DNA of 64,000 nucleotides from positions 1 to 64,000 of the forward strand of contig NZ_PDNU01000019.1 in the NCBI RefSeq assembly GCF_002631185.1. The letters run 5' to 3'. This document shows positions 1-64,000 of the stretch, in pieces; position 1 is the first letter of the stretch, and each line of letters starts with the position of its first letter. The notes under the pieces were generated by a model. That model saw only the letters and a program-made list of their open reading frames with translations, was not told the DNA's origin and searched no databases. Source of the stretch: Teichococcus rhizosphaerae (GTDB lineage Bacteria > Pseudomonadota > Alphaproteobacteria > Acetobacterales > Acetobacteraceae). Position numbers and translations under genes: made by a program.

Positions 1-2
1 AC

Positions 3-86
3 GGCCTCACCAACGCCGCCGCCGAGTGGACCCTGATCGCCCTCGCCTACAACTGCCGCAGGCTTCACCGCCTGCGGCTCGCCTGA
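3..86 (+). mobile_element. C-terminal end of an IS1182-like transposase (cut by window edge)
   Basis: The first 28 codons read GLTNAAAEWTLIALAYNCRR followed by LHRLRLA and a TGA stop. A Gly-Leu, Ala-Glu-Trp-x-Leu, Ala-Tyr-Asn pattern ending in a short basic tail resembles the C-terminus of DDE transposases of the IS1182 type. Only the last residues are inside the window, so catalytic residues cannot be checked and the family call rests on this short tail. The element reads toward the 3' end of the convergent cation efflux gene. It could also be another IS4/IS5-superfamily transposase. Confidence 0.55.
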
Positions 87-118
87 CCTCACCACCCGCG
101 CCACCAACACGCAGCCCG

Positions 119-144
119 CAGACCCAAACCCGACAGGCTGCTAG
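119..144. repeat. Putative terminal inverted repeat / insertion boundary of the IS
   Basis: Downstream of the transposase stop lies cagacccaaacccgacaggc followed by tgCTAG. GACAGGCTGCTAG resembles the outer end of IS1182-like elements as I remember them. The CTAG at 141-144 contains the stop codon of the convergent cation efflux gene, so the element may have inserted at a CTAG target. The other terminus is outside the window, so the repeat cannot be matched to its partner. Confidence 0.35.
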
Positions 145-1037
145 AGGACCAGCACCCCCTGGTGCTTGGCCTTCGCCTCCGGCTCCACATGGATGGTGAT
201 CACCGCGCTGCCAAGCTCGGCCTTCAGCGCCGCCTCGATGCGGTCGCAGATCTCATGCGCCTCGGCCACCCGCATGTCGCCGGGCACGACGAGATGGAAC
301 TCGACGAAGGTGGTGCTGCCGGAATGCCGGGTGCGCAGGTCGTGCGCCTCGATCGCGCCCGCCGCCTCGCTGGAGACGAGGCCGCGGATGCGCGCCAGCA
401 GGCCCGGCTCCACCGCCTCGTCCATCAGCCCGCCGACGCTCTCCCGCATCAGCCGCCAGCCGGAGAACAGGATGTTCACCGCCGTCAGCGCCGCCAGCAG
501 CGGGTCCAGCCACAGGATTCCGGTGAGCGCCACGGCACCCACCCCCACCACCACGCCGGCCGAGGTGACGACATCCGCGAGCAGGTGCCGCGCATCGGCC
601 AGCAGGGCCGGCGAGCGCAGCCGCCGCCCGGCGCGGAACAGCTGCCAGGACCAGCCGGCGTTGATGGCGGTGGCGACGGCGGAGATGGCCAGGCCCATGG
701 CCGGCAGGGCAAGCGGGCGCGGCGCCTGCCAGGCGCCCCAGGCCTCGTTCAGGATCAGCAGCGCCGCGACGACGATCAGCACCCCCTCCAGCACGGCCGA
801 GAAATACTCGGCCTTGGCATGGCCATAGGGGTGGTTGGCATCGGGCGGCGCGGCGGAAAGGCGGATGGCGAGCAGCGCCGCCACGGCGGCGGCGACGTTG
901 ACGATCGACTCCAGCGCATCGGCCATCAGGGCCACGCTGCCGGTCAGCCACCAGGCCAGCGCCTTCAGCCCCAGCACCGCCAGGGCCACGCCCACGCTGC
1001 CCGTCGCGAGGGTCGTCGCACGGCTCATTCCGCTCAT
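141..1037 (-). CDS. Cation diffusion facilitator family transporter
   Basis: A 298-residue inner-membrane protein of the CDF family, which exports divalent metals such as Zn, Fe, Co or Cd in exchange for protons. Several hydrophobic helices are visible: residues 12-30, LMADALESIVNVAA (helix 2, with a metal-site aspartate in MADALES), the EGVLIVVAALLIL helix, and LLADARHLLADVVTSAGVVV with the HxxxD metal-site pair. HPYGHAKAEYFSA is the usual cytosolic loop, and the C-terminal region VEFHLVVPGD..AHEICDRIE..VTIHVEPE is the ferredoxin-like cytosolic domain. Start is the ATG at 1037; a second ATG three codons on is possible. The stop TAG sits inside the CTAG at the junction with an IS end. Metal specificity cannot be read from the sequence. 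Confidence 0.9.
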   Translation of the reverse strand: MSGMSRATTLATGSVGVALAVLGLKALAWWLTGSVALMADALESIVNVAAAVAALLAIRLSAAPPDANHPYGHAKAEYFSAVLEGVLIVVAALLILNEAWGAWQAPRPLALPAMGLAISAVATAINAGWSWQLFRAGRRLRSPALLADARHLLADVVTSAGVVVGVGAVALTGILWLDPLLAALTAVNILFSGWRLMRESVGGLMDEAVEPGLLARIRGLVSSEAAGAIEAHDLRTRHSGSTTFVEFHLVVPGDMRVAEAHEICDRIEAALKAELGSAVITIHVEPEAKAKHQGVLVL

Positions 1038-1154
1038 CCTGCGCTGTTCAGTGAGCGCCTTCTAGGCCAGGCGGGGCCGCCAAGGGAAACCCGAAAAGGT
1101 CACGGCCGAGCCGCGATGGGCGGGAAGGAGGGCGCCCCCTCCTCCCCTTGGCCC

Positions 1155-4100
1155 TCACACCGAGAAGTACTTGGCGCGCGGGTGGTGCAGCACGATGGCG
1201 CTGGTGGACTGCTCCGGGTGGAGCTGCCACTCATCCGAGATCGAGACGCCGATGCGCTCGGCCTTGAGCAGCTTCAGCAGCGGCGCCTGGTCCTCCAGCC
1301 GCGGGCAGGCGGGGTAGCCGAAGGAGTAGCGGCCGCCGCGGTAGCCCTGGGCCAGCATCTTCTCCATGTCCCGGTCATCCTCGCCGGCATAGCCCAGCTC
1401 GGCGCGGATGCGCTTGTGGACGTATTCCGCCATGGCCTCCGCCATCTCGACCGAGAGGCCGTGCAGGTAGAGGTAGTCCTGGTAGCGGTTGCCCTCGAAC
1501 CATTCGCGCGCCACGTCGCTCGCCTTCTGCCCCACCGTGACCACTTGGAGGCCGATGACGTCGCGGTTGCCCGGCCCGTCCCCGATGTCGCGCACGAAGT
1601 CGGCGATGCAGTCGCCATCCTCCTTGGGCTGGCGCGGCAGGGTGAAGCGCGCGGCCTCCGTCACCCCGTCCTCCTCGAACAGGATGACGTCGTTGCCCTG
1701 GCCGGCGCATTTCCAGTAGCCGTAGATGGCCTGGGGCCGCAGGATCTTCTCCGCTTCCGCCAGGGCCAGCATGCGCTTCAGCACCGGGCGCAGCTCCTGC
1801 TTCGCCCAGCCGATGAAGTCGTCGAGCGAGCGGCCCTGCTTCCGGAAGCCCCACTGGAACTGGTAGAGCGAGCGCTCGTTGATGAAGGGGATGATCGCCT
1901 TCGGGTCCGACTCCATCACGCGCGGGCCCCAGAAGGGCGGCACGGGCACGGGCTCGTCCGCGGTCAGCCGGTGGCGGCGCGCCTGGGCGTAGTTGACATC
2001 GACGGGCGCGAAGCCGCGCGGGTCGGCGGTGCCGAGGGTGCGGGTGGTATTGCGCGACTTGCCGCTGCGCTTGGATTGCAGCGCGGCGAGGTAGCCGTCG
2101 AAGTCGTTGCCCATCACCTTGTCCATCAGGTGCAGGCCGTCGAAGGCGTCGCGCGCATAGGCGACGCGGCCATTGGCATAGGCGCGGACGCAGTCATCCT
2201 CGACGAAGTTGCGCGTCAGCGCGGCGCCGCCGAGCAGCACCGGCACCTCCACGCCGAGACGCGACATCTCCTCCAGGTTCTCCTTCATCACCACGGTGGA
2301 TTTGACCAGGAGGCCGGACATGCCGATGGCATTGGCGCGGTGTTCCCGCACCGCCGCCACCATGTCGTTCAGCGGCACCTTGATGCCGAGATTGACAACC
2401 TTGTAGCCGTTGTTGGTGAGGATGATGTCGACGAGGTTCTTGCCGATGTCGTGCACGTCGCCCTTCACCGTGGCGAGGACGATGGTGCCCTTCTCCTGCC
2501 CGTCGATCTTCTCCATGTGCGGCTCGAGATAGGCGACGGCGGCCTTCATCGTCTCGGCCGATTGCAGCACGAAGGGAAGCTGCATCTTGCCGGAGCCGAA
2601 CAGCTCGCCCACCACCTTCATGCCGTCGAGCAGGATGCCGTTGATGATGTCGAGCGGCTTGATGCCCTTGGCCAGCGCATCCGCCAGCTCCTCGTCCAGC
2701 CCCTTGCGGTCGCCATCGACGATGCGGTCCTTGAGGCGGCCCTCGACCGTCTCGGCCTTCACCTTCTTGGCGGCATCCGCGGCCTTGCGGCCGGCGAACA
2801 TCTCCAGGAAGCGGGCAAGCGGGTCATAGCCCTCGCTGCGGCGGTCGAAGATCAGGTCCTCGGCCACCTTCACCTCCTCGGGCGGGATGGCGTGCAGCGG
2901 CTTGATCTTGGAGACATGCACGATGGCGCCGGTCATGCCCGCCTTCACCGCGTGGTCCAGGAACACCGAGTTCAGCACGTGCCGCGCGGCCGGGTTCAGG
3001 CCGAAGGAGATGTTGCTGAGGCCCAGGATGATCTGGATGTCCGGGAACCGCTCCCGGATCATGCGGATGCCCTCCAGCGTCCAGAGGCCGAGCTTGCGGT
3101 CGTCCTCGTTGCCGGTGGCGATGGTGAAGGTCAGCGGGTCGATCAGCAGGTCGCTCTGTGGCAGGCCATGCCTGTCGCAGGCGAACTCCACCAGCCGCGC
3201 GGCGATGCGGAGCTTGTCCTCCGGCGTCTTGGCCATGCCCACCTCGTCGATGGTGAGGGCGATGACGGCGGCGCCGAACTTCTTGGCCAGCACCATGCGG
3301 TCCGTCGCGTGACCCTCGCCATCCTCGAAGTTGATCGAGTTGATGATGGGCTTGCCGCCATGCAGCTTCAGGGCGCTCTCGATCACCGGCGTCTCGGTGC
3401 TGTCGATCACCAGCGGCGCGTTGACGCTGCCGGTGAAGCGGCGCACCACCTCGTCCATCTCGGCCTTTTCGTCGCGGCCGACGAAGGCGGTGCAGATATC
3501 GAGGGAGTTGGAGCCCTCCGCCACCTGCTCGCGCCCGATGGAGACGCAGGCATCCCAGTCATGCGCCGCCTGCCGCTCGCGCCAGGCCTTGGAGCCATTG
3601 GCGTTGCAGCGCTCGCCGATGGAGAAGTAGCTGTTCTCCTGCCGCAGCGTGGTGGCGCCATAGAGGCTCGCCACCTGCGGCACCCAGTGGACATCGCGCC
3701 GCACGGGCGCGGGGCGGAAGCGCCCGCCATCCACGCGGCGCAGCATGGCGTCCAGCGCCTGGATGTGCGGCGTCGAGGTGCCGCAGCAGCCGCCGATGAG
3801 GTTGACGCCATCCTCGGCGACGAAGCGCTCCATCCAGCTCGCCATCTCGGCGGCGCCGAGCGGGTAGTGCGTGCGGCCGTCCACCAGCTCGGGCAGGCCG
3901 GCATTGGGCTGCACCGAGATCAGGCCGGGCCAGTTCCGCGCGAGGTAGCGGACATGCTCGGCCATTTCCTGCGGGCCGGTGGCGCAGTTCAGCCCGATCA
4001 GCGGCACGTCGAGCGCCTGCACCACGGTGGTGGCGGCGGCGATGTCGGCGCCGACCAGCAGCGTGCCGGTGGTCTCCACCGTCACCTGCACGAAGATGGG

Positions 4101-4655
4101 GATGTCCTTCCCCGCCTCGCGCAGCGCGGCCTTGGCGGCGTTCACCGCCGCCTTGATGAACAGCGTGTCCTGGTTGGTCTCGGTCAGCAGCGCATCCGCC
4201 CCGCCGGCGATCAGCCCGCGGCACTGCTCGGTGAGCGCCGCCTCCAGCGTGTCGTAGTCGATATGGCCGAGGGAGGGCAGCTTGGTGCCGGGGCCGATAT
4301 CGCCGATCACCCAGCGGTCCCGCCCGTCGCTGAAGCTGTCCGCCGCCTCCCGCGCCAGCTCGACCGAGAGCTTGTTGATCTCGAAGGCGCGGGCGCCCAG
4401 CTCGAACTCCTCCAGCGTGATCGGCGAGCCGCCGAAGCTGTTGGTCAGCACCATGTCCGACCCGGCCTCGTAGTAGCCGCGATGGATCTCGCGCACGAGC
4501 TCGGGGCGGGAAAGGCACAGCACCTCGGTGCAGTTCTCCTTGCCCCAGTAGTCGCGCTCGACATCGAGTGTCAGGGCCTGGACACGGCTGCCCATGCCGC
4601 CATCGCAGAGCAGCACACGGTCGCGCAGGGCTTCCAACAGGGGCGGACGGGCCAT
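1155..4655 (-). CDS. metH: Cobalamin-dependent methionine synthase
   Basis: Transfers the methyl group of 5-methyltetrahydrofolate to homocysteine through methylcobalamin, giving methionine. The 1166 residues contain all four modules. The homocysteine domain has zinc cysteines in LNCATGP (about residue 220) and IGGCCGTSTPH (about 285-292). The pterin-binding domain follows at roughly 330-620. The B12 domain carries GDVHDIGKN (about 731-739), whose His is the lower cobalt ligand. The C-terminal AdoMet reactivation domain contains RYSFGYPACP (about 1107-1116). Length is close to the usual about 1200. It starts 16 bp after the ArsR-methyltransferase gene, so the two are probably one transcript controlled by the dyad at 5638-5659. 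No metF lies nearby. Confidence 0.97.
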   Translation of the reverse strand: MARPPLLEALRDRVLLCDGGMGSRVQALTLDVERDYWGKENCTEVLCLSRPELVREIHRGYYEAGSDMVLTNSFGGSPITLEEFELGARAFEINKLSVELAREAADSFSDGRDRWVIGDIGPGTKLPSLGHIDYDTLEAALTEQCRGLIAGGADALLTETNQDTLFIKAAVNAAKAALREAGKDIPIFVQVTVETTGTLLVGADIAAATTVVQALDVPLIGLNCATGPQEMAEHVRYLARNWPGLISVQPNAGLPELVDGRTHYPLGAAEMASWMERFVAEDGVNLIGGCCGTSTPHIQALDAMLRRVDGGRFRPAPVRRDVHWVPQVASLYGATTLRQENSYFSIGERCNANGSKAWRERQAAHDWDACVSIGREQVAEGSNSLDICTAFVGRDEKAEMDEVVRRFTGSVNAPLVIDSTETPVIESALKLHGGKPIINSINFEDGEGHATDRMVLAKKFGAAVIALTIDEVGMAKTPEDKLRIAARLVEFACDRHGLPQSDLLIDPLTFTIATGNEDDRKLGLWTLEGIRMIRERFPDIQIILGLSNISFGLNPAARHVLNSVFLDHAVKAGMTGAIVHVSKIKPLHAIPPEEVKVAEDLIFDRRSEGYDPLARFLEMFAGRKAADAAKKVKAETVEGRLKDRIVDGDRKGLDEELADALAKGIKPLDIINGILLDGMKVVGELFGSGKMQLPFVLQSAETMKAAVAYLEPHMEKIDGQEKGTIVLATVKGDVHDIGKNLVDIILTNNGYKVVNLGIKVPLNDMVAAVREHRANAIGMSGLLVKSTVVMKENLEEMSRLGVEVPVLLGGAALTRNFVEDDCVRAYANGRVAYARDAFDGLHLMDKVMGNDFDGYLAALQSKRSGKSRNTTRTLGTADPRGFAPVDVNYAQARRHRLTADEPVPVPPFWGPRVMESDPKAIIPFINERSLYQFQWGFRKQGRSLDDFIGWAKQELRPVLKRMLALAEAEKILRPQAIYGYWKCAGQGNDVILFEEDGVTEAARFTLPRQPKEDGDCIADFVRDIGDGPGNRDVIGLQVVTVGQKASDVAREWFEGNRYQDYLYLHGLSVEMAEAMAEYVHKRIRAELGYAGEDDRDMEKMLAQGYRGGRYSFGYPACPRLEDQAPLLKLLKAERIGVSISDEWQLHPEQSTSAIVLHHPRAKYFSV

Positions 4656-4671
4656 GGGGCGGGCCTCTCTC

Positions 4672-5625
4672 TTAGAAGTTCAGGACGGGTTCGGGCAGGG
4701 GCGCGACGGAAACGGCGAGGCGCCGCGCCGGCCAGAGGCGGACAGGCAGCGGGCCGGGAACCTCCACCGCCGGCAGCGGCGCGCAGCCGGCGGCGCCGAG
4801 CCAGCCGGCCAGCTCCGCGTCGTCGAAGCCGGGCCAGCGATGCGCGAGGCCGGCCAGCACGTCCTGCCGCTCATGCGGCGCCAGGTCGATCACCACCAGC
4901 AGCCCGCCCGGGCGCAGGATGCGCGCGGCCTCGGCCAGCGCGGCGGCCGGGTCCTCGGCGTAGTGCAGCACCATCTGCAGGGTGGCGGCATCGAAGCCGG
5001 CGTCGGGCAGCGGCAGGCGGTACATGTCGGCCAACCGCACGGAGGCATTGGCGAGGCCCCGCTCGCCGAGCCGCGCGCGGGCCAGCGCCAGCATCTCGCG
5101 GCTGGCATCCAGCCCCAGCACGGAGGCGGCGCGCGGCGCCATCACCTCCAGCAGCCGCCCCGTGCCGGTGCCGATATCGGCCACGCGGCCCAGCCGCTCC
5201 GGCAGCAGGCGCAGCAGCGCCGCCTCGATCTCCGCGCCCGGCAGGTCGAGGGCGCGCATCTCGTCCCAGTCCGCGCCGTCGCGCCGGAAGGCCTCGGAGG
5301 CGGCGCGGGCCCGCTCGGCGGCGATGCGGGCGCTGGCGCGGCGGTCGGCGGCGACGGTCGGCTCGTCCTCCGGCAGCCGGGCCAGCACCTGCCGGGCCAG
5401 CCCGGCCTCGGGGGAAAGCTGGAAATAGGCATTGGCGCCCTCGGGCAGCCGCTCCAGCAGCCCGGCCTCGACCAGCAGCTTCAGGTGGCGCGACAGGCGC
5501 GGCTGGCTCTGGCCCAGAATGGCGCACAGCTCGGACACGCAGAAGGCGCCGCGGGCGCACAGGGCCAGCAGGCGCAGGCGGGTCGGTTCGGCGGTGGCGC
5601 GCAGTTGCGCCAGCAGGGTCTCCAT
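4672..5625 (-). CDS. ArsR/SmtB-type regulator fused to a SAM-dependent methyltransferase domain (SahR-like candidate)
   Basis: A 317-residue two-domain protein. Residues 1-85 form an ArsR winged helix (EPTRLRLLALCARGAFCVSE, recognition helix region QSQPRLSRHLKLL, wing GANAYFQLS). From about residue 145 a class I methyltransferase fold appears with glycine-rich motif VADIGTGTGRLLEVM and acidic motif VLGLDASREML. ArsR proteins next to methionine-cycle genes are known in proteobacteria, and SahR regulators respond to S-adenosylhomocysteine. It is inferred here that the methyltransferase-like domain acts as the SAM/SAH sensor rather than an enzyme. The gene leads the metH operon and lies 12 bp from a perfect inverted repeat, consistent with autoregulation. 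Confidence 0.85.
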   Translation of the reverse strand: METLLAQLRATAEPTRLRLLALCARGAFCVSELCAILGQSQPRLSRHLKLLVEAGLLERLPEGANAYFQLSPEAGLARQVLARLPEDEPTVAADRRASARIAAERARAASEAFRRDGADWDEMRALDLPGAEIEAALLRLLPERLGRVADIGTGTGRLLEVMAPRAASVLGLDASREMLALARARLGERGLANASVRLADMYRLPLPDAGFDAATLQMVLHYAEDPAAALAEAARILRPGGLLVVIDLAPHERQDVLAGLAHRWPGFDDAELAGWLGAAGCAPLPAVEVPGPLPVRLWPARRLAVSVAPLPEPVLNF

Positions 5626-5637
5626 GGGGTTGCGGAT

Positions 5638-5659
5638 GACATAAAGACTTCTTTATGTC
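5638..5659. promoter_or_regulatory. Perfect inverted-repeat operator between arsR-methyltransferase/metH and the divergent CxCC gene
   Basis: GACATAAAG (5638-5646), four-base spacer ACTT, then CTTTATGTC (5651-5659): nine perfectly complementary bases per arm, strikingly AT-rich for this genome. The form, with a central AAAG/CTTT, matches what I recall of methionine-cycle ArsR/SahR operators in alphaproteobacteria. It lies 12 bp upstream of the ArsR-fusion start and overlaps the first possible ATG (5655) of the divergent gene. A related site precedes ahcY at 46327-46350. Confidence 0.75.
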
Positions 5660-6053
5660 TAGCTTCATGCGCTGGTCCCTCGATGCCCGAACCCCCCTCC
5701 GCCTGCTGGGCGGCGCCGCCCCTGGCCTTGCCTCCCCTGGCCCTGCCTCCCCTGGCGCCGTCGTGCTGGCCGAGGATGGCGCGCCGCTGCCCGGGCGGCC
5801 GGCGCGGGTGGAGCGCTTCGCAGCACCGCCCGCCACGGCGCATCCCGCCGGCTGCGCCTGCTGCCAGCCGCGCAACCCGGTTGCCATCGCGCTGGACCGG
5901 CTGTTCCTGGCCCGCACCAAGGGGGAGGTGCCGTGGTTCGACAGCATCGTCGCCGTGGCGCGGACCGAGGAGGGGAGGGCGGCCATTCGCGCCGCGCTGG
6001 AACATGACAGTGTCGCGCGGGCACGGTTCAGGCTGGAAGGGCAGGAGGAATGA
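5655..6053 (+). CDS. Small conserved-type protein with CxCC motif, divergent from the metH operon; function unknown
   Basis: A 132-residue soluble protein that I do not recognise with confidence. The first half is Gly/Ala/Pro-rich and poorly structured. The second half looks conserved: a CACCQPRNP motif, then ALDRLFLARTKGEVPWFDSI and a helical segment ending ARARFRL. Three clustered cysteines suggest metal or cofactor binding; similar small CxCC proteins occur, as I recall, near COG0523 metal chaperone genes, but none is present here. The first ATG (5655) lies inside the operator dyad, and a second in-frame ATG is at 5667. Neither has a clear Shine-Dalgarno, so the start is uncertain. It may share regulation with the divergent ArsR-metH operon. 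Confidence 0.6.
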   Translation: MSSFMRWSLDARTPLRLLGGAAPGLASPGPASPGAVVLAEDGAPLPGRPARVERFAAPPATAHPAGCACCQPRNPVAIALDRLFLARTKGEVPWFDSIVAVARTEEGRAAIRAALEHDSVARARFRLEGQEE

Positions 6054-6087
6054 GTTCCCCCAGCGCCCTCCTTCCTTTTCCCGCGGG

Positions 6088-7188
6088 TCAGCAGAAATGG
6101 GCGCCGCGGGTTTCCACCGTCACCACATAGAGGGACTGGCTGGCGGTCATGAACAGGCGGTTGCGCCGCGTGCCGCCGAAGCAGAGGTTGGAGCAGATCT
6201 CGGGCAGCCTGATCAGCCCGATGCGCTGGCCATCGGGGGCGAAGACATGCACCCCGTCATAGCCATCCCCCACCCAGCCGGCGCCGGCCCAGAGATTGCC
6301 CGCCTCGTCGCAGCGCATGCCGTCCGCCATGCCGGTCCGGCCGTCCATCTCCATGCTGCAGAAGGTGCGCGGGTTGGCAAGGCGGCCGCCCTCCACGTCG
6401 AAGGCCCAGACGATGCTCCTGGCCTCGGGGTAGTGGCTTATCCCGGTATCGGCGACATAGAGGGTGCGGTAGTCGGGGCTGAAGCACAGGCCGTTGGGCT
6501 TGAAGGGCTGGTCCGCCACCTTGGCGACGCGCCCATCCGCCGGGTCGATGCGGTAGATCGCCTCCTTGATCAGCGGGCGGGGCGAGCTGGCCGCCTCCGG
6601 CACGCGGTTGCCCTCATAGTCCATCAGCGCGCCATAGCCGGGATCGGTGAACCAGATGGCGCCGTCCTGCGGGTGGACCACGGCGTCGTTGGGCGCGTTG
6701 AAGGGGCCGTCCGGCCCCCGCGCGGCCAGCACGGTCAGCTTCCCGTCCGGCTCGTAGCGCACCACGTCGCGGTGGAAGTGGCGGCAGGCGATCTGCCGCC
6801 CCTCGCGGTCGAAGGTGTTGCCGTTGGAATAGCCGGAAGGGCTGCGGAAGCGGCGGGAAACGCGCAGGTCCTCCTCCGTCAGCCGCAGGCACTCGTCGTT
6901 CGGGATGTCGGACCAGACCAGGAAGCGGCCCGTGGCGTGCCAGGCCGGCCCCTCCGCCCAGCCCATGCCGGTGTGCAGCCGGCGGATGGCGCTGTTGCCA
7001 AGTCGCGCGGTGAAGCGCTTCGTGTCCAGCGCGACGATGTCGGCATCGGGGTAGCGGGCGGGCGGCGCGCCCGGGCCGTAGAGGCGCTGCGCGCTGGCGC
7101 CAGGGCTGAGGCCGGCCAGCATGGGGGTGGCCAGGGCGGCGGCGCCGAGCAGCACCCCCCGCCGGCGCGCGGTGGCAGAAACGGACAT
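6088..7188 (-). CDS. SMP-30/gluconolactonase-family protein with Tat signal
   Basis: A 366-residue exported protein. The N-terminus ARRRGVLLGAAALATPMLAG is a twin-arginine type signal followed by Ala-x-Ala (GASA). The mature part is a six-bladed propeller of the SMP-30/LRE family: GMGWAEGPAWHATG, LVWSDIPNDECL, NGNTFDREGR, FNAPNDAVVHPQDGAIWFTD, NGLCFSPDYRTLYVADTG, and TGMADGMRCDEAGNLWAG. Family members hydrolyse lactones or similar esters using a bound divalent metal; the acidic and Asn ligands (EGP, NDA, NG, DG) are present. Substrate is unknown. It stands alone between a forward small gene and a reverse channel gene. Lactonase and sugar-lactone roles are both possible. Confidence 0.85.
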   Translation of the reverse strand: MSVSATARRRGVLLGAAALATPMLAGLSPGASAQRLYGPGAPPARYPDADIVALDTKRFTARLGNSAIRRLHTGMGWAEGPAWHATGRFLVWSDIPNDECLRLTEEDLRVSRRFRSPSGYSNGNTFDREGRQIACRHFHRDVVRYEPDGKLTVLAARGPDGPFNAPNDAVVHPQDGAIWFTDPGYGALMDYEGNRVPEAASSPRPLIKEAIYRIDPADGRVAKVADQPFKPNGLCFSPDYRTLYVADTGISHYPEARSIVWAFDVEGGRLANPRTFCSMEMDGRTGMADGMRCDEAGNLWAGAGWVGDGYDGVHVFAPDGQRIGLIRLPEICSNLCFGGTRRNRLFMTASQSLYVVTVETRGAHFC

Positions 7189-7295
7189 CGGCTTGTTTCC
7201 TCCCGGGGCGCGGGGCGCACCGCCCTATGCCGCGGCCCCGCGCGGCCAGGCCCGGCGGGCCGCAGCCCGCGGCGCCGGCCGCGGGTGATCCCCCA

Positions 7296-8477
7296 CTACC
7301 GCGCCATCGCCGTCCGCTCATTCTGCCTCGCCCCGGCCGGCGGCGCATCATTTCCGGGGATGCCGGCGGGCGCGTCCATCCAGGCCGCGCCCGGCGGCAG
7401 GCGGCCGATCTCGGCCCGCCGGCGCGGCAGGGCGTAGGGGTGCTCGGCCCGCAGCCAGCCGATCATCTTCTCCCGCACCTCGCAGCGCAGGTCGAAGGCG
7501 CGGCCGGCATTGCTGGCGCTGACCAGCAGCCGCACCTCCATGGTGTCCTGCCTGAAGTCCGTCACCTGCAGGTTCACCACCCGCCCGTCCCACAGGCGGG
7601 AAGCGCGGGCGATCTCCTCCAGCTTCGCGCGCATGGCGGGGATGGGCGCGGCGTGGTCCAGATACATCATCACCGTGCCGATCAGCGCCGCGCCCTCGCG
7701 CGTCCAGTTCTGGAAGGGCTTCTCGATGAAGTAGGCGAGCGGCAGCACCATCCGCCGCCAGTCCCACAGCCGCACCACGACATAGGTGGCGGAGATCTCC
7801 TCCACATTGCCCCATTCGCCCTCGACGATCACCGCGTCCTCCAGCCGGATCGGCTGGGTGATGGCGAGCTGGATGCCGGCGATCAGGTTCTTCAGCACCG
7901 GCTGCAGGGCGAGGCCCACCACCAGGCCCGCGGCGCCGGCCGAGGCCAGCAGCGAGACGCCGTATTGCCGCACCCCGTCGAAGGTCATCAGCGCCACCGC
8001 GGCGGTGACCACCACGATCAGCGAGGCGGCGACGCGCTGCAGGATGCGCGACTGCGTGGCGTGCTTGCGGGCGAGGAGGTTGTCCTCGGCATCCAGCTTG
8101 AAGCGGCGGAGATAGACGGTGGTCCAGATGCGCAGCGCCGTCAGCGCCACCCAGCCCATGAGGCAGATGAAGCAGACCAGCAGCGCGTGCCGCACGATGG
8201 CGGTCTGCTGCGCCGTCAGCGGCGCGAGGCCGGCGGCGACGGACAGGAAGAACACGACCAGCCCGAGCCGCACGGGGCCGTAGGTGCGCGAGACCAGCGA
8301 GCGGAGGAACAGCTCCCGCTCCCGCACCAGCCGCGTCAGCAGGCGGAACACCAGCCGGTGGACCCAGACCGCCAGCAGCACCGCCGCCGCCAGCACGGCG
8401 AGGCTCACCGCCCAGTCCGGTGCCCAGCCCACGGAGGCGACGATGTCCCGGGCCGTCGTGTCGAGCTGATCGAGCAA
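7296..8477 (-). CDS. MscS-family mechanosensitive ion channel
   Basis: A 393-residue membrane protein. Helices are visible at about 23-42 (VSLAVLAAAVLLAVWVH), two more in the region 75-135, and a pair before the pore. The pore-lining segment SAGAAGLVVGLALQPVLKN with its Gly/Ala packing, then IAGIQLAITQPIRLEDAVIV and GNVEEI, is the MscS signature, followed by the beta domain. Such channels release solutes on hypo-osmotic shock. The start is a TTG at 8477, supported by a strong Shine-Dalgarno (aGGGAGa) six bases upstream and the absence of any early in-frame ATG. It appears monocistronic. Confidence 0.9.
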   Translation of the reverse strand: MLDQLDTTARDIVASVGWAPDWAVSLAVLAAAVLLAVWVHRLVFRLLTRLVRERELFLRSLVSRTYGPVRLGLVVFFLSVAAGLAPLTAQQTAIVRHALLVCFICLMGWVALTALRIWTTVYLRRFKLDAEDNLLARKHATQSRILQRVAASLIVVVTAAVALMTFDGVRQYGVSLLASAGAAGLVVGLALQPVLKNLIAGIQLAITQPIRLEDAVIVEGEWGNVEEISATYVVVRLWDWRRMVLPLAYFIEKPFQNWTREGAALIGTVMMYLDHAAPIPAMRAKLEEIARASRLWDGRVVNLQVTDFRQDTMEVRLLVSASNAGRAFDLRCEVREKMIGWLRAEHPYALPRRRAEIGRLPPGAAWMDAPAGIPGNDAPPAGARQNERTAMAR

Positions 8478-8546
8478 GAGCTTCTCCCTGTCCGCTGCCC
8501 CTTCAATGCGGGCGGCGGGCAGGTGTTTCCAGGCCCGGCCACGGGC

Positions 8547-8580
8547 GTGTGACCGGGTGTGTGACCGGGTGTGTGACCGG
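8547..8580. repeat. 12-bp tandem repeat, about 2.8 copies
   Basis: GTGTGACCGG occurs at 8547-8556, 8559-8568 and 8571-8580, separated each time by GT, giving a 12-bp period. It lies between the 5' end of the MscS gene and the 3' end of a GNAT gene, upstream of the channel gene. Three equally spaced identical units could be slippage or a small array of binding sites. Confidence 0.8.
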
Positions 8581-8600
8581 GCGGGCGGCGGAAGCGCGGC

Positions 8601-9119
8601 CTATTCGGGCAGGGTGCGGTCGCCGGCGCCGAGGCTGCGCTGCATGATCACCACATCCAGCCAGCGGCCGAACTTCAGCCCGGCGCTGCGCATGATCCCG
8701 ACCTGGCGGAAGCCGAGCGAAAGGTGCAGCCCGATCGAGCCGACATTCTCCGAATCGCCGATCACCGCGAAGAACTGGCGGAAGCCCGCCGCCTCCGCCC
8801 GCTCCAGCAGCGCGGCGACGAGCGTCTTGCCCAGGCCCTGCCCGTGCACGTCGTGGCGCACATAGATCGCGTCCTCGGCGGCGTAGCGATAGGCGGCCTC
8901 GGCGCCGAAGGCGCGGAAATGGGCGAAGCCCACCACCTCGCCCTGTTCCTCCGCCACCAGCCAGGACCAGCCGGCGCCCTGGATGCGCGCCAGGCGCCGC
9001 GCCATCTCCTCCTGCTCCGGCGGCTCCGTCTCCAGGGTGCCGGTGCCGGTGGCGACATGATGGGTATAGATGGCGGTGATCGCCGGCAGGTCGTCGGGAG
9101 TTGCGTCGCGCAACGGCAT
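8601..9119 (-). CDS. GNAT N-acetyltransferase, phosphinothricin acetyltransferase-like
   Basis: A 172-residue cytosolic acetyl-CoA-dependent acetyltransferase. MPLRDATPDDLPAITAIYTH and the following GTGTLETEPP strongly resemble the N-terminus of the PAT/bar-like GNAT group. The acetyl-CoA loop is HDVHGQGLGKTLVAALLERA, and SIGLHLSLGFRQVGIMRSAG is the usual C-terminal substrate-side region. The ATG at 9119 was chosen because the family N-terminus begins there; the frame stays open 43 codons upstream but that extension is low-complexity Pro/Arg. Natural substrates of this group are amino-acid-like amines such as methionine sulfoximine, but the substrate here is unknown. Confidence 0.87.
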   Translation of the reverse strand: MPLRDATPDDLPAITAIYTHHVATGTGTLETEPPEQEEMARRLARIQGAGWSWLVAEEQGEVVGFAHFRAFGAEAAYRYAAEDAIYVRHDVHGQGLGKTLVAALLERAEAAGFRQFFAVIGDSENVGSIGLHLSLGFRQVGIMRSAGLKFGRWLDVVIMQRSLGAGDRTLPE

Positions 9120-9308
9120 CCAGGGTCTCCGCCCGCCCCGCCGGGGCTGGGGCGGGGCTCCTCGGGTTGCGGGTCCGCCCTTCCCTGGGGAGGGGAGGCG
9201 GCGGACCATCCTGGAACCAGGGGTAAGGGCGCAGCCGGATGGGAGCAAGCTCCCCGGCGGGCGAAAGAGGCGCCCGGACTATCGCCCGCCCTCCCTCGCC
9301 TGTCCGCT

Positions 9309-9345
9309 GGGCGCCTGTTCGCCGGGCGCCCGTACGCCGGGCGCC
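9309..9345. repeat. Three GGGCGCC units with 15-bp period
   Basis: GGGCGCC occurs at 9309-9315, 9324-9330 and 9339-9345, in the 230-bp spacer between the GNAT start and the 3' end of the phytase-like gene at 9350. Successive units can pair with each other, so the reverse transcript would form GC hairpins just after the phytase-like stop codon. A terminator role is possible but there is no U tract. Confidence 0.6.
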
Positions 9346-9349
9346 GGCC

Positions 9350-10762
9350 TCAGCGCGTGCGCAGCAGCTCGGGCACGTGCAGCAGGATGAACTCGTTGTC
9401 GTCCGCGCGGGTCAGGTGGCGGCCGGCGCTGAAGGGCAGGTTGTTGTCGTTGGCCACGATGATGTGCTCGGCATCCACCATCGCCACGTCCTCGATGGTG
9501 AAGAAGGGGAAGCCGAAGCGGTCGCGCGGGGCATTGGCGGCGCGGTCGCCGCGCTGGCGCGCCACGCCCTCGGGGTCGCGGATGTCCATCAGGTCGACAT
9601 AGGCGAGCTTGCGCACGAAGCCCTCCGCGTCGGCGGCGCCGAGATCGACCAGGTAGATGCGCTTGTGCCGGGCGGGGCTGGCGAAGCAGGCGGGCGGCCG
9701 CTGCCCGGACGCCTGCCCCTGGGCGCAGGCCAGGGACGGATCGCCCTCGCCATTGTCGCGCTCGATCACCAGGGCGCGGCGCTCGTCGATGAAGTTGAAG
9801 TCACCGATGGCGGTGGCGCCGGGCTCCAGCCGGTACTTCAGGCTGCGGCCGGTCCAGCTGCCCTTCTGGGCGTCGAGCTCGATCATGCGCAGGAAGGCGC
9901 CTTCCGGCTTGCCCCCGTCGGCCAGGACCGGCTTCTCCAGCAGCGCCCAGAGGCGGCTGCCATCCGGCAGCATGGCCATGCCCTCATAGCCGCCCGAGCG
10001 CTGCACCTGGAACGGCACGCCGGCGGTGGGGCTGGCCGCCACCGTCAGCGCCGGGTGGTCGGGGCTGCGGATCGCCTGGCCGTCCAGCATGGTCTCGACC
10101 ACCTGCCGCACGCGCCCCTCGGCATCGACCTGGATCAGGTAGGGGCCGAACTCCTCGCCGATCCAGAAGCCCTGGCCGCCGGGGAGGGGCTGGATGCTCT
10201 CGGGGTCGAAGTCGGCGCCGGTCAGGTAGCGCGCCCCGGTGCCTTCATAGGCGATGCGGAAGGGCACGCGGCGGTCCGGGTCGGACAGGAACACCGTGCG
10301 CTCCACCGCCACGGCGCCGGTGCGGAAGTCGGGGCGCACCTTGTGGAACATCAGCAGCGCGTCGGGGCTGTTCTTCTTGGCGCCGAAGCCGTTGTCGGTC
10401 AGCACCCAATAGGCGCCCGGCTCGCCCCGCACCGGCTTGATGCCGGAGAAGCCCTGCACCGGCTGGCCGATGAAGGGCAGGCTGATGCCGGTGGGGCGGC
10501 CATCCGGCGCGGGGCCGGTGGTGCCGGGGATGGAGCCCGGCCGCTCCTCGCGCCCGGCGCCGGTGAACTTGCCCGAGACGAGGGCATCGCGCGGCGCGTC
10601 GGCGGGCGGCAGGGCCATGGTGAAGGCGGGCAGCACGGCATGGCCGGCCAGCCGCGCCTCGAGGCGCGTGCCGCCTTGGTTCTGCTGCGTCTGGTTCTGT
10701 TGGGCGTGGGCGGCACCGGCCAGGCCCAGCAGGGCGGTGGCGGCAAGCAGCATCGCGCGCAT
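9350..10762 (-). CDS. Secreted esterase-like-activity-of-phytase family protein
   Basis: A 470-residue exported protein. The start at 10762 gives MRAMLLAATALLGLAGAAHA, a clean Sec signal with Ala-x-Ala cleavage; an upstream in-frame start at 10810 would place extra residues before it. The mature protein shows beta-propeller features of the phytase-like esterase family: LPFIGQPVQGFSGIKPVRGE, PGAYWVLTDNGFGAKKNSPDA, ADFDPESIQPLPGGQGFWIG and GPYLIQVDAEG, GGYEGMAMLPDGSRLWALLE, NFIDERRALVIERDNGEGD and IEDVAMVDAEHIIVANDNN. The repeated acidic residues probably bind calcium. The actual substrate (phosphate ester or other) is unknown. A Gln/Asn-rich linker follows the signal peptide. Confidence 0.85.
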   Translation of the reverse strand: MRAMLLAATALLGLAGAAHAQQNQTQQNQGGTRLEARLAGHAVLPAFTMALPPADAPRDALVSGKFTGAGREERPGSIPGTTGPAPDGRPTGISLPFIGQPVQGFSGIKPVRGEPGAYWVLTDNGFGAKKNSPDALLMFHKVRPDFRTGAVAVERTVFLSDPDRRVPFRIAYEGTGARYLTGADFDPESIQPLPGGQGFWIGEEFGPYLIQVDAEGRVRQVVETMLDGQAIRSPDHPALTVAASPTAGVPFQVQRSGGYEGMAMLPDGSRLWALLEKPVLADGGKPEGAFLRMIELDAQKGSWTGRSLKYRLEPGATAIGDFNFIDERRALVIERDNGEGDPSLACAQGQASGQRPPACFASPARHKRIYLVDLGAADAEGFVRKLAYVDLMDIRDPEGVARQRGDRAANAPRDRFGFPFFTIEDVAMVDAEHIIVANDNNLPFSAGRHLTRADDNEFILLHVPELLRTR

Positions 10763-10860
10763 CGGGAGCACTCCGTCGAGGATCGATGCCGGCGCTGTTA
10801 GGGCCCCCATGTTGCGGGCGCTTGACGGCGGCGTGACGAAACCGCGTCAGCCGCCGCCAG

Positions 10861-10910
10861 CCTGGGGCCCAGGCCTGGGTCTGGAGCCTGGGCCTGGGCC
10901 TGGGCCTGGG
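10861..10910. repeat. CCTGGG hexamer cluster with a 12-bp palindrome
   Basis: CCTGGG occurs at 10861, 10874, and four times in tandem from 10887 to 10910. CCCAGGCCTGGG at 10868-10879 is a perfect palindrome. The cluster lies just beyond the stop codon of the reverse-strand YihY-like gene (10925) and upstream of the reverse-strand phytase-like gene. It probably arose by slippage and may fold in the transcript. Confidence 0.7.
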
Positions 10911-10924
10911 GCCGGAAGGTGGCC

Positions 10925-11986
10925 TCAGGCCACGGTGTCGGCCATGCGGGCGCCGCGCTCGCCCATGCGCTTCTCGGGGCCGGTGGTGGTGTCGTGCGCC
11001 GTCTGGTGCTCCATCTCGGCGTTCAGCTCGGCACCCACCAGCACGATCATGGCCGAGAGCCAGATCCAGGTCATGAAGCCCACCACCGCGCCGAGCGAGC
11101 CATAGGTGGCGTCGTAGTCGCCGAAATTGCCGACATACCAGGAGAAGCCGGCCGAGATGAGGGCCCAGCCCAGCGCCGCGAAGGCGCCGCCCCAGGTCAC
11201 CCAGCGCCAGCGCGCCTTTTCCCGGCTGGGGCCGAAGCGGTAGAGCGCCGCCAGCAGGCAGGTGATGACCACCAGCAGCAGCGGCCAGCGGGCCAGCCGC
11301 AGCAGCCATTCCGTGCTGTTCTCGAGGCCGGTGAAGCGCAGCACCACCGGCAGCACCACCACCGCGCCCATGGCCAGCAGGATGAACACCAGCGCGCCCA
11401 TGGTGAAGGTGAGGGAGATCAGCGTCAGGCGGATGAAGCTGCGCTTCTCCTGCTCGTCATAGACGACGTTCAGCGCGTCGAACATCGCCTTGGTGCCCTT
11501 GTTGGCGCTCCACAGCGCCAGGGCGAGGCCGAAGATCAGGCCGAAGCCCAGCTTGCTCGGCTCGCCGCCGGTCAGGCGCTGCAACTGCTCGTTGATGATC
11601 TGCATGCCGCCATCCGGCACGAAGCCGCCGAGCTGCTGCAGATGCGTGGACACCGTCGCCGGGTCGGCGAACAGGCCATAGACGGAGACCAGCGCGGTGA
11701 GCGAGGGAAAGATGGAGAGCAGCGCGTAGAAGGTGATGCCCGCCGCCTCGGTCATCACGCGGTCGTCGTTGGATTGCAGCACCACCCGCTTGAGGATGCT
11801 GCCCCAGCCCTTGGCGGGAATGTCGCTCGGCCGCCGCGCGCCGCGGCCGAGCCGCCCGCCCTGCCCCGCGGCCTCCGCCCGGCCCTGGCCCGCGTTCCGG
11901 GCGGAGGCCGGCACCACGATGGCGCGCCCTTCCCGCACGGCCTGCAGGGCGGCCCGCATCTCGTCTGGATCGTTGGTGTTCAGCAT
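10925..11986 (-). CDS. YihY/virulence factor BrkB family inner-membrane protein
   Basis: A 353-residue protein with about six membrane helices, formerly called ribonuclease BN. Diagnostic parts are MTEAAGITFYALLSIFPSLT, the region GLALALWSANKGTKAMFDAL and NVVYDEQEKRSFIRLTLISL, the helix ALVFILLAMGAVVVLPVV, and GFMTWIWLSAMIVLVGAELN followed by AEMEHQT. The biochemical role of the family is not established; transport or envelope roles have been suggested. The start at the ATG 11986 is preferred over a GTG at 12004 because GAGGAG lies about eight bases upstream of it. The first about 75 residues are hydrophilic and Ala/Arg/Gly-rich before the first helix. Confidence 0.9.
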   Translation of the reverse strand: MLNTNDPDEMRAALQAVREGRAIVVPASARNAGQGRAEAAGQGGRLGRGARRPSDIPAKGWGSILKRVVLQSNDDRVMTEAAGITFYALLSIFPSLTALVSVYGLFADPATVSTHLQQLGGFVPDGGMQIINEQLQRLTGGEPSKLGFGLIFGLALALWSANKGTKAMFDALNVVYDEQEKRSFIRLTLISLTFTMGALVFILLAMGAVVVLPVVLRFTGLENSTEWLLRLARWPLLLVVITCLLAALYRFGPSREKARWRWVTWGGAFAALGWALISAGFSWYVGNFGDYDATYGSLGAVVGFMTWIWLSAMIVLVGAELNAEMEHQTAHDTTTGPEKRMGERGARMADTVA

Positions 11987-12082
11987 CGGCCCGCTCCTCG
12001 GCACGCAGGGAAAACCATCCGGCCGGGTCCGGCCGCCCTGTGCTCCGAAACGGATGAGCGGGCCGCGGGTTCCCCGCCTCCT

Positions 12083-12796
12083 TCAGCCGGCGGCGCGCAG
12101 GCTGTCGCGCGCCACGCCGCGATGGTCGAAATTCTCCTCCGCCAGCCAGGCGGCGATGGCGTCGCGCCGCGCCGGCCACTCATCCTCCAGGATGGAGAAC
12201 CAGGCGGTGTCGCGCCGCCGCCCCTTCACCACCATGTGCGCCCGGTGCTCCCCCTCATAGGTGAAGCCGAGGCGCGCGGCGGCGCGGCGCGAGGGGGCGT
12301 TCAGCGCGTTGCACTTCCACACGAGGCGCCGGTAGCCGAGATCGTCCATGGCGTGGCGCATCAGCAGGAACATCGCCTCGGTCGCGGCGCGGGAGCGCTG
12401 CATGCGGGGCGAGAACCAGATGTTGCCCAGCTCGATGGCGGCGTTGGCGGGCTGGATCTCCATCAGCGTCAGCCAGCCCAGCGCCCGGCCGGAAAGGTGC
12501 GGCCGCACCGCCCAGGCGATGGGGTCGTGGGTGGTGGCGAAGCCGCCGAGGAAGCGGCGGAAGCCGGCGGGGTCGGGGAACGGGCCGTAACCCAGATAGG
12601 CCCAGCTTTCCCCGGCGCCCTGGGTGGCCTCCCACAGCTCCTCGGCATGGCGCAGGCCGAGCGGTTCCAGCGTGACGGAGGCGCCCCGGTGCGGGACGCG
12701 CGCGGGCAGCGGCCGGGGCGCGGGGTCCACCTCCGGCCCGAGCGGCGGGGGGGTCAGGGATGCGGGCTGGGGTGTGGCGTCGGATGGCTTGCTCAT
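12083..12796 (-). CDS. GNAT acetyltransferase, RimJ/RimL-type
   Basis: A 237-residue cytosolic acyltransferase. The central part reads HRGASVTLEPLGLRHAEELW, AWAVRPHLSGRALGWLTLME, AIELGNIWFSPRMQRSRAAT followed by EAMFLLMRHAMDDLGYRR (acetyl-CoA binding), VWKCNALNAPSRRAAARLGF, and the C-terminal EGEHRAHMVVKGRRRDTAWF. This pattern matches the RimJ/RimL group that acetylates amino termini or small amines. The first about 35 residues are Pro-rich and not part of the fold. Start is the ATG at 12796. It lies divergent from fpr, with about 120 bp between them. Substrate unknown. Confidence 0.88.
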   Translation of the reverse strand: MSKPSDATPQPASLTPPPLGPEVDPAPRPLPARVPHRGASVTLEPLGLRHAEELWEATQGAGESWAYLGYGPFPDPAGFRRFLGGFATTHDPIAWAVRPHLSGRALGWLTLMEIQPANAAIELGNIWFSPRMQRSRAATEAMFLLMRHAMDDLGYRRLVWKCNALNAPSRRAAARLGFTYEGEHRAHMVVKGRRRDTAWFSILEDEWPARRDAIAAWLAEENFDHRGVARDSLRAAG

Positions 12797-12918
12797 GATA
12801 GGCGGAGGCTCACCGCAACCGCGGCCGCATGCAAGCCGTGTCCCGGCCCTGCCCCCGGATGTCGCCCCCGGGGCCTCCGTGACTTGCCCGGCGCCCTGGA
12901 AAGGCCATTTCTCCGCCG

Positions 12919-13725
12919 ATGAACGCCGAAACCCGACCCGCCTGGAAATCCGCCCACCCGGCCTATTCCACCGAGACGGTGGAGCAGGTGCGCCATTGGA
13001 CGGACCGCCTGTTCTCCTTCCGCTGCACCCGCAGCCCGACGCTCCGCTTCACCGCCGGGCAGTTCGTGATGCTGGGGCTGGTGGTGGAGGGCAAGCCGCT
13101 GGTGCGCGCCTATTCCGTGGCCTCCCCGCCCTGGGACGAGGGGCTGGAGTTCCTGTCCATCAAGGTGCAGGACGGGCCGCTGACCAGCCGGCTGCAGCAT
13201 GTCCGCCCCGGCGACGAGATCCTGATCGGTCGGAAGTCGGTCGGCACGCTGGTGATGGACGCGCTGCTGCCCGGCCGGACGCTGTGGCTCTACGGCACCG
13301 GCACCGGCCTCGCACCCTTCCTGTCGCTGATCCGGGAGCCGGAGGTGTATGACCGGTTCGAGCGGGTGGTGCTGCTGCATGGCGTGCGGCAGGTGGCCGA
13401 GCTGGCCTATGCCGACATGATCGAGGCGCTGCCGCAGGACGAGGCGCTGGGCGAGCTGATCCGCGGCAAGCTGCTCTACTACCCCACCGTGACGCGCGAG
13501 CCCTTCCGCAACCAGGGCCGCGTCACCGACCTGATCCGCTCCGGCAAGCTGTTCGGCGATCTCGGCCTGCCCGCCTTCAGCCCGGCGGAGGACCGCATCA
13601 TGCTGTGCGGCAGCCCGGAGATGCTGGCCGAGACCAAGGGCCTGCTGGAAGGCATGGGCTTCGAGGAAGGCGCCAACAGCCGCCCCGGCCACTACGTGAT
13701 CGAGAAGGCCTTCGTCGAGAAGTGA
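12919..13725 (+). CDS. fpr: Ferredoxin--NADP+ reductase
   Basis: A 268-residue FAD flavoprotein exchanging electrons between NADPH and ferredoxin/flavodoxin. The FAD site is visible as RAYSVASPPWDEGLEF, the NADP-binding core as LYGTGTGLAPFLSLIREPEV, then VVLLHGVRQVAELAY, MLCGSPEMLAETKGLLEGMG, and the C-terminal HYVIEKAFVEK typical of the bacterial subclass. Length matches the family (about 257-270). It stands alone, divergent from a GNAT gene and convergent with the catalase gene. The enzyme commonly serves redox balance and Fe-S repair, which fits the neighbouring catalase, though co-regulation is only a guess. Confidence 0.95.
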   Translation: MNAETRPAWKSAHPAYSTETVEQVRHWTDRLFSFRCTRSPTLRFTAGQFVMLGLVVEGKPLVRAYSVASPPWDEGLEFLSIKVQDGPLTSRLQHVRPGDEILIGRKSVGTLVMDALLPGRTLWLYGTGTGLAPFLSLIREPEVYDRFERVVLLHGVRQVAELAYADMIEALPQDEALGELIRGKLLYYPTVTREPFRNQGRVTDLIRSGKLFGDLGLPAFSPAEDRIMLCGSPEMLAETKGLLEGMGFEEGANSRPGHYVIEKAFVEK

Positions 13726-13809
13726 TCTGCGAGAAGTGATCCGCGCCCTCCCGGTGAAACCCGGAGGGGCGGAATGCGGGAGGGGGCGGGCAGGCCCCCT
13801 CCCTCCGTC

Positions 13810-15405
13810 TCAGTCGGCGGCGTGGCTCTGTGCCGAGGCCTCGGCCTGGCCGCTGGTGTAGGTCGGGCCCTGCAGCCGCCCGCCCGGGGCCGGGCGGTTG
13901 GGCAGCGGCGGCAGGGCCAGCGCCTCCTTCAGGTCGATGCCCGCGCCTTCCGCGACGCGGCGGCCGTAATCCTCGTCGCAATGCCACCAGTGCCAGACCA
14001 TGCGGAGCGCGATCGGCTCCGGGCACTCCTTCATGTCGGCCACCATATTGGCGATCAGGTCGTCGCGCTCCCAGTCCTCGAAGGAGCGGTAGCGGTCGCC
14101 GGCCTGCCTGTAGTCGTCCTGGGTGCGGGTGGTCTGGTAGCGGCCGAGATGGCCCTCCACCCACTGGTGGTACTCCTTGGCCGGGCGCGGCGCTTCCTGC
14201 AGCCCGCCCATCATGCTCGGCTCGTAGTTGACGTGCCTGTTCTGGCCGCCGCGGTCCACGTGATAGGCCATCACGCCATCGCGCTGGTTGGTGTGGGCGC
14301 GGGCCTTCTCCTGCGGCGCGTTGACCGGCAGCTGCAGGTAGTTGGCGCCGACGCGGTAGCGCTGCGTGTCGGAATAGGACAGGGTCCGGCCCTGCAGCAT
14401 CTTGTCGTCCGAGAAGTCGATGCCGTCCACCAGCACACCAGTACCGAAGGCGGATTGCTCGACCTCGGCGAAGAAGTCGTCCGGCGCGCGGTTCAGCACC
14501 ATGCGGCCCACCGGCAGCAGCGGGAATTTGTCCTCCGGCCAGCGCTTGGTGTCGTCCAGCGGGTCGAAGTCCAGCTCGTCATGCGGGTCGTCCGACATGA
14601 GCTGCACGCAGAACTCCCACTCCGGGTAGTCGCCGCGCGCGATGGCGTCGTACAGGTCGCGCGTGGCGTGGCCGGTGTCGCGGGCCTGGATCTCGGCCGC
14701 CTGCTGGCTGGTCAGGTTCTTCACGCCCTGCTTCGGCACCCAGCTGAACTTCGCCAGATGCGCGACGCCCTCCGCGTTCACCAGCTTGTAGGTGTTGACG
14801 GAGGAGCCCTCCATGTGCCGGTAGTCGGCGGGGATGCCCCAGGGGCTCTTGACCCAGGTCACCATGTGCAGCGCCTCGGGGTGGTGCGCCACGAAGTCGT
14901 AGAAGCGCCAGGCTTCCTGCCGGTTGGTCACCGGGTCCGGCTTGAAGGCGTGGATCATGTCCGGGAACTTGATGGCGTCGCGGATGAAGAAGATCCGCAG
15001 GTTGTTGCCCACCAGGTCCCAGTTGCCGTCCACCGTCTTGAACTTGACCGCGAAGCCGCGCGGGTCGCGCGCCGTCTCGGGGCTGTCCTTGGAGCCGATC
15101 ACGGTGGAGAAGCGGACGAAGAGCGGCGTCTTCACCCCCGTCTCGGTCAGCACGCGGGCGCGGGTGTACCGGCTGGCCGGCTCATTGCCGATCCTGCCAT
15201 AGGCCTCGAAATAGCCATGCGCCCCGGCGCCGCGGGCATGCACCACCCGCTCCGGGATGCGCTCGCGGTCGAAATGGGTGATCTTCTCGATGAACTGGTA
15301 GTTCTCGAGGGTGGCGGGGCCCCGCTCGCCCACGCTGCGCAGGCTCTGGTTGTCATAGACAGGGTGCCCCTGCCGCGTGGTCAGCACCTTGCGATCCTCG
15401 GTCAT
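13810..15405 (-). CDS. Monofunctional heme catalase
   Basis: A 531-residue catalase that dismutates hydrogen peroxide. The distal histidine is in [18 protein letters not shown] (His56), the distal asparagine is in the [20 protein letters not shown] segment, and the heme-tyrosine region is [20 protein letters not shown]. The NADPH-binding type region and [13 protein letters not shown] are also present. Length suits the small-subunit clade with a modest C-terminal extension. An inverted repeat at 15425-15448 lies 20-43 bp upstream of the start ATG and could be an operator. The gene is convergent with fpr. Confidence 0.96.
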
Positions 15406-15424
15406 GCGCGTGACGTCCTCTCCG

Positions 15425-15448
15425 GTCGTGTCGGGCCTTCAACACGAC
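15425..15448. promoter_or_regulatory. Inverted repeat upstream of catalase
   Basis: GTCGTGT (15425-15431), ten-base spacer, ACACGAC (15442-15448): seven perfectly paired bases per arm, centred about 30 bp before the catalase ATG. Position suits a repressor operator or a leader hairpin. It does not clearly match an OxyR, Fur or PerR box, so the regulator is not named. Confidence 0.4.
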
Positions 15449-15630
15449 AACCACCGGGGGGAAGATCGGTTCTCCCGGATGCCGCCCCGGCAGGGGGCGG
15501 CGGCGACGGTCGGGCCCGCTACACTTGGTTGCTGAGCGAGCGGCACGGTCACGCGCCGCCGCGCCAGAATGTGTGGGGCCGCCGGGCGGCCGAGGCAAAT
15601 GAAAACCGGCAGAATGAAAGGGATGATGCG

Positions 15631-16074
15631 ATGCGTGGATCGTTGATGCGTGGATCGCCGAGGCGGGGGCCGGGCCAGGGCAGGTTGGTGCTCGGCGGGT
15701 TGTTCCTGGGCAGGTTGTTCCTGGGCGCGCTATCCGTGGGCGCGTTGTCCGTGGGCGCGTTGTCCCTGGGCATGGCCGGCATGGCCGTGGCCCAGCCCGC
15801 GCCGCCCGTGCCGCCGCCGGCGGCCGAGGCCGGCCCCGCCACGCCCGGCAGCCGGCCCGAAGGGCGGCCATGGGGCCGTGGCCCGCAGGGCGGGCCGCAG
15901 GAGGGCCGCTGGGGCATGATGCACGGCCCGCACCACCTGTCCTCCGGCTCCAGCTTCTCCTTCCGCCGCGGCGACACCTCCGTGCGCATCCACTGCTCGG
16001 ACAAGGAGCCGGTGCAAGCCTGCGTGAGCGCGGCGAACGGCCTGTTCGACAAGTTCAACGCCGTGCCGCGCTGA
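15631..16074 (+). CDS. Small secreted protein with repeat-built signal sequence; function unknown
   Basis: A 147-residue protein that I do not recognise. It begins MRGSLMRGSPRRGPGQ, giving a basic n-region, then a hydrophobic core made of five pentapeptide repeats (LFLGR, LFLGA, LSVGA, LSVGA, LSLGM) ending AMAVAQ-like at a plausible Ala-x-Ala cleavage site. The mature part is Pro/Gly-rich, then has a conserved-looking tail: SSGSSFSFRRGDTSVRIHCS, KEPVQACVSAANGLFDKFNA. Two cysteines (HCS, QAC) could form a disulfide in the periplasm. The ATG at 15631 has GAAAGGGA seven bases upstream; ATGs at 15623 and 15626 are out of frame. Monocistronic, divergent from catalase. Confidence 0.7.
   Translation: MRGSLMRGSPRRGPGQGRLVLGGLFLGRLFLGALSVGALSVGALSLGMAGMAVAQPAPPVPPPAAEAGPATPGSRPEGRPWGRGPQGGPQEGRWGMMHGPHHLSSGSSFSFRRGDTSVRIHCSDKEPVQACVSAANGLFDKFNAVPR
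15697..15771 (+). repeat. Five in-frame 15-bp repeats within a signal-peptide core
   Basis: Units start at 15697, 15712, 15727, 15742 and 15757, with consensus gcgttgtccgtgggc. They encode x-Leu-(Phe/Ser)-(Leu/Val)-Gly. The last three copies differ by only one to three bases. The period is a multiple of three, so copy-number change would lengthen or shorten the hydrophobic core without breaking the frame. Confidence 0.8.
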
Positions 16075-16130
16075 ACCGGGGCGGGCCGGGGCGGAAGCCC
16101 CGGCCCGGCATCCGCGCCTTCCGGCGGCCC

Positions 16131-17570
16131 TCAGCCCTGGAAGGCGGGAAAGGAGGAGGGCGAGAGCTGCTCGATGTCGCGCCCCGCCCAGTCGCGGCTC
16201 TTCATGCCGGCCCACATGGCCTCGGCGCCCTTCTGCACCTCGCGGCCCAGCGCCACCGGGTCGTAGCCCGGCACCACGCCGTTCCGCATCACCACCCGCC
16301 CGTCGATGATGGAGCTTTCCAGGTCCTCGGCCGCGGCGGAGAAGACGATGTTGCGGATCGGGTCGCGCAGCGGCGTCATGAACAGGCTCTCGCCGCCCCA
16401 GATCAGCAGGTCGGCCTTGGCGCCGGGGGCGATGCGGCCGAGGTCGTCGCGGCCCAGCGCGCGGGCGCCGTTCAGCGTGGCGGCGTTGAACACGTCCGCC
16501 GCGGTGGCGACCTGGGTGCGGCGGTCGACGATCTTGGACACCACCGAGGTCCAGCGCATCGCCTCGATCATGCTCTGCGGGCAGGTGTCGGTGGCGATGG
16601 TCATGTTGACGCCCCGCGCCTGGTAGCGGGCGAAGCTTTCCATGGCGATGCCGCGGCGCGCGAACACCCACACCGCATGCGCCACGTTGGCGCCGGTGTC
16701 GGCCAGGATGCCGATGTCGTCCGCCTGGTAGTTGGCCCAGCTGCTTTCGCCCGGGATGATGCAGTGGCCGAGGATGCAGCGCTCGGACAGGAAGCCGATC
16801 TTCTCCAGCCACTCGATCGGCGTGCAGCCATGGCGGCGCGTCATCTCGTGGAACTCGGGCACGGACTGGCTGACATGCAGCGCCAGCGGCACCTTCATCT
16901 CCCGCGCCGCATCGGCCGAGCGCCGCAGCAGCGCCTCCGAGCAGGTGTCGATCTGCATGGGCGTCAGGAAGCCCTTGATGCGGCCGCCCTCCCGCCCCTC
17001 GATCCGCTCGATGAAGGAGACGGCGTTCCTGAAGCCGGCCTCGCCGTCATCCGGCAGCCATTCGTAATCCACCGTGCGGCCATTGGCCGTCAGCCAGCGG
17101 CCCGAGCGGTAGCCCTGGCCGATATAGGCGCGGATGCCGCAGCGCGCCGCGTGCTCGGCCACCACGTCGCCATGGCCGCCGATCTCCATGATGGTGGTGG
17201 TGCCGGTGCGCAGCAGTTCCGGCATGGAATAGGCGATGCAGGCGCGGCGCGCCTCCTCGGTGATCGCGCCGTCGCGCGCGGTGAGGAACTCGAACAGGCC
17301 GGACAGGTAGAACTGCCGCGGCCCGCGGTCCTCGACGAAGCTCTTGTCCAGCGGGCTTTCCGAGAGGTGGGCGTGGGTGTTGATGAAGCCCGGCGTCACC
17401 ACCTTGCCCTTGGCGTCGATGGTCTCGTCCACCGGCCCGTCATAGCCGGCGCCGACATGCAGGATCTTGTCGTCCTCGATCACCACCACCCCGTCCTTCA
17501 GGTGGCGGTGCCCGCCATTCTGGTGGGCGATGACGTGCGAGGCGCGAATCAGCGTGCGGGCCAACGGCAT
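16131..17570 (-). CDS. Amidohydrolase family protein (TRZ/ATZ, chlorohydrolase/deaminase type)
   Basis: A 479-residue metal-dependent hydrolase. Metal ligands are visible: HAHL after VVTPGFINT, the LALHVSQS histidine, the CILGHC histidine and the aspartate in IATDTCPQSM. N-terminal GVVVIEDDKILHVGAG and C-terminal GAKADLLIWGGESLF with IIDGRVVMRNGV form the composite beta-sandwich that flanks the TIM barrel. The family deaminates or dechlorinates s-triazines, guanine or related heterocycles; the natural substrate here cannot be deduced. An AGGAG lies directly before the ATG at 17570. There are no catabolic neighbours, so the context gives no clue. Confidence 0.88.
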   Translation of the reverse strand: MPLARTLIRASHVIAHQNGGHRHLKDGVVVIEDDKILHVGAGYDGPVDETIDAKGKVVTPGFINTHAHLSESPLDKSFVEDRGPRQFYLSGLFEFLTARDGAITEEARRACIAYSMPELLRTGTTTIMEIGGHGDVVAEHAARCGIRAYIGQGYRSGRWLTANGRTVDYEWLPDDGEAGFRNAVSFIERIEGREGGRIKGFLTPMQIDTCSEALLRRSADAAREMKVPLALHVSQSVPEFHEMTRRHGCTPIEWLEKIGFLSERCILGHCIIPGESSWANYQADDIGILADTGANVAHAVWVFARRGIAMESFARYQARGVNMTIATDTCPQSMIEAMRWTSVVSKIVDRRTQVATAADVFNAATLNGARALGRDDLGRIAPGAKADLLIWGGESLFMTPLRDPIRNIVFSAAAEDLESSIIDGRVVMRNGVVPGYDPVALGREVQKGAEAMWAGMKSRDWAGRDIEQLSPSSFPAFQG

Positions 17571-17744
17571 TCTCCTGGATGTTCACGCGGCGGGAAACCG
17601 GCCCGGCAGCGTTCCAAAGCCCGGGGCGGGGGTCAATCGCCCCCGGGAGGGACCCTGGAAGATCAGGGGGGTAGCCCCGCCGCCGGGCTCCCGCCGTATC
17701 GGCCTGCGCCCCATGCCCCGGCGCGCCTCCCCCGCCCCGCCGCG

Positions 17745-18827
17745 TCAGGGCTCCGCCAGCCAGGCGGCGCCCACCGCGTCCGCGCCCGAGGGCAGGGCCC
17801 GGGCGGGATCCTCCATCCAGGACAGGATGTCCTCCGCCACACTGTCGCTCACCCCGTCGCGCAGCAGCAGGTGCCAGCCCTCGCCGTAGCGGGCCAGCCG
17901 CGTCTCGGGGCGCATGCCGCGCAGCGCGCCGCGGGTGACGGAAGGCGGCGCCACCCTGTCCTTCGCGCCCTGCAGCACCAGGGTGGGCGGCGCGCAGCAG
18001 CCGGCCAGCCGCGCGGTGGCGCCGTCCATCAGGCCGAGCAGGCCCCAGGCGGCGTCGATGCGCGTGTCCTTGATGGTCAGCGGGTCGCGGCTGAAGCGTC
18101 GCAGCGCGGCGGTGTTGTCGCTGGCGGTGATGCTGCCCGCGCCGGGCGGAAAGGCCAGCGCCGGCAGGCTGTGCGCCAGCAGCCAGAAGGCGCCCTTGGC
18201 CACCGGCCCGATGGCGGCATAGGACCAGAAGGCGGGCGCCATCAGCAGCATCCCGTCCGGCGGCGCGGCGGCGGCGGGACCGGTCACGGCCAGCACCGCG
18301 ACGGCCGCGCCCATGCTCTCGCCCAGCAGGAACAGCGGCAGGCCGGGGTGGCGCTCGCGCAGCAGGCGCAGCGCCGCCGCCGCATCGGCCGCCAGCGTCT
18401 CCTCGCCCGGCCAGAGGGTGCGGTTGGGCGAGGCGCCGAAGCCGCGGTGGTCATAGGCGTAGGTCAGCACGCCGGCCTCGGCGAGCCGCCCGAAGCCGTC
18501 CAGCAGGAAGTTGCCGGCATGGTCGTTGAAGCCGTGCAGCGCCAGCAGCACGGCGCGGGGCGGCAGGCCCGCCGGCGGGTCGCGGCGGTGCAGCTTCAGC
18601 CGCGCGCCGTCGGCCGCCACGATCGCGTCCTCCGCCAGGGCCGGCGACAGCACGGCAGGGCCCGCCGGCACCACGCGCGGCGCGCAGCCCGCGAGCGCCA
18701 GCAGGGCCAGGCCCAGCAGGGCATGGCCCCACAGCGCCCGGCGCAACAAGGCCTGGCCTGGCGAGGCGGGACCCGGAGGCGCGGGGTTGGCGGGGGAGAC
18801 GGCAATCCTGCGCATGCGGTGCGGCAT
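17745..18827 (-). CDS. Alpha/beta hydrolase lipoprotein, monoacylglycerol lipase-like
   Basis: A 360-residue protein. After a long basic N-region, GLALLALAGC forms a lipobox, so the protein is probably anchored by lipidated cysteine. The hydrolase core has the oxyanion segment LALHGFNDHAGNF, the nucleophile elbow FLLGESMGAAVAV (Ser in GESMG), YAYDHRGFGASP, the acid in VLQGAKDRVAP, and His in ARYGEGWHLLLRD. The pattern matches serine-aminopeptidase/monoacylglycerol lipase hydrolases (Hydrolase_4). The start was placed at the ATG 18827 because GGAGGG lies just upstream, though the spacing is short; an ATG at 18815 is an alternative. It is divergent from the zinc-finger gene and polA. Confidence 0.82.
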   Translation of the reverse strand: MPHRMRRIAVSPANPAPPGPASPGQALLRRALWGHALLGLALLALAGCAPRVVPAGPAVLSPALAEDAIVAADGARLKLHRRDPPAGLPPRAVLLALHGFNDHAGNFLLDGFGRLAEAGVLTYAYDHRGFGASPNRTLWPGEETLAADAAAALRLLRERHPGLPLFLLGESMGAAVAVLAVTGPAAAAPPDGMLLMAPAFWSYAAIGPVAKGAFWLLAHSLPALAFPPGAGSITASDNTAALRRFSRDPLTIKDTRIDAAWGLLGLMDGATARLAGCCAPPTLVLQGAKDRVAPPSVTRGALRGMRPETRLARYGEGWHLLLRDGVSDSVAEDILSWMEDPARALPSGADAVGAAWLAEP

Positions 18828-19060
18828 CGCCCTCCGGCATAGCGGGGGCGGCGCCGCCCTGTCCATTCCATCGCCTTCCCCCGCCCCGTTCGCCGCCCGG
18901 CCCAGCGCCCGGCCCTGTCCCCTGGCCCCACTCCACGCTCCGCCTCCCCTGGACCGCCCCCCATGGGCCGCGTCCCTTGGGCCGTCCCTGTCCCGACTGG
19001 CGGGCGGGGCCGCCTGCCCCTATGTTCCGGACGATCTTGGCCAGTGACGGGAACCACCCG

Positions 19061-19285
19061 ATGCGCGATGCGAACCTGACGGGCTACACCCCGAAAGCCA
19101 CCCCCGGCGTGACGCCGGAGGACATCCTGCCCGCCTTCAGCCGGGTCGTCTCCTGCGATGGCGGCGGCGGCGCGCTGGGGCATCCGGCGGTGTCGCTGCG
19201 CATCGAGGCCACGCAGGTCACCTGCCCCTATTGCTCGCGCACCTATGTGCTGCAGGACGGCGCGGGTGGCGACGACCACCACTGA
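19061..19285 (+). CDS. NDUFS6-like zinc-finger domain protein
   Basis: A 74-residue protein. The motif VVSCDGG..LGHPAVSLRIE..VTCPYCSRTYVL supplies Cys, His, Cys and Cys ligands of the small zinc finger found in the mitochondrial complex I subunit NDUFS6 and its alphaproteobacterial relatives. The ATG at 19061 matches the usual short length, but an in-frame ATG at 19022 would add 13 residues. Its last 20 bases overlap the GTG start of polA, so the two are probably translationally linked. A role in respiratory complex I assembly is inferred from the family only; no nuo genes are nearby. Confidence 0.85.
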   Translation: MRDANLTGYTPKATPGVTPEDILPAFSRVVSCDGGGGALGHPAVSLRIEATQVTCPYCSRTYVLQDGAGGDDHH

Positions 19286-22154
19286 GGGGCTGGCGGACGC
19301 CGCCGCCGCCCAAGCCCCCGGCACCACCGGGCCCGCGCCGCACCTGATCCTGGTGGACGGCTCGGGCTACATCTTCCGCGCCTTCCACGCCCTGCCGCCG
19401 ATGACGCGGCCGGACGGGGTGCCGGTGAACGCCGTGTTCGGCTTCACCAACATGCTCGGGCAGTTCCTCACCCGGCATGTCGGCACCCACCTGGCGGTGG
19501 TGTTCGACGCCTCGCGCGTCACCTTCCGCAACGCCATCTACGACCAGTACAAGGCGCACCGGCCCGAGGCCCCGCCCGAGCTGGTGCCGCAGTTCTCCCT
19601 GATCCGCGAGGCCACCGCCGCCTTCGGCGTCGCCTGCATCGAGCTGGACGGCTACGAGGCGGACGACCTGATCGCCGCCTACGCCAAGGCCTTCGAGGGC
19701 ACGGGCGGGCAGGTCACCATCGTCTCCTCCGACAAGGACCTGATGCAGCTCGTCCGCCCCGGCGTGCAGCTGCTCGACCCGATCAAGCAGAAGCCGATCC
19801 GCGAGCCGGAGGTGTTCGAGAAGTTCGGCGTGACGCCGGACAAGGTGGTGGACGTGCAGGCGCTCGCCGGCGACAGCACGGACAACGTGCCCGGCGTGCC
19901 CGGCATCGGCATCAAGACCGCCGCCGCGCTGATCACCGAACATGGCGACCTGGAGGGGCTGCTCGCCGCCGCCCCGCAGATCAGGCAGCCCAAGCGGCGC
20001 GAGGCGCTGATCGCCCATGCCGAGCTGGCCCGCATCAGCAAGAAGCTGGTGACGCTGGACAGCGACGCGCCGCTGCCCGCCCCGGTGGACAGCCTGCTGG
20101 TCCGTGCGCCCGAGCCTGGCCGCCTCGCCGGCTTCCTGCGCGAGCAGGGCTTCCGCTCGATGCTGCACCGGATGGGGCTGGATGGCGACGCGAACGCCGA
20201 CTCGGCGCCCGTCAGCCGCCCGCGCCACGCGCCCGCCTCTGCCACGGGCCTGCCCGAGCCGGCGGCCGCCACCGCCGAGGTCACCCCCGCCGCCGACGCC
20301 GCGCCCTTCGGCCCCTACGAGACGGTGACGGAGGCGGCCGCGCTCGCGCCCTGGATCGCCGCCGCGCGCGAGGCCGGCGTGCTGGCGCTGGACACCGAGA
20401 CGGACAGCCTGGACGCGCTGCACGCCAACCTCGTCGGCATCTCCCTGGCCGTGGCGCCGGGCCGCGCCTGCTACATCCCGCTGCGCCACGGCCCCGCCCA
20501 GGCGGGCGCCGACCTGCTGGAGGAGGCGCCCAAGCCGCCGCCGCAGATGACGCAGGACGAGGCCATCGCCGCGCTGCGCCCGCTGCTGGAGGACCCGTCC
20601 GTCCTCAAGGTGCTGCACAACGCCAAGTACGACCTGGAGGTGCTGTGCCGGGCGGAGAATGGCGGCGTCGCCGTGGCCCCCCTCGATGACACCATGCTGA
20701 TCTCCTACAGCATGGATGCCGGCCGCCACGGCCATGGCATGGACGAGCTTTCGCTGCGCCATCTCGGCCACCGCCCCATTCCCTATGACGAGGTGACGGG
20801 CACTGGCCGCGCGCGCATCCCCTTCGGCCAGGTGGCGCTGGACAAGGCCACCGCCTATGCCGCCGAGGACGCGGACGTGACGCTGCGCCTGTGGCAGGCG
20901 CTGAAGCCCCGGCTGCGGACCGAGCGGGCGCTCGCCCTCTACGAGCAGGTGGAGCGCCGCATGGTGGCCGTGCTGCGCGACATGGAGCTGGCCGGCATCA
21001 AGGTGGACGGCGCGGAGCTGGCCCGCATCGGCGAGGATTTCTCCCAGCGCATGGTGACACTGGAGAAGGAGATCCACGAGCTGGCCGGCAAGCCCTTCAA
21101 TGTCGGCTCGCCGAAGCAGCTCGGCGAGATCCTGTTCGACGAGCAGAAGCTGCCGGGCGGCAAGCGCGGCAAGGCCGGCGCCTGGGGCACCGATGCCGCC
21201 GTGCTGGAGGACCTCGCCGCACGCGGCCACGAGCTGCCGCGCCGGGTGCTGCACTGGCGCCAGCTTTCCAAGCTGAAATCGACCTATGTGGAAGGGCTGG
21301 CGGCGCAGATCGACAAGCGTGACGGCCGGGTCCACACCGACTTCTCCATGGCCCTCACCTCGACGGGGCGGCTTTCCTCCACCGAGCCCAACCTGCAGAA
21401 CATCCCCATCCGCACCGAGGAGGGCGCGCGCATCCGCCGCGCCTTCGTGGCCGAGCCGGGTCATGTGCTGCTGGCGGCCGACTATTCGCAGATCGAGCTG
21501 CGGCTGCTCGCGCACCTGGCCGACGTGCCCTCGCTGCGCGAGGCCTTCGCCAAGGGCGAGGACATCCACAGCCGGACGGCGGCCGACATCTTCCGCCTCG
21601 ACCCGGACAAGGTGGACCGCGAGGCGCGGCGCCGCGCCAAGACCATCAACTTCGGCATCATCTACGGCATGTCGGCCTTCGGGCTGGCGGCACGCCTCGG
21701 CATCGGGCCGGGCGAGGCGCGCGGCATCATCGACGCCTATTTCTCCCAGTATCCCGGCATCCTGGAGGAGATGGAGCGGCTGAAGGCGCAGGCGCGGGAG
21801 ACGGGCTACGTCACCACCCCCTTCGGCCGCAGGCTGTGGATCGACGGCATCCAGGCCCGCGAGCAGGCGCGCCGCGGCAATGCCGAGCGTGCCGCCATCA
21901 ACGCCCCCTTCCAGGGGGGCGCCGCCGAGATCATCAAGCGCGCCATGGTGCGGATGCCGGCGGCGCTGAGGGCGGCGGGGCTCTCGGCGCGGATGCTGCT
22001 GCAGGTGCATGACGAGCTGCTCTTCGAGGTGCCCGAGGCGGAGGTGGAGGCCACCGCCGCATGCGTCCGCGCGGTGATGGAGGGCGTGGCCGAGCTGCGC
22101 GTGCCGCTCAAGGCCGAGATCGGGCATGGCGCCAACTGGGGCGAGGCCCACTGA
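19266..22154 (+). CDS. polA: DNA polymerase I
   Basis: A 962-residue repair and replication polymerase with all three activities. The 5' nuclease domain (from about residue 20) begins LILVDGSGYIFRAFHALPPM. The 3'-5' exonuclease domain retains VLALDTETDSLDAL and the YAAEDADVTLRLW segment, so it looks proofreading-competent. Polymerase motif A is ADYSQIELRLLAHL (Asp about 739), motif B RRRAKTINFGIIYGMSAFGL, and motif C LLQVHDELLFE (Asp about 916). The start is a GTG at 19266, inside the preceding gene, with aggacgg upstream; no ATG exists before the conserved N-terminus. Its length is slightly above the 928 of E. coli. Confidence 0.97.
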   Translation: MATTTTEGLADAAAAQAPGTTGPAPHLILVDGSGYIFRAFHALPPMTRPDGVPVNAVFGFTNMLGQFLTRHVGTHLAVVFDASRVTFRNAIYDQYKAHRPEAPPELVPQFSLIREATAAFGVACIELDGYEADDLIAAYAKAFEGTGGQVTIVSSDKDLMQLVRPGVQLLDPIKQKPIREPEVFEKFGVTPDKVVDVQALAGDSTDNVPGVPGIGIKTAAALITEHGDLEGLLAAAPQIRQPKRREALIAHAELARISKKLVTLDSDAPLPAPVDSLLVRAPEPGRLAGFLREQGFRSMLHRMGLDGDANADSAPVSRPRHAPASATGLPEPAAATAEVTPAADAAPFGPYETVTEAAALAPWIAAAREAGVLALDTETDSLDALHANLVGISLAVAPGRACYIPLRHGPAQAGADLLEEAPKPPPQMTQDEAIAALRPLLEDPSVLKVLHNAKYDLEVLCRAENGGVAVAPLDDTMLISYSMDAGRHGHGMDELSLRHLGHRPIPYDEVTGTGRARIPFGQVALDKATAYAAEDADVTLRLWQALKPRLRTERALALYEQVERRMVAVLRDMELAGIKVDGAELARIGEDFSQRMVTLEKEIHELAGKPFNVGSPKQLGEILFDEQKLPGGKRGKAGAWGTDAAVLEDLAARGHELPRRVLHWRQLSKLKSTYVEGLAAQIDKRDGRVHTDFSMALTSTGRLSSTEPNLQNIPIRTEEGARIRRAFVAEPGHVLLAADYSQIELRLLAHLADVPSLREAFAKGEDIHSRTAADIFRLDPDKVDREARRRAKTINFGIIYGMSAFGLAARLGIGPGEARGIIDAYFSQYPGILEEMERLKAQARETGYVTTPFGRRLWIDGIQAREQARRGNAERAAINAPFQGGAAEIIKRAMVRMPAALRAAGLSARMLLQVHDELLFEVPEAEVEATAACVRAVMEGVAELRVPLKAEIGHGANWGEAH

Positions 22155-22307
22155 GGCCGCGCCTCCTTCCCCGCGCCTCTTCCGGCCCCCTTCCTGCCGG
22201 GCCGGCCGGGGCGCGGCGGGGGGTCTGCCCCGCAGAGCCCGCGGTTGAGCCGGGCGGCACAACGGTCTAAGCCCCGCGCGACGAGACTGCAGGAAGGTTG
22301 GACCGCC

Positions 22308-23885
22308 ATGGCCGACATCGTGACCATCCGCCGCGCCCTGATTTCGGTGCATGACAAGACCGGGCTGCTGGATTTCGCCCGCTTCCTCGCCGGGAAGGGC
22401 GTCGAGATCCTTTCCACCGGCGGCACCGCGCGCCTGCTGCGCGAGAATGGCGTGGCCGTGGTCGATGTCTCCGAGCACACCGGCTTCCCCGAGATCCTGG
22501 ACGGCCGGGTGAAGACGCTGGTGCCGCAGATCCATGGCGGGCTGCTCGGCCGCCGCGCCCTGCCCGAGCATGTGGCGCAGATGGAGAGCCACCGCATCGC
22601 GCCGATCGACCTGCTGGTCTCCAACCTCTATCCCTTCGAGGCCACGGTCGCGAAGGGCGCCTCCCATGAGGAGACGGTGGAGGAGATCGACATCGGCGGC
22701 CCGGCCCTGACCCGCGCGGCGGCCAAGAACCACGAGGACGTCGCCGTCATCACCGCGCCCGAGCAGATGGCCGGGGTGCGGGCCGAGATCGAGGCCCAGG
22801 GCGGCACCAGCCTCGCCACCCGCAAGCGCCTCGCGGCGGCCGCCTTTTCCCGCACCGCCGCCTATGACACCGCCATCTCCACCTGGTTCGCGGAAAGGCT
22901 GGAGCAGGACTTCCCGCCGCGCCTCGCCATGGCCGGCGTGCTGCGCCAGACGCTGCGCTACGGCGAGAACCCGCACCAGCAGGCGGCCTTCTACACGGAC
23001 GGCTCCAACCGCCCCGGCATCGCCACCGCGACGCAGGTGCAGGGCAAGGAACTCTCCTTCAACAACCTGAACGACACCGACGCCGCCTTCGAATGCGTGG
23101 CCGAGTTCGAGCGGCCCGCCATCGTCGTGGTCAAGCACGCCAATCCCTGCGGCGTGTCGGAAGGGGAGAGCCTGGCGCAGGCCTGGGACCTGGCGCTGCG
23201 CTGCGACCCGGTCTCGGCCTTTGGCGGCATCGTCGCCGCCAACCGCACGCTGGATGCCGCCGCCGCCGAGCGCATCTCCGCCATCTTCACCGAGGTGGTG
23301 GTGGCGCCCGACGCGGACGAGGCGGCCCGCGCCATCTTCGCCCGCAAGAAGAACCTGCGCCTGCTGCTGACCGGCGGCCTGCCGGACCCGGCGGCGCCGG
23401 GCCGCGTGCTGCGCTCCGTCGCGGGCGGCTTCCTGGCGCAGTCGCGCGACGCGGGGCGCGTCGCCGAGGCGGCGCTCAAGGTGGTGACGAAGCGCGCGCC
23501 GACGCCGCAGGAGATGGCGGACCTCATCTTCGCCTTCCGCGTGGCCAAGCACGTGAAGTCCAACGCCATCGTCTATGCCAAGGGCGGCTCCACGGTGGGC
23601 ATCGGCGCGGGGCAGATGAGCCGGGTCGATTCGGCGCGCATCGCCGCCTGGAAGTCGGCCGAGGCCGCCAAGGCCGCCGGGCTGGAGGCGCCGCTGGCGC
23701 ATGGCTCCGTGGTCGCGTCCGATGCCTTCTTCCCCTTCGCGGACGGCCTCCAGGCCGCGGCGGCGGCGGGCGCCACGGCGGTGATCCAGCCGGGCGGCTC
23801 GATCCGCGACAACGAGGTGATCGCGGCGGCCGACGAGGCGGGGCTCGCCATGGTGTTCACCGGCATGCGCCACTTCCGGCACTGA
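22308..23885 (+). CDS. purH: Bifunctional AICAR formyltransferase / IMP cyclohydrolase
   Basis: A 525-residue enzyme catalysing the last two steps of de novo IMP synthesis. The N-terminal cyclohydrolase (1-200) has [55 protein letters not shown] and [12 protein letters not shown]. The transformylase has [71 protein letters not shown] and the ending FTGMRHFRH. The ATG at 22308 has AGGAAGG at 22291-22297. It lies about 150 bp after polA in the same direction and ends in a hairpin shared with the convergent M48 gene. Confidence 0.97.
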
Positions 23886-23892
23886 GGCAAAG

Positions 23893-23920
23893 CCGCGCCG
23901 GGCCCCATGACCTGGCGCGG
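23893..23920. terminator. Candidate bidirectional terminator between purH and the M48 protease gene
   Basis: CCGCGCC (23893-23899) pairs with GGCGCGG (23914-23920), seven bases of stem, with AAAG on the left and TT on the right. It fills the 36-bp gap between the two convergent stop codons. The short A/T tails make termination plausible but weak. Confidence 0.45.
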
Positions 23921-23921
23921 T

Positions 23922-25628
23922 TCAGAGGCCTGGCAGAAGCTGCCGCAGCATGCCGGGCAGCGCGGATGGTTGAGCGGCAGGCAAGGCGGGCGCGGACAGG
24001 CTCGGCAGCGGCGCATGCCTGGCTTGGCTGCGCGCCTGCTCCCTCTCCTGCTCTCTGCGGCTGGCCCGGTAGCAGGCGGTGCCGATGGTCGGGTCTGCCC
24101 TCTCGCATTCCTGCAACGTGGCGGCGAGAGCCACGGTCTGGCGCAGTTGTGCCTGGATGGTTGCGCGTGTCACCAGGAACGGCTCCCGCGTGCCAAAGCG
24201 CCGCTCCCCCTCTTCCAGCGCCGCCAGGGCGGCGGAACCCTGTCCCGAGGTCAGCAGCAGCCGGGCCAGCAATTCATAGGTGCTGGTGGTGGCGTTGGGC
24301 ATGGACCGTGCTCTTTCCGCCTCGCGCAGGGCATGGGTGATCCGCCCCTCCTTCTCGGCGACCTCGGCCGATGCCATGGCCTGCAGCAAGGGGATGCGCC
24401 GCAAAGCCGGGCTGTCGGCCTCCCGCGCCGCCGCCGGAAGGTCGTTCTGGAGCAACGCCCTGGCCATTCTCTCATGGGCCAGCAACGCGTGCTGGTAGGC
24501 CAGAACATCTGCGTACAGGGGCTTGCCCTCGGCGAAGGGAGAGGGGCGGGTCTCGGCATCAACGGCATTGGGCCAGTGGCGTGCCTCATAATCGCGGGCG
24601 CCTTGCTGGCGGAGTTGCAGGGATTCGTAGCGTTCCGTCCAGGGGGCGGCGGCCTGGGCAACCGCTTCCTCGATCTGCGGCGCCAGCAGGCCCGCGGCCT
24701 GGCTGCCCAGAGACTGCCACTGCGAGCCCTTGCCGAGCAGGCCGAGGCTTGCGCCGAGGCCGAAGGCCTGGCTGACCGTGCCACGGAGCTCGGCGGCCCG
24801 CGCCGCGCGGTGCTGCTCGGAGGCGGCGATGTGCCGGAAGAAATCCAACATGCCCTCCGGCGAGTATCCGGCCCGTACGGCAAGGTCCAGGCCGAAGCGA
24901 TCCGCCTCGGCCTCCTGCTCCCGGCTGAAGCGGGCATCGCCTAGGTCGCTGTACATGGCTGCGAGGATCCGCGTGCCGCTGGCGGCCGCGACGATGGTGT
25001 TGCGGTCATTGTCGCGCGTGTTGTCCTGCAGGCGCATGCCGCCTCCCGGCGCCCCGACGACGCGGCTGTTGGCCAGGACCGTGCCGAGCGCCACGGTTTC
25101 CGCCGCGAGAACCAGCGAATCCTGCGCTTGACGGTTGTTCTGCCGGCGCTGTTGCAAATGGCCGAGCAGCACATGGCCCGCTTCATGGCCGAGCAGAAAG
25201 GCCAGCTCATCCTCCGTCTTCGCGGAAGCGAGCGCGCCGAGATCGATGAAGATCTGGTTGCTGGCATGCGCGCGGCCGCCATAATTCAGGTCTGCAACCA
25301 GGAACAGCTCGATTGGCGGGTCAGCCCGGGTGGCGGTCCAGTTTGCCAGCAGGCGGTTCAGGATCGCCTCCATGGCAGGCTGCAACCTTGCGTCGCGTAT
25401 GGCCGGCTGGTTGGCCAGCGGCACCGGCCGTCCATCGGCCCCGCGCGAAGCCTGGACGGCGGCAGGTCTCGCCAGGGCCATGCGCGCCGTCGAGAGGACC
25501 GCCGGATCCTCGCTGGTCCTGATCTCCGGCACAGCGGGCGCGGCGCAGGCGGCCAGCAGGGCGAGCCCGACCACAGGCAGCGGAACCGTGCGGCACAGCC
25601 AGGCAAGAGGTGCCAGCGCCGAGCTCAT
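23922..25628 (-). CDS. M48-family metalloprotease lipoprotein (last gene of CHASE2 operon)
   Basis: A 568-residue zinc protease. Residues 1-28 form a lipoprotein signal (LPVVGLALLAACAAP, lipidated Cys28), so it is probably membrane-tethered in the periplasm. The zinc motif is LLGHEAGHVLLGH (about 145-157), and the third ligand glutamate lies in REQEAEADRFGLDLA. The C-terminal half is alpha-helical with TPR-like pairs (LLTSGQGSAALAALEEGERR, LVTRATIQAQLRQTVALAAT), as in BepA-type proteases that act on outer-membrane assembly. The ATG overlaps the TGA of the upstream SH3-like gene in an ATGA junction, showing translational coupling. Substrate is unknown. Confidence 0.85.
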   Translation of the reverse strand: MSSALAPLAWLCRTVPLPVVGLALLAACAAPAVPEIRTSEDPAVLSTARMALARPAAVQASRGADGRPVPLANQPAIRDARLQPAMEAILNRLLANWTATRADPPIELFLVADLNYGGRAHASNQIFIDLGALASAKTEDELAFLLGHEAGHVLLGHLQQRRQNNRQAQDSLVLAAETVALGTVLANSRVVGAPGGGMRLQDNTRDNDRNTIVAAASGTRILAAMYSDLGDARFSREQEAEADRFGLDLAVRAGYSPEGMLDFFRHIAASEQHRAARAAELRGTVSQAFGLGASLGLLGKGSQWQSLGSQAAGLLAPQIEEAVAQAAAPWTERYESLQLRQQGARDYEARHWPNAVDAETRPSPFAEGKPLYADVLAYQHALLAHERMARALLQNDLPAAAREADSPALRRIPLLQAMASAEVAEKEGRITHALREAERARSMPNATTSTYELLARLLLTSGQGSAALAALEEGERRFGTREPFLVTRATIQAQLRQTVALAATLQECERADPTIGTACYRASRREQEREQARSQARHAPLPSLSAPALPAAQPSALPGMLRQLLPGL

Positions 25629-26041
25629 CGGGTGCAGCGCCTGCCGCCGGCGGAGGAACCGGCCATGCCGGCGGTCTGCTGCTCGCGCGTCGGCAGGGGA
25701 TTGTCGCAAACAATGGCTTCCGGTGCCATCAGATCGCGGTCAAGCAGCCATGTCTCGCTGTTGTTGATCCTGACCTTCAGCCACCGCTTGTTCCGTCCCA
25801 AGCTCTGAAGCGGCGTCTCCCTGCTGGCGCCCAGCTGGCTGGCGGAAAGCGTGTACTGCGTTTCGGGTCGGTCTGGGTCCGTCCTGGCGCGTACCGTACT
25901 GCCGATACTGCCGATGAAGTACTCTGGCTGGATAGGGGGGGCCGGCTGGGCCTGGACCGCCGGAGGCAGGATGGCGAAGCTCAGGGCCAGCAGGACCGCC
26001 TGTCCCAAAGACCCTGCCGGGCCGATGACAACGAGACTCAT
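25625..26041 (-). CDS. Secreted SH3-like protein (middle gene of CHASE2 operon)
   Basis: A 138-residue exported protein. The hydrophobic start GQAVLLALSFAILPPAVQAQ is a Sec signal ending Val-Gln-Ala. The mature part SIGSTVRARTDPDRPETQYT, LQSLGRNKRWLKVRINNSET followed by WLLDRDLM resembles a bacterial SH3 (SH3b) fold, which binds peptidoglycan or protein partners. A C-terminal tail with two cysteines (IVCDN, RRCTR) follows. It lies 48 bp after the CHASE2 gene, and its stop overlaps the protease start. GC content is visibly below the surroundings. SH3b assignment is moderate; the partner is unknown. Confidence 0.65.
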   Translation of the reverse strand: MSLVVIGPAGSLGQAVLLALSFAILPPAVQAQPAPPIQPEYFIGSIGSTVRARTDPDRPETQYTLSASQLGASRETPLQSLGRNKRWLKVRINNSETWLLDRDLMAPEAIVCDNPLPTREQQTAGMAGSSAGGRRCTR

Positions 26042-26089
26042 GAAGATCTCCCTGATGCGAATGGGACCCCAGCGAAGCGCGGCTTCAGC

Positions 26090-27769
26090 CTATCGCCCGG
26101 CGGGTTCCTGCTGGCCCGACGTCGCGCCGGCCTCGGCATCCAGCCAGCCTTCCAGAAACTGTTCCGCCGCCATGCCAAGAGCGAACAGCATCAAAGCAGC
26201 AACATTCTCGTCCCGCAACATTTCGATCCCATACAGCGAAGGTGCTGCGAAAGACAGGAACAGGAAGAACACCCCGGCAATAATCTGCCGGCCCATGATG
26301 CTGCTCAGGCATGCCAGGGCCAGCATGCTGAACTTGATCAGCAAATCTCCGATCCCCGAATCCGGCCGGGCAGGTTTTGGATAGTCCGGCCCCGCACGCA
26401 GCAGCGTGTCCAACGCCGTGGCGTGCAGCAGGACGCCCGGCACGGTCCCGTGCAGGGGAGAGTGGATCCGGTCCGGATGGCTGGCCAATGCCGTGCCGAT
26501 CAGCACGACCCTGCCGCGCAGAAGGCGCTCGAGCAGTTCCGGCCTGTTCGTCGGGGTCAGCAGCATATCGGCCGGGATCAGCGGAAAGGGCAGACAGGCC
26601 GAACGGTCGGAGGCGTGCTCGATGCTGCTGGCCGCCCAGTCCGGCAAGCCGAATTTTTCGCCTATGCTAACCTCATTTCCCAAGGACATGGCCTCGGTCA
26701 AAACGACCCCGAGGCTCTGCCACAGTTTCGAGTCCCAGCGATCCAGCCCCTCTTCCTGCGGATAAAAGGTGCAGGACCAGCGGTCGAGCGCGCGGATATC
26801 CCGTGCAACGGCGGGGGCGGCATTCAGCCGCCAGCGCGGAATCAAATAGGCAGGCTCGCCGGCCTTGTGCAGTTCCCCCAAGAACGCACCCTGCCGGAAA
26901 GGGGCGCACTCGACGGGCGCAGCCTCGTCCTGGCAGGTCACTTCCAAGATGGACAGCGCGGCGGCGGGTCCCATGAAGGAGCGCGAGATCCAGGCGTGGC
27001 TGTGGCTCTGCGTTTTCGAGTCCTGCACCCCTTGGGGAGCCGTACTGTCGGGCAGTCCAGCGGCATCATGCCTGGAAGGCTCAGGAACTGGCGGGGCCTT
27101 TGCAACCGGGATGTGGCGCCCGGAGACATGGCGTTCGACCAGCGCGTAGCTACGCCGGTCCTTTTCATGCACATTCTGATTGATGAAAGTCGTTCTGGCT
27201 TCGGCCTCCTGCAGGCTGCCCGCCAGGGCTGTGGGACAGAGAGTGAAAGGCGCCTGAGTTTTCAGGCAGTCCATAGGACGTCGAAAATTCTTGTCGGAGA
27301 GCTTGCTGAACGCCCACTGGCTCTGATCGGCAAGCAGGAGTCTGGGCAGGCCGGCCTCGGGTTTGTTGCTGTCTTCGATCAACCGGCGCAGCGGCGGGCT
27401 GCCATGGTCGATCACTGGCCGTTCTTCGCCCAGCACGACATCAAGGAATACGGTTCGGGGAGCCCTTTGGTTCACGCTGTCGATCAAGGCGGACCAGAAG
27501 CCGAAGCTCGGCGGCCAGGTCTCGTCCAGGGCGCGCAGGCTCCTTTCGTTCACCATCACCACAGCCACAGCTTCCGAGGCGACCGGAGGATGCCAGATGG
27601 CATTCAGCCGAGCCTCGATACGATGAGAAGCAGCCTGAGTCAGGGCTGAAAAGCCGAAAGGATCCAGATAGGCGCCCATCATGAGAAAAGCGCCGAGGAC
27701 AAGGGTGCGGCAGACCTTGCGCCACACACCCCCATCGCCTGGCAACAAGATGCGAAATGCGAGTCTCAT
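26090..27769 (-). CDS. CHASE2 sensor-domain membrane protein without an output domain (first gene of operon)
   Basis: A 559-residue protein with CHASE2 architecture: one N-terminal helix (VCRTLVLGAFLMMGAYL), a large extracytoplasmic domain, and three closely spaced C-terminal helices (LLIKFSMLALACLSSIMG, IIAGVFFLFLSFAAPSLYG, NVAALMLFALGMAAEQFL). CHASE2 marks include SFGFWSALIDSVNQRAPRTV, FLDVVLGEERP and RVVLIGTALASHPDRIHSPL followed by HGTVPGVLLHATALDTLL. CHASE2 normally feeds a cyclase, kinase or GGDEF domain; here only about 20 residues follow the last helix. The ATG at 27769 was chosen over a TTG at 27781; neither has a clear ribosome site. GC is lower than in flanking genes, suggesting transfer. 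It probably senses an envelope signal. Confidence 0.8.
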   Translation of the reverse strand: MRLAFRILLPGDGGVWRKVCRTLVLGAFLMMGAYLDPFGFSALTQAASHRIEARLNAIWHPPVASEAVAVVMVNERSLRALDETWPPSFGFWSALIDSVNQRAPRTVFLDVVLGEERPVIDHGSPPLRRLIEDSNKPEAGLPRLLLADQSQWAFSKLSDKNFRRPMDCLKTQAPFTLCPTALAGSLQEAEARTTFINQNVHEKDRRSYALVERHVSGRHIPVAKAPPVPEPSRHDAAGLPDSTAPQGVQDSKTQSHSHAWISRSFMGPAAALSILEVTCQDEAAPVECAPFRQGAFLGELHKAGEPAYLIPRWRLNAAPAVARDIRALDRWSCTFYPQEEGLDRWDSKLWQSLGVVLTEAMSLGNEVSIGEKFGLPDWAASSIEHASDRSACLPFPLIPADMLLTPTNRPELLERLLRGRVVLIGTALASHPDRIHSPLHGTVPGVLLHATALDTLLRAGPDYPKPARPDSGIGDLLIKFSMLALACLSSIMGRQIIAGVFFLFLSFAAPSLYGIEMLRDENVAALMLFALGMAAEQFLEGWLDAEAGATSGQQEPAGR

Positions 27770-27877
27770 CAGGCCGCGCAATCCATTCAGATTCTATTGC
27801 CTTACAGCAATGAATTCGAACTGGCCACTGCCTCCTGCCAAGCTCCTCTCCCCATCTCGGGGGGGAACAGAAGAAAC

Positions 27878-27896
27878 CTGTAGTATCAGCCTACAG
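27878..27896 (-). terminator. Hairpin containing the GNAT stop codon
   Basis: CTGTAG (27878-27883), seven-base loop, CTACAG (27891-27896). On the reverse strand the stem contains the TAG stop of the GNAT gene and is followed by GGTTTCTTCTGTT. A six-base stem with a T-rich tail suggests a weak intrinsic terminator separating the GNAT gene from the CHASE2 operon downstream. Confidence 0.4.
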
Positions 27897-28400
27897 TGCC
27901 TTATAATAAAACATTGTCGCATCCACGCCGCCGCCGCTGCGCAGCGCATAGCCCGGGATGGCGCCGGCCTCGCGCCAGCCCAGGCCCCGGTAGAGCGGCT
28001 CGCCCGCATCGCCGGTCTTGGTGTCGAGCACCAGCAGGGTCCGGCCCTCCGCCGCGGCAATTCCTTCCAGCGCCAGCATCAGCGCGCGGGCGATGCCCCG
28101 CCGCCGCGCCGCAGGGTGGACCATCAGCTTCGAGACCTCGGCGCGGTGCCGGCCATTGGGCAGGCCGGCCAGCGCCAGCGCACCGGTGCCGAGGATCCGC
28201 CCTTCCTGGCGCGCCACCAGCACGCGGCGGGAGCCGTCGCACAGGCTGCCCTCCAGCCCGCGCCACCAGCCCTCCGCCTCGCCCGGCGGCATGGGGTGCA
28301 GGAAGCCGATGCTGGCGCCATCCGCCACGCAGGCCTCCAGCAGCGCGGCCAGCTCCGGCAGGGCGGCGGCCAGGGCCTTGGCGGTGAGTTCCTCGATCAT
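27891..28400 (-). CDS. GNAT family N-acetyltransferase
   Basis: A 169-residue acetyltransferase. It shows VLVARQEGRILGTGALALAG, AEVSKLMVHPAARRRGIARA (Arg-rich acetyl-CoA loop RRRGIA) and LMLALEGIAAAEGRTLLVLD, then EPLYRGLGWREAGAIPGYAL and a terminal MFYYKAL typical of GNATs. The upstream XRE-cupin regulator gene ends 11 bp before its ATG (28400), so both are probably one transcript controlled by that regulator. Substrate unknown; the pairing suggests a small-molecule modification that the cupin regulator senses. Codon use at the extreme 3' end turns AT-rich, marking the edge of the lower-GC segment. Confidence 0.88.
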   Translation of the reverse strand: MIEELTAKALAAALPELAALLEACVADGASIGFLHPMPPGEAEGWWRGLEGSLCDGSRRVLVARQEGRILGTGALALAGLPNGRHRAEVSKLMVHPAARRRGIARALMLALEGIAAAEGRTLLVLDTKTGDAGEPLYRGLGWREAGAIPGYALRSGGGVDATMFYYKAL

Positions 28401-28411
28401 GCGCGGGCCTT

Positions 28412-28990
28412 TCAGGGCTGGATGATGGCCAGGAGGTAGCGGGCGGCCGGCCCCTCCGCGGGGCAGGCGAAGGCGCTGGCGCCGTGCAGCCGGTAGCGCA
28501 GGCAATCCCCCGGCCCCAGCGCGTGGGCCACGCCCTCGACGGTGAGGCCAAGCCGGCCCTCCAGCAGCCAGAGGTGATGCTCCAGCCCGGGCAGGGGCGA
28601 GCGGGCGTAGTCGATGCACGCGCCGGGCGGCAGCCTCCCCTCCAGCAGCTCGCCCCGCAGCCCTGGGCCGGGCGGCGAGACGGAGCGGCGCCGGAAGCCC
28701 GTCTCGGGATCGGTCCAGAGGGTCTGCGCAGCGGGGGGCACCAGGGCGGCGGGGGCCTCCTCCACCGTCCGCATCAGCCAGGAAAGCGGCCGGCCATAGG
28801 CGGCGCAGAGCCGCCCCAGCATGCCGGCCGTGGCGCTGGCCTCGCCGCGCTCCAGCCGGGACAGGGTGGCGCGGCTGATGCGGGTGCGCTCGGCCAGGGT
28901 TTCCAGCGCCCAGCCCTGCTCGGCGCGCAGCCGGGCAAGGCAGGCGGCGAGGCGGGTTTCCAGCGGGTCGGGCGACGAATCCTCTCTCAT
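28412..28990 (-). CDS. XRE-family regulator with C-terminal cupin domain
   Basis: A 192-residue regulator. Residues 12-66 form a Cro/CI helix-turn-helix (LAACLARLRAEQGWALETLA, ERTRISRATLSRLERGEASA). Residues 105-190 are a cupin barrel (ARSPLPGLEHHLWLLEGRLG, LGPGDCLRYRLHGASAFACP). Such HTH-cupin proteins usually sense a small ligand and control the adjacent gene. It is followed 11 bp later by a GNAT gene. A perfect dyad (29001-29018) lies ten bases before the start codon, and a second smaller dyad overlaps the ATG itself, consistent with autoregulation. It is divergent from rmuC. Confidence 0.9.
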   Translation of the reverse strand: MREDSSPDPLETRLAACLARLRAEQGWALETLAERTRISRATLSRLERGEASATAGMLGRLCAAYGRPLSWLMRTVEEAPAALVPPAAQTLWTDPETGFRRRSVSPPGPGLRGELLEGRLPPGACIDYARSPLPGLEHHLWLLEGRLGLTVEGVAHALGPGDCLRYRLHGASAFACPAEGPAARYLLAIIQP

Positions 28991-29000
28991 GAGGGAAATT

Positions 29001-29018
29001 TTCTCTCTTGAGAGAGAA
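29001..29018. promoter_or_regulatory. Perfect dyad upstream of XRE-cupin gene (candidate autoregulatory operator)
   Basis: TTCTCTCT (29001-29008), TG, AGAGAGAA (29011-29018). It lies 10 bp upstream of the XRE-cupin ATG and 64 bp upstream of rmuC. A second short dyad, CTCATGAG, overlaps the regulator's start codon. Purine/pyrimidine-strand bias and perfect symmetry suit an XRE dimer site. Confidence 0.6.
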
Positions 29019-29081
29019 GCCCGTCAAGCCTCTTCCATTCCGCCGCCTGCCTGTAGGATGGCGGCATCCTTGGAGACCGCG

Positions 29082-30320
29082 ATGTCCGACTGGCTGGTTC
29101 CCGTCGCCCTGCTGTCCGTGCTGATCACGCTCGGGCTGCTGGGGGTCATGATGCTGCGCCGCCCCGGGCCGGGCGCCGCCTCCGGGCTGGAGGGCTTCGC
29201 CCTGCTGGCGGGAAAGCTGGAGGCGCTGGCCGCCAGCCAGGAGCGCCTCGCCGCCCTCACCGCCGACCGCCTGGCGCAGCAGGACCGCCAGCTGGCCGAG
29301 CGCCTGCACGAGACCACCCGCCGGCTGGACGCCTCCCTGCTGGCGCAGAACGACCGGATGGCGGCCGCCACCGCCGGGCTGCGGCAGGCCATGGCGGCGC
29401 AGAACGAGAGGCTGGACGCGGCGCTGGCCCAGCAGAACGAGCGCTTCCTGCGCAACTTGGCCGACTCCGCCCGGCAGGCGCAGGAAACGGCGGGGCAGAT
29501 CCAGGAGCGCCTGGCGGTGATCGACGCCGCGCGGCAGAACATGGAGGCGCTGGGCACGCAGGTGAACCTGCTTTCCGGCATCCTCGGCAACAAGCAGTCG
29601 CGTGGCGCCTTCGGCGAGATGCAGCTGCGCCAGCTCGTCGAGGACCGGCTGCCGGCGGATGCCTTCTCCTGGCAGCACACCCTCTCCAACGGCACGCGCT
29701 GCGACTGCCTGATCCGCCTGCCCTACCCGCCCGGCCCCGTGGCGGTGGACAGCAAGTTCCCGCTCGAGGCTTGGCAGGCGCTGCGCGACGCGGAGGACGC
29801 GCCGGCCCGCGCCGTCGCCGCCCGCCAGTTCAGCGCCGACATGCGCCGGCATGTCGAGGACATCGCCCGCAAATACCTCATCCCCGGCGAGACGGCGGAG
29901 GCGGCGATCCTGTTCGTGCCCTCCGAGGCGGTGTTCGCCGAGCTGCACACCGGCTTCGGCGCGCTGGTGGACGAGGCGCAGCGGCGGCGCGTCTATGTCG
30001 CCTCCCCCACCACCCTCTGGGCCATGCTCTCGGCGATGCGGGCGCTGATGCAGGACATCCGCATGCGCGCCCAGGCGGGGCGAATCCGCGAGGAGGTGGG
30101 CCGGCTCGCCGCCGACGTGGCGCGGCTGAACGAGCGGGTCACGCGGCTGAAGGGCCACTTCAACCAGGCGCAGGACGACATCCGGCAGATCGACATCAGC
30201 ACGGAGAAGATCGCCCGCGCCGGGGCGCGCATCGCCGCGGTGGAGGTGGATGACGAGCCGGAGGCGCTGCCCGCCTCGCCGGCCTCCCTTCCCCCCGAAG
30301 GGGTGGCGCCGCCGGCCTGA
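29082..30320 (+). CDS. rmuC: DNA recombination protein RmuC homologue
   Basis: A 412-residue protein: one N-terminal helix (LVPVALLSVLITLGLLGVMM), a long coiled coil (about 45-150, LEALAASQERLAALTADRLA and heptad-like QQDRQLAERLHETTRRLDAS), and the RmuC nuclease-like domain with GNKQSRGAFGEMQLRQLVED, VAVDSKFPLEAW, YLIPGETAEAAILFVPSEAV and YVASPTTLWAMLSAMRAL. RmuC limits inversions at short inverted repeats, and the domain belongs to the PD-(D/E)xK nuclease superfamily. The ATG at 29082 has GGAG close upstream. The tail is Pro/Ala-rich. It is divergent from the XRE-cupin gene. Confidence 0.94.
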   Translation: MSDWLVPVALLSVLITLGLLGVMMLRRPGPGAASGLEGFALLAGKLEALAASQERLAALTADRLAQQDRQLAERLHETTRRLDASLLAQNDRMAAATAGLRQAMAAQNERLDAALAQQNERFLRNLADSARQAQETAGQIQERLAVIDAARQNMEALGTQVNLLSGILGNKQSRGAFGEMQLRQLVEDRLPADAFSWQHTLSNGTRCDCLIRLPYPPGPVAVDSKFPLEAWQALRDAEDAPARAVAARQFSADMRRHVEDIARKYLIPGETAEAAILFVPSEAVFAELHTGFGALVDEAQRRRVYVASPTTLWAMLSAMRALMQDIRMRAQAGRIREEVGRLAADVARLNERVTRLKGHFNQAQDDIRQIDISTEKIARAGARIAAVEVDDEPEALPASPASLPPEGVAPPA

Positions 30321-30335
30321 GCCGGGCGGCCGCCC

Positions 30336-30776
30336 CTATTCGGCGGGCAGCCCGGCGAGCGAGCCGGCGCTGCGGGCCGGCCGCCGCACCGAGAGGATGG
30401 AGACCAGCACCAGGGCGCCGATCATGCCGACATGCTCGCCCGCCGTGTGGAAGGCGGTCAGGGCGCGCTCGCCCTCCAGCCGCCAGAAATGGTGAACGAT
30501 GGGGATGGTCAGCGCGGTGAACACGCCAAGCGCGCCGGAGCCGAGCCAGGTCCAGCGGTTGAGGATGACCAGCGCCGAGCCGCCGAGCTGGGTGACGATG
30601 ACCAGGATGTTGAACAGCACCGGCGGGTTCAGGCCGAAATGCGCCATCTCCGCGACGCCGCCCTGGAAGTCCAGCAGCTTGTCGAGGCCGCTGCCCCAGA
30701 AGGGGAAGCACAGGACGATGCGGGCGAGCCGCTCGACCGCCGCGCTGCCCAGGATGGTCTCGATGAGTCTCGGCAT
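30336..30776 (-). CDS. DoxX-family membrane protein
   Basis: A 146-residue inner-membrane protein with four predicted helices: ERLARIVLCFPFWGSGLDKL, NPPVLFNILVIVTQLGGSAL, GALGVFTALTIPIVHHFW and HVGMIGALVLVSILSV. FPFWGSGLDKLLDFQGGVAE with the paired conserved Gly-Asp-Lys is the DoxX signature. Family members are linked to redox or quinone functions but have no firm reaction. The ATG at 30776 has GGGAAGG upstream; a longer start at 30806 is less likely. It precedes nothing in its own direction and is convergent with rmuC. Confidence 0.85.
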   Translation of the reverse strand: MPRLIETILGSAAVERLARIVLCFPFWGSGLDKLLDFQGGVAEMAHFGLNPPVLFNILVIVTQLGGSALVILNRWTWLGSGALGVFTALTIPIVHHFWRLEGERALTAFHTAGEHVGMIGALVLVSILSVRRPARSAGSLAGLPAE

Positions 30777-30879
30777 GACCGCCTTCCCTGTCCGGAAGCC
30801 GCCCATACCGCATTTCGATGCGAAATGAAAACGAGCGCCCGGCGGGCCGGACGCTCGATCACAGGCTCGTGCGCGGCCT

Positions 30880-32280
30880 TCAGCGGCCGGACATGATGCG
30901 CTCGACCAGCTGCCGCACGGTCGGGATGAAGCCGTTCGAGTAGAAGGGGTCCTGCCCGAAGCGGTAGGCGTTGTGGCCGGCGAACATCAGGTTGTGCTCG
31001 ATCTCGCCGTCATGGGCGATGTCCTGCAGGGTCTTCTGGATGCAGAAGCTGCGCGGATCGGCCTTCTTGCCGTTGCTGTAGTCCGGCCCGTGCTGGGTCC
31101 AGTTGGAGAAGCGGCAATGGGACAGGCAGCCCATGCAGTCCGTCTGGTCCTTCAGGATCTCGCGGGAATTCTCGGGCGTCACGAAGACCAGCGTGTTGTC
31201 CGGCGTCCGCAGCGGCTCGGTGAAGCCCTGCGCCTCCCAGTGGCGCACCCGCTCAAGGTCGCCCGGCGCCAGCCAGACGAGCCGCTTGCGGGGACCGACG
31301 CCGTATTCGGCCGTGTGCTCGCCCACCGGCTCGGGGCTGATCGCCACCTGCCGCTCGTTGCGCGCCTCGAGGTCGCGCAGGAACTCGTTGCGCACGGCCG
31401 AGGAATAGAAGCCCGTGGGCGAGAAGGGCTGCAGCAGCACGTCGCCGAGCTTCAGCGTCAGCAGGCGCTGCTTCCAGGCGTCGCTGATCGGGCTTTCCCG
31501 GGTCAGCAGCGGGCGGGTGCCGAACTGGAAGGCGATGGGGCCGAGCTCGGGGTTGTCGATCCAGTCCTCCCACTCCTCCAGCCACCAGACGCCGCCGGCC
31601 ATGATGATCGGCACGTCGCCCAGGCCGAAGGCGCGCATCTGCTCGCGCAGCTTCAACACGCGGGCATAGGGGGCCTCGGGCCTGTTCGGGTCCTCGGAAT
31701 TGGACAGGCCGTTATGGCCGCCCGCCAGCCACGGGTCCTCATAGACCACGCCGCCCAGCAGCTCGGCCGCCTTGGAGTAGGAGCGCTTCCACAGCGCCGC
31801 GAAGGCGCGGCCCGAGGACACGATCGGATAGTAGAAGACGTTGAACTCGCGGGCGATCTCGGCCAGGCGGTAGGGCATGCCGGCGCCGCAGGTGACGCCG
31901 TTGATCAGCCCCTTGGCGCCTTCCAGCACGCCGCGCAGCACGCGCTCGGCGCCGCCCATCTCCCACAGCACGTTGATGTGGATGCGGCCTTTGCCATTGG
32001 CCCGCTCATAGGCCTCGCGCGCCTGGGCGATGCCGCCCGAGATGCCATAGGCCACCAGCTCCTCGTGACGGTCGCGCCGGGTGCGGCCGTGATAGACCTG
32101 CCGGATGACGTTGCCATCCGCGTCATAGCTGTCGGCATTGACGCCGGAGAAGGTGCCGACGCCGCCGGCGCCCGCCCATTCCCCGCAGGAAGCCCCCGTG
32201 GACACGGCGACGCCCTTGCCGCCTTCCACCAGCGGAAGCACCTCCACACCGCCCATCCGGATCGCGTTGATTGCCTTCAC
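30880..32280 (-). CDS. Nitronate monooxygenase-family FMN enzyme with C-terminal cysteine cluster
   Basis: A 466-residue TIM-barrel flavoprotein of the NMO/2-nitropropane dioxygenase type, which oxidises alkyl nitronates. Features: EGGKGVAVSTGASCGEWAGA, GLINGVTCGAGMPYRLAEIA, YPIVSSGRAFAALWKR, LAGGHNGLSNSED, VPIIMAGGVWW and PIAFQFGTRPLLTRESP. The C-terminal part adds DCMGCLSHCRFSNW, later RSFCIQKTL; this CxxCxxxC plus Cys could bind a metal or Fe-S cluster and is not part of the core family. The start is a GTG at 32280; no better ATG precedes the conserved Met-Gly-Gly segment. It appears monocistronic. The substrate is unknown. Confidence 0.85.
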   Translation of the reverse strand: MKAINAIRMGGVEVLPLVEGGKGVAVSTGASCGEWAGAGGVGTFSGVNADSYDADGNVIRQVYHGRTRRDRHEELVAYGISGGIAQAREAYERANGKGRIHINVLWEMGGAERVLRGVLEGAKGLINGVTCGAGMPYRLAEIAREFNVFYYPIVSSGRAFAALWKRSYSKAAELLGGVVYEDPWLAGGHNGLSNSEDPNRPEAPYARVLKLREQMRAFGLGDVPIIMAGGVWWLEEWEDWIDNPELGPIAFQFGTRPLLTRESPISDAWKQRLLTLKLGDVLLQPFSPTGFYSSAVRNEFLRDLEARNERQVAISPEPVGEHTAEYGVGPRKRLVWLAPGDLERVRHWEAQGFTEPLRTPDNTLVFVTPENSREILKDQTDCMGCLSHCRFSNWTQHGPDYSNGKKADPRSFCIQKTLQDIAHDGEIEHNLMFAGHNAYRFGQDPFYSNGFIPTVRQLVERIMSGR

Positions 32281-32418
32281 CGCAGTCTTACCGTTCCCGA
32301 AACTGATTTCACGATAGCGTCATTTAAGGTGGGCCGCACCCATTCCGAGCCCCACGCCTGAAATTTTTTGAAACCTGGCGTGAGCGCGGCGGGAGGTCAG
32401 GCCCCGCCGCGTCCCGGC

Positions 32419-34623
32419 TCAGTCGTAGTCGCGGCGCGGGCGGCGCTCGCGGCGTTCACGGCGCTCGCCGCCCTCGGCCTCGCCCTCGCCCCCCTCGCGC
32501 GGCGGGCGGCGGGCACCGACCTGCTCGCTGATGTCGGCACCCGTGGACTGATCGACAACCCGCATGGACAGCTTCACCTTGCCGCGGTCGTCGAAGCCCA
32601 GCACCTTCACCTTCACCTTGTCGCCCTGCTTGACGATGTCGGTGGTCTTGTTGACGCGCTCATTGGCCAGCTCGGAAATGTGGACCAGCCCGTCCTTGGC
32701 GCCGAGGAAGTTGACGAAGGCACCGAACTCGGCGGTCTTCACCACGGTGCCGTTGTAGATCTGGCCCACCTCCGGCTCGGCGGTGATGCCGCGGATGCGG
32801 TCGATCGCGGCCTGGGTCGCCTCGGGGCTGGTGGACGCGATCTTGATCGTGCCGTCATCCTCGATGTCGATCTTGGTGCCGGTGGTCTCGACGATGTCGC
32901 GGATCACCTTGCCGCCCGTGCCGATCACCTCGCGGATCTTGTCCTTCGGCACGTTGATGACCGTGATCTTGGGCGCGTTGCCGGCGACGTCCGTGCGCGC
33001 GCCCGACAGGCCCTTGGCCATCTCGCCCAGGATGTGCAGGCGCCCGCCCTTGGCCTGCTCCAGCGCGATCTTCATGATCTCGGGCGTGATGGAGGTGATC
33101 TTGATGTCCATCTGGAGGGAGGTGATGCCCTCCTCCGTGCCGGCCACCTTGAAGTCCATATCGCCGAGGTGGTCCTCGTCGCCCAGGATGTCGGAAAGCA
33201 CCGCGAAGCCGCGGTCCTCCTTGATCAGGCCCATGGCAATGCCGGCGCAGGGGCGGGTCAGCGGCACGCCCGCATCCATCAGCGACAGTGAGGTGCCGCA
33301 GACGGTGGCCATCGAGGAGGAGCCGTTCGACTCGGTGATCTCGGAGACCACGCGCATCGTGTAGGGGAAGGTGGACTTCTCCGGCAGCAGGCGCTTGATG
33401 GCGCGCCAGGCCAGCTTGCCATGGCCGATCTCGCGGCGGCCCGGGCTGCCCATCCGGCCCGTCTCGTTCACCGAGTAGGGCGGGAAGTTGTAGTGCAGCA
33501 TGAAGTTCTCGCGGTACTCGCCCGCGAGCTGGTCGATGATCTGCTCGTCCTGGCCGGTGCCGAGCGTCGCCACGCAGAAGGCCTGGGTCTCGCCGCGGGT
33601 GAAGAGCGCCGAGCCATGGGCGCGCGGCAGCACGCCGACCTCGGCCACGATCGGGCGCACGGTCCTGGTGTCGCGGCCGTCGATGCGGATGCCGGTGTCG
33701 AGGATGGCGTTGCGGACGACATCCGCCTCCAGCTCCTTGAGCAGGCCCTTGGCGGCCTCGGCCTCCGTCTCGGAAAGCTGCGCCAGGATCGCCTTCTTGG
33801 CCTCGCCCACCTTCTTCTGGCGGAGGAGCTTCTGGGTCTCCTTGTAGGCCTCGCCGATGGCGGCGCTGCCCAGCTCGGCCAGCTTCTTCTTCAGCGCGGC
33901 GGTCTCGGCCGATTCCTCCGGCAGGTCCCAGGGCTCCTTGGCGGCGCGCTCGGCCAGCTCGATGATGCCCTCGATCACCGGCTGGAAGCCCTTGTGGCCG
34001 AAGGTCACGGCGCCCAGCATGTCGTCCTCGGACAGCTCGCTGGCCTCGGACTCGACCATCAGCACGCCCTCGGCGGTGCCGGCGAGCACGAGGTCGAGCT
34101 TGGAGGTCTTCATCTGCTCGAGCGTCGGGTTCAGCACATAGGCGCCCTCGATCAGGCCCACGCGCGCCGCGCCCACCGGGCCGAAGAAGGGAATGCCCGA
34201 CAGCGTCAGCGCGGCGGAGCAGCCCACCATCGCCACGATGTCCGGGCTGTTCTCCATGTCATGCGACAGCACCGTCGCGATGACCTGCACCTCGTTGCGG
34301 AAGCCCTCGGGGAAGAGCGGGCGGATGGGGCGGTCGATCAGGCGGGAGATCAGCGTCTCCGCCTCGGAGGGGCGCCCCTCGCGCTTGAAGAAGCCGCCCG
34401 GGATCTTGCCGGCGGCGAAGGCCTTCTCCTGGTAGTTCACGGTGAGCGGGAAGAAGTCCTGCCCCGGCTTCACGCTGCGGGCACCGACCACGGTGCAGAG
34501 CACGATGGTGTCGCCGAGGCGGGCCATCACCGCGCCGTCCGCCTGGCGGGCGACCTTGCCCGTCTCCAGGGTGAGCGTCTTGCCGCCCCAGGCGATGTCC
34601 TTGCGGAAGTAGTTGTCGAACAT
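32419..34623 (-). CDS. pnp: Polyribonucleotide nucleotidyltransferase (PNPase)
   Basis: A 734-residue phosphorolytic 3'-5' exoribonuclease, core of the RNA degradosome. The two RNase PH domains show [60 protein letters not shown] and [20 protein letters not shown], with the phosphate-site SSM segment. The KH domain has [18 protein letters not shown], and the S1 domain [20 protein letters not shown] followed by [11 protein letters not shown]. The C-terminal tail is a Glu/Arg-rich stretch. In most relatives rpsO precedes pnp, but here the upstream 552 bp holds no gene and pckA lies beyond. AGGAC precedes the ATG. Confidence 0.97.
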
Positions 34624-35175
34624 GAATCGTCCTTAGCATCGCGGCCCGCGGCGCTCATGCCTGCGGGCCCTGCCTTTCCCCGCCAGGGCCGGCGGCCAGG
34701 GCGGGGTGCCGAAAGAGCGATGCGGGAATTGCAGTGCCAGGCCGGGTCTTGGCCTTCCCCCTGGAAGGCTCTCGGCGTCTCGGGCGGCATGGGGTGGCCG
34801 CGCGGCGGAACCGCGGGACGCACCATGTGGCCGGAAACGCCGCCACGCCCCTGGATAGTGGATGGGGTCGCGCCCGGCACAGCCTCTGTTCACTCCCGCA
34901 CGCTCGCGGGTCCGGGCCGCCCGGTCGGGGCGGCCCGCGCGGGGTTATGAACGCTCGGCGGGCGGGATGCTACGGAAAAATCCATCCCGCACCGCCCCTG
35001 GAGGCCTCCTCGGCCCGGAACTCCCTCCCCGGCCGGGCGAGAGGAGCCGGCGGCGGCGCCAGGAAAAAGGGCGAAGCCTCGCGGCCCCGCCCCCTCCCTT
35101 TGGTGTCCGGCATCGCCCCGCCTGGTGACGCCCAAGGCCCGGGGATGTCCCAGGCCCCGGCGCCGCCAGGGCGGC
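34624..35175. other. 552-bp intergenic region between pnp and pckA with two strong hairpins
   Basis: No coding region is supported here: frames in both directions are GC-driven, with no recognisable domain or ribosome site. It contains GGGCCGCC/GGCGGCCC (34914-34921 and 34929-34936), GCGGGATG/CATCCCGC (34962-34969 and 34983-34990), and CCCCGCC/GGCGGGG (34678-34684 and 34700-34706). These probably form the pckA 3' end and the pnp leader. A small RNA is conceivable but nothing specific supports one. Confidence 0.5.
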
Positions 35176-36786
<1,611 letters not shown>

Positions 36787-36964
36787 CTGGCAGCATTCTC
36801 CAAGATCAAGGCGCTTATCCTCCAACGGGCGATCCGTGGGGCAGTAGCCATTGAAGGTCCCCCGCTCGCGCGGCATCCCGCACAACCGCGTGCCACATGC
36901 ATAGCGAACCGGGTGGTAGGAAGAACCTATGGGATTGCCTAGCAATTGGTCAATGTAAGCGTCG

Positions 36965-36983
36965 TTGTCATATTATATGACAA
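36965..36983 (-). promoter_or_regulatory. AT-rich perfect dyad with embedded TATAAT upstream of pckA
   Basis: TTGTCATA (36965-36972), TTA, TATGACAA (36976-36983). On the reverse strand the centre reads TATAAT, a perfect -10 hexamer, so the dyad may be both promoter core and operator for pckA, whose ATG is about 180 bp downstream. The -35 position is weak (TGAGAA), so an activator may be needed. GTCG and CGAC flank the arms. A second dyad, ATTGC-CTA-GCAAT, lies nearer pckA. Confidence 0.5.
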
Positions 36984-36997
36984 GACGACCGGTTTTC

Positions 36998-37747
36998 TCA
37001 GCCTTGGTCACCCTGTGCCGCCCGTCCGGCACGGGCCGCCGCCACCAGCGCCGCGCGCATCCCGGCGAGATCGGAGACCGGTTCCGGAAAGTCGTGGCGG
37101 CATGTCGCATGGCCCAGAGCGAGGTCGCAGCCATCCACGTCGGCCGCCACCATGCGCCAGGGGCCGGGCCCCTGGCCACACAAATGAACCGCCATGATTT
37201 CAACGGCTTCCGCGTGGTCCTCGTTCATGTGCGCGCAGATCTCCGCTTCCGCCGCGGCGATCGCCGCCACCGCCCGCGGCTCGGGCCGCAGCGCCTCGCC
37301 GCGCAGCCGGGTGGCCGCGGCGAAGCCTCCCACCAGCAGCGCCGCCTGGGGCCGGATGCGCCACAGCGCGAAGTCGGCGAAGCCGGCATAGAGCGCCGCA
37401 TAGGGGTGCAGGGCCAGCCAGCGGGCCTTCAGCGCCGCCGTCTCATTGCCCGAGACCCGTTCCGCCAAACCCGTCACAGTTGTGCGAGGGGCGGTCTGGG
37501 GGTTTGCGTCGGCCAGCGGACCCTGCACCATTAGCGCGCAACGCGGCTCGTCGCGCAACTGCCGCGTGTGCTCCGACAGGTCCGAGAGCCACAGCAGAAC
37601 GGAAAGGTCCGGCGCCATGGCCGGAGTCACCAGGCCGGCGAAGGGCTGCCCCTCCCGCTGCGTCGCCAGCACCCCGCTCCGGGCCCCGCGCAGCAGCGCC
37701 CGCGCCTGCCGGATGGCGGCGCGCGCGGCTTCGGGCTTGTCGTTCAT
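36998..37747 (-). CDS. HugZ-like pyridoxamine 5'-phosphate oxidase-family protein
   Basis: A 249-residue protein. Residues 8-140 form a split-barrel flavin/heme fold ([54 protein letters not shown]). Residues 165-245 are the DUF2470 domain with [17 protein letters not shown] and [10 protein letters not shown]. This two-domain layout is that of HugZ/HutZ proteins of heme utilisation, though many homologues have no proven role. The region [20 protein letters not shown] also matches. It is divergent from chvI with about 115 bp between. No heme uptake genes are nearby, so involvement in heme breakdown is uncertain. Confidence 0.85.
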
Positions 37748-37863
37748 CCCCCTCGCCTCCTAATGCCCATGCGGCGGCCCGGCCCGCGCCACAATCCTGG
37801 CGCATCCCGGCCGCATCCGCTGGGATAATGCCTCATCAAGGGAGGCAGCAGGAGCCACACCGC

Positions 37864-38565
<702 letters not shown>

Positions 38566-38569
38566 CCCC

Positions 38570-40273
38570 TTGCCCGACGCCAGCGGCACCCCCGGGGCCA
38601 CCGCCGCCCCGCCGCCCCGCCTCCAGGCCCCGCGCGCCGCGCGGCGCCGGGTCTCGCCGCTGCTGCGCCGCATCCTGCTGCTGAACGTGATGGCGCCGGC
38701 GCTGCTGGTCGCCGCCCTGCTCTACCTGGACCAGTACCAGACCGGCCTGCTTTCCGCCGAGGTGGAGGCGCTGCGCACCCAGGCGCGCATCTATGCCGGC
38801 GGCATCGCCGAGGCGGCGGTGCGCATCCAGGACGACCGCGCCGTGCTGGTGCCCGACACCGCCCGGCCCCTGCTGCGCCGGCTGGTGGAGCCCAGCCCCA
38901 ACACCCAGGCCAAGCTGTTCGACACCACCGGCCTGCTGGTGGCCGACAGCCGCGTGCGCGAGGGCCAGGGCGGCGCCATCGTCACCGAGCCGCTGCCGCC
39001 GCCCGAGCAGCGCAGCGCCTTCGCCGGCACGGTCGCCGGGCTGTATGACCGCATCCTCACCCTGTTGCCGCGCTCGGTCTATGGCCCGCGCAGCACGGAT
39101 GACGCGGTGTTCGTCGATGTCGGGCCGAACGCCGCCTCCTTCGACTGGCAGCCCGCTCTCGGCCCCGACCGGCGGGAGGAGCTGCGCCTGGCGCTGGAAG
39201 GGGGCGTGCGCCCCTATATCCGCCGCACGCCGGAAGGGCGGCTGCTGGTCTCGGTGGCGGAGCCCGCGCGGCGCGGCAGCCAGAGCGTGGGCATCGTGCT
39301 GCTGACGCGGGAAGCGCGGCAGGTGGACCAGCGCCTGCTCGAGATCCGCTCCTCGGTGCTCGGGCTGTTCCTGCTGGCGCTGGTGCTGACCGTGGCGGCC
39401 TCCTTCTTCCTCGCCCGCACCATCGCCTCGCCGATCCTGGCGCTGGCCGGCGCCGCCGCCGCCATGCGCCAGGGCAAGGGCCGCGCCGGCTCCGTGCCCC
39501 CCGCCCTGCTGCGGCGCGACGACGAGATCGGCATCCTGGCGCGCGACCTGCAATCCTCCGCCACCGCCCTCTGGGCGCGCATCGACCAGAACGAACGCTT
39601 CGCCGCCGATGTGGCGCATGAGCTGCGCAACCCGCTGACCAGCGTGCGCTCCGCCATCGAGACGCTGCGGCGCATCGAGAACCCGGAGCACCAGAAGCGC
39701 CTGCTCGGCATCATCGCCGACGACGCGGTGCGGATGGACCGCCTGATCGCCGACATCGCCGATTCCTCGCGGGTGGACGCGGAGCTGTCCCGCACCGCCT
39801 CCGAGCCGGTGGACATCGCCCCCATCCTCTCGGCCCTGGCCGAGCTGCACAACACCACCCGCGCCGAGGACGGGCCGGTGGTGGAGCTGGACCTGGCGAA
39901 GCCGCCGCTGGTGGTGCGCGGGGTGGAGGGGCGGCTGGTGCAGGTGATCCGCAACCTGCTGGGCAACGCGCTCTCCTTCTCGCCGCCGAACGGCCGCGTG
40001 ACCATGCGGGCGCGGCCCACCGGCGCGATGATGGAGTTCACCGTGGAGGATGAGGGCCCCGGCATCCCCGAGGCCAAGCTCGAGGGCATCTTCGCCCGCT
40101 TCTACAGCGAGCGGCCGGAGGGCGAGCGGTTCGGCCAGCATTCCGGGCTCGGCCTGTCGATCAGCCGGCAGATCGTGGAGGGGCTGGGCGGGCGCATCAG
40201 CGCCGAGAACAAGCGCGACGAGGGCGGCCGGGTGACCGGCGCGCGCTTCGTGGTGCGGCTGCCGCTCGGCTGA
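38570..40273 (+). CDS. chvG: Sensor histidine kinase ChvG
   Basis: A 567-residue inner-membrane kinase. Helix 1 (about 32-52, RILLLNVMAPALLVAALLYL) and helix 2 (about 265-285, SSVLGLFLLALVLTVAASFF) bracket a periplasmic sensor domain; a HAMP linker follows. The H-box is FAADVAHELRNPLTSVRSAI, the N-box VIRNLLGNALSFSPPN, the G-boxes VEDEGPGIPEAKLEGIFARF and HSGLGLSISRQIVEGLGGRI. The start is a TTG at 38570, four bases after the chvI stop, with AAGGAAG at its 5' side; no ATG lies before helix 1. A Pro/Ala-rich N-terminus precedes the membrane segment. Operon with chvI. Confidence 0.93.
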   Translation: MPDASGTPGATAAPPPRLQAPRAARRRVSPLLRRILLLNVMAPALLVAALLYLDQYQTGLLSAEVEALRTQARIYAGGIAEAAVRIQDDRAVLVPDTARPLLRRLVEPSPNTQAKLFDTTGLLVADSRVREGQGGAIVTEPLPPPEQRSAFAGTVAGLYDRILTLLPRSVYGPRSTDDAVFVDVGPNAASFDWQPALGPDRREELRLALEGGVRPYIRRTPEGRLLVSVAEPARRGSQSVGIVLLTREARQVDQRLLEIRSSVLGLFLLALVLTVAASFFLARTIASPILALAGAAAAMRQGKGRAGSVPPALLRRDDEIGILARDLQSSATALWARIDQNERFAADVAHELRNPLTSVRSAIETLRRIENPEHQKRLLGIIADDAVRMDRLIADIADSSRVDAELSRTASEPVDIAPILSALAELHNTTRAEDGPVVELDLAKPPLVVRGVEGRLVQVIRNLLGNALSFSPPNGRVTMRARPTGAMMEFTVEDEGPGIPEAKLEGIFARFYSERPEGERFGQHSGLGLSISRQIVEGLGGRISAENKRDEGGRVTGARFVVRLPLG

Positions 40274-40309
40274 GGGGGGCGGAGGGGGAGTCGCCCCTCC
40301 CCGCATCCT

Positions 40310-41272
40310 TCAGCCGGCGACGGAGCCGGGATCGGTGTTGGCGCCGCAGACCACCACGCCCACCCGCGCGCCCGGCGGCGGCACGAAGGCGCCGCAGAGC
40401 AGCGCGGCCAGCGCCGTGGCGCCCCCCGGCTCGGCCACCAGGCGGCAGGCATCCCACAGCGTCCTTTGCGCGGCGGTGATGGCGGCGTCCGGCACCAGCA
40501 GCGCGCTGCCGATGTTGCGGCGCGCCACCTCGAACATCAGCTCCCCCACCTGCCGCGCGCCCAGGCTGTCGGCCGCCACGCCGCCCACCGGCGCGGGCAC
40601 CGGCAGCCCCTCGCGCAGCGCGGTGAACAGGGTGGGGCAGCCCTCCGGCTCCACGCTCACCACCTCGGCGCGCTCGCCATACCAGGCGGCCATGCCGCCG
40701 ATCAGCCCGCCGCCGCCGGTCGCCACCAGGATGTGCGTCAGCTCCGGCGCGTCCTCCTCCAGCTCCATCGCCAGCGTGCCCTGGCCGGCCAGCACCTCGG
40801 GCTGGTCATAGGCGTGCACGACCAGCGCGCCCGTCTCGGCGGCGCGGGCCTCGCTCGCGTCGCGCGCCTCGTTGTAGGTGGCGCCGCCCTGCACCAGCGT
40901 GGCGCCATAGCCGCGGATGCGGGCCAGCTTGGCCGGGCCGGTGATCTCGGGGACGAAGATCTCCGCCTTCACCCCCAGTGCGCGCGCGGCATAGGCCACC
41001 GCCGCTCCGTGGTTGCCGCCCGAGGCGGCGATCACCCCCGCCGCCGGCAGCGGGTGGGACAGCATGCGGTTGAAGGCGCCGCGCGGCTTGAAGGAGCCGG
41101 CGGCCTGCAGCAGCTCCAGCTTCAGCGTCACGCCGCAGGGCGCGCCGAGATCGGCGGCGGCGAGGCGCAGCAGGGGCGTGCGGCGGATATGCGGGCTGAT
41201 GCGCGCCGCGGCGGCCTGGATGGCGGCGGCATCGGGCGGCGTGGCCCGTCCGGGCGGAGTGGAGTCGCTCAT
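40310..41272 (-). CDS. PLP-dependent threonine/serine dehydratase-like enzyme
   Basis: A 320-residue fold-type II PLP enzyme. The PLP lysine is Lys62 in LLQAAGSFKPRGAFNRML; the substrate loop is ASGGNHGAAVAYAARALG, and the phosphate cradle GGGGLIGGMAAW. The catabolic threonine dehydratase group lacks the C-terminal ACT regulatory domain, as here. Similar proteins include serine racemases and hydroxyaspartate dehydratases, so the substrate is not certain. Start is ATG 41272. It lies in the opposite direction between chvG and hprK, breaking a block that is usually continuous in relatives. Confidence 0.88.
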   Translation of the reverse strand: MSDSTPPGRATPPDAAAIQAAAARISPHIRRTPLLRLAAADLGAPCGVTLKLELLQAAGSFKPRGAFNRMLSHPLPAAGVIAASGGNHGAAVAYAARALGVKAEIFVPEITGPAKLARIRGYGATLVQGGATYNEARDASEARAAETGALVVHAYDQPEVLAGQGTLAMELEEDAPELTHILVATGGGGLIGGMAAWYGERAEVVSVEPEGCPTLFTALREGLPVPAPVGGVAADSLGARQVGELMFEVARRNIGSALLVPDAAITAAQRTLWDACRLVAEPGGATALAALLCGAFVPPPGARVGVVVCGANTDPGSVAG

Positions 41273-41430
41273 GGCCGCGCACGGTGGCACCGGCACGGGG
41301 GATCGGCAATGCCGAGGCCCCTGACCCGAAAGCCGGGCCGCTTCTGCAACCGGAGGTGCTAAGCGGGCCCATCTTTTACAGCCGCCCCGATCCTGCCATA
41401 TTTCAGCAGATTTCAGGGAGGCACCGGCGG

Positions 41431-41877
41431 ATGATGCTGCACGGGAGCTGCGTGGCGTTCCAGGGGGCGGGCGTCCTGTTCCTTGGCCCCTCGGGATCCG
41501 GCAAGTCCGACCTCGTGCTGCGCCTGATGCAGCGGGGCTGGCAGCTCGTGGCCGACGACCAGGTGGTGCTGGAGGAAACGGCGGAGGGCGCCCGCGCCAG
41601 CGCGCCGGCGCCGCTCGCGGGGCTGCTGGAGGTGCGCGGGGTGGGCCTGTTCCAGGGCCTGCCGCACGGGCCGGCGCCGCTGCGGCTGGTGGTGGACCTC
41701 GCCCCGCGTGCCGCCATTCCCCGCCTGCCGGAGCCGCGCGGCTTCGCGGCGCCGGGCGGCGCGCTGCCCGCGCTCTCGCTGCACGCCTTCGACGCCTCCA
41801 CCCCCGCCAAGCTGGAGCTGGCCCTGGCCGCCGCCCAGGCGCGGCTGCGGCAGCGCGCCGGGGCCTTCGCCGCATGA
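41431..41877 (+). CDS. hprK: HPr kinase/phosphorylase, short form
   Basis: A 148-residue protein, corresponding only to the C-terminal kinase domain of HprK, as is usual in alphaproteobacteria. The Walker A is GPSGSGKS (19-26), followed by LVLRLMQRGWQLVADDQVVL with the catalytic DDQV acid pair, and VRGVGLFQGLPHGPAPLRLV, the HprK signature. It phosphorylates a serine of HPr using ATP and PPi-linked regulation. The start at 41431 has AGGGAGG nine bases upstream; ATG 41434 is adjacent. Its last bases overlap rapZ in an ATGA junction. It begins the PTS operon hprK-rapZ-EIIA-HPr-EI. Confidence 0.92.
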   Translation: MMLHGSCVAFQGAGVLFLGPSGSGKSDLVLRLMQRGWQLVADDQVVLEETAEGARASAPAPLAGLLEVRGVGLFQGLPHGPAPLRLVVDLAPRAAIPRLPEPRGFAAPGGALPALSLHAFDASTPAKLELALAAAQARLRQRAGAFAA

Positions 41878-42866
41878 GCGCGGCGCGGCCCGTGGTGGTG
41901 GTGACCGGGCTGTCCGGCGCCGGCAAGAGCTCCATCCTCCGGGTGCTGGAGGATCTGGGCTTCGAGAGCATCGACAACCCGCCCCTTTCGGTGCTCGAGG
42001 AGGTGGTGCGGGAAGGCGGCAGCGTGCCCGTCGCCGCCGGGGTCGACGCCCGCACCCGCGGCTTCGACTCGGAGGGGCTGCTCGGCCTGCTGCAGCGCCT
42101 GCGGGAAACCCCCGGCATCGCGCCGCAGCTCCTTTACGTGACGGCCGAGGAGCCGGTGCTGCTGCGCCGCTTCTCCGAGACGCGCCGGCGCCACCCGCTG
42201 GCGCCGGGCGGCTCGCTCGGCAGCCGGGTGGCGGATGGCATCGCGCGGGAGGAGGCGCTGCTGGGCGGCCTGCGCGACGCGGCGGACCTCGTGATCGACA
42301 CCACCGAGCTGCCGCTGCCCGAGCTGCGCCGCATGGTGGAGCGCCGCTTCCGGGTGGTGGAGGGGAACGGCATGGCCGTCTCGGTCATGTCCTTCGCCTA
42401 TCCGCGCGGCCTGCCGCGCGAGGCGGAGCTGGTGCTGGACGTGCGCTTCCTGCGCAACCCGCACTACGACCCGCTGCTGCGCCCGCACACCGGCCATAAC
42501 GCGGCGGTGGCCGCCTATATCAAGGCCGATCCGGAGTTCGGCCCATTCTGGCAACGCATGACGGCGCTGCTGGACCCGCTGTTGCCCCGCTACGCGGCAG
42601 AGGGCAAGAAATACCTCACCGTCGCGCTCGGCTGCACGGGCGGCAAGCACCGTTCCGTGCTGCTGGCCGAGCTGCTCGCGGCGCACCTGGCCGCCCAGGG
42701 CTGGCGGGTCGATCTCAGCCACCGCGAACTGGACGCCGCCGGCCGTCAGGCCGCGGCCGCCGGCGACCGGCCGACAGGCCCGGAAGCGGCGGGGCAGGAC
42801 ACGGCAACCGGCGCCACGGCGCCATCCACTCATCCGGGTCGGGAGGCCCCTCCTTGCACAGCATGA
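41874..42866 (+). CDS. rapZ: RNase adapter RapZ / nucleotide-binding protein
   Basis: A 330-residue protein of the RapZ/YvcJ family. The N-terminal P-loop is TGLSGAGKSSILRVLEDLGF (12-19 GLSGAGKS) and IDNPPLSVLEEVV. The conserved middle is GVDARTRGFDSEGLL, LYVTAEEPVLLRRFSETRRR and HPLAPGGS. The C-terminal RNA-binding-type domain ends in FLRNPHYDPLLRPHTG and KYLTVALGCTGGKHRSVLLA, shared by all homologues. In E. coli RapZ directs RNase E to GlmZ; in alphaproteobacteria its role is not settled. The start ATG overlaps the hprK stop by 4 bases. The tail beyond about 300 is Ala/Thr-rich. Confidence 0.93.
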   Translation: MSAARPVVVVTGLSGAGKSSILRVLEDLGFESIDNPPLSVLEEVVREGGSVPVAAGVDARTRGFDSEGLLGLLQRLRETPGIAPQLLYVTAEEPVLLRRFSETRRRHPLAPGGSLGSRVADGIAREEALLGGLRDAADLVIDTTELPLPELRRMVERRFRVVEGNGMAVSVMSFAYPRGLPREAELVLDVRFLRNPHYDPLLRPHTGHNAAVAAYIKADPEFGPFWQRMTALLDPLLPRYAAEGKKYLTVALGCTGGKHRSVLLAELLAAHLAAQGWRVDLSHRELDAAGRQAAAAGDRPTGPEAAGQDTATGATAPSTHPGREAPPCTA

Positions 42867-42879
42867 CGGCGTATCCCTG

Positions 42880-43323
42880 ATGATCGGGCTGGTACTGGTC
42901 AGCCATGGCCGCCTGGCCGAGGAGTTCCAACGGGCGATGGAGCACGTCGTGGGGCCGCAATCCCAGATCGCGACGGTGTGCATCGGCCCCGAGGACGACA
43001 TGGACGCGTGCAAGCGCGACATCCTCGGTTGCGTCGACCGGGTTGACCAGGGCGACGGCGTGGTGATCCTGACCGACATGTTCGGCGGCACGCCCTCCAA
43101 CCTCGCCACCGCCGTGGCGCAGGCCGAGGCGGGCGCGCGGCCGGTCGAGGTGATCGCCGGCGTCAACCTGCCGCTGCTGATCAAGCTCGCCCGCGTGCGC
43201 GGGGCCGAGCCGCTCGGCCCCGCGGTGGAGCATGCGATTCGCGCCGGGCGTCACTATATCGCCTGCGCGACCCCTGCGCGCTGCGTCCCTCCGGGCGAGA
43301 TGGCGCAGCAGGCCCAGGACTGA
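42880..43323 (+). CDS. PTS EIIA component, mannose type
   Basis: A 147-residue phosphocarrier. The active histidine is His9 in MIGLVLVSHGRLAEEF. The family core IVILTDMFGGTPSNLA-type segment is seen as VVILTDMFGGTPSNLATAVA, and the substrate-side VIAGVNLPLLIKLARVR is present. In alphaproteobacteria this protein takes phosphate from HPr but no sugar permease is encoded here, so it is likely a regulatory output. It starts 14 bp after rapZ and is followed by HPr. The last about 20 residues beyond the fold are Ala/Gln-rich. Confidence 0.92.
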   Translation: MIGLVLVSHGRLAEEFQRAMEHVVGPQSQIATVCIGPEDDMDACKRDILGCVDRVDQGDGVVILTDMFGGTPSNLATAVAQAEAGARPVEVIAGVNLPLLIKLARVRGAEPLGPAVEHAIRAGRHYIACATPARCVPPGEMAQQAQD

Positions 43324-43414
43324 CCCGCCCGCGGCCCGGAGCCCGAGCCGCATCCTTTCCGGGCCGCATCCCCGGCTGGGCCGCAACCCTCTGGACCGCG
43401 ACGAGGATCCCGAC

Positions 43415-43777
43415 GTGACCTTCCCCCCCCGCCCCGCCCCCCTCCATGCGCCGTCCGACATGTTCCGCGCAGCGCCTGCGGCGGCCGCGGCGCCCTCCGG
43501 CAACCCGCTCGCGCTGCGGCGCGTGCTGCGGATCACCAACAGCCGCGGCCTGCACGCGCGGGCGGCGGCCAAGATGGTCTCCCTCGCCGAGCGATTTTCC
43601 GCCTGCGTGACCGTCTCGCGCGATGGCCAGGCGGTGCCCGCATGCTCCATCATGGGGCTGATGATGCTGGGTGCCGGCAAGGGCAGCGAGGTTGTGGTGG
43701 AAGCCGAAGGGTGGGATGCCAGGGAAGCTCTCGACGCAGTGGCCGGCCTGATCGAGGCCGGTTTCCATGAAGACTGA
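43415..43777 (+). CDS. ptsH: Phosphocarrier protein HPr (start uncertain)
   Basis: HPr relays phosphate from EI to EIIA. The core has ALRRVLRITNSRGLHARAAA with the phospho-histidine in GLHARAA, and the HprK target region AVPACSIMGLMMLGAGKGSE with Ser before IMGLMML. From the GTG at 43415 it is 120 residues; AGGA lies eight bases upstream. The alternative ATG at 43460 gives 105 residues but has no ribosome site. Both exceed the usual about 88, so a Pro/Ala-rich N-terminal extension exists either way. It overlaps the EI start by 11 bases. Confidence 0.85.
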   Translation: MTFPPRPAPLHAPSDMFRAAPAAAAAPSGNPLALRRVLRITNSRGLHARAAAKMVSLAERFSACVTVSRDGQAVPACSIMGLMMLGAGKGSEVVVEAEGWDAREALDAVAGLIEAGFHED

Positions 43778-45608
43778 GAAGACCGACAGGACCGAGAAGC
43801 CCGAGGCGCCGCGCCGCGCCCCGCGCCGCCAGCGCGAGCTGGTGGTCCGGGGCATCCCGATCAGCCCCGGCGTCGCCATCGGCGCCGTCTACGACACCAG
43901 CGAGGAACCCACCGTGGCGCCGCGCCGCGCCATCACGGCCGCGCGGGTGGAGGAGGAGCGGCAGCGCCTGGCCGCCGCCGTCACCGCCAGCCGCAAGCAG
44001 GTGGCCAAGCTCAAGGCGCGGCTCGGCGTGCTGCCCGAGGAGGCGCAGGAGGAGCTCGAGCCGCTGCTCGACGCCTATGCGATGATGCTGGGCGAGAGCC
44101 GGCTGCTGCGCGGCGCCCGCCGCCGCATCGGCGAGGAGCTGCTGGCCGCCGAGACGGCGGTGCAGGACGAGGCGGAGGCGATCGCCGCCGTCATCCTCGC
44201 CGCCAAGGACGACGACAAGCCGGGGCTGCGGCGCCGCGCGGGCGAGGTGCGCGAGATCGCCCGCCGGCTGACCCGCAACCTCACCGCCACCCCCTTCCGC
44301 AGCCTCAAGGAGGTGCCGGCCGGCGCCATCCTGGTGGCCGAGGAGCTGACCCCGGCCGATGCCGCGCTGCTGGACCCGGCGCGCATCGCGGGCGTCGCCA
44401 CCGAGGAGGGGGGGGCGGACGGGCATACCGCCATCATGCTGCGCGCGCTCGGCATCCCTTCCGTGCTGGGCTGCGCGGGACTGACCGAGGCGGCGCGGCG
44501 CGGCGACGAGGCGGTGCTCGACGGCGGCGCCGGCACCATCGTGCTGCGCCCCGGCGCCGCGGCGCTGGAGGCGGGGCAGGAATCGCTCGCCGCCTATGCC
44601 AAGGAGAAGGCGCGCCTGGCCAAGCTGCGCCGCCTCCCCTCCGTCACGCTGGACGGCGAGGAGGTGGAGCTGCAGGCCAACCTGGAGATCCCGGCCGAGC
44701 TGCCGCTGATCGCCCAGGCCGGCGCGCAGGGCATCGGCCTGCTGCGCACCGAGTTCCTGTTCATGAACCGCGACGATCTCCCCGACGAGGACGCGCAGTT
44801 CGAGGCCTACAGCCAGATCGTGGGCTCCCTGCCCGAGGACGGGGTGACCATCCGCGTGCTGGACTGGGGCGGCGAGAAGGACATGGAGGCGCTGGCCCAG
44901 GGGGTGGAGCCCTGGCACAGCGGCCCCAACCCGGCGCTCGGCCTGCGCGGCATCCGCATGCTGCTGAAGCGCCCCGAGCTGCTCGAGTCGCAGTTCGCCG
45001 CCATCCTGCGCGTGGCGACGCAGGGGCCGGTGCGGATCCTGCTGCCCATGGTCACCGTGCCCGCCGAGGTGGCGCAGGCGCGCGAGATCTATGAGCGCGT
45101 CATCCGCCGGCTGCGCCGCAAGGGCGTGGCCCTGCCGGAGAAGGCGCCGCCGCTCGGCGCCATGATCGAGACGCCGGGCGCCGCCCTGGCGGCGGACGCC
45201 ATCGCGCTGGAGGCGGATTTCTTCGCCATCGGCACCAACGACCTCGCCATGTACACCCTCGCCGTGGACCGGGCGGAGGCGGAGGTGGCGCATCTCTACG
45301 ACCCGCTGCACCCGGCCGTGCTGCGCCTGGTGCAGTTCGCCACCGAGGCGGCGCTCAGGCTGCGCATGCCGGTCTCGGTCTGCGGCGAGATGGCGGGCAA
45401 CCCGCGCCTGGTGCCGCTGCTGCTGGGCCTCGGCCTGCGCTCGCTCTCGATGAACGCCAGCGCCATCCCGCGCGTGAAGCAGATGGTCCGCACGCTGAAG
45501 ATCGACGATTGCGCCCGCTTCGCGCGGCGTGTCATGGAGCAGGGCGACCCGCAAAGGATCCAGGAGCTGGTGCTGAACTTCGGAGAGCCGGCGGCCGGAC
45601 GTGAGTGA
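43767..45608 (+). CDS. ptsI: PTS enzyme I (phosphoenolpyruvate-protein phosphotransferase)
   Basis: A 613-residue enzyme that autophosphorylates from PEP and passes phosphate to HPr. The N-terminal part begins LVVRGIPISPGVAIGAVYDT; the active histidine is His220 in EEGGADGHTAIMLRALGIPS. The PEP-binding TIM barrel has GIGLLRTEFLFMNRDDLPDE, LDWGGEKDMEA, NPALGLRGIRMLLKRPELLE, PMVTVPAEVAQAREI, IETPGAALAAD and FFAIGTNDLAMYTLAVDR, then VCGEMAGNPRLVPLLLGLGL. No GAF domain precedes it, so it is the plain EI form rather than PtsP. It overlaps ptsH at its 5' end and the methyltransferase-like gene at its 3' end. Confidence 0.95.
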   Translation: MKTEKTDRTEKPEAPRRAPRRQRELVVRGIPISPGVAIGAVYDTSEEPTVAPRRAITAARVEEERQRLAAAVTASRKQVAKLKARLGVLPEEAQEELEPLLDAYAMMLGESRLLRGARRRIGEELLAAETAVQDEAEAIAAVILAAKDDDKPGLRRRAGEVREIARRLTRNLTATPFRSLKEVPAGAILVAEELTPADAALLDPARIAGVATEEGGADGHTAIMLRALGIPSVLGCAGLTEAARRGDEAVLDGGAGTIVLRPGAAALEAGQESLAAYAKEKARLAKLRRLPSVTLDGEEVELQANLEIPAELPLIAQAGAQGIGLLRTEFLFMNRDDLPDEDAQFEAYSQIVGSLPEDGVTIRVLDWGGEKDMEALAQGVEPWHSGPNPALGLRGIRMLLKRPELLESQFAAILRVATQGPVRILLPMVTVPAEVAQAREIYERVIRRLRRKGVALPEKAPPLGAMIETPGAALAADAIALEADFFAIGTNDLAMYTLAVDRAEAEVAHLYDPLHPAVLRLVQFATEAALRLRMPVSVCGEMAGNPRLVPLLLGLGLRSLSMNASAIPRVKQMVRTLKIDDCARFARRVMEQGDPQRIQELVLNFGEPAAGRE

Positions 45609-46278
45609 AAGCCCGCCCATGAGCGAAGCCGCCGGAACGGAACAGGACGAGCCCCTTCCCGCCGGGGAGGCGGTCGTCATCGGCCCGCCGCGCATGAGCC
45701 GGGCCGAGCTGGCGCTGTTCCGCGACGTGCTGGGGCGCGGCCATGCGCGCTACTCGGAGTTCGGCATGGGCGGCTCGACGCTGGAGGCGGTGCGGGGCGC
45801 CTTCAGGACGGTGGTGGCGATCGATTCGGACGAGCGCTGGGTGCGGGCGGTGCGCCAGCACCCGGAGGTGGCGGCGGCACGCCGCGCCGGGCGGCTGAGC
45901 GTGCTGCACGCCCGGGTCGGGCCCGTGGGCGCCTGGGGCAAGCCCTCTGACCCGGGCACCATCCGCACCTGGCCGCGCTATGTGGGCACCGCCTGGGCCG
46001 AATGGGCGCGGCGCGGCGAGAAGCCGGACCTTGTGTTCGTCGATGGCCGCTTCCGCGTGGCCTGCGCCCTGTCCGCCCTGCTGGCCTGCCCGGACGACCC
46101 GCCCACGCTGATGGTGCACGACATGACCGAGAGCCGCCTGCGCGGCTATGGCGGCATCCTGCGCTTCTTCGAGACGGTGGAGCAGGCGGAGTCGCTGCGC
46201 GTGCTGCGCGCCATGCCGGGGCGCGACAGCATGGCGCTGCTGACCGCCTTCACCGAGTCGCTGCTGGTTCCCGCATAG
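45601..46278 (+). CDS. SAM-methyltransferase-like protein, operon with EI and upstream of ahcY
   Basis: A 225-residue protein with a Rossmann methyltransferase-like pattern: ARYSEFGMGGSTLEAVRGAF as glycine-rich SAM loop and TVVAIDSDERWVRAVRQHPE as acidic motif, then KPDLVFVDGRFRVACALSAL and MVHDMTESRLRGYGGILRFF. I cannot assign a substrate, and it may be a related nucleotide-binding fold. The GTG at 45601 overlaps the EI stop by eight bases; an ATG at 45619 is an alternative. The next gene is ahcY, which removes SAH, the product of methyltransferases, a suggestive neighbour. Confidence 0.65.
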   Translation: MSESPPMSEAAGTEQDEPLPAGEAVVIGPPRMSRAELALFRDVLGRGHARYSEFGMGGSTLEAVRGAFRTVVAIDSDERWVRAVRQHPEVAAARRAGRLSVLHARVGPVGAWGKPSDPGTIRTWPRYVGTAWAEWARRGEKPDLVFVDGRFRVACALSALLACPDDPPTLMVHDMTESRLRGYGGILRFFETVEQAESLRVLRAMPGRDSMALLTAFTESLLVPA

Positions 46279-46326
46279 GCGGGGGTAGCGGCAAGCGAGC
46301 CTGGGCCACGCCGGCCGGCCGGCCCG

Positions 46327-46350
46327 GACATAAACCCATCCTTATATGTC
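46327..46350. promoter_or_regulatory. Degenerate metH-type dyad upstream of ahcY
   Basis: GACATAAA (46327-46334) and TATATGTC (46343-46350). The left arm is identical to the first eight bases of the operator at 5638. The right arm is TATGTC-ended as in that site. The outer GACATA/TATGTC pair is symmetric, the inner part is not. It lies about 65 bp before the ahcY start, in an otherwise GC-rich gap, suiting a regulator site shared with metH. Confidence 0.6.
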
Positions 46351-46414
46351 GCGCTGCGTGCTGGCTCCGGGCGGGCGGCTGTGCTATCGCGCCCGCCAAT
46401 TGCGGAGAAAGCTC

Positions 46415-47722
<1,308 letters not shown>

Positions 47723-47730
47723 CAGGGCGC

Positions 47731-47750
47731 GGGGCGGCGCGCGCCGCCCC
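47731..47750 (+). terminator. Perfect GC palindrome after ahcY
   Basis: GGGGCGGCGC (47731-47740) is the exact reverse complement of GCGCCGCCCC (47741-47750), eight bases after the ahcY stop. It can form a strong stem, but the following bases (gtccgcatgg) hold no U run, so termination would be weak or Rho-dependent. Confidence 0.45.
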
Positions 47751-47905
47751 GTCCGCATGGCGGCCCGCCTGAAACGGCAAGTCTGCTGACCTAAACGCGC
47801 AAGAAAATTTCCTCCCTCCCCTTTCCTCCGGACAGATTTGGCGGGATAAGCAGCCCCCCGGCCCTGCGGGCCGGTACCGCGCCTGCACTCCCGGGAGGAA
47901 CCCCC

Positions 47906-49009
47906 ATGAACCGCCGCGCCCTGCTCGGCGCCGCCGCCACCGCCGCGCCGGCCGCTCTCACCGTCTCCACCCTGGCCATGCCCGCCCTGGCCCAGTCCGC
48001 CCCGGAGCTGCGCTGGCGCCTGACCAGCTCCTTTCCGCGCAACCTCGACATCCTCTACGGCGCGCCGGAGCTGATCGCCCGCCGGGTCGCGGCGATCACG
48101 GACAACAAGTTCCAGATCCGCGTCTTCCCCGCCGGCGAGATCGTCGGCGGCCTGCAGGCGCTGGACGCGGTGCAGGCGGGCACGGTGGAGTGCGCCCACA
48201 GCGCCGCCTACTACTACACCGGCAAGGATCCCTCCTTCGCCTTCTTCACCGCCATGCCCTTCGGGCTGAACACCCGCATGTTCAACGCCTGGTACCGCCA
48301 TGGCGGCGGCGCGGCGCTGGCGGCGGAGCTGTTCGGCTCCTACAACATCGTGGCCTTCACCGCCGGCGACACGGGCGCCCAGATGGGCGGCTGGTTCCGC
48401 AAGGAGGTGAAGACGCTGGCCGACGTGCAGGGGCTGAAGTTCCGCATCGCCGGCTTCGCGGGGCAGGTCTTCGCCAAGCTCGGCGCGGTGCCGACGCAGG
48501 TGGCGGCCTCCGACATCTATCCCTCGCTCGAGCGCGGCACGCTGGACGCGGTGGAGTTCGTGGGCCCCTATGACGACGAGAAGCTGGGCTTCGCGCGCGT
48601 CGCGCCCAACTACTACTTCCCCGGCTTCTTCGAGCCCGGCGCGCGCCTGCACCTGATGGTCAACAAGGCCGCCTTCGAGGCCCTGCCCGCCGCCTACAAG
48701 GCGGCGCTGGAGACCGCCTGCGCCGAGGCCGACCAGGACATGACGGCGCGCTACGACGCCGCCAACCCGCAGGCCCTGCGCCGGCTGATCGCCGCCGGCG
48801 CCCAGCTCCGCCCCTGGTCGCGCGAGATCCTCTCCGCCGCCTGGAAGGCGACGCACGAGCTCTACGAGGAGACGGGCGCGCGGAACGAGCGGTTCAAGAC
48901 CATCTGGGAGTCCTATCGCCGCTTCCGCGACGACGAGTACAGCTGGTTCCGCGTCGCCGAGAACTCCTTCGACAACTTCGCCTTCACCGCCTCGCAGACG
49001 GTGCGCTGA
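47906..49009 (+). CDS. TRAP transporter substrate-binding protein (DctP type), orphan
   Basis: A 367-residue periplasmic binding protein. The N-terminus MNRRALLGAAATAAP then LTVSTLAMPALAQ is a twin-arginine-like or Sec signal ending Ala-Leu-Ala. The DctP core shows FRNLDILYGA-type region SFPRNLDILYGAPELIARRV, FQIRVFPAGEIVGGLQALDA, VECAHSAAYYY, FKIRG-equivalent GLKFRIAGFAGQVFAKLGAV and TLDAVEFVGPYDDEKLGF. This subgroup (alpha-keto acid or mandelate-like carriers) is typical for the latter motif. GGGAGG precedes the ATG. No DctQ or DctM genes are in the window, so the membrane partners must be elsewhere. Confidence 0.92.
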   Translation: MNRRALLGAAATAAPAALTVSTLAMPALAQSAPELRWRLTSSFPRNLDILYGAPELIARRVAAITDNKFQIRVFPAGEIVGGLQALDAVQAGTVECAHSAAYYYTGKDPSFAFFTAMPFGLNTRMFNAWYRHGGGAALAAELFGSYNIVAFTAGDTGAQMGGWFRKEVKTLADVQGLKFRIAGFAGQVFAKLGAVPTQVAASDIYPSLERGTLDAVEFVGPYDDEKLGFARVAPNYYFPGFFEPGARLHLMVNKAAFEALPAAYKAALETACAEADQDMTARYDAANPQALRRLIAAGAQLRPWSREILSAAWKATHELYEETGARNERFKTIWESYRRFRDDEYSWFRVAENSFDNFAFTASQTVR

Positions 49010-49171
49010 AGCCCAGGGGCCGGGGGCGACGCGCCCGCCGGCCCCGCCACGGTCCGCCACTCCCGGCCGGCCCGCCTCAACTCATCGCCGGCTCCATGCT
49101 GCGATGCGCAATACGGCATGACACATCCGGCGCCGTGCGGTAGTCCGGCGCACCCTGCGCAGGACGTTTCC

Positions 49172-49978
49172 ATGGACTTTGCTTCGCTGTTCGCCGCGGT
49201 GCTGATGGGCATCGTGGAGGGCGTCACCGAATTCCTCCCCATCTCCTCCACAGGCCACCTGATCCTCCTGGGCGAGGCGATCGGCTTCCATGGCCCGCCG
49301 GGCAAGACCTTCGAGATCAGCATCCAGTTCGGCGCCATCCTGGCGGTGATCTGGCTGTTCCGCGAGACGCTGATCCGCATCGCCCGCGGCATGTGGCGGC
49401 GCGGCAGCCCGGAATACTACTACGCCCTCAACATCGTGCTGGCCTTCCTGCCGGCCATGGTGCTGGGCGCCACGCTCTACGGGTACATCACCAGCCTGCT
49501 CTACACGCCGCTGGTGGTGGCGCTGGCGCTGATCGCGGGCGGCATCGCCATCATCGCCATCGAGAAGCTGCGGGCCGCGCCCAGCATCCACTCGGTGCCG
49601 GAGATCGGGCCGCTGGCGGCGCTGCTGATCGGCTTCGGCCAGGCGCTGGCGATGATCCCGGGCACCAGCCGCTCGGGCGCCACCATCATCAGCGCGCTGC
49701 TGATCGGGGTGGACCGGCGCGCGGCGGCCGAGTTCAGCTTCCTGCTCGCCATCCCCACCATGCTGGCCGCCACCGTGTTCAGCCTGTGGAAGAACCGCGC
49801 GGCGCTGGACGTCTCGGCGCTGGGGCAGATCAGCGTCGGCTTCGTCGTCACCTTCGTCGTGGCGCTGGTGGTGGTGCGCTGGCTGATGAACGTGATCGGC
49901 CGCATCGGCTTCACCCCCTTCGGCTGGTACCGCATCCTGCTCGGCCTGCTCATCCTGGGCTGGCTCGCGGCCGCGTGA
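49172..49978 (+). CDS. uppP: Undecaprenyl-diphosphate phosphatase
   Basis: A 268-residue multi-spanning inner-membrane phosphatase recycling the lipid carrier of cell-wall synthesis; it also confers bacitracin tolerance. The two signature motifs are GIVEGVTEFLPISSTGHLIL (active glutamates) and ALAMIPGTSRSGATIISALL (PGTSRSG with Arg/Ser). Eight helices are apparent, for example AFLPAMVLGATLYGYITSLL, ILLGLLILGWLAA at the end. The ATG at 49172 was chosen because the conserved first helix follows it, with AGGAC upstream. It is monocistronic. Confidence 0.96.
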   Translation: MDFASLFAAVLMGIVEGVTEFLPISSTGHLILLGEAIGFHGPPGKTFEISIQFGAILAVIWLFRETLIRIARGMWRRGSPEYYYALNIVLAFLPAMVLGATLYGYITSLLYTPLVVALALIAGGIAIIAIEKLRAAPSIHSVPEIGPLAALLIGFGQALAMIPGTSRSGATIISALLIGVDRRAAAEFSFLLAIPTMLAATVFSLWKNRAALDVSALGQISVGFVVTFVVALVVVRWLMNVIGRIGFTPFGWYRILLGLLILGWLAAA

Positions 49979-50047
49979 TTTTCTTGAAGCCGGGGAAGCG
50001 AACCGTCATCCTGCCGGCTCAACACCCCGGGACGGGCTTCCGCTGAC

Positions 50048-50671
50048 ATGTGGCGCGCGCTTCTTCTGGCTTTCCTGATCCCGGCCGCGCCGGCCCTGGC
50101 CCAGATGTGGCCGAACGAGACCGGCCTCGGCGGCGACATGATGACCGGCAGCGGCCGGCAGTTCGACCGTCTGCGCCAGGCGGCGCCCACCGATCCCGGG
50201 CCCCTCGGGGGCGGGTTCGCCGCCCCCTCCGGCCCTGTGGCGCCGGGCGCCATTCCGCCCGGCCGCGCGCCGATCCCGATGCTGGACTGGACCCCGCCGC
50301 CGCTGCCGTCGGGCACGGCGCGCCCCGCGCCCGCGCGCCGCGCGGCCCCGGCGCCCCGCACCGCTCCTCGCCCCGCGGCCTCCGCCCCCGCCGCGCCGCG
50401 TGCCGCCCCTGGCCAGGACTGGGAGCGCGCCCTGTCCGAGCGGGAGCGGGAGCTGGAAACGCTGCGCCGCCGGCTGGAGGAGGACCGCCGCCGCTACGAG
50501 GCGCAGCGCGCCGCCGCCCCGGCGCCACGGGCGCCGCTCCCGCAGGCCGCGCCCCAGCCCGCCCCGGCCGCCGCACCCGCGGGCGCGATCCCGTTGCCCG
50601 GCATCTTGTCCGGCGCGGGGGCCGGCGTTCCGGCCGTGCCGACCCCGGGTCCGCGCCCCCTGCCGCAATAG
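50048..50671 (+). CDS. Secreted Pro/Ala-rich protein with central coiled coil; function unknown
   Basis: A 207-residue protein that I do not recognise. MWRALLLAFLIPAAPALAQM is a clear Sec signal. The body is low-complexity Pro/Ala/Arg, except for a charged helix DWERALSERERELETLRRRL followed by EEDRRRYEAQRA that should form a coiled coil (about residues 122-155). The C-terminus is again Pro/Ala/Gly. It could be an envelope adaptor or periplasmic spacer. No ATG alternative is close. It lies 69 bp after uppP, so read-through is possible. Codon bias resembles the genome. Confidence 0.65.
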   Translation: MWRALLLAFLIPAAPALAQMWPNETGLGGDMMTGSGRQFDRLRQAAPTDPGPLGGGFAAPSGPVAPGAIPPGRAPIPMLDWTPPPLPSGTARPAPARRAAPAPRTAPRPAASAPAAPRAAPGQDWERALSERERELETLRRRLEEDRRRYEAQRAAAPAPRAPLPQAAPQPAPAAAPAGAIPLPGILSGAGAGVPAVPTPGPRPLPQ

Positions 50672-50720
50672 GGGGCGGGGCGGGCCGTCTCCGCCCCGCC
50701 CCGCCCTGCGCCGGATGGCT

Positions 50721-51368
<648 letters not shown>

Positions 51369-51382
51369 GGTCGTTGCTCCCT

Positions 51383-52144
51383 TCAGGCCAGGTTCTCGGC
51401 GCCGGCGGCCGAGGCGTTCGCGTTGGGCGGGATGGCGTCTGTCACGCGCTTGCGGACGGTGCGCTGCTCGATGCGCTTCTCGTAGCCCTCGGGCAGCTTG
51501 ACGATGCGCTTCACGTAGATGCCGGGGGTGTGGATGTGGTCGGGGTCGATCTCGCCCGGCTGCACGAGGTGCTCCACCTGCACCACCGTCACCTTCGCGG
51601 CGGTGGCCATTATCGGGTTGAAATTGCGCGCCGTCCTGCGGAAGACGAGGTTGCCCTCGGTGTCGGCCTTCCAGGCGTGGATGATGGCGAGGTCGGCCAT
51701 GATGCCGCGCTCCATCACATAGGTCTCGCCGTCGAACTCGCGCGTCTCCTTGCCCTCGGCCACGGCGGTGCCGACGCCGGTCTTGGTGAAGAAGGCGGGG
51801 ATGCCGGCGCCGCCGGCGCGGATGCGCTCGGCCAGCGTGCCCTGCGGGTTGAACTCGATCTCCAGCTCGCCGGCCAGGAACTGCTCGGCGAAGGTCTTGT
51901 TCTCGCCCACATAGGAGGAGATCATCCGCTTGATCTGCCGCGTCCTCAGCAGCAGGCCGAGGCCGGCGTCGTCGATGCCCGCGTTGTTCGAGACCACGGT
52001 GAGGTCCTTCACCCCGGAATCGCGGATCGCCTCGATCAGCGCCCCCGGAATGCCGCACAGACCGAAGCCACCGGAATGGATCAGCATGCCGTCGCGCAGC
52101 ACGCCGTCGAGCGCGGCGCGCGCATCGGGGTAGACTTTCCGCAT
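51383..52144 (-). CDS. scoA: 3-oxoacid CoA-transferase subunit A
   Basis: The 253-residue partner of subunit B. It has [80 protein letters not shown] and [20 protein letters not shown], as expected for the family. The C-terminal extension [20 protein letters not shown] is close to other alphaproteobacterial forms. The ATG at 52144 has GGAGAG upstream. The frame continues upstream without similarity. Its promoter probably lies in the gap before the divergent tRNA genes. Confidence 0.95.
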
Positions 52145-52273
52145 TTGACGCTCTCCAGTTTCGGATGCCGGGGAGGCTACCGGCCATGGCGCGGCCGCGA
52201 AAGGGGCGCGGGGCGGCACGCCGCGCGGGAAGGGCGAGGCCGCGAAAAAGGCGAAAGAATCCTGTGCCCCCGC

Positions 52274-52302
52274 TTGCATGGGCAGGGCGCGCTCGTTATA
52301 CC
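52274..52302 (+). promoter_or_regulatory. Promoter of first tRNA-Ala
   Basis: TTGCAT (52274-52279), 17-base spacer, TATACC (52297-52302), ending 17 bp before the tRNA. The same two hexamers with the same spacing precede the second tRNA although the spacers differ, which strongly supports a real housekeeping promoter. Confidence 0.65.
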
Positions 52303-52318
52303 CCCGCCACTTCCCTGG

Positions 52319-52394
<76 letters not shown>

Positions 52395-52400
52395 GTTCCA

Positions 52401-52426
52401 CAGGCCGCCCCGCAACGGGCGGCCTG
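52401..52426 (+). terminator. Intrinsic terminator of tRNA-Ala copy 1
   Basis: CAGGCCGCCC (52401-52410), loop cgcaac, GGGCGGCCTG (52417-52426), a perfect ten-base stem beginning seven bases after the tRNA end, followed by ttgcattt. Confidence 0.75.
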
Positions 52427-52496
52427 TTGCATTTCCGGCCCTTGCCCGAGCCTCCAGCCTTCCGGCGCCTTCCTGCCAAGGCCACGTCAAGGCCGC

Positions 52497-52525
52497 TTGC
52501 ATGGCCCCTGGGCCGCCGCTATACC
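52497..52525 (+). promoter_or_regulatory. Promoter of second tRNA-Ala
   Basis: TTGCAT (52497-52502), 17-base spacer, TATACC (52520-52525), ending 17 bp before the tRNA. Identical hexamers and spacing to copy 1 with a different spacer sequence. Confidence 0.65.
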
Positions 52526-52542
52526 GCCGCCTCGCTTCCTGT

Positions 52543-52618
<76 letters not shown>

Positions 52619-52624
52619 GTTCCG

Positions 52625-52655
52625 AACGGGCCGCTCAGCCGCTGAGCGGCCCGTT
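52625..52655 (+). terminator. Intrinsic terminator of tRNA-Ala copy 2
   Basis: AACGGGCCGCTCAG (52625-52638), three-base loop, CTGAGCGGCCCGTT (52642-52655): a perfect 14-base stem followed by tcgtttggccgtttcgtt. It is unrelated in sequence to the terminator of copy 1. Confidence 0.85.
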
Positions 52656-52828
52656 TCGTTTGGCCGTTTCGTTCGCCCCGCCCGCCGCGTCGCGGCACCT
52701 CCCATTTGCCTCCCTTCCCTCTCCATGCTCTAGGCGCCTGTTTTCGCGGGCATCCTCGTCCATCCGGGTGATTTCACCGCGAAGGGATCTGCTTTAGCCT
52801 CGGCGCGAACAAACGCCGGAGGAAACAC

Positions 52829-53809
52829 ATGCCGCTCGCACGACGCGCCCTGCTCGCCGCCCCCGCCCTGCTGCTGCCCGGGCTGCGGCCCGGCACGGCG
52901 CGGGCCCAGCCCGCCTGGCCGAGCCGGCCCATCCGCCTCATCGTCCCCTTCGCCGCCGGCGGCGCGGCGGACAGCGCGGCGCGCACCCTCGCGCCCCGCA
53001 TGGGCGAGCGCTTGGGCCAGACCATCGTGGTGGAGAACCGCACCGGCGCGGGCGGCAGCGTCGGCGGCAGCGCCGTGGCGCAGGCGGCGCCGGACGGCCA
53101 CACGCTGCTGTGGGACGCCTCCTCCCACCTGGTGAACCCCGCCCTGCTCAAGGGCCTGCCCTTCGACTACGCCACCGCCTTCACGCCCGTCTCGCTGGTC
53201 ACCACCTTCCCGCAGGTGCTGGCGGTGAAGGTGGACAGCCCGGCGCAGGACCTGGCGGGCTTCATCGCCCTGGCCAAGTCGCGCCCCGGGCAGCTCAACA
53301 TCGGCACCCAGGGCAACGCCACGGCGGGGCACCTGGCGGTGGTGCGGCTCGGCCGACTCGCCGGCATCGAGGTGCAGCACGTCCCCTATCGCGGCGGCTC
53401 GGACGCGGCGCGCGACATCGCCGGCGGCAACCTGGACGCGGTGTTCATCACCGCCCTCTCGGCCGGGCCGGTGGTGGCCTCGGGGCGGGCGCGTTTCCTG
53501 GCCGTGGCGGCGGAGAGCCGCGTCTCGGTGCAGCCGGACGTGCCGACCTTCGCCGAGGCGGGGCTGCCCGGCCTCACCCTGTCCGAATGGGCGGCGCTGT
53601 TCGGCCCGGCCGGGCTGCCGCCCGCCATCGCCGAGCGGCTGCACGCCGTGCTGGCCGAATCCCTGGCCGAGCCGGAGGTGCAGGCGCGCCTCGCCCAGCT
53701 CGCCGCCGTGCCGGTGGGCAGCAGCCCGGCCGAGTTCGCCCGCTTCGTACGCGAGGGGCGGGAGAGCATGGCCACCCTGGTGCGGGAAGCGAACATCCGC
53801 GTGGAGTGA
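52829..53809 (+). CDS. Bug-family tripartite tricarboxylate transporter substrate-binding protein, orphan
   Basis: A 326-residue periplasmic binding protein. A Sec signal (RRALLAAPALLLPGLRPGTA ending ARA) is followed by PSRPIRLIVPFAAGGAADSA, the Bug hallmark, and GQTIVVENRTGAGGSVGGSA. The substrate loops are QAAPDGHTLLWDAS and the GTQGNATAGHL, QHVPYRGGSDAARDIAGG segments, then FAEAGLPGLTLSEWAALFGP. Bug proteins bind carboxylates or similar small acids. GGAGG precedes the ATG. No TctA/TctB permease is in the window. It is convergent with the SDR gene. Confidence 0.92.
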   Translation: MPLARRALLAAPALLLPGLRPGTARAQPAWPSRPIRLIVPFAAGGAADSAARTLAPRMGERLGQTIVVENRTGAGGSVGGSAVAQAAPDGHTLLWDASSHLVNPALLKGLPFDYATAFTPVSLVTTFPQVLAVKVDSPAQDLAGFIALAKSRPGQLNIGTQGNATAGHLAVVRLGRLAGIEVQHVPYRGGSDAARDIAGGNLDAVFITALSAGPVVASGRARFLAVAAESRVSVQPDVPTFAEAGLPGLTLSEWAALFGPAGLPPAIAERLHAVLAESLAEPEVQARLAQLAAVPVGSSPAEFARFVREGRESMATLVREANIRVE

Positions 53810-53921
53810 GCCACAGGGGCGCGGGCGCCGGCGGCCCGGCTCCCGCAGCCGGCCGGCGGCGCGGCGCCTTATCCCGCCGCGCCCAGGGGACCTCGCAAGC
53901 GGGCCGCGAAAGGGCCGCCGC

Positions 53922-54674
53922 TCAGATCACCACCCCGCCATCCACATGCAGGCACTGCCCGGTGATGTAGCCCGCCCGCGCCGAGGCCAGGAAGGCGATC
54001 GCCTCCGCCACGTCCTGCGGCTGCCCGAGCCGGCGCAACGGGATGCGCGCCAGCACCGCCTCCCACGCCTTCGCGTCCAGCGCCGCATGGGCGCCGGCGT
54101 CCTTCTGGGTGTAGCCCGGCGCCACGGCGTTCACCGTCACGGCGGGCGCCCATTCCAGCGCCAGCGCCTTCACCAGCGCCTCCACCCCCGCCTTGGCCGT
54201 GGCGGAGGCGGGGAACACCGTGCTGTCGGTGCGGAAATTGTGCGCCACGAAGGAGGAGACGGCGACCAGCCGGGGGTCATGCCCCGCCGCCAGCAGCGGC
54301 CCGGCGGCGCGCGCGAGGCGGAACAGCGCGCCCAGGATGGTGTCCTGGCTGCGGGCGAAGGCCTCGTCGGTGAGCTGCGCCACCGGCGTGCGGTCGGCGA
54401 AGCCGGCGTTGGAGACCAGCACGTCCAGCCCGCCGAGCGCGGCGGCCGCCGCCGCCACCAGACGCGCCGGCGCCGCCGGCTCCGCCAGGTCGGCCATCAG
54501 CACGGCGGCCTCGGCGCCCCGCGCGCGGGCCTCGGCGGCCACGCGCTCGGCGCCCTCGCGGTTGTTGCGCGCATGCAGGGCCAGCGCCACGCCGGGCCCG
54601 GCCAGGACCCGCGCCGTGGCGGCGCCGATGCCGCTGGACGCGCCCGTGACCAGGATTCTCCGCTTGTCCGTCAT
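53922..54674 (-). CDS. SDR-family oxidoreductase lacking the usual catalytic tyrosine
   Basis: A 250-residue short-chain dehydrogenase/reductase fold. The NAD(P) motif is LVTGASSGIGAATARVLAG, the second motif VLVSNAGFADR (NAG) and the C-terminal GYITGQCLHVDGGVVI. The active-site helix reads TVFPASATAKAGVEALVKAL: lysine is present, but the residue four before it, normally Tyr in YxxxK, is Ser. The serine of the triad may be in VAVSSF. This suggests a non-classical activity or a binding role. It is divergent from the 2-hydroxyacid dehydrogenase gene, 110 bp away. Confidence 0.88.
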   Translation of the reverse strand: MTDKRRILVTGASSGIGAATARVLAGPGVALALHARNNREGAERVAAEARARGAEAAVLMADLAEPAAPARLVAAAAAALGGLDVLVSNAGFADRTPVAQLTDEAFARSQDTILGALFRLARAAGPLLAAGHDPRLVAVSSFVAHNFRTDSTVFPASATAKAGVEALVKALALEWAPAVTVNAVAPGYTQKDAGAHAALDAKAWEAVLARIPLRRLGQPQDVAEAIAFLASARAGYITGQCLHVDGGVVI

Positions 54675-54784
54675 GCCTGCCTCCCTGCCTTGGCGCGGCT
54701 CAGGATAGGCGGGGCGGCTTGCGCCCCCAAGGGCACCCCCGCATCCTGCCGGGCAACAAACCGATCCGGAGGAGAATCGCGCCG

Positions 54785-55792
54785 ATGCTGACCGTGCTGG
54801 AGCCCGAGGGCCTGTATCCCGACACCGCGCTGGAGGAGGAGATCCTGGGCCCCGGCGTCCGCGTCATCCGCGGCGGCGGCGCCGGCGGGGTGGAGGAGCT
54901 GCCGGACGCGCTCTGCGCCGAGGCGGACGGGCTGTTCATCTTCCGGCACTGGCTGCCGGGCAGCCAACTGCACCGCTTCCCCAAGCTGAAGGTCGTGGTG
55001 CGCATGGGCGTGGGCTATGACCGGCTGGACCGCCCCGCCCTGGCCGAGCGCGGCATCACGGTGTGCAACGTGCCCGACTACGGCACCACCGAGGTGGCCG
55101 ACCACGCCGTGGCCCTGGCGCTGACGCTGCGGCGCGGCATCGCGCTCCACCACGACCTGCAGCGCGCCGACCCGCCGGCCGCCTGGCGCTACCTCGACAG
55201 CCCGCTGGTCCAGCGCGCCTCGGAGCAGACCTTCGGCATCATCGGCCTCGGGCGCATCGGCACGGCGGTGGCGCTGCGGGCGAAGGCCTTCGGCTTCCGG
55301 GTGGCGTTCTTCGACCCCTACCTGCCGAACGGGGTGGACCGCGCCCTGGGCATCGTCCGCGCCCGCGAGCTGGACGAGCTGCTGACGCAGACCGACACGC
55401 TCTCGATCCACGCGCCGCTGACGCGCACCACGCGCGGGCTGCTCGGCGAGTCGGCGCTGCGCCGGCTGCGCCCCGGCGCGGTGGTGGTGAACACGGCGCG
55501 CGGCCCCATCCTGGATCTCGACGGACTCGCCGCATGCCTGCGGGACGGCCATGTGGCGGGCGCGGGTCTCGACGTGCTGCCGCAGGAACCTCCGGTTGAG
55601 CGCATTCCCCCGCTGCTGGCGGCCTACCGCGCCCGCGAGCCCTGGCTGACGGGGCGCCTGATCGTCACGCCCCACAGCGCCTTCCACACCCCGCACGCCT
55701 TTGCCGACATCCGAACCAAGAGCGCGGAGACGATGCGCGATGTTCTGCTGGAAGGCAGACACAGCAACGTGATAACACCGGAAAGCGACTGA
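54785..55792 (+). CDS. D-isomer-specific 2-hydroxyacid dehydrogenase family protein
   Basis: A 335-residue NAD(P)-dependent enzyme reducing 2-ketoacids or a CtBP-like relative. The dinucleotide site is FGIIGLGRIGTAVALRAKAF; catalytic Arg is in VVVNTARGPILDLDGLAACL, Glu is in VLPQEPPVERIP, and His is in IVTPHSAFHTPHAFADI. The variant PHSAFHT differs slightly from the usual HxAG/HIAG. GGAGGAG precedes the ATG at 54785. The substrate is unknown. Its neighbours, the SDR and a Bug binding protein, hint at hydroxyacid catabolism. Confidence 0.9.
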   Translation: MLTVLEPEGLYPDTALEEEILGPGVRVIRGGGAGGVEELPDALCAEADGLFIFRHWLPGSQLHRFPKLKVVVRMGVGYDRLDRPALAERGITVCNVPDYGTTEVADHAVALALTLRRGIALHHDLQRADPPAAWRYLDSPLVQRASEQTFGIIGLGRIGTAVALRAKAFGFRVAFFDPYLPNGVDRALGIVRARELDELLTQTDTLSIHAPLTRTTRGLLGESALRRLRPGAVVVNTARGPILDLDGLAACLRDGHVAGAGLDVLPQEPPVERIPPLLAAYRAREPWLTGRLIVTPHSAFHTPHAFADIRTKSAETMRDVLLEGRHSNVITPESD

Positions 55793-55921
55793 CAAGAAAC
55801 CAATAGCGATCAAATCAGGCATCACTTTCGACGCGACACGACTGTTTGGGCGCGCTATTGCTACTAAAACGCGAGGGAAACAACTGCCAAGCCTTCGCTA
55901 ATTGCATGACATGCTGCGGTA

Positions 55922-55936
55922 GATCTCAGTGAGATC
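55922..55936. promoter_or_regulatory. Perfect dyad in AT-rich spacer before the glycosyltransferase
   Basis: GATCTCA (55922-55928), one base, TGAGATC (55930-55936), followed by cccacttttt. It lies in the AT-rich gap 55793-56040, 100 bp before the glycosyltransferase. It could be an operator, or a short terminator for the dehydrogenase gene given the T run. An additional long-range pair, CAATAGCG (55801-55808) and CGCTATTG (55853-55860), is nearby. Confidence 0.45.
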
Positions 55937-56040
55937 CCACTTTTTCGTGAATGACTTTTATTCGCCATCGCAGCATAAATCATTGCAACTCGCCAACTAG
56001 GGCGGACCGGCACGGGCCACCGTCCTTCTGGAAACCGACG

Positions 56041-57387
56041 ATGCCCTTTGATTCGCGCGCCGACAGCCTGCACGTGATCCTGGACGTCTCCCGGCTGCTC
56101 AGCTGCGGCCGGAAGCGCACCCCCTCGGGCATCGACCGCGTGGAACTGGCTTATGCGCGGCGCTGGCTGGCGGCGCCGCCGGATGCGTGCAGCTTTGTCG
56201 GCCAGGAATTGCAGGGCGGCTTCGCGCTGCTGCCGCGCCGCCTGGTGGCCGACCTGGTCGCCGCCCTCACGGAAGCCTGGAGCAGCGGCCTGGCCAATGG
56301 CCCGGCCTTCCGCACCGCGGCCCGCATCGGCGGGCTGGGGCGGGGGCGCCTGCTGCTCGGCCTCGGCCGCTCCGACCTCGCGCGGCTGATGAACGGCACC
56401 CGCCGGCTGGCCTTCCTGCTGGTGTCCCACCAGGCGCTGGACCGCAACGGCCCGATCGAGGCGATGCGCCGGGCGGGCTGCGCCTTTGTGCCGCTGATCC
56501 ACGACCTGATCCCCGTCACCCACCCGGAATATGCCCGCCCCGGCCAGGCGGAGAAGCACCTGCGCCGCATCAACACCACCGCCGCCCTGTCCGACGGCGT
56601 GATCGTCAACTCCATCGCCACGGCCGAGGCGCTGTCGCCCTATCTCGCCGGGCGGAGCGCGCCGCCGCCGGTGGTGGTGGCGCCGCTCGGCATCGACACC
56701 AAGCCCATGCCCTCGCACGGCACGCCGATCGACCCCTACTTCATCGCCCTCGGCACCATCGAGCCGCGCAAGAACCACCTGCTGCTGCTGCATCTGTGGC
56801 GCGAGCTGGCGCGCCAGCGCGGCGCCGCCACCCCCCGCCTGCTGGTGATCGGCAAGCGCGGCTGGGAGAACGAGAACGTCGTCGACATCCTGGACCGCTG
56901 CACGGTGCTGAAGGGGCTGGTGCAGGAGGTGGGCCAGCTGCCGGACCGCATGGTGGCGGAGCTGCTGCAGGGCGCCCGGGCGCTGCTCTTCCCCTCCTTC
57001 GCGGAAGGCTACGGCCTGCCGCTGGCCGAGGCGCTGGCGCTGCGGCTGCCGGTCATCTGCTCCGACCTGCCGGCGCTGCGCGAGGTGGGCGGCGCCGTGC
57101 CCGACTATCTCGACCCGCTGGACGGCAGCGCCTGGCGCAACGCCGTCATCGACTACGCCACGCCCGGCAGCCAGTCCCGCGAGGCGCAGCTGCGCCGCCT
57201 GGAGGGCTGGCGGACGCCGAGCTGGGCCGAGCATTTCGGCCGCGTGGACGAGCTGCTCTGGCAGGTCACGGACCCGGCCTGGCGGCTGCACGGGACGCAA
57301 AGGCGGATGCCGGCCCGCGCCGAGGCCGCCAATGGCTGGGCGGCCCTGCCGGGCGGCGTTGCCGCGCGGAACACGGCCATGCCATGA
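56041..57387 (+). CDS. Glycosyltransferase family 4-type protein
   Basis: A 448-residue GT-B glycosyltransferase. The C-terminal donor domain has FIALGTIEPRKNHLLLLHLW, LLVIGKRGWENENVVDILDR and ALLFPSFAEGYGLPLAEALA with the E-x7-E motif FAEGYGLPLAEAL. The acceptor domain contains PLIHDLIPVTHPEYARPGQA and DGVIVNSIATAEALSPYLAG. The pattern is that of mannosyl- or rhamnosyl-transferases of polysaccharide or glycolipid synthesis (GT4). The C-terminal 40 residues are low-complexity. It precedes the polyketide synthase by 118 bp in the same direction, so the two may cooperate in making a glycosylated lipid; this is inference. Confidence 0.9.
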   Translation: MPFDSRADSLHVILDVSRLLSCGRKRTPSGIDRVELAYARRWLAAPPDACSFVGQELQGGFALLPRRLVADLVAALTEAWSSGLANGPAFRTAARIGGLGRGRLLLGLGRSDLARLMNGTRRLAFLLVSHQALDRNGPIEAMRRAGCAFVPLIHDLIPVTHPEYARPGQAEKHLRRINTTAALSDGVIVNSIATAEALSPYLAGRSAPPPVVVAPLGIDTKPMPSHGTPIDPYFIALGTIEPRKNHLLLLHLWRELARQRGAATPRLLVIGKRGWENENVVDILDRCTVLKGLVQEVGQLPDRMVAELLQGARALLFPSFAEGYGLPLAEALALRLPVICSDLPALREVGGAVPDYLDPLDGSAWRNAVIDYATPGSQSREAQLRRLEGWRTPSWAEHFGRVDELLWQVTDPAWRLHGTQRRMPARAEAANGWAALPGGVAARNTAMP

Positions 57388-57505
57388 CGGCCCCGCCGCC
57401 GGCCGCGCCTTTTCCCGCGTCCGGCAGCCGACCGTTCCTCCCGCTGTTTCAAGACCTGGCGCTTCTCTTGCGCGGCCCGCCCTGCCGGCCGCAGAGCAAT
57501 ATGGA

Positions 57506-60500
57506 ATGACTCAAGGACCGACCCCGCCCGCCCCATCCCCCGCCGAGCCGGTGGCCATCATCGGCGCCGCGTGCCGCCTGCCGGGCGCGCGCGACCTGGA
57601 CGGCTTCTGGGAGATGCTGGCGGCCGGGCGCGACTGCGTCGGCACCCTGCCGCCGGACCGCTTCACCCAGGCCGCCTTCCATCATCCGCGCAAGGGTGAG
57701 CCGGGCCGCTCCTACAGCTTCGCCGCCGCGCATCTGGGCGACATCTCCGGCTTCGACGCCCCCGCCTTCGGGCTTTCCCCGCGCGAGGCGGCGGAGATGG
57801 ACCCGCAGCAGCGCCTGCTGCTGGAGGTCGCGGCCGAGGCGCTGGAGGATGCGGGCTGGCCGGCCAGCCAGGTGGCGGGGCGCACCATCGGCGTCTGGGT
57901 CGGCGGCTCCTCGACCGACTATGCCGAGCTGCGCCTGGGCGACCCGGCCGGCGCCGACCGCTACTTCATGACCGGCAACACGCTGTCCATCCTGGCCAAC
58001 CGCCTGACCAACGTGTTCGACCTGCGCGGCCCCGGCCAGACGGTGGACACCGCCTGCTCCTCCTCGCTGGTGGCGCTGGAGGCGGCGGTGGCGGCGATCC
58101 GCGCCGGGCAGGTGGAGGCGGCGCTGGTGGGCGGCGTGCAGATGCTGCTCTCGCCCTTCGCCTTCGCCGGCTTCTCCCGCGCCGGCATGCTGTCCGCGCG
58201 CGGCCGCTGCCAGGCCTTCGACGCGGCGGCGGATGGCTATGTGCGCGGCGAGGGGGCGGGCCTCGTGGTGCTCAAGCCGCTTTCCGCCGCCCTGGCGGCG
58301 GGCGACGCCATCCGCGGCGTCATCCTGGCCGCCGGCACCAACGCCGCCGGCCGCACCATCGGCCTGTCGCTTCCCAACCGCGAGGCGCAGGCGGCGCTGC
58401 TGCGGCGCGTGCTGGCCGAGGCGGGCGTGGCGCCGGCCGACATTGCCTATTTCGAGGCGCACGGCACCGGCACCCAGGCCGGCGACCCGGCCGAGACCTG
58501 GGCGATCGGCACCGCGCTGGCGCAGGGCCGCGCCACGCCGCTGACCATCGGCTCGGTCAAGACCAATATCGGCCACCTGGAGCCGGCTTCCGGCATCGCC
58601 GGGCTGCTCAAGGCCATGCTGGTGCTGGAGCGCGGCGCCGTGCCGCCCAACCTGCACTTCAGCACCCCCAACCCCGACATCGACTTCGCCGGGCTGAACA
58701 TCCGGGTGCCCACCACCCTGGAAGCTCTGGCCACGGGGAAGGTGACCGGGATCAACAGCTTCGGCTTCGGCGGCACCAACGCCTCGGTGTTGCTGGGCGC
58801 GGCGCCTCCCCTGCCCCTTCCCGCCTCCGCCCCCCCGGCGGAACCGGTGGCGGCGGAGGCGCCGCCCCTGGTGCTGAGCGCCCGCTCGGCCGGCGCGCTG
58901 AAGGCCCTCGCCGCCAGCTGGCGCGACCGGCTGGCGGATGAGGCGGACACGCTGCCGCTGCGCCGCGGTCTCGGCCGCCACCGCGACCTGCACGGCCACC
59001 GCCTGGCCCTGCGCGGCGCGGACGCCGCCACGCTGCGCGCCGGGCTCGATGGCTGGCTCGCCGGCGCCCGGGCCGGGGGGCCGCTGCCCGGCGTGACGCA
59101 TGGCGTCGCCAAGCGCGGCGCGGGCGGGCACATCGCCTTCGTCTTCTCCGGCAATGGCGCGCAATTCGCCGGCATGGCGCGGGAGGCGATGGCGCACAAC
59201 GCCGCCTTCCGCGCCGCCGTGGCGGAGGCGGACGCCGTGCTGGCGCCGCTCGCCGGCTGGTCCGGCGCCGCGCTGCTGGCGGAGGGCGTCCCGGCCGGGG
59301 ACCTCGCCGGCACCGACAAGGCGCAGCCCCTGCTCTTCCTGGTGCAGCACGGCATCCTGGCGGCGCTGGCGGCGGAAGGCATCCGGCCCGACTATGTGCT
59401 GGGCCATTCGGTGGGCGAGGTGGCGGCGGCGCACGCGGCCGGCATCCTCACGCTCGAGCAGGCGGCACGGCTGGTGGTGGCGCGCTCGCGCGCGCAGCAC
59501 AGCCGGCGCGGCCATGGCCACATGGCGGCGATCGGCGCGGGCGCCGAGGAGGCGGCGCCGCTGCTCGCCGCCTGCCCGGCCGACGAGGCCGGCTGGCGCC
59601 CCGAGATCGCCGCCTACAACGCGCCCAACGCCATCACCGTGGCGGGCCCCGAGGCCGCGATCGACGCGCTGGTGGCCGCCGCCAGGGCGCGGCGCCTGGC
59701 CGCCGTGCGGCTCGACCTCGACTACGCCTTCCATTCCGCCGCCATGGACCCGGTGCGCGAGGCGCTGCTGGCCGAGCTGCAAGGCTTCGCCCCGGGCGCG
59801 GAGCGGCTGGGCTTCCTGTCCTCCGTCACCGGCACCAAGCTGCCGGGCGCGGCGCTGGACGCCGAATACTGGTGGCGCAACCTGCGGGCGCCTGTGCGCT
59901 TCCAGGCGGCGGTGCAGGCGGCGGTGGATGCCGGGGCGCGGCTGTTCCTGGAGATCGGCCCCAACCCGGTGCTGCAATCCTACCTGCGCGAGAGCCTGCG
60001 GGCGGCCGAGGCGGAAGCGCCGGTGCTGCCCAGCCTCAGCCGCCGCGACCCGGAGGGCGATCCCTTCCCGGCGCTCGCCGACCGCGCCCTGGTGCAGGGC
60101 GCCGACCCGCGCGGCGGCCCGGCCTGGCAGGGCCCGGCGGCCCGGCGCGGCCTGCCCTTCACGCCCTTCGAGCGGCAGCGCCACTGGTTCGCCGCCACCC
60201 AGGAAGCCACGCGGCTGACCGACCCTGCGGCGGATCATCCGCTGCTCGGCCTGCGCCAGGGCGGCGAGCCCACGCGCTGGTCGCGCCTGCTGGACACGGC
60301 GCAGGAGCCCTGGCTCGCCGACCACCGGCTGGGCGGCGAGCCGGTGCTGCCGGCCGCCGCCATGCTGGAGATGGCGCTCGCCGCCGCCGCGCTGCACCTG
60401 CCGGAAGCGCCGGTGCTGGAGCTGCGCGACGTGACCATCCTGCGCCCTCTGCCGCTCTCGGCCGAGGCGGCGCGCGAGACGCGCTTCACGCTGGAGCCGG

Positions 60501-63500
60501 AAAGCGGCCTGTTCCGCCTCGAAAGCCGCCCGCGCCTGACCGGCGAGGGCTGGACGCTGCACGCCCGCGGCCAGCTGGCCGCCGCCACCCTGGCGGCCCT
60601 GGCCGCCCCGCCGCCTCCGGCGCTGGAAGGCACGCGGCTGGAGGGCGGGGAGATCCTGGCCATCGCCCGCCGGCTGCAGCTCGATTACGGCCCCGCCTTC
60701 CAGGCGGCGGCGGAGGCCACCCTGTCCGCGGATGGCCGGCAGGCCGGCGTGCGCCTCGCCCTGCCCGCCGCGGCGCCGCCGGACGGGGCAGGCTGGCTGC
60801 TGCACCCGGTGCGGCTCGATGCCGCGCTGCACGGGCTGGTGGCGCTGTTCGCGCCCGGCCAGCGGGAGGAGGAGGGGGCGGGCGTGGTGCCGGTGCGCTT
60901 CGGCCGGCTGCTGCTGCGGCGCGGCGCGCCCGTGCCGGTCAGCGCCGAGCTGGAGCTGCTGCACCGCGGCAGCCGCTCCGGCCAGTATGCGGCGCGGCTG
61001 CGCGACGGCGCGGGGCAGGTGGTGGCGCGGCTGGAGGAGGGCTGGATGCAGTCCATCCGCCTCGCCCCGCGCGCCGGGCTGGCGGAGGCGGTGTTCCGCA
61101 TCGAGGAGCAGGCGCTGGAGGCGGCGCCCGGCCCCGTCCCCGCCATCGACCTCGACGCCGCCATGCGCGCCGCCCTGGCCGAGGATGCCGAGCACGACCT
61201 GAGCGAGACCGCCCTGCTGCTGGAAGGCCATGTGGTGGCCAGCGCCCAGGCGGCGCTGCGCGCCCGGGCGGATGCGGCGGGGCTGCTGCCCGCCTCCGGC
61301 CTTTCCCCCTACGCCCTGTCGCTGCTGCGCGCCCTGGCGGAGGACGGGCTGGCCGAGCCCGGCCCCCAAGGCTGGCTGCTGCCCGCGCCGGAGGACCTGC
61401 CGGAAGCCGCCGACATCTGGCGCGCGGTGATGGCCGAGAGCCCGTCGGCCGCGCATGAGCTGGCCTGGCTGGCCCTGGCGGCCGAGCGGCTGCCGGAGGC
61501 GCTTTCCGGCCAGTCCCAGCCCGAGAACCTGCCGCCGCCCGACGCGCTGGGCTTCGCGCGGCTGGCCGCCGTGCTGGGGCAGGCGGTCGGGCGCTTCGTC
61601 GCTGCCTGGCCGGCGGGGCGGCCGCTGCGCGTGCTGGAGATCGGCGCCAATGGCGGCCCGCTGACGCGGCGGCTGCTGGCCGTGCTGGGCGCCAGCGGCA
61701 AGCCGGTCCACTACACCGCCACCGGCGCGCCGGGCGATGCGCGCGCCGCCGCCATCCCGCCGCATGCCGGCAACATCGCCTTCGGCTTCGAGCCCTGGGA
61801 GCCGGGCACGCCGGCGCCCGCCGGGCTGGGCGCCGACCTCGTGGTGGGGCTGGCCGCCGCCGCCCGCGCCCGGCGCGGCGCGGCGCTGCTCGGCACGCTG
61901 AGCGGCCTGCTGGCCCCGGGCGGCGCGCTGCTGCTGGCCGAGCCGCTGCCCGGCCGCGCCTGGACCTTCACCTGCGGCCAGGATGCCGGCTGGTGGGAGC
62001 ATGGCGCCGCGCCGCTGCCCGACGCACAGGGCTGGGAAGCGGCCTGCGCCGCGCCGGACCTGGAGCGGGCCTGGGTCTCGCCGCTGGGCTCGGCGCCCTG
62101 GCCGGCCCTGCTGGTCGCCGCCCGCACGGCGCCCGCCGGGGCGGAGGCGGCGGCGCCGGCCGCGCCCGCCCGGCCCGCCACCCTGCAACTGCACCATGAC
62201 GCGGCCAGCGCGCCGCTGGCCGAGGCGCTCGCCGCCGCCCTGTCGGGGGCCGGCGCCGGCGTCGCGGCGCTGCCGCTGGCGGCAGCCGGGCAGCAGCCGC
62301 CGCGCGGCCTTTCGGGCGCGCATGTCGTGGCGCTGGCCGCGCCGGAGGCCGGCGCGCTGCCCGCCGCCCTGGCGCAGGTCACCGCCCTGGCCGAGGCGGC
62401 GCGCGGCCGGGCACAGGCCTTCACCCTGGTCACCGCCGATGCGCGGTGCGCGCCGGAGGCGGCCGCGCTGCACGGCCTGGCCCGGGTGCTGACCAACGAG
62501 ATGCCGGAGCTGCGGCCCCGCCGCATCGGCCTGGAGGCCGCGCTGGCGCCGGCCGAGGCCGCCGCCCGCCTGCTGCCCGAGCTGCTCGGCGCCGGGGCGG
62601 AGCCGGAGCTGCGCCTGACCCGGGCCGCGCGCCTGGCACCCCGCCTGCGCCCCGGCGCCCGCCCCGCCCCCGCCGTGCCGCGGGGCCCGGCGCGGCTGGC
62701 CATCCGCCAGCCCGGCCAGCTCGGCACGCTGGAATGGGAAAGCCTCACCCTGCCGCCGCCCGGCCCGGGCGAGGTGGTGGTGCGCGTCGAGGCCGCCGGC
62801 CTCAACTTCCGCGACCTGATGTGGGCGCAGGGCCTGCTGCCGGAGGAGGCGCTGCTGCTCGGCTTCGCCGGCCCCACCCTGGGGATGGAGATGGCCGGCG
62901 TGGTGGAGCAGGCCGGTCCCGGGGTCGACCTCCGGCCGGGCGAGGCGGTGTTCGGCTTCGCCCCCGCAGCACTTGCCAGCCGCGTGCGCACCCGCGCCGA
63001 GGCGGTGACGCGCGTGCCGCCCGGGCTGGACTTCGCCGCCGCCGCCACCGTGCCGGTGGCCTTCCTCACCGCCATCTACGCGCTGGAGCACTGCGCCCGG
63101 CTGGGGGAAGGCGAGACGGTGCTGATCCATGGCGGCGCCGGCGCCGTGGGGTTGGCCGCGCTGCAGGTGGCGCGCGCCGCCGGCGCCCGCATCGCCGCCA
63201 CCGCCGGCACGGCCGCCAAGCGCGCCCTGCTGCGCGCCGCCGGCGCCGAGCTGGTGCTGGACAGCCGCGACCCCGGCTTCGCCGACCAGCTTCGCGCCGC
63301 CTGGCCCGAAGGGGTGGACGTGGTGCTGAACTCGCTGGCCGGCGAGGCGATGGAGCGCAGCCTCGCGCTGGTGAAGCCCTTCGGCCGCTTCGTCGAGCTG
63401 GGCAAGCGGGACTTCTTCGAGAACCGCCGCGTCGGGCTGCGCCCCTACCGCCACAACCTCACCTATTTCGGCGTGGACGTGGACCAGCTGCCCAAGGCGC

Positions 63501-64000
63501 GGCCGGACCTGGCGCGGCGGCTTCTCGCCGACATCGCGGGCCGCTTCGCCGCGGGCGCGCTGCACCCGCTGCCGCACGCGAAGCGCCCGGCCACCGAGGC
63601 GGAGGCCGCCTTCCGCGCGCTGCAGGCCAGCAGCCATATCGGCAAGCTGGTGCTGGTGCCGCCGCCCGTGCCGCGCGCGGCGCCCCGCCCGGGCTGGACG
63701 CCGCCCGAGGGCACCATCCTGGTGGTGGGCGGCGTGCAGGGCTTCGGCTTCGAATGCGCCAAGTGGCTGGCGGCGCGCGGGGCGCGGCACCTGGCCCTGC
63801 TGTCGCGCCGCGGCGGCACCACGCCGGGGGCGGAAGCGGCGGTGACGGCGCTGGCGGCGCTCGGCGCCCGCGCCACCGTCCACGCGGCCGACGCCACGGA
63901 CGCGGCGGCGCTGGAGGCGGCGCTCGCCGCCATCCGCGCCGAGGGGCCGCCGCTGGCGGGGGTGGTGCACGCCGCCGCCGCCTTCGACGACGCCGCCGCC
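57506..64000 (+). CDS. Highly reducing type I polyketide synthase (truncated by window edge)
   Basis: At least 2165 codons stay open to the edge. KS (15-430): Cys184 in DTACSSSLVALEAA, His319 in EAHGTGTQAGD, His357 in NIGHLEPASG. AT (about 540-850): Ser635 in VLGHSVGEVAAAHAAG, and YAFH, intermediate between malonyl and methylmalonyl motifs. DH (about 910-1190): His940 in DHRLGGEPVLPAA and Asp1105 in LDAALHGL. A 540-residue core (1190-1728) has a degenerate methyltransferase-like LRVLEIGANGGPLTRRLL and an apparent KR structural half. ER (about 1730-2050): LIHGGAGAVGLAALQVARA. KR begins at about 2070 (VVGGVQGFGFECAKWLAARG). ACP would lie beyond the edge. The start ATG overlaps the stop of a two-codon ATG-GAA-TGA. 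The product is unknown, likely a fully reduced chain. Confidence 0.93.
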   Translation, partial: MTQGPTPPAPSPAEPVAIIGAACRLPGARDLDGFWEMLAAGRDCVGTLPPDRFTQAAFHHPRKGEPGRSYSFAAAHLGDISGFDAPAFGLSPREAAEMDPQQRLLLEVAAEALEDAGWPASQVAGRTIGVWVGGSSTDYAELRLGDPAGADRYFMTGNTLSILANRLTNVFDLRGPGQTVDTACSSSLVALEAAVAAIRAGQVEAALVGGVQMLLSPFAFAGFSRAGMLSARGRCQAFDAAADGYVRGEGAGLVVLKPLSAALAAGDAIRGVILAAGTNAAGRTIGLSLPNREAQAALLRRVLAEAGVAPADIAYFEAHGTGTQAGDPAETWAIGTALAQGRATPLTIGSVKTNIGHLEPASGIAGLLKAMLVLERGAVPPNLHFSTPNPDIDFAGLNIRVPTTLEALATGKVTGINSFGFGGTNASVLLGAAPPLPLPASAPPAEPVAAEAPPLVLSARSAGALKALAASWRDRLADEADTLPLRRGLGRHRDLHGHRLALRGADAATLRAGLDGWLAGARAGGPLPGVTHGVAKRGAGGHIAFVFSGNGAQFAGMAREAMAHNAAFRAAVAEADAVLAPLAGWSGAALLAEGVPAGDLAGTDKAQPLLFLVQHGILAALAAEGIRPDYVLGHSVGEVAAAHAAGILTLEQAARLVVARSRAQHSRRGHGHMAAIGAGAEEAAPLLAACPADEAGWRPEIAAYNAPNAITVAGPEAAIDALVAAARARRLAAVRLDLDYAFHSAAMDPVREALLAELQGFAPGAERLGFLSSVTGTKLPGAALDAEYWWRNLRAPVRFQAAVQAAVDAGARLFLEIGPNPVLQSYLRESLRAAEAEAPVLPSLSRRDPEGDPFPALADRALVQGADPRGGPAWQGPAARRGLPFTPFERQRHWFAATQEATRLTDPAADHPLLGLRQGGEPTRWSRLLDTAQEPWLADHRLGGEPVLPAAAMLEMALAAAALHLPEAPVLELRDVTILRPLPLSAEAARETRFTLEPESGLFRLESRPRLTGEGWTLHARGQLAAATLAALAAPPPPALEGTRLEGGEILAIARRLQLDYGPAFQAAAEATLSADGRQAGVRLALPAAAPPDGAGWLLHPVRLDAALHGLVALFAPGQREEEGAGVVPVRFGRLLLRRGAPVPVSAELELLHRGSRSGQYAARLRDGAGQVVARLEEGWMQSIRLAPRAGLAEAVFRIEEQALEAAPGPVPAIDLDAAMRAALAEDAEHDLSETALLLEGHVVASAQAALRARADAAGLLPASGLSPYALSLLRALAEDGLAEPGPQGWLLPAPEDLPEAADIWRAVMAESPSAAHELAWLALAAERLPEALSGQSQPENLPPPDALGFARLAAVLGQAVGRFVAAWPAGRPLRVLEIGANGGPLTRRLLAVLGASGKPVHYTATGAPGDARAAAIPPHAGNIAFGFEPWEPGTPAPAGLGADLVVGLAAAARARRGAALLGTLSGLLAPGGALLLAEPLPGRAWTFTCGQDAGWWEHGAAPLPDAQGWEAACAAPDLERAWVSPLGSAPWPALLVAARTAPAGAEAAAPAAPARPATLQLHHDAASAPLAEALAAALSGAGAGVAALPLAAAGQQPPRGLSGAHVVALAAPEAGALPAALAQVTALAEAARGRAQAFTLVTADARCAPEAAALHGLARVLTNEMPELRPRRIGLEAALAPAEAAARLLPELLGAGAEPELRLTRAARLAPRLRPGARPAPAVPRGPARLAIRQPGQLGTLEWESLTLPPPGPGEVVVRVEAAGLNFRDLMWAQGLLPEEALLLGFAGPTLGMEMAGVVEQAGPGVDLRPGEAVFGFAPAALASRVRTRAEAVTRVPPGLDFAAAATVPVAFLTAIYALEHCARLGEGETVLIHGGAGAVGLAALQVARAAGARIAATAGTAAKRALLRAAGAELVLDSRDPGFADQLRAAWPEGVDVVLNSLAGEAMERSLALVKPFGRFVELGKRDFFENRRVGLRPYRHNLTYFGVDVDQLPKARPDLARRLLADIAGRFAAGALHPLPHAKRPATEAEAAFRALQASSHIGKLVLVPPPVPRAAPRPGWTPPEGTILVVGGVQGFGFECAKWLAARGARHLALLSRRGGTTPGAEAAVTALAALGARATVHAADATDAAALEAALAAIRAEGPPLAGVVHAAAAFDDAAA

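Follow-up and report, generated by a model that had tools for sequence, protein, structure and literature searches.

The window, a 64,000-nucleotide stretch of Teichococcus rhizosphaerae DNA, carries three consecutive reverse-strand genes at positions 23922-27769, which encode a CHASE2 receptor lacking an output domain, an SH3-like protein that is small and exported, and a zinc protease of the M48 family. This observation, made earlier in a sequence-only reading of the window, is confirmed, and the same trio was found in 97 distinct loci, a few of them cut by contig ends and most of them from Alpha-, Beta- and Gammaproteobacteria. That reading had staked its claim that the genes form one unit on recurrence in other genomes, and these loci, together with a search back from the M48 profile, bear it out. 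As far as sequence can indicate function, conservation of the trio points to an undescribed signal-controlled envelope protease; no description of the trio was found in the literature searched.

Organization of the three-gene unit

The CHASE2 gene (26090..27769, reverse strand) encodes 559 amino acids from an ATG start at 27769, with the previously proposed TTG at 27781 also possible. Pfam matches the protein to CHASE2 in two stretches (62.4 bits against a cut-off of 26.3) and to no other family. The best stretch covers residues 395-462 and, in a genome search, the first half lies near residues 56-187, so the domain carries an insert. Hydropathy predicts an N-terminal transmembrane helix (residues 19-35; 27665..27715, reverse strand) and three C-terminal helices within residues 476-539 (476-492, 496-512 and 523-539; 26153..26344, reverse strand), followed by only 20 residues. 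The predicted structure is poor (mean pLDDT 56.8), and a fold search with that model gave no match. This is the sole CHASE2 protein that a genome search found in its genome. Earlier statements that the receptor lacks an output domain, that a 48-bp gap (26042..26089, reverse strand) separates it from the SH3-like gene and that the stop of the latter overlaps the M48 start in an ATGA (25625..25628, reverse strand) all hold, the last two exactly as read from the sequence. A promoter and terminator scan of the unit returned signals at chance level only.

A CHASE2 match is present in all 96 trio receptors scanned with Pfam, including that of the window, and their predicted build (one helix, a large sensor domain and usually three further helices) is that of an inner-membrane receptor. 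Cyclase, GGDEF, HD and kinase domains were detected in none of the 96 by the Pfam scan, and output-type Pfam domains are absent from 94. The remaining two are L085 and L086, of which L086 comes from a Defluviicoccus bin; in each, a TIR domain precedes the first helix and would lie in the cytoplasm. The tail after the last helix has a median of 25 and a maximum of 94 residues (n = 80), and spans 8-42 residues in eight more receptors.

The middle gene (25625..26041, reverse strand; 138 amino acids), annotated as a hypothetical protein in one annotated record, encodes a signal-peptide-like N-terminus and has no Pfam or NCBIfam match up to E 1. It was characterized by alignment with 12 other loci and by an AF2 model of mean pLDDT 69.4, better at residues 41-110 (block means 69-93), whose nine best PDB matches are SH3 or NlpC/P60-type SH3 entries (probability 0.75-0.97, but weak at E 0.1 or worse). 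In the C-terminal cysteine pair, Cys112 (25706..25708, reverse strand) is nearly invariant across 13 rows and Cys136 (25634..25636, reverse strand) is invariant (13/13); of 80 loci, 79 encode at least two cysteines among the final 50 residues. A fusion of SH3 to CHASE2 is hinted at in L062, at 8.8 bits only.

The M48 gene (23922..25628, reverse strand; 568 amino acids) encodes a protein that matches Pfam M48 at 53.8 bits against a cut-off of 20.3. It contains a lipobox, LAAC (25545..25556, reverse strand), and a lipobox-like pattern is present in 54 of 74 relatives. The zinc-binding motif HEAGH (residues 148-152; 25173..25187, reverse strand) has invariant H148, E149 and H152 in the alignment (15/15), with HExxH in all 74 relatives, and the E..AD motif with the third zinc ligand, E239 (24900..24914, reverse strand), is equally constant (15/15; 74/74 relatives). 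At the position of the active-site plug, which is HPx4R in Escherichia coli BepA, the aligned window sequence is YESLQLR (24609..24629, reverse strand) and thus departs from that motif, with Tyr in place of His. In BepA, whose plug is described in PMC7950410, the plug has to leave the zinc before cleavage. Among 95 trio M48s, two of them duplicates, the plug His is kept in 88, the Arg in 95 and the HP pair in 15; L090 and L153 also have Tyr for His, and four more have Thr or Leu.

Lower GC content than the flanks had been taken to suggest transfer of the genes as a unit. The compositional part stands for the CHASE2 gene (GC 0.629; only 0.3% of the window's 1680-bp stretches are as low) and for the third codon positions of all three genes (GC 0.75, 0.80 and 0.83 versus 0.90-0.97 in six in-frame neighbours, a comparison that leaves out polA and rmuC), but not for the M48 gene overall, whose GC of 0.699 is ordinary. 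Transfer as a unit is plausible, being compatible with the low third-position GC and with patchy occurrence, but the two trees disagree: in the M48 tree the window joins two members of its own family (88), and in the free CHASE2 tree it joins Burkholderiales (94). Burkholderiales as the source of a transfer were dropped because of this disagreement and because the AU test does not reject a grouping of the CHASE2 rows by family (p-AU 0.578).

Recurrence and phylogeny of the trio

Genome contigs were scanned with one peptide pattern, [LWF]HAMALDN, taken from a five-row alignment, so the 111 relatives recovered are a biased lower bound; a scan of genome contigs with a single protein as query found no relative. 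Among the best 80 of the 111, which were kept for study, 76 loci show the three genes in the order CHASE2, small gene, M48 and on the same strand; 72 of these were recognized by profile (weakest small-gene match E 0.036) and 4 by eye, and M48 is cut by a contig end in two. Two of three plasmid matches were also studied, and the trio was present in 11 of 18 stretches in one batch examined. Scans independent of the peptide pattern found the trio in 10/10 new loci at E ≤1.1e-11 in the class and in 6/6 new loci under E 1e-40 in the phylum. In L051 and L055 the three genes are all present but arranged differently. The M48 start lies ≤60 nt from the stop of the small gene in 72 of 74 cases, under a start rule that favours near starts. 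Within its own family, the window CHASE2 was matched in 3 of 58 genomes, the window's included.

A search in the reverse direction, starting from the M48 profile, hit 21 of the 387 genomes of the class at E ≤1e-30. Thirteen of these are rows of the profile; in seven of the other eight loci a CHASE2 or CHASE2-like gene adjoins, and the eighth locus is cut, beginning at the edge of its contig. With the SH3 profile, matches were obtained in 14 of the 387 genomes (11 being rows of the profile), each time adjoining a trio-type M48. Across 46 loci, distances between CHASE2 proteins correlate with those between M48 proteins (r = 0.70, a value reached in none of 5000 permutations). No fourth recurring gene was found in an all-against-all comparison of the flanks of 52 representative loci (frames ≥110 amino acids, BLAST E 1e-8, ~6 kb on each side), limits that a small, fast-changing gene could escape.

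Both the CHASE2 and the M48 proteins of the trio group apart from their conventional relatives in trees built by quick searches and containing long branches. A 100* branch (SH-aLRT) separates the trio rows from all 21 conventional CHASE2 rows, five of which are of the cyclase-SH3-M48 type, and a single clade of the 48 module CHASE2 rows is not rejected (p-AU 0.758). Trio M48s likewise stand apart from 26 genomic M48s.

The cyclase type constitutes a second trio, in which a CHASE2-cyclase and an SH3 protein (in L165 matching Pfam SH3_3 at 31.7 bits) accompany a different M48 subfamily, and it was apparently built separately from the output-free trio. Its M48 falls among the genomic M48s, so it is not supported as a simple ancestor of the output-free trio; a single clade of all M48-linked CHASE2 proteins comes near rejection (p-AU 0.0536). 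L202 and L203, found later and absent from the trees, blur the line between the two trios: in both, an SH3-M48 pair of the trio type faces a CHASE2-cyclase gene of the conventional kind, so M48s of this group also accompany receptors that have an output domain. Among other CHASE2 loci examined as controls, M48 is present in 0 of the 10 that came from the relatives and class scans (L016-L019, L059 and L063-L067; L063 and L064 lie on short contigs) and in 5 of the 14 from the phylum scan (L154-L167; L160 lies on a short contig), all five with a cyclase. Not every CHASE2-only protein comes with the trio: L157, L159 and L161 are CHASE2-only by Pfam, with no M48 match nearby. In L061 (430 amino acids), the only M48 is on the opposite strand 1.6 kb away, and no SH3 match was found. 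Module-type CHASE2 without M48 occurs in L075 and L087 (caspases instead) and in L089; two Vibrio carry caspases, identified by the PADLOC caspase model, where M48 would stand.

Candidate functions

Our best reading, to which we give nearly even chances, is that CHASE2 gates a latent periplasmic M48 through the SH3-like protein, so that the three would act as a dedicated signalling unit of the envelope. The sequence-only reading had already suggested control of the protease by the sensor, with the SH3-like protein as a possible adaptor on peptidoglycan. In our reading, the receptor would have its main output on the periplasmic side. M48 would probably be made in a latent form, as proposed from the kept plug His and Arg; a ligand or envelope damage could trigger a change in the CHASE2 sensor, which may be relayed to the protease through contact, the SH3-like protein serving as adaptor, and activated M48 could cut an envelope substrate or CHASE2 itself. 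Because the cyclase trio has a similar exported pair next to a receptor that additionally produces a cyclic nucleotide, periplasmic coupling looks like a theme common to both trios, with cytoplasmic output as an option. A broader proposal, which we hold tentatively and at somewhat less than even chances, is that an SH3-like adaptor unlocks a dedicated latent M48 as the main, periplasmic output of CHASE2, that this coupling arose at least twice (in the output-free and cyclase trios) and that caspase-type proteases can replace M48. We note that gene linkage fits the protease as an output, an input-side processor or a receptor maintenance factor.

M48 and SH3 could instead serve the input, by processing or clearing a ligand or partner of CHASE2, which would signal inward via its helices, either to a partner whose gene lies elsewhere or, in a small number of receptors, through its own TIR or cyclase domain. 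The CHASE2-cyclase fusion of the sister trio, the two TIR-bearing receptors and the gene pairing in L202 and L203 fit this explanation, as does signalling to S. meliloti CHASE2 cyclases through an outer-membrane protein, described in PMC13001267. Against these points stand the short tails after the last CHASE2 helix and the lack of any candidate output gene recurring beside the trio. We consider an input role unlikely, if still a serious contender. A BepA-type protease for outer-membrane quality control, with CHASE2 as its membrane anchor or partner and not a sensor, is less probable again. Among solved structures, those closest in sequence to the window M48 are 3c37 and entries for BepA, the lipobox-like pattern is in keeping with such a role, and weak TPR matches below the cut-off occur in L053 and L068. 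However, the window M48 falls far under the NCBIfam cut-offs for BepA (NF052400; 55.4 versus 570 bits) and LoiP (NF052399; 41.9 versus 365 bits), trio M48s are separate from the genomic ones, and an anchor needs no large sensor domain.

Patchy occurrence, variable flanks, the replacement of M48 by caspases in two Vibrio and the presence of TIR, a defence domain, in two receptors would also suit a conflict system directed at phages or rivals: CHASE2 would sense damage and then free a harmful envelope protease. The anti-phage models of PADLOC nevertheless matched none of the three window proteins or two Pseudomonas proteins tried, and we consider such a system very improbable; the comparison of genes neighbouring the trio addressed only whether they recur. 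Chance adjacency, or a feature private to the window genome, is refuted by the 97 loci, the rearranged gene orders, the M48 search back and the separate tree groups.

Relation to known sensors and proteases

CHASE2 was reportedly presented by Zhulin et al. in 2003, a work cited in PMC8195603, as a sensor for cytoplasmic outputs, a view said to have been held since. A large, separate group of output-free CHASE2 receptors with their own SH3-like protein and protease offers a genetic handle on sensor action outside the cytoplasm, and on the switching of M48 envelope proteases. The trio is testable at once, since soil bacteria that are easy to culture (Pseudomonas, Duganella and Massilia) carry it. 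A tie between CHASE2 and a protease is known from caspase-CHASE2 fusions (PMC3501461, PMC2853523, PMC8195603), whose caspase is predicted to act in the cytoplasm (PMC3501461); unlike the trio, these are described in the available portions of the three papers without naming a neighbouring SH3 or M48.

Receptors with cyclase, GGDEF, HD or histidine-kinase output, such as S. meliloti CyaD1, CyaD2 and CyaK, have in common with the trio receptors the CHASE2 domain and the N-terminal and C-terminal helices, whereas the trio receptors have no such output (0/96), lie beyond the 100* branch and are accompanied by an SH3-like protein and an M48. E. coli BepA and LoiP share with trio M48s the M48 domain, the HExxH..E signature, export and, mostly, the plug His and Arg, with weak signs of TPR in some trio members; the latter differ in scoring under the NCBIfam cut-offs, in their separate position in the tree, in the plug Pro (15/95) and in adjoining CHASE2 and SH3. 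BlaR1 and MecR1 also use a membrane sensor to govern a zinc protease, but both functions reside in one protein with an M56 domain, whereas the trio has a separate M48 that is predicted to be periplasmic.

The window trio and its recurrence

Of three consecutive reverse-strand genes, the first (26090-27769) encodes a CHASE2 protein, the second (25625-26041) a small exported protein and the third (23922-25628) an M48 protease; a 48-bp gap separates the first two and an ATGA overlap joins the last two, as the sequence-only reading had described. Pfam matched the first protein to CHASE2 (62.4 bits) and the third to M48 (53.8 bits) and gave no match for the small protein, which has an SH3-like core in its predicted structure. 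The CHASE2 protein comprises one hydrophobic helix, the sensor, three helices and a last stretch of 20 residues; Pfam shows CHASE2 alone, bearing out the earlier statement that the receptor ends after its three helices. No second CHASE2 protein was found in a search of the window's genome.

The recurrence of this gene order elsewhere, put forward earlier as a check, was confirmed: the trio is present at 97 distinct loci, the window included (99 before removal of two duplicates). A search with the window's CHASE2 protein matched 9 of 98 genomes, the window's own counted, and the three best other matches (same genus, same family and another family) are all output-free, each followed immediately downstream by genes for a small exported protein and an M48 protease. 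When 387 class genomes were searched with a profile of these three and the window protein, ten further loci appeared at E ≤1.1e-11 (nine frames <700 aa; 756 aa in G348). All three genes are present in each of the ten, and also in the weaker-scoring L060. The arrangement differs in two of the ten: L051 has SH3, M48 and CHASE2 in that order on the same strand, and in L055 CHASE2 points away from SH3-M48. A 15-row CHASE2 profile run against 397 phylum genomes gave seven matches at E <1e-40. One is the window; the remaining six all carry the trio, with tails of 8-42 residues beyond the last CHASE2 helix. In named-species genomes, the best 80 of 111 relatives were retained, and 76 have CHASE2, small gene and M48 ordered on one strand. 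The exceptions are L138, where the sequence stops after the small gene, the Methylobacter locus L089 (7302-9908), where CHASE2 and the small gene were found and an M48 gene was not, and the Vibrio loci L075 and L087, where the protein encoded after the small gene has a caspase domain at its C-terminus. Two plasmid-collection records also carry the set, from Photobacterium (by profile) and Caballeronia (by annotation, the middle gene being annotated as a hypothetical protein). Classes named among the 97 loci are Gammaproteobacteria (47), Betaproteobacteria (17) and Alphaproteobacteria (8), with one Desulfovibrio MAG and one Anaerolineae MAG, each a single metagenome bin; the other 23, including the window, have codes or no class.

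Individual loci show further arrangements. A tandem CHASE2 pair (3559-5265 and 5965-7578) lies ahead of the SH3-like and M48 genes in the Anaerolineae MAG (L068). A conventional CHASE2-HD protein (L151, 1285-3279, forward strand) is encoded ~200 bp from a trio's M48 gene, on the opposite strand. In another CHASE2 protein (L062, 4460-6682, reverse strand), a stretch at the N-terminus has weak similarity to the SH3-like protein (8.8 bits) and may mark a fusion.

Searches were also started from the partner genes. With an M48 profile, 21 of the 387 class genomes gave a match at E ≤1e-30; 13 of these are loci used to build the profile, leaving eight others. A CHASE2 or CHASE2-like gene lies beside M48 in seven of the eight; in the eighth (L204, genome G228), SH3 and M48 sit right at the contig start, where the locus is cut. 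Two loci (L200 in G089, L201 in G282) keep the order CHASE2, small exported gene, M48, with CHASE2 proteins of 747 aa and no further domain in L200. Three more (L205-L207, in G274, G132 and G310) have a small exported gene and M48 with a long CHASE2-like protein (803, 722 and 989 aa) that was found with the CHASE2 profile and is slightly below the Pfam cut-off or without a Pfam match; these are possible family outliers. The small genes of these five trios were identified by eye. In L202 (G258; 4935-9231) and L203 (G393; 3527-7856), trio-type SH3 and M48 genes on one strand face a conventional CHASE2-guanylate/adenylate cyclase gene on the other. The five trios and two facing pairs are additional to the 97. 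An SH3 profile matched 14 of 387 class genomes (11 being profile rows), each match adjoining a trio-type M48, and failed to detect the known small gene at two loci (G417 and G287).

When reading frames from 52 representative loci were all compared with one another, the widely recurring families were CHASE2 (in 51 loci), M48 (in 48) and the small genes, which fell into several clusters. No fourth recurring gene was found in this comparison, the next family occurring in six loci, and the trio is a three-gene unit. Flanks differ between loci; the unit therefore sits in many contexts.

Receptor outputs, conserved residues and trees

All 96 trio CHASE2 proteins scanned have a Pfam CHASE2 match, and none has a cyclase, GGDEF, HD or kinase domain by Pfam. 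Weak matches near E 0.006 were to DUF7079 (two) and AzlD (one). A TIR domain is present in two of the 96, closely similar records (L085, 2747-4780; L086, 5266-7299) identified by reading and, in L086, by Pfam (76.1 bits); one of the two also weakly matches another TIR family. This N-terminal domain precedes the first helix and would be cytoplasmic. With TIR in two receptors and not in the others, trio receptors are output-free as a rule, with exceptions.

The HExxH and E..AD motifs are retained in all 74 trio M48 proteins checked. In E. coli BepA, an active-site plug (HPx4R; PMC7950410) has to shift off the zinc before cleavage. At the corresponding place in 95 aligned trio M48 proteins, Arg is invariant (95/95) and His is mostly kept (88/95), but the adjacent Pro occurs in only 15, not counting L014 and L050, where HP lies one residue closer. 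The intact motif, counted by pattern, occurs in 25/26 genomic M48 domains and 5/5 M48s from trios with a CHASE2-cyclase receptor. At the window's plug site (24609-24629; YESLQLR), Tyr replaces His, as in L090 and L153. At least two Cys lie within the last 50 residues of 79/80 small proteins.

The CHASE2 and M48 trees were both built by quick search; they contain long branches, and SH-aLRT is their only measure of support. Among 70 CHASE2 proteins, a branch with support of 100 separates all 21 conventional rows (cyclase, GGDEF, HD, kinase and three CHASE2-only) from 48 module rows, two of which lack M48 (L075 and L089); constraining the 48 together gave a better likelihood (p-AU 0.758). Among 77 M48 domains, all 46 trio M48s lie on one side of a branch with support of 98, opposite five cyclase-trio M48s and 26 further M48 proteases drawn from ten genomes (three from the window's own). 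In these trees, trio CHASE2 and M48 proteins are set apart from their conventional relatives. Pairwise CHASE2 and M48 distances correlate across 46 loci with r 0.70, a value that 0 of 5000 permutations reached, and with 0.48 for far pairs.

Cyclase and caspase counterparts

Five loci (L155, L163-L166), found in phylum-sample genomes that belong to other classes than the window's, encode a CHASE2-guanylate/adenylate cyclase, its cyclase domain matched by Pfam in 5/5, and an M48 protease, with a small exported gene read between them in 5/5. The one small protein scanned (L165) matches Pfam SH3_3 (31.7 bits). Three of the five share genus code g396 with G620, which has the same CHASE2 core as Pseudomonas poae L105. 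In the trees, the cyclase-trio CHASE2 falls among conventional CHASE2 and its M48 among genomic M48s; the cyclase trio was therefore probably assembled separately from the output-free trio. At L202 and L203, however, it is a trio-type M48 that neighbours a cyclase receptor. Repeated assembly of the same three protein kinds is, in our view, the strongest hint that they work in contact.

In the two Vibrio loci, CHASE2-SH3 lies between two caspase-domain proteins (Pfam on L075 only; L075, 3815-5866 and 7671-11825; L087, 3792-5858 and 7698-11993), which are exported, one with WD40-like repeats. No M48 gene was found at either locus.

Proposed action and known systems

A receptor mostly without cytoplasmic output, together with two exported partners, makes periplasmic action the simplest reading. 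We infer that CHASE2 would provide the sensing step, the SH3-like protein would serve as adaptor, and M48 would be unlocked and then cut. The main rival runs the other way: SH3-M48 would shape the signal reaching CHASE2, and a partner encoded elsewhere would relay it inward. The TIR-bearing trio receptors and the cyclase cases speak for such inward signalling.

No description of CHASE2 in a trio with M48 and SH3 was found in a search of open-access literature. In passages of PMC3501461, PMC2853523, PMC13001267, PMC8195603, PMC5587647 and PMC2176072, CHASE2 appears alongside caspases, kinases, cyclases or WD40 neighbours, and the trio is absent. As a gene system it falls outside every named system tried. 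The known kind behind it would be receptor-governed proteolysis; its parts are familiar ones, and its mechanism is a proposal.
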